From a virus, in the IMG/VR virus record IMGVR_UViG_3300042518_000672, positions 1-31,270 of that record: a stretch of 31,270 bases of DNA. One strand, 5' to 3'. Numbering within the stretch: the stretch's first letter is position 1; the number at the start of each line of letters is the position of its first letter. Positions 1 through 31,270 of this stretch are shown here, in pieces. The notes beneath the pieces were generated by a model, which saw only the letters and a list, made by a program, of their open reading frames with translations, had not been told where the DNA came from and made no database searches. A program made the position numbers and the translations under genes.

Positions 1-1
1 T

Positions 2-1240
2 GCCATCCCTGGCGCTAACACAATGACCGGCGCAGCCCTTCTCGGGGCTGTCATGGGCGGCGCTGCTCCCGTGCCTACGGGTGATTCGCGCATGAAGAAC
101 ATGGCGCTAGGGGCCGCTGGTGGGGCCGCAGCGCAAGGCGTCGGCAATCTTGTTGGGCGATTGAATCAGCCTGTGCAGTCCAAACTTCCGCCAGAACTTG
201 CCGACCTCGCGGCAAAGGCGGAAGGCATGGGCATTCCGCTTGATGCTGCTGACAAGACCGGCTCTCGCCCGCTCAAGATCATTCGTTCCGTGTTTGAGTC
301 ACTGCCTGGAACCGCCGACAAACAAGCGGCACTCAACGAAGCGAAGCGCGCCGCATTCAATCGCGCCACGCTAAGCGAAGTGGGCGAAAACGCCACCAAG
401 GCCACGCCTGACGTGCTCAACAATGCACGTACTCGAATCGGCGGCGAGTTTGAGCGGTTGACCAAGGGTAACGAGATTGCGATGGGGAATGACTTCCTAG
501 ACGCGATCGTTAAGGTGGATGCGGCGCGGAACGAGTTCACGTCGCCTGCCGTTGCCACGGCTGTAGACAAGGCGCTGGCGTTGCTCACGCGAGCAGAGAA
601 GCAGGGCGGCAAGATCAGCGGCGCTGATTACCAGAAGATCCGATCCACGCTCGGCAAGGCGTCTAAAGACGCCTACGCGGCGCAGAACTCAGAGCTAGGC
701 GGCGCGCTTAAGACCATCAGAAAGGCGCTGAACGAAGAGGCGCGCAACTCCCTGCCCGCTAGCGAGAAAGCCGCGTGGGATGAAGCCTCGCGCCAGTGGC
801 AAAACCTGAAGATTGTGGAGAAGGCCGCAGCCCCTACTACTGCCGATGCAGTGGCGGGAAACGTCAGCCCCGCCAAGCTCGCACAGGCGCTTCAGTCTGT
901 CGATAAGCAGGGATACACCTACGGCACCCGTGGCGACAACATGAGCGACCTTGCGCGCGTCGGGCAAGCCTTCGTCAAGGACCAGATCCCCAACAGCGGC
1001 ACCGCAGAGCGCACGTTCTGGACGCGGTTTATGGAAAACCCGTTGAACGCGGTATGGCAAGGCGGCGCAGGCGGGATCAGTCGCCCTCTGCAATCGCTGA
1101 TGAATTCTCCGGCTGGTCAGCGTTACTTCACAGCAGGCGTAATCCCTGACTCCGAGAAACGTCGATTGACGGCGGAACTGCTCAAACGCGGGCTTGTGGG
1201 CGGAACGATTGCCCTACCGATTAGTGAGGCGCAGAAGTAA
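2..1240 (+). CDS. Internal virion / DNA ejection-type protein, C-terminal part
   Basis: The reading frame is open to the left edge of the window, so the true start lies outside it; the first ATG inside is at 23. About 412 residues are visible. The protein is Ala-rich and hydrophilic, with long helical, coiled-coil-prone stretches (roughly residues 100-270 from the ATG) and a Gly/Ala-rich N-terminal part that could touch membrane. This composition, and a position at the end of the structural genes just before the tail fibre, is usual for podophage internal proteins that leave the capsid with the DNA. I see no enzymatic motif. A terminator lies about 120 bases after its stop. The assignment rests on composition and position, not on a diagnostic motif. 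Confidence 0.55.
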   Translation, partial: AIPGANTMTGAALLGAVMGGAAPVPTGDSRMKNMALGAAGGAAAQGVGNLVGRLNQPVQSKLPPELADLAAKAEGMGIPLDAADKTGSRPLKIIRSVFESLPGTADKQAALNEAKRAAFNRATLSEVGENATKATPDVLNNARTRIGGEFERLTKGNEIAMGNDFLDAIVKVDAARNEFTSPAVATAVDKALALLTRAEKQGGKISGADYQKIRSTLGKASKDAYAAQNSELGGALKTIRKALNEEARNSLPASEKAAWDEASRQWQNLKIVEKAAAPTTADAVAGNVSPAKLAQALQSVDKQGYTYGTRGDNMSDLARVGQAFVKDQIPNSGTAERTFWTRFMENPLNAVWQGGAGGISRPLQSLMNSPAGQRYFTAGVIPDSEKRRLTAELLKRGLVGGTIALPISEAQK

Positions 1241-1360
1241 TAGCCGTTTGAACCTGCCTTCCGGTAGGTAAACCTCGACCGCTCGCTTTACCGGCCAGCA
1301 GATAAACGCCAGCACCGCAAGCGCGGCAAACGGTCGGAAAAATGCAATGAAGAAAGTCAT
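1214..1360 (-). CDS. Small membrane protein, opposite strand (possible)
   Basis: A 48-residue frame on the minus strand fills the gap between the ejection-type gene and the tail fibre gene and overlaps the end of the former by 27 bases. It reads as one hydrophobic segment (about residues 2-23, RPFAALAVLAFICWPVKRA) followed by a basic tail ending PEGRFKRLLLLRLTNR. This looks like a real small inner-membrane protein and resembles short phage hypotheticals I have seen. Against it, no convincing ribosome binding site precedes the ATG at 1360. A longer start at 1393 would run through the terminator stem. It would be the only minus-strand gene in the late region. Confidence 0.38.
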   Translation of the reverse strand: MTFFIAFFRPFAALAVLAFICWPVKRAVEVYLPEGRFKRLLLLRLTNR

Positions 1361-1390
1361 GCCCCTGAGTCTAGCACTCCGGGGCTTTTT
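1361..1390 (+). terminator. Rho-independent terminator after the ejection-type gene
   Basis: GCCCC-T-GAG (1361-1369) pairs with CTC-C-GGGGC (1377-1385) around a 7-base loop, with one T/C mismatch, followed by TTTTT at 1386-1390. The ribosome binding site and TTG start of the tail fibre gene follow within 20 bases, so this stop sits directly in front of that gene. The same terminator-RBS-TTG arrangement recurs at 18473-18522. Confidence 0.75.
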
Positions 1391-1407
1391 CATTTTGGAG
1401 GCTCGCC

Positions 1408-2703
1408 TTGTCGAGAAACGGCAGCGGTACATTTACACTCGTAGCGGGCAACCCCGTCAGCAGCGGGACCACGATCAGCAGCACCTGGGCGAATAACACG
1501 CTTTCCGACATCGCCTCCGCGTTGACTCAATCCGTCAGCAAAGACGGGCAGACGACGTGGACCGGCAACATGCCCGCAGGCGGCTACAAGATTACGGGCC
1601 TTGCCAACGGTAGCGCGGCCACCGATAGCGCAACGCTTGGGCAGGTACAGGCTGGCGCAGTTACGCTGCTGGGCGGTGTAGCCGGGACGGTCGATGTCAT
1701 CACGGCGACCACTTCTCCCGCGATTACAGGCTATGCCGCAGGGCAGGCATTCCGCTTTGTCAGCACGGGCGCCAACACGGGCGCGGTGACGCTTAACCTG
1801 AACGGGCTAGGCGCGAAGGCTGTTACGAAGCAAGGCACAACCGCGCTTGCTGCGGGCGACATTCCCTCCAGCGCGGTGGCGGAAGTCGTCTACGACGGGA
1901 CGCAGTTCCAGCTAATCAACGTTGGAAGCCTGACGCCTACGCTGACCTCTATCACGCTCGGCAGCGGCGCAAACTCGACGACCGTTACCGCCACGACGGA
2001 CACCCGTACTAGCAGCACGACTGCGGTTCCCACGGCAACCGTTACCAACACAACCACCGACGCGGCTAGCGCATCGCTCATCACCCGGAAGTCACGTTCG
2101 GCGGGCGATACAGCCTCCTCGGACGCGCTCTATGCCTTCACGCACCAAGGCTATGCCAACAGCGCGTATCGGACGGCGGTCACCGTCTCTATCGTGCAGG
2201 ACGGCGCTATTAGCGGCAGCACGGTGCCGGGTGCTTGGGTGCTTTCCAACCAAGCCGCTGGCGGAAGTTTCAACGAGAACCTGCGGGTAGACAGCACGGG
2301 GCGCGTGCTGCTGGCGGGCTCTACCGCTGCGGCCAACTACACGGCACGCGGGGATGTCACGTTGCCTGCAACGGGCGGCGTGAGGGCGAAAAACACCATC
2401 AAGGCATGGGTCACGTTCGACGGCACGGGAGCGGGGCCAATCACTCCGCTGGCCTCGTTCAACGTAACCAACATCACCAAAAACGGAACTGGTGATTACA
2501 CGATCAACTTCACCAATTCCTTGGCAAATGCCGACTATTGCGTTGTCGGCATGTGCGGCGATGCGGGGACAGCTAACGCTCGGTTTATTAGTGGGCCGCG
2601 CACAACCGCACCTTCTACCTCGTCGTTTCGGATCACTGTTTCTGATGGCGCACCTATTTTGCGCGATGCGCCCTATATCTATGTAATGGTCGTGGGCGAT
2701 TGA
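1408..2703 (+). CDS. Tail fibre protein
   Basis: The 431-residue protein opens with the MSRNGSGTFTLVAGNPV and TTISSTWANNTLSDI motifs that I recognise from N-terminal domains of podophage tail fibres. These attach the fibre to the tail; the C-terminal part normally binds the host receptor. Residues about 185-225 are a Thr/Ser-rich low-complexity stretch (TVTATTDTRTSSTTA region), a likely fibrous shaft. The C-terminus (about 330-431) looks like a compact beta domain. The start is a TTG at 1408 with GGAGG at 1397-1401, six bases upstream; no ATG fits. The lysis genes follow six bases after its stop region. No chaperone or intramolecular protease domain is evident. Confidence 0.85.
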   Translation: MSRNGSGTFTLVAGNPVSSGTTISSTWANNTLSDIASALTQSVSKDGQTTWTGNMPAGGYKITGLANGSAATDSATLGQVQAGAVTLLGGVAGTVDVITATTSPAITGYAAGQAFRFVSTGANTGAVTLNLNGLGAKAVTKQGTTALAAGDIPSSAVAEVVYDGTQFQLINVGSLTPTLTSITLGSGANSTTVTATTDTRTSSTTAVPTATVTNTTTDAASASLITRKSRSAGDTASSDALYAFTHQGYANSAYRTAVTVSIVQDGAISGSTVPGAWVLSNQAAGGSFNENLRVDSTGRVLLAGSTAAANYTARGDVTLPATGGVRAKNTIKAWVTFDGTGAGPITPLASFNVTNITKNGTGDYTINFTNSLANADYCVVGMCGDAGTANARFISGPRTTAPSTSSFRITVSDGAPILRDAPYIYVMVVGD

Positions 2704-2709
2704 TACGCC

Positions 2710-3042
2710 ATGCAAGAAGCCGCAGAACTTGGACTGTGGAAGTGGCTGATCGAACACGTTGCCGTCCCTTTGCTTTCCGGCCTGTGGGCCGCTCTTGCGT
2801 GGTGGATTCAATTGATCGCTAACAGGTTTCAAAAGCTCGAAGAGCGGCACGCGGCGGACACGATGGCAATCAACGCCAAGATTGCGGCGCTTGACCGAGA
2901 GCATACCGAAACCTATGCGAGACGCGACGACCTGCGGGAAGGTATGGCGCACATGCGCGAAGACATGCACGCAGGGTTTGCGAACGTCGAGAAAAAGCTA
3001 GACACGTTGATGCGGCATGCACTCAAGGATTCTCAAGGATGA
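2710..3042 (+). CDS. Membrane-anchored coiled-coil protein of the lysis region
   Basis: A 110-residue protein with a hydrophobic helix at about residues 17-37 (VAVPLLSGLWAALAWWIQLIA) followed by a charged heptad-like helix (about 40-105) rich in Glu, Arg, His and Met. The layout is a single membrane anchor with a cytoplasmic or periplasmic coiled coil. It is the first gene of the lysis cassette, and its stop overlaps the endolysin ATG by four bases, so the two are probably translated together. It could be a holin-like or accessory lysis protein, or a virion-associated membrane protein. I recognise no named family and assign no precise function. Confidence 0.6.
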   Translation: MQEAAELGLWKWLIEHVAVPLLSGLWAALAWWIQLIANRFQKLEERHAADTMAINAKIAALDREHTETYARRDDLREGMAHMREDMHAGFANVEKKLDTLMRHALKDSQG

Positions 3043-3473
3043 AGTTAACAACTAACTTCGACCTATCCGAGTTCACCGTATCGCAGACCGCCGCACGTCG
3101 CGACATCCGCAACGATCCGCCGCCCGACTTCGTGCCTAACCTGTTGGAACTTGCGACCGCGCTAGAAGCGATTAGAGCGCGTCTCGGCTATCCAATCGTG
3201 ATCTCGTCCGGCTACCGCTCGCCAGAGCTAAACGCAGCGGTTGGCGGGGCTCCGAACAGTGCTCACGTCCTCGGATGGGCCGCAGACCTAACGTGCCCCG
3301 GCTTCGGCAACCCGCTACAGGTGTGCAGGGCGATCGCGCAGATACCGGGGTTCCGCTTCGACCAAGTCATTCACGAATTCGGCGGCTGGTGTCATCTCAG
3401 CGTAGACCCGCGCTACCGCATGCAGACGCTGACAATTGACCGCAGCGGCACGCGGACGGGGTTGCAGCCGTGA
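3039..3473 (+). CDS. Endolysin, peptidase M15A type
   Basis: A 144-residue peptidoglycan peptidase, expected to cut peptide cross-links like a zinc D-Ala-D-Ala carboxypeptidase. Visible zinc-site motifs are SAHVLGWAAD (H76 and D83) and WCHLSVD (H119), with E113 just before as the likely catalytic acid region, and SSGYRSPELNAAVGG (57-71) as the conserved substrate-side segment. The length fits the phage M15A class. There is no signal peptide, so export should depend on the holin. The gene overlaps the preceding membrane protein by ATGA and is followed after 43 bases by the holin candidate. Confidence 0.92.
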   Translation: MKLTTNFDLSEFTVSQTAARRDIRNDPPPDFVPNLLELATALEAIRARLGYPIVISSGYRSPELNAAVGGAPNSAHVLGWAADLTCPGFGNPLQVCRAIAQIPGFRFDQVIHEFGGWCHLSVDPRYRMQTLTIDRSGTRTGLQP

Positions 3474-3482
3474 AAAAAGGCG

Positions 3483-3502
3483 CGCTAAGACTCGCTAAGA
3501 CT
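3483..3502 (+). repeat. Tandem 10-bp repeat before the holin gene
   Basis: CGCTAAGACT occurs twice in tandem (3483-3492 and 3493-3502), with a partial third copy CGCAAGG just after. The last partial copy supplies the AAGG ribosome binding site of the following gene. It may be simple slippage in the only gap of the cassette. Confidence 0.6.
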
Positions 3503-3516
3503 CGCAAGGTTGACAA

Positions 3517-3738
3517 ATGAATCACCGAGTCATTGCCCAATACGCACTAGCCGCCGTCGTCATCGTCGGCTTCTACGTTGTCCTTGTATTCATGCTGCTA
3601 ACCGGCAAGGCAGGCAGTGACATCCTTGTCGGCAGTTTGGCGGCAGCGTTTGGCGCGGTCGTAGGCTACTTCTACGGATCGAGCGCAGGCAGCGCGCGGA
3701 AGGATGAACTGATGGCGGGAGCAAGCAAGAATGGCTGA
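3517..3738 (+). CDS. Holin candidate
   Basis: A 73-residue protein with two hydrophobic helices (about 8-29 and 35-54) and a short charged C-terminus (SARKDELMAGASKNG). Size, two membrane passes and position between the endolysin and the spanins match a class II-type holin, which forms the membrane lesions that release the endolysin. The second helix contains the small-residue run GSLAAAFGAVVGYFYGSSAGSA, suited to helix packing. AAGG precedes the ATG by seven bases. Its end overlaps the next gene by eight bases. The holin role is inference from topology and context. Confidence 0.7.
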   Translation: MNHRVIAQYALAAVVIVGFYVVLVFMLLTGKAGSDILVGSLAAAFGAVVGYFYGSSAGSARKDELMAGASKNG

Positions 3739-4171
3739 CACTCTCCGAGACCTCGCCTACGGCGCTGCACTGCGCGGGCAGCTACCGCAGCAACCGCCAC
3801 CCATGCGGGACACGCTGGCGAGCCTGCTAGCGGCTCAGGACACAATAGGCGCACCGCATCGGGGGACAATCGCAGGCATGGTCGGTGACGCTGGCACGGC
3901 AGCGCAGAAGCTCGCGCAGGCACTCGACGCCTACGGCATGCGCGTACCGGGTACGCAAGCGCGGATCAGTCTTAAAGACCTGACGCTCGGCGATGCGGGG
4001 CAGGTGGTCGAAGACATGTCCTACGGCATGCCTCCGACGACGGGCGGCAACTACGCAACGGGGGGAATCGGCACGATGGGCATTGACCCGCGCGCAGTGG
4101 AACTGCTGAACCTTGGCGGCATCGGTGCCGTCAGCGGCAAAGCAGGCAAGGCACTGGCGCGGACTTTGTGA
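3731..4171 (+). CDS. Unknown protein between holin and spanin genes
   Basis: A 146-residue protein of no recognised function. It begins MADTLRDLAYGAALRG, has a Pro-rich stretch near residues 18-25, and contains the segment DMSYGMPPTTGGNYATGGIG followed by DPRAVELLNLGGIGAVSG. Such segments are familiar from the N-terminal regions of very large podophage virion proteins, so this could be a relative or remnant of one, or a small virion protein. There are no membrane helices. It overlaps the holin candidate by eight bases and the spanin by four (GTGA), so it is translationally tied to the lysis genes. Confidence 0.6.
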   Translation: MADTLRDLAYGAALRGQLPQQPPPMRDTLASLLAAQDTIGAPHRGTIAGMVGDAGTAAQKLAQALDAYGMRVPGTQARISLKDLTLGDAGQVVEDMSYGMPPTTGGNYATGGIGTMGIDPRAVELLNLGGIGAVSGKAGKALARTL

Positions 4172-4614
4172 TCCCCATCCCCTACCGCTGGGCCGCTTTC
4201 GCTGCTTCCCTCGCAGCGTGCTACGGCGTCGGCTACACGCAAGCGCGGCACTTGGCTGAGGTCGAGCGCGCGAAGGTCGAGGCGGTGGCCGCTGCCGAAA
4301 ATTCACGTTTCCGGAAATTGGAAAAAGAGGTGGCAGATGCTCAGTCAGGGTATGTCAAAGCGTGGTCTACCGCTCGCGATGCTGCTCGTGCTGACTGGCT
4401 GCGCCTCAAGGCCGGCAGTGCCGGTCGAGTGCCCGTTGTATGTGCCGAGTCCGGAGGCGCTGACACCGATCAGCGGGACGGACTGGAAAACGCCCGCGCA
4501 GAGGCTGATCGAGTTCTACACGCGGCCGTCGACGCTCTCGAACGGGGCGCCGAAGTAGAGCGCGTGCTCACGCTGTGTCAGGCGGAACTCCGGCAGTGCT
4601 CGGGCATGCGGTAG
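4168..4614 (+). CDS. Rz: Rz-like inner-membrane spanin (i-spanin)
   Basis: A 148-residue protein starting with GTG at 4168, overlapping the preceding stop as GTGA. An N-terminal hydrophobic helix (about residues 7-24, RWAAFAASLAACYGVGY) serves as an uncleaved anchor, followed by a long charged helical domain (28-145) typical of Rz. Rz joins the outer-membrane lipoprotein Rz1 across the periplasm and fuses the two membranes at the end of lysis. The identification is strengthened by the lipoprotein gene nested in another frame inside it. It is the last lysis gene; non-coding DNA and the integrase follow. Confidence 0.85.
   Translation: MIPIPYRWAAFAASLAACYGVGYTQARHLAEVERAKVEAVAAAENSRFRKLEKEVADAQSGYVKAWSTARDAARADWLRLKAGSAGRVPVVCAESGGADTDQRDGLENARAEADRVLHAAVDALERGAEVERVLTLCQAELRQCSGMR
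4337..4558 (+). CDS. Rz1: Rz1-like outer-membrane lipoprotein spanin, nested in Rz
   Basis: A 73-residue frame entirely within the Rz-like gene in a different frame. It carries a signal sequence with lipobox LTGC, with the lipidated Cys at residue 22, and then a short, Pro-containing mature part (CASRPAVPVECPLYVPSPEA) of about 52 residues. Basic residues (SKRG) precede the hydrophobic core. This nested arrangement is the classical Rz/Rz1 one known from lambda. A second ATG at residue 6 is an alternative start. The high confidence comes from the lipobox together with the position. Confidence 0.87.
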   Translation: MLSQGMSKRGLPLAMLLVLTGCASRPAVPVECPLYVPSPEALTPISGTDWKTPAQRLIEFYTRPSTLSNGAPK

Positions 4615-4804
4615 CGTAGGTTCCCGCGTAGCTTTCCAGAATCACCGTCGATCCTCCCTCTGTGAGCCGCTGCTAGATCAGCAGCTTCTGCCCCGAGGGG
4701 CGCGCGTCTTCCATCTCCTGAAACCTCCGCAGTAGTTACGCATCGCCGCGCATCCGTCCGCATGCGCCCTACCGCCGTTCGCGTAGGATTCCGCGTAGGT
4801 TTCC
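4614..4804. repeat. Four copies of a 12-bp repeat in two pairs; probable attP / integrase arm sites
   Basis: GCGTAGGTTCC at 4614-4624 and GCGTAGCTTTCC at 4626-4637 form one pair. GCGTAGGATTCC at 4781-4792 and GCGTAGGTTTCC at 4793-4804 form another. All four point the same way and the pairs are about 145 bases apart, flanking otherwise non-coding DNA next to the integrase. Paired direct repeats around a core are what arm-type integrase or excisionase sites look like. A GCTGCT-5-AGCAGC dyad (4669-4685) and GCCCC-GA-GGGGC (4690-4701) lie between the pairs. The actual crossover core cannot be fixed without the host attB. Confidence 0.6.
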
Positions 4805-4818
4805 AACGGGAGCGGGAA

Positions 4819-6081
4819 GTGTTCGACGCACGGGCAGCGAAAGCCCTCAACCCTGGCGATCATCTCACGGTCGACGGTGCGCCCGGCCTGCGCCTGGTGG
4901 CGACCGCATCGCGCCGGACGTGGACGTACCGCTACCGCTCGCCGGTCGACGGCCGGATGCGACAGATTCGCCTCGGGCACTGGCCGGCCATGTCGCTGCC
5001 CGCTGCCCTGGCGGCATGGGAGCGCGTCGCCACGTTGCGCGCTGCCGGTCAGGACCCAGCACAGGACGCCCGCCAGCGGAAGCGCGCCACCATCGCCGAG
5101 GCTCGCGCGACCGCGTACACGGTCCGCAAAGCGTGCGCGGAGTATCTGGACGCCTACGCATCGGACGTGGGCGCGAAGACGCACAGAGAGGCGCGCAGGC
5201 TGCTCGCCGTGGCAACGGAATCGATTGCCGACAGACCCGCCGCCAGCATCACGCGGGCCGATGCTTTCGAGATCGTGGACGCGATGCGCGATCGGCCAGT
5301 CATGGCGATGCGGCTTCGGCAGACGCTCGGGGCTGTGTGGGACCGGGCGCTTGATGCCGGACGGTTGCCGCCGGAAGTGCCGAACTGGTGGCGGCTTGTC
5401 CTGCGCGGGCAGCTCCGGTCGCGCGGGAAGGTCGTCCGCGGCGAGCAGGCCGGGCCCGTGAAGCGCGTCCTGTCCGGTGCCGAAGTCGGCGCGCTGCTCG
5501 GCTGGCTGCATCACTTCTCGCCCGACGTGGCCGACGTGCTGACGCTGTACCTGTGGACCTGCTGCCGTGGCGCGGAGATCGTCGGCATGGAGCGGCGCGA
5601 GATCGTCGAGGAGACGGACGGGCTGTGGTGGGTGATCCCGCGTGCTCGGCTCAAGATGCGGCGCAATGTCAGCACGACGGACCTGCGCGTGCCGCTTGTC
5701 GGGCGAGCGGAAGCGATCGTGCGGCGGCGTCTTGAGATCCCCGGTCGGTATCTGTTCCCGTCGCCGCGCGCGAAGAGCGGGCACATCGGGCAGGGCGCTG
5801 CCGGACAGGCGGTGTGGTTCCATATGCCGGAGTGCACGCTGCGCCCGGAGATTGAGCGGGAGCGGTTGCCGGTGGTGGACTTCGCCCCGCATGACCTTCG
5901 ACGCACGAGCCGCACGTTCCTGGCTGCGCTCGGGTGTCCGTCGGAGATTGCCGAGGCGATTCTGGGGCATGTGGCGCCGGGTGTCGTGGGCATCTACAAC
6001 CGGCACAGCTACGACGCCGAGCGGCGGGTGTGGCTCATGCGGTTGTCTCAGCATCTTGAAGGGCTGGCGACTCAGGGCTGA
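4819..6081 (+). CDS. int: Site-specific integrase, tyrosine recombinase (P4-like)
   Basis: Integrates and excises the phage at attP/attB. From the GTG at 4819 it has 420 residues: an N-terminal P4-type domain (DARAAKALNPGDHLTVDG, GLRLVATASRRTWTYRYR), a core-binding helical domain (about 95-190), and a C-terminal catalytic domain. The catalytic set is visible as R in TCCRGAEI, HDLRRTSRT, the histidine of ILGHV and the tyrosine of IYNRHSY. The usual upstream ATG at 4762 would run the protein through the repeat region. The GTG is preferred because GGGAG lies seven bases before it and the P4-type domain starts there. Its 3' end overlaps the convergent methyltransferase gene by 10 bases. Confidence 0.9.
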   Translation: MFDARAAKALNPGDHLTVDGAPGLRLVATASRRTWTYRYRSPVDGRMRQIRLGHWPAMSLPAALAAWERVATLRAAGQDPAQDARQRKRATIAEARATAYTVRKACAEYLDAYASDVGAKTHREARRLLAVATESIADRPAASITRADAFEIVDAMRDRPVMAMRLRQTLGAVWDRALDAGRLPPEVPNWWRLVLRGQLRSRGKVVRGEQAGPVKRVLSGAEVGALLGWLHHFSPDVADVLTLYLWTCCRGAEIVGMERREIVEETDGLWWVIPRARLKMRRNVSTTDLRVPLVGRAEAIVRRRLEIPGRYLFPSPRAKSGHIGQGAAGQAVWFHMPECTLRPEIERERLPVVDFAPHDLRRTSRTFLAALGCPSEIAEAILGHVAPGVVGIYNRHSYDAERRVWLMRLSQHLEGLATQG

Positions 6082-6997
6082 CTGAGCAGCCGCCATGCTG
6101 CTGCCGCCACTGCTGATACTTGCCCATTTCCAATGGCTTTAAGTCGGTCCACCCGAGCGGCCACCCCATTAGCCACTCGACCCACGTCGGGTTCAGTGGA
6201 CCACCATCTTGAATCTCTGTATCCGGAACGACTGAGTCCGGGGAACCACCTACGCGCCCCTTCTTCCATCCCTTGACTGCTTTCGTCAGGGTGAGGTGCG
6301 ATCCGGGAGTCTGCTTCCCGTCTCGTTCCTGGGCGTTCGGTGTCGGCCACATGCGTACCGCTGTCGCCAACCCGTCCCCGCTCGTCGCAGATGCGCCTTT
6401 GCGGTTGTAGTTGCCGCAGACCGTGGGCGTGGGCCATTTCACTGCCAACGAAAGCGGCGTGCCGCCCTGCGCGTATGGCTTGCTCCGCGAGCTCGTGTCG
6501 CTCGCCACTGGCGTGGGCCACAAGCCAGAACCGGTCACGCTGGTGCGGCGCCCCAACATCGGCAGCTCCCAGCACCGTCCATCGGCAGTCATACCCGAGC
6601 GCGGCCAGGTCACCGAGCACTCGTCCGAGTCCCCGAGTAACGATTGCTGGACTGTTCTCCACGAAGACGAAGCGCGGTCGAACGTCGCCAACGATCCGTG
6701 CCATGTGCGCCCACATGCCGGACCGCTCGCCGTCAATGCCTGCACCCTTTCCGGCAACGCTGATGTCTTGGCACGGAAACCCGCCCGAAACCACGTCAAC
6801 AAGGCCTCGCCACGGTCGTCCGTCAAAGGACTGCACGTCATCCCAAACCGGGAAAGGCGGGAGAAGGCCGTCATTCTGTCGGGCGAGCAGTACACCTGCG
6901 GCGTAGGGCTCCCACTCGACGGCGCAGATGGTTCGCCATCCGAGCAGGTGGCCACCAAGAATGCCTCCACCAGCGCCCGCGAAAAGTGCCAGCTCAT
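6035..6997 (-). CDS. WPTP-repeat protein overprinting the C5 methyltransferase gene (candidate)
   Basis: A 320-codon frame, shifted +1 relative to the methyltransferase, that covers nearly all of that gene and runs 37 bases past its stop. It is not a featureless shadow. It has three WPTP motifs (residues 160-163, 188-191, 217-220), a SLATFDRASSSWRT segment (102-115) and the block LNPTWVEWLMGWPLGWTDL (268-286), which I recall from phage hypothetical proteins annotated beside cytosine methyltransferases. Its ATG at 6997 overlaps the stop of the upstream AlpA-like gene as ATGA, the coupling used throughout this operon. An internal ATG at 6841 is an alternative start. Function is unknown. The frame's motifs could instead be by-products of strong conservation in the methyltransferase frame. 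Confidence 0.5.
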   Translation of the reverse strand: MSWHFSRALVEAFLVATCSDGEPSAPSSGSPTPQVYCSPDRMTAFSRLSRFGMTCSPLTDDRGEALLTWFRAGFRAKTSALPERVQALTASGPACGRTWHGSLATFDRASSSWRTVQQSLLGDSDECSVTWPRSGMTADGRCWELPMLGRRTSVTGSGLWPTPVASDTSSRSKPYAQGGTPLSLAVKWPTPTVCGNYNRKGASATSGDGLATAVRMWPTPNAQERDGKQTPGSHLTLTKAVKGWKKGRVGGSPDSVVPDTEIQDGGPLNPTWVEWLMGWPLGWTDLKPLEMGKYQQWRQQHGGCSVSPESPALQDAETTA

Positions 6998-7016
6998 GCA
7001 CGGATCGCCTCGTCAT
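6072..7016 (-). CDS. dcm: DNA cytosine C5 methyltransferase
   Basis: Transfers methyl groups from S-adenosylmethionine to C5 of cytosine, most likely protecting phage DNA from host restriction. The 314 residues from the ATG at 7016 contain motif I FAGAGGG (12-18), the catalytic loop GGFPCQDIS (Cys82), ENSPA (120-124), GAPHQRDRFW (155-164) and the closing motif LKAIGNGQV (292-300), in canonical order. The target-recognition region (about 170-280) has poor complexity and coincides with the WPTP part of the overlapping frame. The gene ends the early left operon, overlaps the upstream AlpA-like gene by 23 bases and the convergent integrase by 10. No restriction enzyme partner is seen nearby. Confidence 0.93.
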   Translation of the reverse strand: MTRRSVHELALFAGAGGGILGGHLLGWRTICAVEWEPYAAGVLLARQNDGLLPPFPVWDDVQSFDGRPWRGLVDVVSGGFPCQDISVAGKGAGIDGERSGMWAHMARIVGDVRPRFVFVENSPAIVTRGLGRVLGDLAALGYDCRWTVLGAADVGAPHQRDRFWLVAHASGERHELAEQAIRAGRHAAFVGSEMAHAHGLRQLQPQRRICDERGRVGDSGTHVADTERPGTRREADSRIAPHPDESSQGMEEGARRWFPGLSRSGYRDSRWWSTEPDVGRVANGVAARVDRLKAIGNGQVSAVAAAAWRLLSQP

Positions 7017-7251
7017 TTCGAGACGCTGTGCGCCCCGGCCCCGGCGGCAGATCGCTGACCGGCCGCGACTCCGCGAACGCCACAAGCTCGCGCCACAACC
7101 AGCCGACGCGACCCGCGCTCAACTTGCGCGGCGGCGGCAGTTCCTTCGATCGCACCAGACCTTCGAGCGTGCGGACGGAGATCCCCAGGGCGGCGGCTGC
7201 GGCTTCGCGCTCGACCATGAGGGGCGGGGATTGGATGAGTTCGCGCTTCAC
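6994..7251 (-). CDS. AlpA/MerR-like helix-turn-helix protein, excisionase candidate
   Basis: An 85-residue protein with a winged-helix/AlpA-type DNA-binding motif: EREAAAAALGISVRTLEGLVRSKELPPPRKLSAGRVGW (about 14-51) matches the pattern helix, turn, recognition helix and basic wing. Small proteins of this type are excisionases or regulators for P4-type integrases, and this gene is the nearest such candidate to the integrase. The gene starts with ATG overlapping the previous stop (ATGA). Its own stop overlaps the ATG of the WPTP frame, while the methyltransferase starts inside it. The role as excisionase is inference. Confidence 0.7.
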   Translation of the reverse strand: MKRELIQSPPLMVEREAAAAALGISVRTLEGLVRSKELPPPRKLSAGRVGWLWRELVAFAESRPVSDLPPGPGRTASRNDEAIRA

Positions 7252-7406
7252 GGCGTCACCCTCCGCACCGCATACCGCACCGTCAGCACGCGGAACCCGT
7301 CCGCAAACTCAACGAGCGCGGAATTCATCTTGCCGACTGCCACGACCCGGCACGGTTGCCCGTGTCGCTCGCCTAGCCATTTTCGCCAGTACCATCGGTG
7401 CGTCAT
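7248..7406 (-). CDS. Small protein of unknown function
   Basis: A 52-residue protein from the ATG at 7406. It begins MTHRWYWRKWLGERHGQPC and continues with a beta-rich segment (RVVAVGKMNSALVEFADGFRV) that resembles a small KOW/SH3-like barrel domain common in phage accessory proteins. It lies two bases after the preceding stop and overlaps the next gene by ATGA. No specific function can be given. Confidence 0.62.
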   Translation of the reverse strand: MTHRWYWRKWLGERHGQPCRVVAVGKMNSALVEFADGFRVLTVRYAVRRVTP

Positions 7407-7408
7407 GC

Positions 7409-7648
7409 TCACGGCTTCGCGCCTCCCTTCCGCGCGGCGATGCGGGCGCGGATGCTCTCGGCGCACTCTGGACCTCGGCGCCACCATTCACCCTCAATCT
7501 CTGCCGCACACGCCTGCGCCTCCGCGTCAAGCAGCGCGAGGATTGCGGCGCGGAGTTCTTCGCGCTTGCGCGCTACTTCGCCGCCGTTGTGGCTCACGTA
7601 GTACAGCGCAAAACTTTCCGCTTTTGTCATGACATCGGAGATCGTCAT
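7409..7648 (-). CDS. Small helical protein of unknown function
   Basis: A 79-residue, mostly helical protein (MTISDVMTKAESFALYYVSH, then a charged helix with REELRAAILALLDAEAQACAAEIEGEWWRRG). The start at 7648 is chosen because its ATG overlaps the previous stop as ATGA and GAGGTG lies upstream; an ATG at 7630 is the alternative. There are no membrane segments. I do not recognise it. It belongs to the run of small early accessory genes. Confidence 0.62.
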   Translation of the reverse strand: MTISDVMTKAESFALYYVSHNGGEVARKREELRAAILALLDAEAQACAAEIEGEWWRRGPECAESIRARIAARKGGAKP

Positions 7649-8139
7649 GGCGTCGTCACCTCGGCGGGCGTGAGGGCGGCTGTGTACTCTTCCCACGCTT
7701 CGTCGTCCGTGTTCATCGGATTGCAGTCGGTCTTGTACGAATCGCGCCCGGCTTGAAAGACCATGCGTTTGCCGCCCCACTTGCGGCGCAACCGCTCGAC
7801 CTCGGCGCGGAGGGCGTCGCGCTCTTTCATCAAGCGATCCGCATCCGTCCATCCGCCTGCGTTGTAGACGTTCATCAACTCGCGGACCTGTGCTGCATCT
7901 TTCCGCGCCTCGTCCCGCTCGCGCTCCAACGCATCGCACGTCTCGCGCAGATGATCGATGCCGGATTGGAGTGCTTCGCTTTCTGCGTGCGCCATGCTCA
8001 TGTCAAGCGCCACGTTGATGAAGCGGTTCCGCGCCTCGTCTCGCTCGCGCGTCACGGCGGCTAGTTCGCGGTCACACGCTTCGTGCAAATCATCGTCCGG
8101 AAACTTGCGCGGCATCATCTTTCTCGGCGTCTCGCTCAT
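7645..8139 (-). CDS. Coiled-coil protein of unknown function
   Basis: A 164-residue protein from the ATG at 8139, which has GGAGG seven bases upstream. Residues about 15-120 are a strongly charged coiled coil (DRELAAVTRERDEARNRF, LERERDEARKDAAQ, ERDALRAEVERLRRK), and the C-terminal part (about 125-160) contains VFQAGRDSYKTDC followed by an acidic stretch ending EEYTAALTPAEVTTP. Similar Arg/Glu coiled-coil proteins of unknown role are common in Burkholderia-type phage early regions. It overlaps both neighbours by four bases. Confidence 0.7.
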   Translation of the reverse strand: MSETPRKMMPRKFPDDDLHEACDRELAAVTRERDEARNRFINVALDMSMAHAESEALQSGIDHLRETCDALERERDEARKDAAQVRELMNVYNAGGWTDADRLMKERDALRAEVERLRRKWGGKRMVFQAGRDSYKTDCNPMNTDDEAWEEYTAALTPAEVTTP

Positions 8140-8366
8140 TTCGTTGCCTCCAGTGCGGCGCGCACACGCGGCAATGCTTGCGCCGCTCTCTGTTCGCACC
8201 ATGCCAAGTCATCCTCCGGTTCTCGGTCAGCATCGCCGATGTCCGCCAGCGCGGCCTCGGCATACGCCAGCGCCGCCCTTAGCTGCGCCTCTATCTCCCC
8301 GCACGCCTGCCTCAGCGCGAGGGCGTCCATGTGGTCGGGAAGGGAGTCGGTCAATGGGTGGCTCAT
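8136..8366 (-). CDS. Small helical protein of unknown function
   Basis: A 76-residue, Ala-rich, acidic, helical protein (MSHPLTDSLPDHMDALALRQ, then GEIEAQLRAALAYAEAALAD). The ATG at 8366 has GGAGGT directly upstream and overlaps the methyltransferase stop as ATGA. There are no recognisable domains or membrane helices. Confidence 0.62.
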   Translation of the reverse strand: MSHPLTDSLPDHMDALALRQACGEIEAQLRAALAYAEAALADIGDADREPEDDLAWCEQRAAQALPRVRAALEATK

Positions 8367-9250
8367 GCGACCTCCGCGGCAGCGAACAGATCGACCTCCA
8401 ACTTCGTCGCCTGCATCAGATTGCGCGTCGCCTGCTCGTAGTACGAGCGCTTGAGTTCCACGCCGATGAAGCGCCGCCCTTCCTCGATCGCCACGAATCC
8501 CTCTGAGCCGATGCCGGCGAACGGCGAGAGAACGACGTCGCCCGGATTCGTCCACAGGTCAATGCAACGGCGGATGACCTCAAGCTGCAGCGGGCAGATA
8601 TGCCGCTCGTCGTCGTGCTCGCGGGCGGATCGGAATTGCAGCGTGTCGGACGGGTCGATGTCAGTCCAGACGGGCGAGGCGATGCGCTGCCACTTGGCAA
8701 CCGGGAACTGTTCGGGGTCGTGCTTCACGCGCGGCACGGCGTCACCAGGGGCGCGCATCGTGATGACGTAGTCCGGGATTCCCTGGCGGCTCAGACTGGC
8801 GTTCTCGCGGATGCTCTTGTGCAGCAGGCCGATTGCTTTCGTGCGCTGCATCGCGGTCACGGGATCTTTCCAGATGACGACCTCGGAGTGATGGATAAAC
8901 CCGCGCGCCTCAAATGCTCGGATGAGATCGCCGCGGAAGTCGCGCAGGCCAATGTGCCCGTCCCGTTCCTTGCTCGTCGGCATCAGCATGCAGTGGAACG
9001 ACACCTCGCGACCGGGACGCAGCACGCGCCGCAGTTCCGTGATGAGGAACCCGAGATGCTCGAAGAACTCGGCGTCGTTCCGGCAGTTGCCCATGTCGCG
9101 CGGGCTGTTGCTGTACGTGTACAGACTCGCGAACGGCGGCGAGAAGATCGAGTAGTCGATGCTCTCGTCGGGAATGCCGCGCAGCACTTCGACGCAGTCG
9201 CCTTGATAGATGGCGTACTGGTCTGCAATGACTTGATCGATGCAGTTCAT
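8363..9250 (-). CDS. DNA N4-cytosine / N6-adenine methyltransferase (beta-class type)
   Basis: A 295-residue DNA amino-methyltransferase. The catalytic motif IV is SPPF (37-40), more typical of N4-cytosine than N6-adenine enzymes, and it precedes the cofactor motif SPFAGIGSEG (242-251) and the IGVELKRSYYEQA segment, giving the beta-class order. It probably protects phage DNA from restriction or marks it for another purpose. The base modified cannot be decided from sequence alone. It sits between the SNF2-like helicase and small genes, coupled to both by ATGA overlaps, and no cognate nuclease is present. Confidence 0.9.
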   Translation of the reverse strand: MNCIDQVIADQYAIYQGDCVEVLRGIPDESIDYSIFSPPFASLYTYSNSPRDMGNCRNDAEFFEHLGFLITELRRVLRPGREVSFHCMLMPTSKERDGHIGLRDFRGDLIRAFEARGFIHHSEVVIWKDPVTAMQRTKAIGLLHKSIRENASLSRQGIPDYVITMRAPGDAVPRVKHDPEQFPVAKWQRIASPVWTDIDPSDTLQFRSAREHDDERHICPLQLEVIRRCIDLWTNPGDVVLSPFAGIGSEGFVAIEEGRRFIGVELKRSYYEQATRNLMQATKLEVDLFAAAEVA

Positions 9251-10626
9251 GCAACCTCCAGAAACCTCGGCACGGTGACGCGCCGCGTTGCGTTGTAGGG
9301 GTTCGTCTGGCGGACCATGCCAAGGACGTTCGCTTGCACTGCGGCGCGCGTCTCGCCGGAAAGCATCTCCGACATGGCAAGCGCGTCCGCCTCTTTCCGC
9401 TTCAGGTTCGCCACGACCGCGCCCTCTCGCTCGGACGCGAAGATGTGCACGCAGACCGTGCGCGTCTGCCCGAACCGCCAGCAGCGGCGCACGGCCTGGT
9501 AGTAGGACTCGAAGGAATCAGTCACGCCGACGAATGCCATGCGCGCGCAGTGCTGCCAGTTGAGCCCGAAGCCGGCGATGCTAGGCTTCGTGACGAGCAC
9601 GCGGATCTTTCCGCTGGCGAAATCGCGCAGCCGTTGTTCCTTCACGTCGAGATCGTCCGCGCCGCGCACCTCGACGGCATCGGGTATCGCCGCGCGCAGT
9701 GCATCGCCCTCGGCGTTCAGGTCGCACCAGATGACCCACGGCTCGCGGTCAGCGTTGACGACGGCGGCACAGTCGCGCACGCGGTCGGCGATGGAATCTC
9801 GACGCGCCTCGCGCCGCTCCATCAGTGACTGCGCTTCGGTCACGAACAGTGAGCCGGGGACGATGTACTCACTTCGGATGATGTGCTCTCGCAGGTCAAC
9901 CGGCGGCAGGCGGTAGGCGCTGGCGTCGTGCCCAAGGTCAGCAGGCGAGCGCACCAACACGCCCCAGGAGGCGACCCACTGCCAGAAGGCGTGCTTCGCG
10001 TGGCCCTTGATGCGCCAAGTCTGCGTGTCGCCGCCGTCGTGCACGAAGAACTCGGCCAGCATCTCGGAGCGCGAGCACACGCCGAGGAACTCCGCATGCG
10101 TGCCCAGCTCGGTCCAATCGTTCGGCGCTGGCGTTGCCGTCGCGCAGAGCTTGAACGGCGTCTCGCGGAACGCTTCGAGCAGCGTCTTCAGCGTCTTGGC
10201 GTCGTGATGCTTGATGATGCTCGACTCGTCCAGCACGACAGCGCCGAATGCGCTCGGGTCGAATCGGTGCAGGCGGTCGTAGTTCGTGATGACGATGCCC
10301 GCGTCCGTGTCGGCACCGTCCCGAGCGTGCACGACCTCGACGCCAATCTCTGCGCCCTCGGCGACGGTCTGCGGGGCGACCGCCAGCGGCGCGAGGATCA
10401 GCACGCGGCATCCGGATTCACGGCGCACGATGTCTGCCCACGCAAGCTGCATGCGGCTCTTGCCCAGGCCGGTGTCGGCAAAAATTGCCGCACGGCCGCG
10501 ACGCACTGCCCAGCGGGCAAGGTCGGATTGATGCGGGAACAGGCCGGCAGGCATCTGCACGGGGCCGGTAATGCCGGTGGCCGGGCTGCTGGAGAGCTTG
10601 CGCGCGACAAATTCGGAGTAGCGCAT
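9247..10626 (-). CDS. SNF2/DEAD-like superfamily 2 helicase
   Basis: A 459-residue nucleic-acid-dependent ATPase. It shows Walker A ADTGLGKS (about 50-57), the DExx motif VLDESSI (about 131-137), TATP (about 163-166), and the C-terminal helicase domain with QAVRRCWRFGQTR (motif VI), which is typical of phage SNF2-like enzymes. A role in DNA recombination or repair fits its place directly downstream of the ERF and YqaJ genes. The ATG at 10626 shares one base with the preceding TGA (TGATG); a GTG one codon upstream is the alternative. The methyltransferase starts within its stop codon. Confidence 0.9.
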   Translation of the reverse strand: MRYSEFVARKLSSSPATGITGPVQMPAGLFPHQSDLARWAVRRGRAAIFADTGLGKSRMQLAWADIVRRESGCRVLILAPLAVAPQTVAEGAEIGVEVVHARDGADTDAGIVITNYDRLHRFDPSAFGAVVLDESSIIKHHDAKTLKTLLEAFRETPFKLCATATPAPNDWTELGTHAEFLGVCSRSEMLAEFFVHDGGDTQTWRIKGHAKHAFWQWVASWGVLVRSPADLGHDASAYRLPPVDLREHIIRSEYIVPGSLFVTEAQSLMERREARRDSIADRVRDCAAVVNADREPWVIWCDLNAEGDALRAAIPDAVEVRGADDLDVKEQRLRDFASGKIRVLVTKPSIAGFGLNWQHCARMAFVGVTDSFESYYQAVRRCWRFGQTRTVCVHIFASEREGAVVANLKRKEADALAMSEMLSGETRAAVQANVLGMVRQTNPYNATRRVTVPRFLEVA

Positions 10627-11243
10627 CACTCCCCCGCCTCCGCCAGTTCGCGCGCGCGGATTGTTGCTGCATCCACCTCGGCGAGAAACGCGCGAATCTT
10701 CTCTTCCATCTCGTCGATCTCCGTCTGATTGCGGGCATGCCGCAGCACGACCAACTGCATCGGCTCAGGCATCGCCGCGCAGAACGACACGTAGTCGACG
10801 CCCGTCGCACCCGTGCACGCCATCTGCAAGTTCATCTGCGGCACGTAGTCGGCGGGTATCTTCCCGGTAAGCAACGTGGCGACGTGCCGCTCCTGGCGCG
10901 GGCACTTGATCTCTACCAGGACATCGCCCGCGACACCGTCAGGCGACGCGCCGCACATCGGGATGGTCGGGTGCCGCACGAAGGCGACCTCATCCACCAG
11001 CCGGCCCGCGCGCAGTTCGTAGAGCGTCCGCGCCTCTGCCTCGCAGTCGATGCCGCGCTGCATGTCGGCTGTCACGTAGTGCTCGGTCGATAGCCCGGTC
11101 AGGCGCTCGGCGACAAGCTGATAGAGGTACGACTGCCGGCGCTCACTCGGGCCGTTCTTCGTCATCGCGAGCACGTCCGCGACCCGCGAGGCGGTCACGC
11201 AGCCGAGACGTGCGTGGAACCATTCGGCGGTGCGCTGTTTCAT
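10626..11243 (-). CDS. YqaJ-family recombinase exonuclease (lambda Exo-like)
   Basis: A 205-residue 5'-3' double-strand exonuclease of the YqaJ viral recombinase family, expected to resect ends for strand annealing. Motifs are GCVTASRVADVL (14-25), GIDCEAEAR (E68 region), SPDGVAGDVLVEIKCP with the PD-(D/E)XK residues D102, E111 and K113, and YVPQMNLQM (about 133-141). The partner annealing protein ERF is encoded just upstream with an ATGA overlap, forming a two-component recombination system. Confidence 0.93.
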   Translation of the reverse strand: MKQRTAEWFHARLGCVTASRVADVLAMTKNGPSERRQSYLYQLVAERLTGLSTEHYVTADMQRGIDCEAEARTLYELRAGRLVDEVAFVRHPTIPMCGASPDGVAGDVLVEIKCPRQERHVATLLTGKIPADYVPQMNLQMACTGATGVDYVSFCAAMPEPMQLVVLRHARNQTEIDEMEEKIRAFLAEVDAATIRARELAEAGE

Positions 11244-11887
11244 TCGGGCACCACGAGCGCGGCCTTGCGCGCGTCCTTCGCCTTCGTGAACCGCTGCGCG
11301 GCCTGCACGTCCTCGGCGGCTTTCGCTGCCTTGTATGCGGACGTGAACACCTTTAGCAGTTCCTCGGACGTGGCCGCGTCGCTGATCGCTGCGAGGTAGT
11401 CCACCACCTGCGACTCGGGCAGCAGCTCGGCGGCGGAGGCGACCTCGACCGTGCTCTCGTCTGCGTCGGGCGTGCCTTCCAGGGGAATGCAGAACGTGAG
11501 AAAGCAGGCGTATTTGTAGGCCGCGCTCATCGCTTTGTTGGTGGACTTGTCGCTGCTGTCTTGCGCCTCGCCGATCGTGCAGGCGGTGTGCTTGCTGCCG
11601 TCCTCGACGGAGACAAAATCGAACTCCGCGTGCACGGTCGTGAAGAACAGCGCGCCTCCGCTCTTGCTCGATCGTTCGATCTGCTCGCGGGAGGTCATGC
11701 GCGGGATGATGCAGAGACCGTGCTCTGCCAGCAGCGGCGCAAGCGCGTTGTAGACATCGTCGATCCCGCGGAACTTAAACCCCTGCCCTTGCGTGTTGTT
11801 GCGATTCTTCGCGATGCCGGTGCGGGCAAGGTCCTTCGTGATTGCTGCGATGGCCGCGTAGACGCGCGGCGCTGCCTGTTCACTCAT
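11240..11887 (-). CDS. erf: ERF-family single-strand annealing protein
   Basis: A 215-residue recombination protein that anneals complementary single strands in phage recombination and genome circularisation. The ERF core is clear: VYAAIAAITKDL, GFKFRGIDDVYNAL, EHGLCIIPRM, TACTIGEAQDSSDKSTNKAMSAAYKYA. A helical Ala/Lys-rich tail follows (about 150-215). The start at 11887 overlaps the stop of a 43-residue membrane protein as ATGA. It lies immediately upstream of the YqaJ exonuclease, with which it should act. Confidence 0.93.
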   Translation of the reverse strand: MSEQAAPRVYAAIAAITKDLARTGIAKNRNNTQGQGFKFRGIDDVYNALAPLLAEHGLCIIPRMTSREQIERSSKSGGALFFTTVHAEFDFVSVEDGSKHTACTIGEAQDSSDKSTNKAMSAAYKYACFLTFCIPLEGTPDADESTVEVASAAELLPESQVVDYLAAISDAATSEELLKVFTSAYKAAKAAEDVQAAQRFTKAKDARKAALVVPE

Positions 11888-12015
11888 CGAATCACCCCCG
11901 CCAGAAACAGCACCACGAACCCCACGACGCACACCAGAAACACCGCGACATCCCCCGGATGCGCCCGATCACCCTCGCCCGTCCAGCGATCCCCACGCGT
12001 AAGCGGCAGTCTCAT
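11884..12015 (-). CDS. Very small membrane protein
   Basis: A 43-residue frame too short for ordinary gene callers but well supported. The ATG at 12015 overlaps the previous stop (ATGA) with GGGAG seven bases upstream, and its stop overlaps the ERF start in the same way. The N-terminal half is polar (MRLPLTRGDRWTGEGDRAHP) and the C-terminal half is a single hydrophobic helix (DVAVFLVCVVGFVVLFLAGV). Its function is unknown; it could act at the inner membrane. Confidence 0.72.
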   Translation of the reverse strand: MRLPLTRGDRWTGEGDRAHPGDVAVFLVCVVGFVVLFLAGVIR

Positions 12016-12500
12016 GGCGCACTCCCAATGGCTTCAAACAACATTGATTGCAAGCGGGCGTTTTGTGCGTCCCGCGCTGCGGCCCACGCTGCGTCCCGCG
12101 CTGCGTCCCGCGCTGCGTCCCGCAACGACTCGTCGCCAGTTTCTATGTATCGCCGGACTATCTCCGGCATATCCCATAAACGCGCAACGTCCAGCGCGGA
12201 TTGCCGTGCAAACAAGCGCAGCCTGTCCGTGACATCGACTCCGCCAGCGACATACGTGCGATGCGACGCGCACAGCTTGTCGTCGCCGGTCAGCACGGTG
12301 CCCGACAGTTCGACGCGCCAGACGACCGGACCGGGCGCGTATTGCAGGGCGTCTAGCGGACGGACGCTGGCGTGCAAACCGCGCTTGCACAGTTCAAGGT
12401 CGCCGCTGACTTGGTGCGTGACGCCGAGCGCGATCTCGCGGGCGTCGCCGTAGCGCAGGAGTTTTGAAGGCTCGGAGAAATACCAAGCAAGCACGCTCAT
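12012..12500 (-). CDS. DUF7666-like phage protein
   Basis: A 162-residue protein that I recognise as the family with WYF, LRYGD, GLHAS, DALQYAPG and RRYIETGDESLRDAARDAA segments, known from many phages and prophages and of unknown function. The middle (about 50-85) reads as a small beta domain (VVWRVELSGTVLTGDDKLC). Residues about 130-150 are an Ala/Arg/Asp repeat (ARDAARDAAWAAARDA) encoded by imperfect tandem DNA repeats (GCTGCGTCCC units on the plus strand near 12068-12122). The ATG at 12500 overlaps the previous stop as ATGA. Confidence 0.75.
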   Translation of the reverse strand: MSVLAWYFSEPSKLLRYGDAREIALGVTHQVSGDLELCKRGLHASVRPLDALQYAPGPVVWRVELSGTVLTGDDKLCASHRTYVAGGVDVTDRLRLFARQSALDVARLWDMPEIVRRYIETGDESLRDAARDAARDAAWAAARDAQNARLQSMLFEAIGSAP

Positions 12501-12631
12501 CGCTGCGCCCCCCGCTGGCTGTCGCTGTCGTGCTCGCGGCGGTCGCTCCAGTACCACCAGAGCAGCATCACGCACGCGCCGAAACACGCGCCGATGTACA
12601 TGTCCAGCAGGAACACAAGGGTAGGGCTCAT
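12497..12631 (-). CDS. Very small membrane protein
   Basis: A 44-residue protein with one hydrophobic helix (about 4-28, TLVFLLDMYIGACFGACVMLLWWYW) and a charged tail (SDRREHDSDSQRGAQR). GGAGGG lies five bases before the ATG at 12631, and both ends overlap neighbours by four bases. Its role is unknown. Confidence 0.7.
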   Translation of the reverse strand: MSPTLVFLLDMYIGACFGACVMLLWWYWSDRREHDSDSQRGAQR

Positions 12632-13113
12632 GCTTCCCTCCGATATCCGAGCCGCTCCCACTCGCGGAGATCCGCACGCCAGTCGATGAGCGCGGCTTCT
12701 TCCTGCTCGCGCCCCTGGATCGTGGCGATGAGTTCCTCGCGTGCGTTCTCTGCCGTCGTCCACACTTCGTCATCCTCGGCAACGCTGTCACGGCAGACCC
12801 GCAGGAACTCGGCAGCGGCAACCAGTTCGACGCTCTCGATCGCCATGCCGACCCGGCAGACAAGGCGCGAGGTCATCGGCGACAGTGCCCACTGCACGGC
12901 GCGCTTCGCCTCGTCGGTCAGTGCGCGGTACTGCGGGCACATGACGATGCGGTCGTCGGCGTAGCAGTGCCACGCGAGGATCTCGGCGGGGAGCGCGTCG
13001 TGCATGTTGCGGAGGAACCCGCGCACCGACTCGGCGTCGTCGAGGGCGTCGCAGCAGGCGCGGAGGTCTGCGCCGGCGGCTTGCAACTGTTGGATGGTGG
13101 CGGGGGCGTTCAT
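12628..13113 (-). CDS. Unknown acidic helical protein
   Basis: A 161-residue protein from the ATG at 13113, which overlaps the stop of the upstream 52-residue gene as ATGA. It is largely helical and acidic (AGADLRACCDALDDAESVRG, ALTDEAKRAVQWAL, EDDEVWTTAENAREELIATI) and ends in a Trp-containing stretch (DWRADLREWERLGYRREA). There are no membrane helices and no motif I can name. It belongs to the promoter-proximal part of the left operon. Confidence 0.68.
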   Translation of the reverse strand: MNAPATIQQLQAAGADLRACCDALDDAESVRGFLRNMHDALPAEILAWHCYADDRIVMCPQYRALTDEAKRAVQWALSPMTSRLVCRVGMAIESVELVAAAEFLRVCRDSVAEDDEVWTTAENAREELIATIQGREQEEAALIDWRADLREWERLGYRREA

Positions 13114-13268
13114 GCCGTCACGCTCCAGCGGATAGAAAACGTGACCATCCACGGCTCATACATCGCCGGGATGGATTCCCGAACCTCAAGGAGCGCGTCT
13201 TCGGCGCACTCGCCCTCGGCGTAGCCGACTTCCTCGTTGTCCTGATACAGCGCGGTGACTTGGAACAT
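13110..13268 (-). CDS. Small first gene of the left operon
   Basis: A 52-residue frame, short but convincing. The ATG at 13268 has GGGAGGAA six bases upstream, and the stop overlaps the next ATG (ATGA). It reads MFQVTALYQDNEEVGYAEGE, then an acidic helix, and ends with a beta-like segment (PWMVTFSIRWSVTA). It is not a CI-type repressor, although a repressor would often be found here. As the first gene after the divergent control region it should be expressed early. Confidence 0.72.
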   Translation of the reverse strand: MFQVTALYQDNEEVGYAEGECAEDALLEVRESIPAMYEPWMVTFSIRWSVTA

Positions 13269-13309
13269 CTGCTTCCTCCCGGCCCCGTGCGGTGGGGCGA
13301 TGGGGAGAG

Positions 13310-13337
13310 ATTAGCCTGCTGAAGTATCTGGCGTCAA
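13310..13337 (-). promoter_or_regulatory. Probable early leftward promoter
   Basis: On the minus strand TTGACG (13337-13332) and GCTAAT (13315-13310) are spaced by 16 bases, in front of the 52-residue gene at 13268. The -35 box is five of six to consensus and the -10 four of six. The -35 box lies inside one half of the palindrome described next, so a protein bound there would block this promoter. Confidence 0.55.
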
Positions 13338-13355
13338 CAATTATTTTCAGTTGAC
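13333..13355. promoter_or_regulatory. Palindromic operator candidate between divergent operons
   Basis: GTCAAC (13333-13338), an 11-base AT-rich spacer and GTTGAC (13350-13355) form a perfect inverted repeat in the only divergent intergenic region of the window. The left half overlaps the -35 box of the leftward promoter. The spacer holds TATTTT (13342-13347), a possible rightward -10 box, but with only a weak -35 (CTGAAG, 13319-13324). The likely ligand is the adjacent Cro-like protein. Confidence 0.55.
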
Positions 13356-13377
13356 TTCCAAAAAACATGGAGGCACC

Positions 13378-13596
13378 ATGCCGGACATGGACCCTAAACA
13401 AACAGACGCCAGCAGGATTATCGACGCGCTTGGCGGCACCAGCGAGGTCGCGCAGTTGTGCGAGGTTTACCCGTCTGCCGTGTCTCAGTGGCGCACCGAT
13501 GGCATTCCTCGCGCTCGAATGATGTTTCTGCGCCTTGCGCGCCCGGACGTCTTCGAGACAGCAGACCATCCCGCCCCTTCCGAGGCCGCGGCGTGA
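13378..13596 (+). CDS. Cro/YdaS-like helix-turn-helix regulator
   Basis: A 72-residue DNA-binding protein. The segment SRIIDALGGTSEVAQLCEV then YPSAVSQWRTDGIPRARMMF (about 12-50) is the Cro/YdaS pattern, with a helix-turn-helix at about 22-41. Such proteins repress the divergent early promoters. The ATG at 13378 is preferred because GGAGG is four bases upstream; an ATG at 13387 is possible. It is the first gene of the right operon, directly beside the palindromic operator, and its stop overlaps the next start as GTGA. Confidence 0.82.
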   Translation: MPDMDPKQTDASRIIDALGGTSEVAQLCEVYPSAVSQWRTDGIPRARMMFLRLARPDVFETADHPAPSEAAA

Positions 13597-13850
13597 CCCA
13601 ATCCAACCCCCGTCCGATGGCGAAAGCGGCGAGTACGCCCAGGACAGGGCCGCGCAAGCGGATATCCACCGAACCGCCGCAGGTTGCGATGTGCCTCCTC
13701 CCCGTGCGTGTCCCGCAGGCGCAACCCGTAACCGGACCGGCTGAGGCGCCGCGTCAAGTCCGGACCATCTCCTCCCCGGTCGCACCCGCGACCGTTTCCC
13801 CGGCGTCGATTCCGATCGGGCTCGGGGCTTTCTATTCGTGGCTGTCGTAG
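13593..13850 (+). CDS. Pro-rich protein of unknown function
   Basis: An 85-residue frame starting with a GTG at 13593 that overlaps the stop of the Cro-like gene. It is Pro-, Ala- and Arg-rich (TPRTGPRKRISTEPPQ, QAQPVTGPAEAPRQ) with no predicted compact domain, and it ends SIPIGLGAFYSWLS. The evidence is mainly its exact fit between two regulators (stop two bases before the CII-like start). Its low complexity leaves open that this stretch is partly non-coding. Confidence 0.5.
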   Translation: MTQSNPRPMAKAASTPRTGPRKRISTEPPQVAMCLLPVRVPQAQPVTGPAEAPRQVRTISSPVAPATVSPASIPIGLGAFYSWLS

Positions 13851-13852
13851 TC

Positions 13853-14158
13853 ATGGCCGCACTGTCCGCTCCCGAACAGATCACGTCACTCCGTCAAGGC
13901 GGAGTCGTGGGCGAGCGGTTGCGGAACGTGAAGGCGGCAGCGGTCGCCGATGCGCTCGGGAAGTCGGATTCGTGGGTGGACAAGGTGCGCAACGGCGAGA
14001 GCGGAATCCTGATCCACGACATCCCGGCGCTTCTCGAGGCCCTCGGGCTGAAGTGCGTGGGGCGGGAGAAGGTCTGCGTCGATCGCGATGTGTACGTCTC
14101 GCTGCGCACGATCGCAGGGGCCGCGCTCGAAGCCCCGAAGAAACTGGAGTGGGAATGA
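13853..14158 (+). CDS. CII-like transcriptional activator
   Basis: A 101-residue protein. Residues about 18-70 (VVGERLRNVKAAAVADALGK, SDSWVDKVRNGESG, DIPALLEALGLKCVG) show a CII-type helix-turn-helix followed by the conserved domain ending with a leucine-rich ALLEALGLK segment. CII activates lysogeny promoters, so it may control integrase or repressor expression. The ATG at 13853 is used, and the upstream GTG at 13838 lies inside the preceding gene. Its end overlaps the next gene as ATGA, after GGAGTGGGA. Confidence 0.75.
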   Translation: MAALSAPEQITSLRQGGVVGERLRNVKAAAVADALGKSDSWVDKVRNGESGILIHDIPALLEALGLKCVGREKVCVDRDVYVSLRTIAGAALEAPKKLEWE

Positions 14159-14349
14159 CACGCGACGAAGCCCTGGAGCAGGCCATTGAGGCGTGCACGG
14201 CACTGATGGCCGTGTCTCGCGAGTACTACGACATCCAGACCGCAGCGGCAGCGATGCACGCGCAGCGGTTGCTCCTGGCGCGACGGTCGCCGGAGCAGAT
14301 CGCGCGGATGGAAGCAGCCGCCGGACTCACGCAATGCCTACCCCGTTGA
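14155..14349 (+). CDS. Small helical protein of unknown function
   Basis: A 64-residue protein, all helix by appearance (MTRDEALEQAIEACTALMAV, then AAAAMHAQRLLLARRSPEQI). Its start overlaps the CII-like stop as ATGA with GGAG upstream, and its end overlaps the helicase start by 16 bases. It is located where helicase-loader or replication accessory proteins often occur, but nothing in the sequence proves this. Confidence 0.62.
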   Translation: MTRDEALEQAIEACTALMAVSREYYDIQTAAAAMHAQRLLLARRSPEQIARMEAAAGLTQCLPR

Positions 14350-15806
14350 ACGCCCCGACCCCGATCCGCCTCGTCATCTCGGCCGAGCAGTCGCTCGTCG
14401 GTGCTCTTCTGCAATCGACCGATGCGCTGCCTACGGTCCGCCAGATCGTGACGGTGGACCTGTTCGAGGATGAAGCCTGCCGGACGATCTACCAGGGCAT
14501 TCTCGACTGTGTCGAGATCGGCGACGAGGTCAACGCGCTGACCGTCTCCGAGCGTCTCGAGAAGGGCGACCGGCTTGAGAAGGCCGGCGGCTGGGTGTAC
14601 CTGATCGAGCTGACCGGCGTCCCGGCCACGAACGTGCTGAGTTACGCGCGGATGGTGGCCGAGAACGGGCAGCGTCGCGGGCTGACCCGCATCGGAGAGC
14701 GGCTGCTTGAGGCGGCAGCGAAGCCGACGACGAAGCCCGTCGAGATCGCCCGCCTGATGACCCAGGCGCTTGCCACGTACACGAAGGGCCCGGCAGAGGA
14801 CAGCGGGCTGCTCCTCGACTACGCCGCACTCCGGGACCGTTACGCGGCGCAGGATTGGGCCGTGAAGGGCGTGATCCCTCAGAACGCGGTCGGCATGTTC
14901 TTCGGGGCGTCCGGCACGTTCAAAAGCTTCATCGCGTTGGACTACGCCCTGCACCGCTGTTACGGGCTCCCGTGGCTCGGCAGGCGCACGGAGAAGGGGA
15001 CGCCGGTCTACGTCGCTGCAGAGGGTGGCGCGGGGCTCTACAAGCGGATCAACGCCTGGCACAAGCAGCGCGGCATGGACCCGACCAAGATGCCGATGCG
15101 GGTCGTGATCCTGCCGCTGCCCATGCTGACCGAGGCAGTCAGGCTGCGCGAGACGATCGAGGCGCTGAAGTTTACGCCGTCCGACATCGTGATCGACACC
15201 ATGTCGCAGACCTTTGTCGGCGAGGAGAACTCCTCGACCGAGGTCGCGAACTACCTCCGGGTGATCGGCACCGAACTCCGCGACCCCTTCGGCGCGACGG
15301 TGCTGGTCGTGCACCACACCGGGCACTCGGCCACCGATCGGCCCAGGGGCAGCAGCGCTCTGATCGCGAATTGCGACTTCCTCTACGGCGTGTTCCGCGA
15401 CGAGGCCGAGCTGCTGGCCACGATGGAGTGTGTGAAGCAGAAGGACGACGACCGGGGCGCACCTGTGTCGTTCGCGCTGCATGTGGTGGACCTCGGCGCA
15501 GACAAGCACGGCGACCCCGTCAGGAGCCTCGTAGCGCGTCACGCAGGCGCGGAGGAGGTCGTCGCACAGGCGAAGCAGCAGAACGGCGCCACGGCGCTCT
15601 CGCGGCTTTTGCAGGCCATCGGCCACGGCGCCATCGAATCCGACGTGCGCGACCGGTTCTATCACGCGATGGGCGACGCCGAGAAGGAAGCCAAGCGGCA
15701 GGCATATGGCCGCGCGTTGAAGCGTGCCGAGGCCCAGGGACTGATCCGCCGTGAGGGCGATCTGATCGAAGTGGCGGTCCGCCAGTACGCGGAAAACAGG
15801 GAGTGA
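14334..15806 (+). CDS. Replicative helicase: DnaB N-domain joined to RepA-like ATPase
   Basis: A 490-residue replication protein. Residues about 15-105 match the DnaB N-terminal domain (AEQSLVGALLQ, LFEDEACRTIYQGI). The C-terminal half (about 180-400) is a RepA-like hexameric ATPase: Walker A GASGTFKS (191-198), AAEGGAGLYKR (228-238), Walker B VIDTMSQTF (286-294) and VVHHTGHS (325-332). It should unwind the phage origin. The iteron array starts directly after its stop codon, which fits an origin next to its helicase. The ATG at 14334 lacks a strong binding site but is the first that keeps the DnaB_N domain intact. Confidence 0.87.
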   Translation: MPTPLNAPTPIRLVISAEQSLVGALLQSTDALPTVRQIVTVDLFEDEACRTIYQGILDCVEIGDEVNALTVSERLEKGDRLEKAGGWVYLIELTGVPATNVLSYARMVAENGQRRGLTRIGERLLEAAAKPTTKPVEIARLMTQALATYTKGPAEDSGLLLDYAALRDRYAAQDWAVKGVIPQNAVGMFFGASGTFKSFIALDYALHRCYGLPWLGRRTEKGTPVYVAAEGGAGLYKRINAWHKQRGMDPTKMPMRVVILPLPMLTEAVRLRETIEALKFTPSDIVIDTMSQTFVGEENSSTEVANYLRVIGTELRDPFGATVLVVHHTGHSATDRPRGSSALIANCDFLYGVFRDEAELLATMECVKQKDDDRGAPVSFALHVVDLGADKHGDPVRSLVARHAGAEEVVAQAKQQNGATALSRLLQAIGHGAIESDVRDRFYHAMGDAEKEAKRQAYGRALKRAEAQGLIRREGDLIEVAVRQYAENRE

Positions 15807-15809
15807 CGA

Positions 15810-15946
15810 GCGTGACATCGACCGTGACATTCAGCGTGACATCCGAGCAAAACAGCGTGACATCGGGCAAGCGTGACACCTCGCGCGCGCATAAGGGAAT
15901 TTGTCACGGTGTCACGGTACACAACAGCGTGACATCGCGTGACATC
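15810..15946. repeat. Iteron array, probable replication origin
   Basis: The unit GCGTGACATC or close variants occurs at 15811-15820, 15823-15830, 15834-15843, 15855-15864, 15871-15880 (GCGTGACACC), 15927-15936 and 15937-15946. Inverted TGTCACG copies lie at 15902-15908 and 15910-15916. Further inverted GTCACG copies lie at 16014-16019 and 16019-16024. Nine copies in about 140 bases, right after the helicase gene and flanking a short AT-rich patch (15891-15903), is the structure of an origin with initiator-binding iterons. A role as a partition or regulatory site is the alternative. Confidence 0.72.
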
Positions 15947-16038
15947 GCTGGGTGTTCCTTCATTGCCAATGGACGCAGCGCCGCGACATGCCGTTGGCGC
16001 CTCGGCGGCGCCCGTCACGTCACGGCTTGGGGTGTGCG

Positions 16039-16287
16039 ATGAACAGCATCACGGCGACCGGACAGCATGGGCGGCGGTTCGTGTGGGTCGGGCTGATTCC
16101 CTGGCAGCGTGCTGACGGCCACGGCACCTACGTCGCGCAATGGCAGGGCACCTGCGCCACGTGCGGCAAGCCGTTCGAGGTGCTGACCCCAGCCGCAGTG
16201 CTGACCGATGGGAAGTCGTCCAGCTCGTTGAGCCTTGCGAACTGCCCGAAGCACCGCCGGGTGAGGCAGGCGAGGGCCGCAGCATGA
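16039..16287 (+). CDS. Small zinc-ribbon-like protein
   Basis: An 82-residue protein with CATCGKPFEV (about 45-54) and, later, ANCPKHRR, giving a CxxC...CxxH set that could bind one zinc ion. The rest is a small beta-rich fold (FVWVGLIPWQRADGHGTYVA). The ATG at 16039 follows the iteron region. The end overlaps the next gene as ATGA. A nucleic-acid or protein-binding role is likely for such a finger, but unknown here. Confidence 0.68.
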   Translation: MNSITATGQHGRRFVWVGLIPWQRADGHGTYVAQWQGTCATCGKPFEVLTPAAVLTDGKSSSSLSLANCPKHRRVRQARAAA

Positions 16288-16451
16288 AAACCGACAAGCC
16301 AGTCCTCCGCCTCCGCTCCGGCCGCTGGGTCTGCCGCGGCAAGGGGCACCAGGGCAAAGGCAAGACGCCGGCATCTGCCTTCCGCACGTGGCAGGCGAAT
16401 CGGATGTACGCGGCTTCGAGGGCGAGGATTGCGGGGAGGGTGAGCGCATGA
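16284..16451 (+). CDS. Small basic protein
   Basis: A 55-residue, strongly basic protein (MKTDKPVLRLRSGRWVCRGK, then GHQGKGKTPASAFRTWQANR). Both ends overlap neighbouring genes by four bases. The charge suggests nucleic acid binding. It has no recognised family. Confidence 0.62.
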   Translation: MKTDKPVLRLRSGRWVCRGKGHQGKGKTPASAFRTWQANRMYAASRARIAGRVSA

Positions 16452-16711
16452 CCACCGCACTCCGCGCGCGCGTCTTTCCCGACCTCGACGACCGCATTCA
16501 CTGCGCGACCTGCCGAAACCTTGCAGACCGCGTCTGCTCGGCCTGGCGCGAGGTCGGTGCAACGCGCGGCTACATGCCGATCGATGACCTGCCGCGCAGG
16601 TGCCTGGGCTATCGGCCGGGGCGAGAGGAAGAGGACCAGCGAAGCGGGGCGCAAAGATGGCCGACGCTGGATCGAGTGATCGAGGAACAACCGAGGAGGG
16701 CGGGGCGATGA
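16448..16711 (+). CDS. Cys-containing small phage protein
   Basis: An 87-residue protein with IHCATCRNLADRVCSAWREV (about 17-36) and a later PRRCLGYRPG. The four cysteines in CxxC...C...C spacing suggest a zinc or metal site, as in a family of short phage proteins I have seen with the pattern C-x2-C-x6-C and a C-terminal cysteine. The C-terminal quarter is charged and probably disordered. It overlaps both neighbours by four bases. Confidence 0.66.
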   Translation: MTTALRARVFPDLDDRIHCATCRNLADRVCSAWREVGATRGYMPIDDLPRRCLGYRPGREEEDQRSGAQRWPTLDRVIEEQPRRAGR

Positions 16712-16857
16712 ATCTGCTATTGGGCGCAGGCGAGGTCGTGCTGTGGTGCATGGCCGTCGTCATCGGGCTGGCAGTGGTCGCGGTCGGTGCGCTGCACGCG
16801 TGGGACAAGTGGACCGGCTGGCAGTGGTCGCAGCGGATGAAGCGGAGGGGGCTATGA
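16708..16857 (+). CDS. Very small membrane protein
   Basis: A 49-residue protein with a hydrophobic helix at about 10-33 (VVLWCMAVVIGLAVVAVGAL) and a basic Trp-containing tail (WSQRMKRRGL). A purine-rich GAGGAGGGCGGGG stretch precedes the ATG, and both ends overlap neighbours as ATGA. Function unknown. Confidence 0.66.
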   Translation: MNLLLGAGEVVLWCMAVVIGLAVVAVGALHAWDKWTGWQWSQRMKRRGL

Positions 16858-17444
16858 GACTCGGCCCGCAGTTCCAGCGAGCGGACGCCAGCCGCACAAC
16901 GCACACGCTCGGCTACATCCAGCTGGCGCCTCGATCCGCAATGGCCCGTGCCGATGCCGACCGACCCGCACCGGGCGCCGAAGAACGCGCTGTCGGCATG
17001 GCCGACGCAGAGGGGGAAGCGATGAGCGCAAGCGCAGACGGCAACCTCGCCAAGCTGCGGGCGTTGTGCGAGGTCGGCGAGCCGATCACGGTCGCGGACT
17101 TGGCGAGGCGGATGCGCGCCGACTACGAGTCGGTCCGTGCCTCCGTGCGGCGGATGGAGCTGGTCGGGCTGGTGGTCTCGACGACGCCTGACCGTCGCCC
17201 AGGCAGGCCGGCTGCGTTCGTGCCGACCGATGCGGGATGGGCTGCGGTTGCTCTCGGTGAGCCGATCTCGCTGCCGCGTCAGGACACGATCGCGCACCGA
17301 GAGGCGGCGGAGCAGAAGACGCAGGCCGACTGGCAACCGCTGCACCAGGCGCTGCGCATGGGGCGTGCTCCGGGAAAGGTCGCTGGCCGTCTTGTGCACT
17401 TTGCGATTGACCGCGAGCCGAACGACTGGAGGTGGCAGGCATGA
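16854..17444 (+). CDS. Winged-helix DNA-binding protein
   Basis: A 196-residue protein from the ATG at 16854. Residues about 60-125 (LAKLRALCEVGEPITVADLA, RRMRADYESVRASVRRMELV, GLVVSTTPDRRPGRPAAFVP) form a MarR/replication-type winged helix with a basic wing. The C-terminal part (about 145-196) is a separate helical segment. Since the first 55 residues look unstructured, an internal ATG (MSASADGNL) could be the real start. It may regulate the right operon or act in replication. Confidence 0.68.
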   Translation: MRLGPQFQRADASRTTHTLGYIQLAPRSAMARADADRPAPGAEERAVGMADAEGEAMSASADGNLAKLRALCEVGEPITVADLARRMRADYESVRASVRRMELVGLVVSTTPDRRPGRPAAFVPTDAGWAAVALGEPISLPRQDTIAHREAAEQKTQADWQPLHQALRMGRAPGKVAGRLVHFAIDREPNDWRWQA

Positions 17445-17644
17445 TGGACCGACCCTTCGTCAACACGCCAACCGCCGTCCGGCTGCGCGAGATGCACAAC
17501 CGCGGGATGACATGGCGCGAGATCGGTGCGGTGCTCGGCTACCACTACACGACGGCCTACCACTGCGCGGTCGGTCGGGACAAGGCAGGGCCGGCGCTTG
17601 TGCGCGATGTCGCGCAGATGCACCAAAGCATGGAGGCGGTATGA
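17441..17644 (+). CDS. Small helix-turn-helix protein
   Basis: A 67-residue protein with a resolvase- or sigma-like helix-turn-helix (VRLREMHNRGMTWREIGAVL then GYHYTTAYHCAVGRD, about 13-50). GGAGGTGGCAGG precedes the ATG at 17441, and the start overlaps the previous stop as ATGA. It probably binds DNA; its target is unknown. Confidence 0.68.
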   Translation: MMDRPFVNTPTAVRLREMHNRGMTWREIGAVLGYHYTTAYHCAVGRDKAGPALVRDVAQMHQSMEAV

Positions 17645-18033
17645 GTGCGATGCAGCGACTGAAAGGGCAGAGGGGCGAACGCGAATTGTTCGACCTGCTG
17701 TCGAAAGAACTGGGCACCTGCGTGCGCCGCAACGTGGACCAAGCGCGAGCAGGTGGGGCGGATGGAATTGAGGTGCCCGGCTGGAGCATTGAAGTCAAGC
17801 GGCACGAAACGGGGTTCCGGTCGGAGTGGTGGAAGCAGGCATGCGAGCAGGCAGGGGCAGACCTGTGGCCTGCACTGGCATATCGCGCGTCTCGTCAACC
17901 GTGGCGCGTGCGGCTTCCATTGATTGCCGTACAGCCCAAGTTTGTTGTGCCGTGGCCCGTGCCGTGGATCGAGTGCGATCTCTCGACCTTTGCGTTCATC
18001 GTTCGGGAATCAATCCAGACGCCGTCCGCATGA
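17641..18033 (+). CDS. PD-(D/E)XK nuclease, Holliday-junction-resolvase-like
   Basis: A 130-residue nuclease-fold protein. QRGERELFDLLSKELG (about 10-25), VRRNVDQARAGGADGIEVPG (28-47) and WSIEVKRH (48-55) give the catalytic set E13, D41, E51 and K53 of archaeal-Hjc/YraN-like resolvases. It would resolve branched DNA before packaging, a job done by RusA or endonuclease VII in other phages. It is positioned next to the antiterminator candidate, where lambdoid phages also keep a resolvase. It overlaps both neighbours by four bases. Confidence 0.8.
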   Translation: MSAMQRLKGQRGERELFDLLSKELGTCVRRNVDQARAGGADGIEVPGWSIEVKRHETGFRSEWWKQACEQAGADLWPALAYRASRQPWRVRLPLIAVQPKFVVPWPVPWIECDLSTFAFIVRESIQTPSA

Positions 18034-18431
18034 CCCTACACGACCGCATCGAAAATTGGCGCAGGTGGGTGCTCGCAGGCGGCTATCCCTACGGGCAGGC
18101 AATGAGCCTGGAGGGCGATTACCGATCCCCGCAGCATTGGCACCCGGAAGGGCCTAGGGCGCCGGAGGTATGGCGGGCGGATGCGGAGCTACTGGAACGG
18201 GCGTGGCGGACGGTTAGGCCGTTGGAGTCGCGCGCCATCGTGCGCTTGCATCACATCTTCCGGTTGCCGGAGTGGACGATCAGGCGACGCGTGCGGACGG
18301 TGTACGGGCATGCGATCGGGAAGGAGCAGTTGCTGGAGGAGATTGCAAAAGCTGAGATTTTGTTCAGCGTAGCAATTGACACGGCACAATCGGGGGCGTA
18401 TAAGGCAGTTACGCATACCGCTTGCGCTTAG
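18030..18431 (+). CDS. Antiterminator Q-like late regulator (candidate)
   Basis: A 133-residue protein with LHDRIENWRRWVLAGG, YRSPQHWHPEGPRAPEVWRA, and a C-terminal helical region with a helix-turn-helix-like part (RAIVRLHHIFRLPEWTIRRR then VRTVYGHAIGKEQLLEEI). This organisation resembles the Q-like proteins of Burkholderia-type phages. The position is telling: it is the last gene of the right operon, a strong promoter lies within its 3' end, and a terminator stands before the terminase genes, as for lambda Q. Function is inferred from resemblance and context. Confidence 0.68.
   Translation: MTLHDRIENWRRWVLAGGYPYGQAMSLEGDYRSPQHWHPEGPRAPEVWRADAELLERAWRTVRPLESRAIVRLHHIFRLPEWTIRRRVRTVYGHAIGKEQLLEEIAKAEILFSVAIDTAQSGAYKAVTHTACA
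18376..18404 (+). promoter_or_regulatory. Late promoter, near-consensus sigma-70
   Basis: TTGACA (18376-18381), a 17-base spacer and TATAAG (18399-18404) match the sigma-70 consensus in 11 of 12 positions. It is the best promoter I found in the window. Transcription would begin near 18411, giving a leader of about 90 bases ending at the terminator at 18473-18502. The layout is that of lambda pR'. Confidence 0.78.
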
Positions 18432-18434
18432 TCT

Positions 18435-18450
18435 GCCCCTAGGGAGGGGC
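18435..18450 (+). other. Hairpin in the late leader
   Basis: GCCCCT (18435-18440), loop AGGG and AGGGGC (18445-18450) form a perfect hairpin in the leader RNA of the late promoter, without a following T tract. It could be a pausing or antitermination element; this is inference from position. Confidence 0.4.
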
Positions 18451-18472
18451 GGGCTTGCTCGGAAAAAACAGA

Positions 18473-18502
18473 AGCCTCGATCAGAAATGGTCGGGGCTTT
18501 TT
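18473..18502 (+). terminator. Leader terminator before the late genes (tR'-like)
   Basis: AGCCTCGA (18473-18480) pairs with TCGGGGCT (18491-18498), with one T-G pair, around a 10-base loop, followed by a T run to 18502. It sits about 60 bases after the probable late start site and just before the first late gene. Late expression therefore needs readthrough or antitermination here. Confidence 0.78.
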
Positions 18503-18519
18503 GCATTGGAGAATCGTGC

Positions 18520-18711
18520 TTGGCCCTTGCTGACCTTTTGACTGCTGCTAACGATGCCGAAGCCTTGCAATTGAGGATTGAGCAACTGGTGGCGCTTGAG
18601 GCGGACTTGCGGGTTAAGTTGCAAGCGGCGCGGCGAGAGATGAACGAGAAGCAGGCGTTGCTTGTAGATGCGACTGCGGCAATTAAGGTTGCGGCGGGTA
18701 AGCTGGCATGA
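18520..18711 (+). CDS. Small coiled-coil protein before the terminase genes
   Basis: A 63-residue helical protein starting with TTG at 18520 and GGAGA seven bases upstream. It is one coiled coil (LLTAANDAEALQLRIEQLVA then LEADLRVKLQAARREMNEKQ). The longer frame to 18376 would run through the promoter and terminator and is rejected. As the first late gene it may be a packaging or structural accessory, but the sequence gives no proof. Confidence 0.65.
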   Translation: MALADLLTAANDAEALQLRIEQLVALEADLRVKLQAARREMNEKQALLVDATAAIKVAAGKLA

Positions 18712-18741
18712 TTCTTGGCCAGATAAACATTCGTAGAGATC

Positions 18742-19017
18742 ATGGCTAGAGGCGGAAAGCGAGAGGGGGCAGGCAGGCCGAAAGGGTCGCCGAACAAGGA
18801 TGCGGCGCTTGCTCGCGAGGCCATTGCACGGTTTGTCGACACGAATAGCGGCATGCTTCAAGAGTGGTTAGACGAGATCAAGGACGAGCACGGCGCCCTG
18901 GCTGCGTTTAAGTGCGTCACAGACTTGATCGAGTACCACGTGCCCAAGCTAGCCCGCACCGAGACTAGCGGGCCGGATGGCGGGCCGCAGAGGCATTCGA
19001 TTAGTTGGGAGAAGTAA
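18742..19017 (+). CDS. terS: Terminase small subunit
   Basis: A 91-residue protein. The N-terminal basic KREGAGRPKGSPNKDAALAR (about 6-25) is the AT-hook-like signature seen in small terminase subunits of many phages, followed by a short helical domain (LQEWLDEIKDEHGALAAFKC, DLIEYHVPKLAR). It recognises the packaging site and stimulates the large subunit, encoded next with a 41-base overlap. Confidence 0.82.
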   Translation: MARGGKREGAGRPKGSPNKDAALAREAIARFVDTNSGMLQEWLDEIKDEHGALAAFKCVTDLIEYHVPKLARTETSGPDGGPQRHSISWEK

Positions 19018-20344
19018 GGTAGCCAGCATCGTCATTCCGTACAAGCCGCGGGATGTGTTCCAGCCGTTTCACGACCGTAAAGAGCGGTGGGCTTGCATCG
19101 TTGCTCACAGACGGGCAGGCAAGACGGTTGCGACGATCAACGACCTGATTCGCAGGGCGATCGTTGACGGCAAGGAACACGGTAGATACGCCTACCTTGC
19201 GCCCTTCTACAGTCAAGCAAAGGCGGTAGCCTGGGACTACCTGCTTCGCTTCTCCGCGCCTATACGGACGTGGGAGAGCCACACCGAACTGTGCATCGAG
19301 CTAATCAACGGTGCGCGCATCAGGCTGTACGGTGCAGACAACCCGGATGCACTGCGCGGCCTGTACCTTGACGGCGTGGTGATGGACGAGGTGGCCGACA
19401 TGCGGCCGAGAGTGTGGGGCGAGATCATCCGGCCTCTGCTGACAGACCGCATGGGATGGGCGACATTCATCGGGACGCCGAAGGGCAAGAACGAGTTCTG
19501 GCGAGTGTGGCAACAGGCGAAGGCCGAACCGAACTGGCTGCCCGTCATGCTGCGCGCCAGTGAGACCGGCATCGTAGACGCTGGCGAGCTTGCAGAAGCC
19601 GCCAAGCAGATGAGCGAAGACCAGTACGAGCAGGAGTTCGAATGCTCGTTTGAGGCCGCTTTGCTGGGCGCGTACTACGGCCGTGAACTGGTGGCGCTGG
19701 AGAAGGCGGGGCGTATCGTGCCTGACCTGTATGACCCGTCTTTGCCTGTCTATACGGCATGGGACCTAGGCTACCGGGACGACACGGCTATCTGGTGGTT
19801 TCAGGTGCTGCGCGGCGAGGTTCGCGTGATCGACTTTCACGCCTCGTCGGGTGGATCGATTGAGTTCTACGCAACGGTCATCAAGTCTCGACCGTACAAG
19901 TATCGCGGGCACTGGTTGCCTCACGATGCCAAGGCCAAGACGCTTGCCAGTGGTGGACGATCGATCATCGAGCAGCTTGCCGAGCATCTTGACTTCAAGA
20001 CGTTGGCAATCGTGCCTGACTTATCGATCCAAGACGGCATCCAGGCCGCGCGGATGATGCTGCCGCACACTTGGTTCGACGCCAAGACGGAGCCGGAAGG
20101 CATCGAAGCCCTGCGCCAGTATCAGCGCGAGTGGGACGAGGACAAAAAGGCATTCCGCGAGCGTCCACGCCACGACTGGACGAGCCACCCCGCAGACGCA
20201 TTCCGCATGATGGCGATTGCGTACCGCGAGGAAGTGGTGACTAAGCAAGAGCCGCTGCCTATACGCGGCATCACCGTAGGCATTCCCACCGTCTCGCTGG
20301 ATGAGATGTGGAAGACCGCGCCGAAACAATCACGGAGAATCTAA
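18977..20344 (+). CDS. terL: Terminase large subunit
   Basis: A 455-residue packaging motor and nuclease. Walker A is AHRRAGKT (43-50) and Walker B is GVVMDE (133-138). The C-terminal RNase H-like nuclease shows TAWDLGYRDDTAIWWF and, near the end, WTSHPADAFRMMAIAY. It cuts concatemers and drives DNA into the procapsid through the portal. The ATG at 18977 inside the small subunit gene is used because no other ATG, GTG or TTG precedes the conserved KPRDVFQPFH start. It lacks a strong ribosome binding site, so coupling with the small subunit is likely. Its stop overlaps the next gene (TAATG). Confidence 0.93.
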   Translation: MAGRRGIRLVGRSKVASIVIPYKPRDVFQPFHDRKERWACIVAHRRAGKTVATINDLIRRAIVDGKEHGRYAYLAPFYSQAKAVAWDYLLRFSAPIRTWESHTELCIELINGARIRLYGADNPDALRGLYLDGVVMDEVADMRPRVWGEIIRPLLTDRMGWATFIGTPKGKNEFWRVWQQAKAEPNWLPVMLRASETGIVDAGELAEAAKQMSEDQYEQEFECSFEAALLGAYYGRELVALEKAGRIVPDLYDPSLPVYTAWDLGYRDDTAIWWFQVLRGEVRVIDFHASSGGSIEFYATVIKSRPYKYRGHWLPHDAKAKTLASGGRSIIEQLAEHLDFKTLAIVPDLSIQDGIQAARMMLPHTWFDAKTEPEGIEALRQYQREWDEDKKAFRERPRHDWTSHPADAFRMMAIAYREEVVTKQEPLPIRGITVGIPTVSLDEMWKTAPKQSRRI

Positions 20345-20790
20345 TGTCTGGTTATGTGGTGCTGGCAGTACAGGACGAAGACAACACGTCAACAGCCGCG
20401 CCTCGTGCTGTGCGAAACGCTGGCGGGGCCGCATTTGCTTACGCGGCCACCCTTAACGCTGGCGAAGATCAATCGCGCGATGTGCAAGTTGTTTCCCCGG
20501 AATGGAATTATTCCGTCATCAACGCAACGGGGGCGACAACCGTTCGATCGGTTGCCACCAATGGCGGCGTTACATATGGCGGGTACAAAATTCTCGGCAA
20601 CGCTGGCGTGCTTACAATGACGATTTATGACAACACTGCTGCGTCTGGACAATTGCTTGAGCCGTCCGGTATTTCAGTGGCTGCGGCATCGGAAAAACTT
20701 TATGCGACAGGCGTTCGATGTCAAACCGGAGTCACTGTTAATTTGAGTGGCGACCCGACTGATGGCCTAATTTTGATTTTGTGGAAGTAA
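20344..20790 (+). CDS. Beta-rich protein of the tailspike-like module
   Basis: A 148-residue protein with alternating Val, Thr and Gly (QVVSPEWNYSVINATGATTV, GVTYGGYKILGNAGVLTMTI, SGISVAAASEKLYATGVRCQ), so mostly beta strand. The start at 20344 overlaps the terminase stop (TAATG) with GGAG six bases upstream. With this gene the base composition and codon use become visibly more AT-rich. It has no recognised family; it could be an adaptor, chaperone or small head/tail protein serving the next two genes. Confidence 0.65.
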   Translation: MSGYVVLAVQDEDNTSTAAPRAVRNAGGAAFAYAATLNAGEDQSRDVQVVSPEWNYSVINATGATTVRSVATNGGVTYGGYKILGNAGVLTMTIYDNTAASGQLLEPSGISVAAASEKLYATGVRCQTGVTVNLSGDPTDGLILILWK

Positions 20791-20791
20791 C

Positions 20792-21583
20792 ATGCCAATA
20801 GCTCCGGACAATTACAGAAACCTCGTTCGGAACGTCCCCGCAGTTTTGACGCTTGATGGCACTGCCAACGGGGTTGTCACGGTTGCAGACAATGCGGCGC
20901 TGCAAATTACGTCAAAGCTAACCATTATGTGTTGGGCAAAAAGTTTTTCAGGCCCTGATCTTGGTTATATTTTTGGTCGCACCAACGCGGCGTCTGCTGG
21001 CGGCTGGTCTCTGCAAAAGACTACAAGCACTAACACTACAAACGCTTCAACCATTTTGTCCGGGTTGTCTGGTGGCGGACTTGGCGGGAACTCGACGCGC
21101 ATGACGTTTGGCGAATCTGCGCAATGGCAACATTACGCGGCTAGTTATGACGCATCTTTGCCGTCCGGCTCAAGACAAGCGCGCGTGTATCAAAACGGCA
21201 TTCTTGATTTTTCCAGCGATGGTCAAATAATGACCATTCCTAACGTTGCTGGTCTGGATTTTCTCATTGGCAATAGAACGGGCGGCGTGGTTGCTGACAC
21301 GTTCTTTTATGGCGCGGTATATGACATTCGGGTGTATAGCCGAATCTTGACGCAAGATGAAATTTGTCGAGTGTGCTGCGGCCAAGATGTATCTCCAACC
21401 GAGCTTGTATTGCACATGCCATGTACTGATGGCAGCGGCACAACTGTTGCTAATATTGCAAATTCTGGCGTAGGCAATGGTGTTATGGGGGCTGGCGCTG
21501 CTTGGCAGCTAAAGGGCGTTTTGAGCACATACGGTCCTGGCGACAATATGCCATTCCGAACTAGAGAAATGGCTGTTGCATGA
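20792..21583 (+). CDS. LamG/concanavalin-like lectin domain protein
   Basis: A 263-residue protein whose residues about 15-205 match the LamG jelly-roll pattern: LTLDGTANGVVTVADNAAL, KLTIMCWAKSF, WQHYAASYD, QARVYQNGILDF and FYGAVYDIRVYSRILTQDEI. Such domains bind carbohydrate and occur in virion adhesins. The C-terminus (about 215-263) begins with LVLHMPCTDGSGTTV. Codon use is AT-rich like its neighbours on both sides. The end overlaps the tailspike-like gene as ATGA, so the pair is coupled. A receptor-binding or glycan-binding virion role is inference. Confidence 0.8.
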   Translation: MPIAPDNYRNLVRNVPAVLTLDGTANGVVTVADNAALQITSKLTIMCWAKSFSGPDLGYIFGRTNAASAGGWSLQKTTSTNTTNASTILSGLSGGGLGGNSTRMTFGESAQWQHYAASYDASLPSGSRQARVYQNGILDFSSDGQIMTIPNVAGLDFLIGNRTGGVVADTFFYGAVYDIRVYSRILTQDEICRVCCGQDVSPTELVLHMPCTDGSGTTVANIANSGVGNGVMGAGAAWQLKGVLSTYGPGDNMPFRTREMAVA

Positions 21584-23181
21584 CAGACTATTACGTAGAC
21601 CCAACCGCGCAGGGATCAGGCAGCGGCACGCGCAGTGACCCCTACCAATCTTTTTCGTCTATCTCTTCTTTGTCGTCTGGCGATGGGGTGTTTGCAAAAG
21701 CTGGCACAACAATAAATTCTACGTTCCCCACGGCGTTGCTTGCTGCAAATAATTTGCGGTTTGGTGTGTATGGTGGCAGTCGTCAAGTCATTGTTGATTG
21801 TGGCGTATCTCGGTCGGGGTTTACTTATTTGTCGGGCGCTGATGTTTGGCGAATTGGCGTTACTGTTAGCCCTGGCTGCGTGCGAGAAGACGGCTCGCCT
21901 ATGAATTGGGTAGAGTGGGACACTGATTTGTCTACTACTCGCGCGAAGATGACGCCGGGAACGTGGACTAGTCCCAACATTTGGACCGGAAGTTGGGCAA
22001 CGAATGTCATATATTTGGTGCCAAGCACTAAAACCCCGTTATTCCATCAATATGTCGTGGCTGAGTCTATTGCGGCAATGACTTCTTCTGCGGTGCAAAG
22101 TGGGTTGCGCGTTGAAGGGTGGGAATTTTGGGGCGGGAGCATGTTTGGTGCTCAATTTGTAGAGCGGACAAACGTTCAATTTATTGATTGTGGCTTTAGA
22201 TACGTTGGTGGTGCGGCGCAAAATGCAAGCACAACCTTAATCGGCAACGGGCTGGAACTGGCTTATGGTTGCGATGACTTTGTTGTCAATTCCTGCTATG
22301 CCGACGAAGTTTTTGACAGTGGGTTTAGTCCCCAAGCATGGACTGCGAGCCGCGTCATTCGAAATGGAGTCATTTCCAATAGCGTGGCTAGTGCATGCGG
22401 GCTCGCTGGCATTGAGGTTAGTTTAACTTTGGGGAGTGGGGTTTGCGGGTTAACTGGCATTCGAATAGATAAAAACAACATTGAACGGTCCGGTAGAGGG
22501 TGGTCTGGCATTCGATACGGTCAAGGCATCGGCATTGGAATGTTTTCTAATGTGCCTGGAGCCACTGCGCAAATCACTAATTCTTCTGTTAGTCGCAATG
22601 TCATTGCCAATTGCAACGGAACAGGAATAAGCACTTATCGTCTTAATGGCGATGTAACGGTATTCAATAACGAAGTTAAAAATTGTGTCAGCGGGTATCA
22701 GTTTCGGGACAATTTGTCGGCGTCGGGTTATGTGGCCTCAACATACGTTTACTCTGGTAATCGAGCGATTAAATGTGATACCGGGTACAGGATTGGGTTA
22801 GATGCAGACGTTGTGTCCTCGCAATACTTTTGTGAGCACAATGTTGCAACCAATTGTCAAACAGGCATTAGCATTGGTCACAGTCAAGGCACGGCAACCG
22901 TACAAAATAACATTGTCATTAATTCGGCTGTTGACGGCATCGCCAAGACTGGAAGCGGCTCAATCGTAAAAAATAATAACGTGTTGCATAACAACACGGC
23001 CAACTACAGTGGCGGCATTGTTCAAGGCACGGATGTATTGTCTGACCCGTTGTTTGGGGATTATTTTTTGCCAGAACAACAATCTCCAGCACGAAATGCA
23101 GGGATTACGACCGCCGCCGCGCGTAATGGAATGTTGTGCGTCTTTACTGAAAAGACGCCAACCATTGGTGCTAGAAAATAA
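21580..23181 (+). CDS. Tailspike-like right-handed beta-helix protein
   Basis: A 533-residue protein with beta-helix hallmarks: entry YYVDPTAQGSGSGTRSDPYQ, many coils of the type NNIERSG / NVIANCNGTGIS / NEVKNCVSGYQF / NNIVINSAVDGIAKTG, and a closing DPLF...SPARNAG segment as in pectate-lyase-like proteins. Phage proteins of this fold are tailspikes that bind or cut surface polysaccharide. There is no clear N-terminal virion-anchoring domain, so attachment may use another protein. The gene is the most AT-rich part of the window. It ends one base into the portal start (TAATG). The carbohydrate-cleaving residues cannot be assigned from sequence alone. Confidence 0.83.
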   Translation: MTDYYVDPTAQGSGSGTRSDPYQSFSSISSLSSGDGVFAKAGTTINSTFPTALLAANNLRFGVYGGSRQVIVDCGVSRSGFTYLSGADVWRIGVTVSPGCVREDGSPMNWVEWDTDLSTTRAKMTPGTWTSPNIWTGSWATNVIYLVPSTKTPLFHQYVVAESIAAMTSSAVQSGLRVEGWEFWGGSMFGAQFVERTNVQFIDCGFRYVGGAAQNASTTLIGNGLELAYGCDDFVVNSCYADEVFDSGFSPQAWTASRVIRNGVISNSVASACGLAGIEVSLTLGSGVCGLTGIRIDKNNIERSGRGWSGIRYGQGIGIGMFSNVPGATAQITNSSVSRNVIANCNGTGISTYRLNGDVTVFNNEVKNCVSGYQFRDNLSASGYVASTYVYSGNRAIKCDTGYRIGLDADVVSSQYFCEHNVATNCQTGISIGHSQGTATVQNNIVINSAVDGIAKTGSGSIVKNNNVLHNNTANYSGGIVQGTDVLSDPLFGDYFLPEQQSPARNAGITTAAARNGMLCVFTEKTPTIGARK

Positions 23182-25142
23182 TGACCGCAGAAAAGTGGCT
23201 GAAGGTCATTGCGGCGTATGACCGCGACTTTCAGCCGTGGCAGCGTCGCGTAGAAAACATCCTCAAGCGGTACAGGGACGACTCACGCCAGTCGCGCGAC
23301 GGTTACGAAGAATGCAAGTTCAACATTCTTTGGAGCAACGTCCAGACGCTGTACGCGGCCACCTATGCCCGCGTGCCGAAGCCTGACGTTAGCCGCCGAT
23401 TCCGCGATCAAGACCCGGTGGGGCGTGTCGCTGCGCTGATCCTCGAGCGCGCCCTAGAGTACGAGATCAACCAATACCCGGACTATCGGACCACGCTAGG
23501 GCAATGCGTGCATGATCGGTTCTTGGGTGGTCGCGGCACGTCCTGGGTGCGCTACGAGCCGCATATCCGACAGATTGAGATGTCGGACGGTCTGCAACTG
23601 ACGGAAGACGCGGAAGCAGAGCGAGAACAGGAAGTGCAGGAGGAGATTGAGTACGAGTGCGCGCCAGTTGATTACGTGCATTGGAAAGACTTCGGGCATA
23701 CGACCGCGCGGACGTGGGAAGAGGTCACGGCGGTATGGCGTCGCGTCTACCTGTCGCGGCAAGCCTGCGTTGAGCGGTTCGGCGATGAAGAAGGCAGCAA
23801 GATTCCGCTGGACTCGCGCCCGGACGAAGACCAGAAGCTCAAGGCCGACAGCGAGACCGACTCCAAGGCGTGCATCTACGAAATCTGGGACAAGGACACG
23901 TCTAAGGCGTACTGGATCAGCAAGAGCCTTAGCAAGATTCTGGACGAGCGCGACGACCCGCTAGGGCTGGAAGAGTTTTTTCCCTGTCCGCCGCCGCTGT
24001 ACGCCACGATCACGAATGAATCGCTTGTACCGCTGCCCGACTTCACGCTGTACCAGGATCAAGCGCGGGAACTGGACACACTGTCGGACCGCATCGACGG
24101 GCTTATCCGTGCACTCCAGATTCGCGGCGTGTTCGACAACAGCATTCCGGAGCTTTCGCGCCTCTTCACTGAAGGCAGTAACAACAGCCTGACCGCCGTC
24201 AAGAATTGGGCGGCGTTTGCTGAGAAGAACGGGCTTTCTGGCGCGATCGACCTTGTAGACCTGACGCCATTCGCCAATGCGCTGCGCGAGGCTTACCTAG
24301 CCTTCGAGCAGGTGAAGAGCCAGATTCACGAGATCACCGGCATCTCGGACATCATCCGAGGTCAGACGCAAGCAAGCGAGACGGCGACCGCGCAGCAGAT
24401 CAAGGGGCAGTACGCATCCCTTCGTCTGCGCAGCTATCAAGAGCAGGTGGCGCGGTTTGCTACCGACATCCTGCGCATGAAAGCGCGGATCATCTGCAAG
24501 CACTTTGCGCCCGAGACCATCGTAGAGATGAGCGCGGCGCAGCAACTCTCCGAGTCTGACCAGCAGTACATCGGGCCGGCGCTGCAACTCCTGCAAGACC
24601 CGAAGGCGCTTCGTAACTTCCGCATAGACATCGCTGCCGACACGCTTGTGCAGATCGACGAGCAGGCGGAGAAAGAGGCGCGCGTCGAGTTCCTGACGGC
24701 GACCGGCACCTTCCTGCGTCAAGCGGGCGAGATCGGTATGGCTGCGCCTGACTTGGTGCCGCTGTTGATGGAACTGCTCAAGTTCGGCGTGCAGGGCTTC
24801 AAAGTCGGCAAGACGATTGAAGGCGCTTTCGATACCACGGTTGAGCAACTGAAACAGTCCGCCATTCAGAAGGCACAGCAGCCTCCGCAGCCTGATCCAC
24901 GGATGGAAGTGGAGAAGATGAAGGCGCAGGCAGAGCAGCAGCGCACACAGATGGAGATGCAGCGCGAGGGCATGGCAGCGCAGGCGGACCAACAGAAGGC
25001 CGTGCTCGGCATTCAGACGCAGCAAGCGAAGAACGAAGCCGAGAAGATGAAGGCGGAAGCCTCCATTATCGTCAGCAGCAACAAAATCCGGGAAGCAGCG
25101 GTTAAGGCCGCGACGACTCCGAAACCTGTATCAACTCAGTAA
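23181..25142 (+). CDS. Portal protein
   Basis: A 653-residue head-to-tail portal, which forms the ring for DNA entry and exit and binds terminase. The pattern DRDFQPWQRRVENILKRYRD, NILWSNVQTLYAATYARVPK and the central DTLSDRIDGLIRALQIRGVF, RGQTQASETATAQQIKGQYA region is that of large podophage portals. Residues about 565-640 are a Gln/Lys/Glu/Met-rich coiled coil (DPRMEVEKMKAQAEQQRTQM and following). GC composition returns to that of the phage body with this gene. The usual order terminase-portal is interrupted only by the three-gene insert. Confidence 0.92.
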   Translation: MTAEKWLKVIAAYDRDFQPWQRRVENILKRYRDDSRQSRDGYEECKFNILWSNVQTLYAATYARVPKPDVSRRFRDQDPVGRVAALILERALEYEINQYPDYRTTLGQCVHDRFLGGRGTSWVRYEPHIRQIEMSDGLQLTEDAEAEREQEVQEEIEYECAPVDYVHWKDFGHTTARTWEEVTAVWRRVYLSRQACVERFGDEEGSKIPLDSRPDEDQKLKADSETDSKACIYEIWDKDTSKAYWISKSLSKILDERDDPLGLEEFFPCPPPLYATITNESLVPLPDFTLYQDQARELDTLSDRIDGLIRALQIRGVFDNSIPELSRLFTEGSNNSLTAVKNWAAFAEKNGLSGAIDLVDLTPFANALREAYLAFEQVKSQIHEITGISDIIRGQTQASETATAQQIKGQYASLRLRSYQEQVARFATDILRMKARIICKHFAPETIVEMSAAQQLSESDQQYIGPALQLLQDPKALRNFRIDIAADTLVQIDEQAEKEARVEFLTATGTFLRQAGEIGMAAPDLVPLLMELLKFGVQGFKVGKTIEGAFDTTVEQLKQSAIQKAQQPPQPDPRMEVEKMKAQAEQQRTQMEMQREGMAAQADQQKAVLGIQTQQAKNEAEKMKAEASIIVSSNKIREAAVKAATTPKPVSTQ

Positions 25143-25151
25143 GGAATCACA

Positions 25152-25535
25152 ATGGCTCTTGCTAACGAATTGGTGCGCGTTGGCGTGCCTCCTGTCACTG
25201 CTAGTGCGATGGGCGGAACGGTGGCGGCGGTTACTGCCACGTCGTCCGGCACCATCTCCACGTCCGTAGAACTGACCGCAGGCGTCAACCGCGTCACTGG
25301 CGCCAACGCCGTCAAGCTGCCGACGACGGGTCAGCCGGGTGACTCGCTCATCATGGTTAACGACACGGGCTCCAGCATCAACGTGTTTCCGCCCAATAGC
25401 TCGGCGGCGATTGGCGTTCCTGGCACGTCGTTCGGCTCTGCGGTGGCGGGTACAGCCTACGTGCACACCACGTTTGCGGTGGTCCGTTATACCTGCTACT
25501 CGCCCACGCTCTGGATGGTCAACAAGAGTGCGTAA
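25152..25535 (+). CDS. Small structural protein (unknown)
   Basis: A 127-residue beta-rich protein with Thr/Ser/Val strands (GGTVAAVTATSSGTISTSVE, GQPGDSLIMVNDTGSSINVF, VVRYTCYSPTLWMVNKSA). It is typical of phage proteins encoded behind the portal and probably part of the virion. AAGGAA precedes the ATG. The next gene starts with GTG inside its last codons. Confidence 0.66.
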   Translation: MALANELVRVGVPPVTASAMGGTVAAVTATSSGTISTSVELTAGVNRVTGANAVKLPTTGQPGDSLIMVNDTGSSINVFPPNSSAAIGVPGTSFGSAVAGTAYVHTTFAVVRYTCYSPTLWMVNKSA

Positions 25536-25812
25536 ACGCTACGTCTTCCGCGATGGGCAGTGGGTCGAGTTCACGCCCGACATGCTGCCCTCGTCGGATG
25601 CCCCGATGGTCGTTCCCGACATCGAGCCGTATCAATCCATGCAGACAGGGGAGTTGATCTCATCTCGCTCGCGTCATCGTGAGCACCTTAAAGCGCACGG
25701 GCTGATTGAGGTAGGCAACGAGACGAAGTATCTGGCCCCGAAGCCCAAGCAATTGCCGCCGGGGCTGAAAGAGACGATTGCACGGCAGGTTTACGAGAAG
25801 CTGCGCTACTGA
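25528..25812 (+). CDS. Small head-module protein of unknown function
   Basis: A 94-residue protein starting with GTG at 25528, overlapping the previous stop by eight bases; longer upstream frame is rejected as it is a shadow of the preceding gene. It carries VFRDGQWVEF, then a SRSRHREHLKAHGLIEVGNE segment (about 50-69), a motif familiar in a family of phage proteins encoded near portal genes. It is basic and ends KETIARQVYEKLRY. A structural or assembly role is likely from context only. Confidence 0.7.
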   Translation: MRKRYVFRDGQWVEFTPDMLPSSDAPMVVPDIEPYQSMQTGELISSRSRHREHLKAHGLIEVGNETKYLAPKPKQLPPGLKETIARQVYEKLRY

Positions 25813-26372
25813 TGGCCGACGTTCGCTCACTTACTGGCGTTCCGCCTGCCTCTGCATTCTCTAGCAGCAGCGGCACGCCTGTCGTTGTAGACCGGGACGC
25901 TGGCACGGCGTACGTCATGAAATCCGACGGCACGGTCGTGTCAATTGGCGGCGGTGGCGGCGGTGGCGCACCTACTAACGCGTCGTACCTGACACTCGGG
26001 ACAGACGCAACTTTGACCGCAGAGCGCGTACTCACTGCGGGCGATGGCGTCTCGTTTGTCGATACAGGCGCGGGCGGCACGCTGACCGTTACTAACTCGC
26101 TCCCTGCGCGCACTGTGGCGGCTTCGCTGGCCTTCGGCGGGTCGTTCACCGACAAGGCGGAAACGGTAGTGACCGGGCAAACGTGGGTCACGGCCAACAC
26201 GCGGATTAGCGCGCAGGTGTTGACGCCTTCGGGCACCGACCCGGACGAGATGTACTTGCTAGACCTTCGCCCCGTTATCAGCAGCCTTTCTGTTGGCAAC
26301 GGATGGACAGTCACCCTGTATACAGAGCCGGAAGCGCGCGGCACTTATACGGTTATGTGTGTGGGGAACTGA
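25812..26372 (+). CDS. Virion protein with polyglycine hinge (unknown)
   Basis: A 186-residue protein. After an N-terminal part (SLTGVPPASAFSSSSGTPVV) comes a run of eight glycines with an intervening alanine (VVSIGGGGGGGAP, about 42-54), a flexible hinge, and then a beta domain (TLGTDATLTAERVLTAGDGV, SFVDTGAGGTLTVTNSLPAR) that resembles phage fibre modules. The start shares one base with the previous stop (TGATG) and the next gene starts in its own stop. A tail or head fibre component is plausible. Confidence 0.66.
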   Translation: MADVRSLTGVPPASAFSSSSGTPVVVDRDAGTAYVMKSDGTVVSIGGGGGGGAPTNASYLTLGTDATLTAERVLTAGDGVSFVDTGAGGTLTVTNSLPARTVAASLAFGGSFTDKAETVVTGQTWVTANTRISAQVLTPSGTDPDEMYLLDLRPVISSLSVGNGWTVTLYTEPEARGTYTVMCVGN

Positions 26373-27841
26373 TGGCAGGCGCAAAGATCGCTCTAACGAG
26401 CACCAGCGGAGAGCTTCAGCAGGACGCCAACGGTAACGCTAAGGTCAACCTTCCGACAGATTCAGCGCAAGCGGGCACCGTTCGGTTTTTCTCGGAAAAC
26501 GACTCTGGCAACATTACCGGCTCCCCTTACGTCAAGTCGCCCGAGACCTCGGTCGATTACCGGCTACGCGTCGGTATCGATACGATCCTTCTGACCGACA
26601 CTTTCAACGCCACCGCGCAGAACACGGCGGTATGGTCGTACACGTTCAACACGTTGACGGCGGCACAACCCGGCGCGGGTACGCTTAACTTTAGCGTCGT
26701 CCAGGGCACGACAAGCGCGCATGGCGCCTTCGTGCGGTCGTTCCAATACTTCCCGCTAATTGGCACCGCGCCGCTCGCTGTTGAAGTCACTTTTGGTCAA
26801 TTCACTGCGGCGCTTGTCGCGAACGAAGTCTGGCTATGCGGGCTTGGCCTGCCGACTGCGGCAACCACGATTCCGACCGATGGCGTGTGGCTCTCGCTGA
26901 CAACGGCTGGCCTTATTGGGAACCTCGTCTATAACGGCGTGACCACGCAGACGGGCGTGCTGCGCACGCTGGCGCAAATGACTGTTGGCCTGCTCTACAA
27001 GACCGTGATTGTGATCGGCGAACGAGAGGTGGAATTCTGGCTAGAGGATGAATACCTCGGGCAGATCGCCATGCCTGCGGGTAACGGGCAACCGTTCTTG
27101 CAAGCCTCTCTGCCCGTGTTTATGCACAAATACAACACGGGCGCGGTTGCCAATACCAACACCATGCGCGTGTCGGATGTCACTGTCTCGCTGTTGGACC
27201 TGCAAACGGCAAAGCCGTGGGCCGCACAGATGGCGACGCAAGGCTTGATGGCGTACCAAGGCCAGAACGGCGGCACGATGGGCACGACTGCGGCCTATCC
27301 CAATGCGACGGCAGCAACGACGGTCACGGGCGCGGCACTGTCGCAAACGGCGGCAACCGCTACGGGCCTCGGCGGTCAGGCGGGCATTGTGGCGGCTGTC
27401 CCTGGCATTGATGGCCTTATCACCGCATTCCAAGTACCCACGGGCGGCATCAACCAGAGCGCGCGGAACCTTGTCATCACTGGCGTTCGCATCAACGCGG
27501 TGAACATTGGCGCAGCCGTAGCGACAACTGCTAGCGTGCTGTCGTGGTCCCTCGCGTTTGGCGCTACTGGCCCGACGATTCCGTCACTTGCGCAGGGCGA
27601 ATCCGCGTCCTTTGCTACCGGCACTGCGAAGGCATGGCGGCGCGTACCGCTTGGCATTCAATCGTGGATTGTAGGCGCGGCGATTGGCTCGCCCGCAGAA
27701 GCAATCAAAGTTGACTTCGAATCGCCAATCGTCGTGCATCCAGGGCAATGGGTTGCAGCCGTTGCCAAGTTCATCGCCGGCACCGCGACCGCATCACAAG
27801 TGATTTGGTGCGTCGTCGGAATTAACGCGTATTACGAGTAG
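26372..27841 (+). CDS. Large beta-rich virion protein (unknown)
   Basis: A 489-residue protein from the ATG at 26372, which overlaps the previous stop; the longer frame to 26303 is a shadow. It is beta-rich with Ala/Thr/Gly repeats (NATAATTVTGAALSQTAATA). The N-terminal third (IALTSTSGELQQDANGNAKV, NLPTDSAQAGTVRFFSENDS) is of a type common in phage structural proteins, and the middle (TDTFNATAQNTAVWSYTFNT, VGLLYKTVIVIGEREVEFWL) looks like a jelly roll. It ends the first structural transcript before a terminator. No enzymatic motif is seen. Confidence 0.7.
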   Translation: MAGAKIALTSTSGELQQDANGNAKVNLPTDSAQAGTVRFFSENDSGNITGSPYVKSPETSVDYRLRVGIDTILLTDTFNATAQNTAVWSYTFNTLTAAQPGAGTLNFSVVQGTTSAHGAFVRSFQYFPLIGTAPLAVEVTFGQFTAALVANEVWLCGLGLPTAATTIPTDGVWLSLTTAGLIGNLVYNGVTTQTGVLRTLAQMTVGLLYKTVIVIGEREVEFWLEDEYLGQIAMPAGNGQPFLQASLPVFMHKYNTGAVANTNTMRVSDVTVSLLDLQTAKPWAAQMATQGLMAYQGQNGGTMGTTAAYPNATAATTVTGAALSQTAATATGLGGQAGIVAAVPGIDGLITAFQVPTGGINQSARNLVITGVRINAVNIGAAVATTASVLSWSLAFGATGPTIPSLAQGESASFATGTAKAWRRVPLGIQSWIVGAAIGSPAEAIKVDFESPIVVHPGQWVAAVAKFIAGTATASQVIWCVVGINAYYE

Positions 27842-27877
27842 TGCCAACCCGCGCGCGTCGAGATGACGCCCGCAAAG

Positions 27878-27911
27878 CGGACCGCAGTGGTTAGGCGGTC
27901 CGTTCCTTTTC
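27878..27911 (+). terminator. Terminator before the scaffold gene
   Basis: CGGACCGC (27878-27885) pairs perfectly with GCGGTCCG (27895-27902) around the 9-base loop AGTGGTTAG, and flanking bases (A27876-T27904) can extend it. TTCCTTTTC follows. It separates the portal-proximal genes from scaffold and capsid and may lower or set the ratio of their expression. Confidence 0.8.
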
Positions 27912-27923
27912 TGGAGTTGCCCC

Positions 27924-28880
27924 GTGGACGAATCGCAAAACACATTGCGAGACGCGCTAGAGGCTAGCTTCGACGAATCAGTCGAAACGAGCGATGCGCC
28001 GGTAGAAAGTAGTGTTCCCGAAACCGCCGAACAGCGGGAGACGCGGGAACGTGACGAGCGCGGCAGGTTTGCCAGCAAAGCGGCGGACACGTCGCAGCCG
28101 ATGGCAGAGGCGCCACAAGTGTCTCGCCCTCCTCGCCCATCATCTTGGAAGAAAGACTATTGGGACGAGTGGGACAAGTTAGATCCGAAGGTGGCAAGCT
28201 ACCTTCACCAGCGCGAGCAGGAATACACGACAGGCGTTAGCACCTACAAGGCCGAAGCGGACCGCGCTAGAGGCATCCAAGAGGCGCTGACGCCATATAT
28301 GCCCGTTCTCCAGAGCAACAATCTGGAACCGGCGCAGTGGATTAAAAGCCTGGGCCAGGTGCATTACACGCTGGCCTTCGGACAACCGCAGGAAAAGGCG
28401 GCACTGCTCAAGAATCTGGCCCGGGACTTTAACGTCCCGCTTGGCGAGACGAATGAGAATGAAGAGTTGATGCACCTCCGGAACGAGCTTCAACAAGTGA
28501 AGTCCGGATGGCAGCAGTTTACGAGCATGCAGGAACAGCAGCAGAAGGCGGCAGCGATGGACGAGATTACTCGTTTCTCCGCTGACAAGCCTTACTTTGA
28601 AGAAGTAAGGGAAACCATGGCTGGACTACTTCAGTCGGGAATGGCCCAAAACCTTCAAGAAGCCTATGACAAGGCGGTGCGCCTCAGCGATGACGTGTGG
28701 CAGCGGCAACAAGCTGAAACACAACGCCAGAGCCAAGCGCAAGCGCATGTCGCCAAGGCAAAGGCCGCAGCGGTATCGGTCAAGTCCTCCACTCCTGGCG
28801 GACCGACGGTATCAAGTGGCCCCAAAGGTTTGCGCGATCAACTTTCGGACGCATTCGAAAGTTTTTCGAGCAGGGTTTAA
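27924..28880 (+). CDS. Scaffolding protein
   Basis: A 318-residue acidic, helical protein that organises capsid assembly and then leaves. The N-terminal acidic part (residues 1-40) precedes RDERGRFASK, a pattern I know from scaffold-like phage proteins, followed by SSWKKDYWDEWDKLDPKVAS, PVLQSNNLEPAQWIKSLG and a long coiled coil (about 175-285). The C-terminus (GPKGLRDQLSDAFESFSSRV) is a helix likely to bind the capsid protein. It is immediately upstream of the major capsid gene, as expected. GTG starts at 27924 after GGAG further upstream. Confidence 0.83.
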   Translation: MDESQNTLRDALEASFDESVETSDAPVESSVPETAEQRETRERDERGRFASKAADTSQPMAEAPQVSRPPRPSSWKKDYWDEWDKLDPKVASYLHQREQEYTTGVSTYKAEADRARGIQEALTPYMPVLQSNNLEPAQWIKSLGQVHYTLAFGQPQEKAALLKNLARDFNVPLGETNENEELMHLRNELQQVKSGWQQFTSMQEQQQKAAAMDEITRFSADKPYFEEVRETMAGLLQSGMAQNLQEAYDKAVRLSDDVWQRQQAETQRQSQAQAHVAKAKAAAVSVKSSTPGGPTVSSGPKGLRDQLSDAFESFSSRV

Positions 28881-28898
28881 CTCGTCTAGGAGACATCC

Positions 28899-29927
28899 AT
28901 GGCTTTCGCCAACTCCGCAATTAGCGACATCATCGCGACCACGATCCAGAATCGATCGGGTCAACTCGCTGACAACGTCAGCAACAACAACGCGCTTCTG
29001 CGCAAGCTGAAGTCTCGCGGCAACTCTCGCCCGTTTGGCGGCGGTAACGTGATCCTTGAAGAGATCATGTACAACGACGCCACCACGGCAAACGTGAACA
29101 GCTATAGCGGCTACGAGCTTATCAACATCCAGCCGAATAGCCCGATCAGTGCGGCGCAGTTCAATATCGCGCAGTACGCCTCTGCGGTGACGATGTCCGG
29201 TCTGGAGATGCTGCAAAACTCCAGTAAGGAACAGGTTATCGACCTGATGGAAGGTCGCCTGCAAGTGGCCGAAGCGCAGTTGATGAACCGGATTTCGACG
29301 GACATCTACGGCGACGGCACGGGCAACGCTGGCAAGAACCTGACGGGCTTGGGCGCTGCGGTGCCTGACACCCCGACCTCGGGCACGTATGGCGGTATTG
29401 ATCGCGGTACGACCATCGGTACCTTCTGGCGCTCGCAGTCGTATAGCGGTGTCACGAACGGTGGCGCGGCAGTGTCGGCGGCAAACATCCAGGCGTACAT
29501 GACGGCTCTTGCTATCCGCCTTGTTCGCGGCACGGATCGCGCGGACCTGATTGTGTCGGATAGCACGTACTTCCAGTTTTACGTGAACAGCCTGCAAGCC
29601 ATTCAGCGGATTACGTCTGAAGAGTCTGCCGGCGCGGGCTTCTCCTCGCTCAAGTTCTACGGCGGCGGGCAGAGCGCGGACGTGGTGCTCGATGGCGGCA
29701 TCTACACGGGCGGCGCGAACGGTACGAGCTTCACGGGCGCGACCTCTGCGCACATGTGGTTCCTTGACACCAAGTACATCTTTTTCCGCCCGCACCGTGA
29801 CCGGAACTTTGTGCCGATCGGCGGCGAGCGTCAGGCAGTGAACCAGGACGCTGTCGTTAAGCTGATCGGGTGGGCCGGGAACATGACGTGCTCGGGTGCG
29901 CAGTTCAACGGCGTCCTCATCGCCTAA
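28899..29927 (+). CDS. Major capsid protein
   Basis: A 342-residue capsid subunit with HK97-fold-type features. The start is MAFANSAISDIIATTIQNRS with QLADNVSNNNALLRKLKSRG. A long alpha-beta centre follows (GGNVILEEIMYNDATTANVN, EMLQNSSKEQVIDLMEGRLQ, IQAYMTALAIRLVRGTDRAD), then a C-terminal segment that reads YIFFRPHRDRNFVPIGGERQ. AGGAGA lies ten bases before the ATG. It follows the scaffold and precedes the decoration candidate. Capsid-related identification rests on order and overall pattern. Confidence 0.88.
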   Translation: MAFANSAISDIIATTIQNRSGQLADNVSNNNALLRKLKSRGNSRPFGGGNVILEEIMYNDATTANVNSYSGYELINIQPNSPISAAQFNIAQYASAVTMSGLEMLQNSSKEQVIDLMEGRLQVAEAQLMNRISTDIYGDGTGNAGKNLTGLGAAVPDTPTSGTYGGIDRGTTIGTFWRSQSYSGVTNGGAAVSAANIQAYMTALAIRLVRGTDRADLIVSDSTYFQFYVNSLQAIQRITSEESAGAGFSSLKFYGGGQSADVVLDGGIYTGGANGTSFTGATSAHMWFLDTKYIFFRPHRDRNFVPIGGERQAVNQDAVVKLIGWAGNMTCSGAQFNGVLIA

Positions 29928-29942
29928 TCGGAGAGCACATAA

Positions 29943-30446
29943 ATGGGTATTCCAATCGGAGCATTTGCAGGCCCTAACCTGTTGAGCGTCGAGCAAAACA
30001 CGCAGGGCGGAATCTCGGTCCCGCCTTCGTTTGAGCTTGGCACAACTTCCCCTCTGTCTGATGGCGGGCACTGCATCTACGTCAAGGCGCTGTCTGAACT
30101 GTCTCAGTTCGCGGCCTGTGCCGTGTACGCGAACGGTACGGCGCAGATGCTGACGACGACCATTGCGGCAACCTGCAAGCGCGTGGCGTGGGCGCAAGCC
30201 TCCGTCCCGTCTGGCTGGTTCGCGTGGTTGCAGTCGGGCGGCAATTTCAAGGGCAACCTTGCGGCGAACTGCGACGACAACGTGCCGCTGTACACCACGG
30301 CAACTGCTGGCGTGCTGGATGACGCGACGGTGTCGGGTGGCCTGATCGGTGGCGTTATCAACACCGTGACGATCTCCAACGCTACCGCAGTGACGCTGCT
30401 CGGGGCCTTTGCTCCGTTCATCGTGACGGGCGCGACTCCGGCCTAA
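29943..30446 (+). CDS. Head decoration / cement protein candidate
   Basis: A 167-residue beta-rich protein encoded 15 bases after the capsid gene. It has LGTTSPLSDGGHCIYVKALS, RVAWAQASVPSGWFAWLQSG and NCDDNVPLYTTATAGVLDDA segments that match small proteins often found directly downstream of phage capsid genes, thought to stabilise heads. No signal peptide or membrane segment. The stop shares a base with the next ATG (TAATG). The role is inferred from position and pattern. Confidence 0.72.
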   Translation: MGIPIGAFAGPNLLSVEQNTQGGISVPPSFELGTTSPLSDGGHCIYVKALSELSQFAACAVYANGTAQMLTTTIAATCKRVAWAQASVPSGWFAWLQSGGNFKGNLAANCDDNVPLYTTATAGVLDDATVSGGLIGGVINTVTISNATAVTLLGAFAPFIVTGATPA

Positions 30447-31228
30447 TGCAGCAAGTTACCTACCGCGACATCGCCAATGTTTGCAAGGCGGTGGACGCGG
30501 ATCAGCGGGCCAACGTGCAATCTGCGTTGGCTCGCAATCTGCCGGAGTTTCAACCGGCGTTGTTCGGGCACGACGGTACGTTCGTAGTAGTAGGTAGCGG
30601 ACCGTCGATGCCTCTCTATCTCGACGACATCAGGCAGGAACGCGAGCGGGGTCGGCCTATCGTGGCGATCAAGGGCGCGCATGACTGGCTGGTGTCTAAC
30701 GGCATCGAACCGGATGTGTTCGTGTGCGTCGATCCTCGCGACCGACGCAACGGCATTCAGCGGAAGAACGCGCGAACGCTGTACATGATTGCCTCCCGCT
30801 GTGATCCGGTGATGTTCGATCATCTTGCCGACTGCAAGGTGATGGTGTGGCACTCCTGGAGCGAAGGCGAAGACCTTCCGGAGTTGGTCCCGCATACGCG
30901 AATCGGCGGCGGATCAACTTCCGGCCTGCGTGCCATCAACATCGGGCACTGCATGGGGTTTCGGAAGTTCGTCCTTTATGGCTTCGACTCGTGTCTCGCA
31001 GAGGACGGCAAGACCAAGCGATTTACGGGCGAGGAAGCCCCGAAGGACGCCGTCATGGACCTCGTCATTGGCGGCAGGCGGTTCCTCTGCAATGCTGCCC
31101 TTGCCATGCAGGCGAGCGAGTTCCAGGAGCTTTACAAGGTCATGCCGGGTATTACGATGGATGTGAAGGGCGACGGCGCCATAGCTGCCATCATCGCCGA
31201 ACGGAGGAAACGAGGCTTGCCCGCTTGA
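30446..31228 (+). CDS. DUF115 / MptE-like protein
   Basis: A 260-residue protein with the nucleotide-binding-like motif VVVGSGPSM (47-55) followed by DDIRQERERGRPIVAIKGAHDW, DVFVCVDPRDRR, GGGSTSGLRAINIGHCMGFR and VLYGFDSCL, the pattern of the DUF115 family. The family includes 6-hydroxymethylpterin diphosphokinase-like enzymes and Maf proteins involved in bacterial flagellin glycosylation. Its position behind the decoration gene suggests a modification enzyme for a virion or host surface, but its substrate is unknown. Its stop overlaps a TTG start for the next gene. Confidence 0.78.
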   Translation: MQQVTYRDIANVCKAVDADQRANVQSALARNLPEFQPALFGHDGTFVVVGSGPSMPLYLDDIRQERERGRPIVAIKGAHDWLVSNGIEPDVFVCVDPRDRRNGIQRKNARTLYMIASRCDPVMFDHLADCKVMVWHSWSEGEDLPELVPHTRIGGGSTSGLRAINIGHCMGFRKFVLYGFDSCLAEDGKTKRFTGEEAPKDAVMDLVIGGRRFLCNAALAMQASEFQELYKVMPGITMDVKGDGAIAAIIAERRKRGLPA

Positions 31229-31270
31229 ACGTATTGTGGACGCATGGCGGAGGTGCAGATATGGCCTCCT
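31225..31270 (+). CDS. N-terminal start of the next gene, truncated by the window
   Basis: Fifteen codons from a TTG at 31225, overlapping the preceding stop (TTGA), read LNVLWTHGGGADMAS with no stop before the right edge. An aligned GG...GGA motif near the start is consistent with glycosyltransferase-like N-termini, which begin with a short beta strand and a Gly-rich loop. The evidence is thin, and the rest of the gene lies beyond the window. Confidence 0.4.
   Translation, partial: MNVLWTHGGGADMAS

Follow-up and report, generated by a model that had tools for sequence, protein, structure and literature searches.

The window, that is, the whole 31,270-nucleotide stretch of viral DNA analyzed here, contains at 6035–7001 on the minus strand two same-strand reading frames on one piece of DNA, with about 920 bases read twice. 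The initial annotation had placed two overlapping frames with recognizable protein motifs at 6035–7016. Both frames are present with the motifs claimed and the end at 6035 holds, but no start lies at 7016 and the correct region is 6035–7001. Frame A, read from a GTG at 7001 that gives 309 aa (a TTG at 7085 is a possible alternative upstream start), carries FAGAGGG, GFPCQDIS, QRDRFW, and IGNGQV. Frame B is shifted by +1 relative to A and harbors three WPTP motifs and LNPTWVEWLMGWPLGWTDL. The coding overlap amounts to 923 nt, out of 927 for A and 960 for B. The features of the locus, with the putative role of each chain, are as follows.

6072–7001, minus strand: frame A, alpha-like subunit of a C5-cytosine methyltransferase (MTase), with a GTG start, 309 aa, and motifs I–VIII and X.
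6035–6997, minus strand: frame B, beta-like subunit, with an ATG start, 320 aa, a target-recognition region (WPTP modules), and motif IX.
6534–7001, minus strand: catalytic half, with motifs I–VIII in A; B residues 1–155 come from this DNA as well, which is likewise open and conserved in the B frame.
6204–6533, minus strand: variable or target-recognition region, B-dominated, with three WPTP modules in B and mostly disordered in A.
6140–6199, minus strand: motif IX block of B, PLNPTWVEWLMGWPLGWTDL, B residues 267–286.
6075–6146, minus strand: motif X part of A, RLKAIGNGQV and the following helix, A residues 286–309.
6995–7018, minus strand: shared initiation region, with an SD-like GAGG, the GTG of A at 7001, and the ATG of B at 6997.
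6994–7251, minus strand: upstream helix-turn-helix gene (excisionase/MerR-like), ending in a stop that overlaps the B start.

The DNA of 6140–6199, when read in frame A, yields the TEPDVGRVANGVAARVDRL region. Only 4 nt separate the GTG of A from the downstream ATG of B, and within the ATGA at 6997–6994 the ATG of B overlaps the TGA of the helix-turn-helix gene, which bears out the coupled start at 6997 that had been proposed for the second frame. The upstream gene itself matched HTH_17 at 6.5e-5, under the Pfam cut-off, and phrog_597 at 3.8e-11. A tyrosine integrase gene (4762–6081, plus strand) is convergent with the MTase pair, and a 472-aa open frame antisense to it (4678–6096, minus strand) is probably a high-GC artifact. 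A second, unrelated MTase-like gene (8363–9250, minus strand; phrog_67, 1.8e-43) adjoins genes for a helicase (9247–10629), a RecE-like exonuclease (10626–11243), and an Erf-like annealing protein (11240–11932).

Frame A matched phrog_363 and, with an E-value of 1.2e-31, the MTase profile PF00145, where the alignment covered only positions 5–168 of 324, corresponding to motifs I–VIII. Motifs I, IV (PCQ), VI (ENV-like), and VIII were found in A and are nearly invariant over 97–101 relatives. The AlphaFold2 model of A is ordered at residues 1–180 and 291–309 and disordered at 182–290, and its motif X part reached pLDDT values of 76–90. The best Foldseek hit was M.HhaI (9.1e-14), and the ordered part also matched M.HaeIII. 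A recognition domain and a motif IX of its own were not found in the A chain, in which the PF00145 match ends at 168 and residues 182–290 are disordered and B-dominated. On the basis of this model, A resembles an MTase that lacks its small domain, and the selection on B covers the DNA of the missing part.

Residues 64–287 of B aligned to positions 35–282 of the 329 in phrog_1008 (2.4e-37), a family labeled DNA methyltransferase, yet the B frame carries no catalytic motif. No match to B was found in Pfam, PF00145 included, or in NCBIfam, and searches of the PDB with B returned chance-level matches only. Modeled alone, B folds with low confidence (pLDDT 57), and no fold match to this model was found among PDB structures. 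A profile of the IX–X block compared to solved C5 MTases matched plant DRM MTases at the equivalent position with E-values of 0.04–0.25, which is suggestive only. The module WPTPTVCGNYNRKGASxxSGDGLATAV, found for instance at 6356–6436 of the window, recurs nearly unchanged in otherwise diverged B proteins, and the number of WPTP modules varies among them in a pattern as if recognition modules were swapped.

In order to evaluate frame B as a gene, homologs were gathered in two ways, with B as the query and with A as the query while ignoring B, and the expected number of stops was taken from codon shuffles preserving the protein and codon usage of A. Over 127 distinct loci, the B frame contained 14 stops compared to 498 expected; 121 of the loci had none, and most of the 14 stem from three distant loci (L084–L086). 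Among 106 full-length relatives, codons 2–135 of B showed 0 stops with 281 expected and codons 136–290 showed 3 with 233 expected, and an overall stop deficit was not found in the third frame of these relatives. The ATG of B is retained in 98 of the 106. Additionally, an SD-like tetramer precedes the start of A in 75 of them (background 16%), and in 84 that start shares bases with the TGA of an upstream gene. Both frames are retained in distant, AT-rich relatives such as Acinetobacter phage ABMM1 and Microcystis phage Mel-JY01.

The amino acid identity of B in distant pairs was 0.453, compared to 0.275 in A-preserving shuffles, and peaked at EWLMGWPLGWT (0.85 compared to 0.30), so that among homologs B is conserved beyond what A imposes. 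A BLOSUM test supported conservation of B in codons 2–135, with no signal at codons 136–163 and 291–305. As identity in frame +2 was likewise above its own shuffle, raw identity alone is insufficient proof of B, and the case was built on stops, the start codon, alternating dominance, and a single-frame control. A GC-rich window with other long spurious open frames, in which B over codons 1–156 is partly a shadow of A, might suggest that B is a chance product of high GC content and conserved MTase codons. The probability of such an artifact is negligible, however, given that shuffles preserving the protein and codon usage of A predicted 498 stops where 14 occur, and that B is kept in AT-rich relatives and lost in single-frame ones; a chance open frame was ruled out by the codon shuffles and the single-frame control. 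Judged from these sequence comparisons, B is a selected gene, far beyond chance, and the tests proposed in the initial annotation strongly support its idea that the second frame is a real, large gene.

The two frames alternate in dominance along the locus, as judged by codon-position conservation in a single alignment with a poorly aligned middle. Frame A dominates codons 1–156 (motifs I–VIII), within which a 12-codon block at 133–144 is near parity. Frame B dominates codons 157–288, comprising the variable region and LNPTWVEWLMGWPLGWT (LNPTWVEWLMGWP), where position 1 of A, equivalent to position 3 of B, is the least conserved. Frame A dominates again at codons 289–309 (motif X), with its position 3 the least conserved from codon 289. 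This A–B–A alternation coincides with order and disorder along the model of A.

The switch from A to B near codon 157 and the existence of natural single-frame fusions would also be compatible with programmed frameshifting, in which A would be translated through motif VIII and a +1 shift into B would supply the recognition region and motif IX, producing one fused chain and leaving B without a start of its own. We consider this highly improbable, as B begins at a conserved ATG of its own (98 of 106 relatives), the first 135 codons of B, which would be useless to such a fusion, contain none of the 281 stops expected, and motif X lies back in A, such that a second shift would be needed.

The single-frame relatives identify the most conserved block of B. 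In gp72 of mycobacteriophage Tweety, a single frame and a single chain hold motifs I–VIII, LLPTP, PEWMMGWPAGW, and GNGVV, and B aligns to this protein at the EWMMGWP block (BLASTP 4e-6; hhalign 3.7e-6). The order of modules is the same as in the window, namely I–VIII, LPTP, EWMMGWPAGW (IX), and GNGVV (X), but the Tweety protein is a single chain from a single frame and the second frame is not kept open. Ten natural single-frame relatives, Tweety gp72 and nine others, have the B-like block in line just ahead of motif X. In L338, also a single-frame relative, LNPNWVEWLMGFPVGWT is followed by LGNAVVP in one frame, and M.HhaI shows HPRECARVMGYPDSY at the corresponding place ahead of GNSVV. On the basis of its position in line before motif X in Tweety gp72 and L338, the EWMMGWP block occupies the place of motif IX. 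Relatives with motif IX in line do not maintain the second frame: the +1 frame of the ten contained 98 stops, compared to 99.6 expected.

Further relatives divide the motifs between two frames. Druantia (gp78/gp77) and phiBT1 carry both motif IX and motif X in frame B, with A terminating after motif VIII. The B open frame of L239, L240, and L309 contains motif IX in tandem with the pre-X/X block, which are overprinted in the window, and A ends early or without motif X. Both motifs are located in the second chain in L085, L086, L239, L240, and L309 but not in the window, where motif X is in A.

These comparisons bear on whether B could be an independent overprinted protein, such as a regulator, an inhibitor, or an anti-restriction factor, that merely shares DNA with the MTase. 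Such a protein would explain selection over the full length of B, including residues 1–95, which have no known MTase role. It is nevertheless very unlikely, considering that the most conserved block of B is the in-line motif IX of single-frame relatives, that B is lost where motif IX sits in the A frame, that motif X moves into B in some relatives, and that A always accompanies B (160 loci). A was present alongside B in 80 of 80 bacterial-genome loci and in all of the first 80 viral loci, and no example of B as an independent, stand-alone gene was found among them. A subunit would be expected never to occur without its partner, and this result does not count against B. Five bacterial-genome copies (L181, L194, L236, L244, and L252) have an in-frame stop in A with B intact and are either decaying copies or cases in which A is made as two pieces; they come from a set picked by B, and the imbalance may reflect ascertainment.

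Two-polypeptide C5 MTases provide a precedent for this division of motifs. In M.EcoHK31I, too, the small chain (beta, ~176 aa) comes from an overlapping reading frame, and the large chain has the same length of 309 residues. In this enzyme, motifs I–VIII and X are in the larger chain, motif IX is in the smaller chain, and the predicted recognition domain was placed in the large chain (PMC3404938). M.AquI consists of two chains that form one C5 MTase; the division falls within the variable region, and motifs IX and X are in the small chain (PMC3404938). As likened by description, frame A resembles the large chain of M.EcoHK31I (YGGCCR) in having motifs I–VIII and X without IX, and frame B resembles the second polypeptide in having motif IX, as assigned by position and sequence compared to single-chain relatives. 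The window differs from M.EcoHK31I in that codons 157–288, the variable region, are conserved in frame B and not in A, and in that B is 320 aa long and overlaps A almost completely. M.AquI (CYCGRG) is alike in forming one C5 MTase from two chains and unlike the window in carrying both motifs IX and X in the small chain, an arrangement that fits Druantia gp78/gp77, phiBT1, L239, and L240. Apart from EcoHK31I and AquI, no description of this arrangement emerged from a literature search on overlapping MTase frames in phages.

We conclude that the locus very probably encodes a two-chain C5-cytosine MTase, with both chains specified by one DNA segment through two reading frames. Judging by sequence, B is most likely the subunit with the recognition region and motif IX, working as in M.EcoHK31I, and not a separate regulator. 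The initial annotation had suggested a product that could regulate, inhibit, or assist the MTase; assistance was the right direction, and an added regulator or inhibitor is most likely not the case, since B supplies motif IX and a recognition region without counterpart in A. Frame A would produce an alpha chain with motifs I–VIII and X for cofactor binding and catalysis, and frame B would produce a beta chain contributing the variable recognition region and motif IX, that is, the small domain. Starting within 4 nt of each other behind a shared ribosome-binding site that is coupled to the gene upstream, the two proteins would be kept in step. They would bind each other and assemble into one active enzyme that methylates phage DNA, presumably to the benefit of the phage.

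The subunit arrangement does not need B residues 1–95, although these residues are selected. In more distant relatives, B starts near motif IV or later, so the extension of B up to the start of A looks, from sequence, like a feature of the branch to which the window belongs. We tentatively suggest that the N-terminal ~95–155 residues of B may be a functional part of their own, for example clasping the alpha chain or regulating assembly. The whole catalytic half would then be dual-coded for two different folded products, and the gene would have moved during evolution between an overlapped, or folded, form and unfolded forms with a tandem or single-frame layout.

Two-chain MTases are an already known kind, and what is new is the almost complete overlap, the selection acting on B throughout the catalytic half, the location of the variable region in the frame of B, and the spread in phages and prophages. 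It is rare for nearly complete same-strand overlaps to persist in many hosts, and in this case the two products seem to belong to one enzyme. With its overlapped, split, and single-frame forms, the family provides natural experiments on the origin and resolution of overlapping genes. In many phage records, only one of the two frames is annotated or both are called DNA methyltransferase, and tests expressing the A frame alone are predicted to wrongly score such phage MTases as inactive. Public records annotate two overlapping DNA methyltransferase genes in Paenibacillus phage Shelly (L170, gp55/gp56, with "g55 internal gene"), Escherichia phage K1ind2 (L173, gp32/gp33), and Xanthomonas phage PhiXhv-28 (L179), so both members of the pair had already been called as genes, with no explanation given.

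Finally, several loci showed changes of frame within the pair. In L021, L047, L048, L051, and L250, A and B shift frame together in mid-gene, such that the upstream B frame runs into the downstream A frame, as a result of an indel, an error, or a natural frame swap. In L091, from Leptospira plasmid pLiSL34, the frame changes within the LMG motif and the C terminus of A reads the text of B (QPINWSAVEPLETHKFQQW); in a related Leptospira plasmid copy (L171), both frames are intact.
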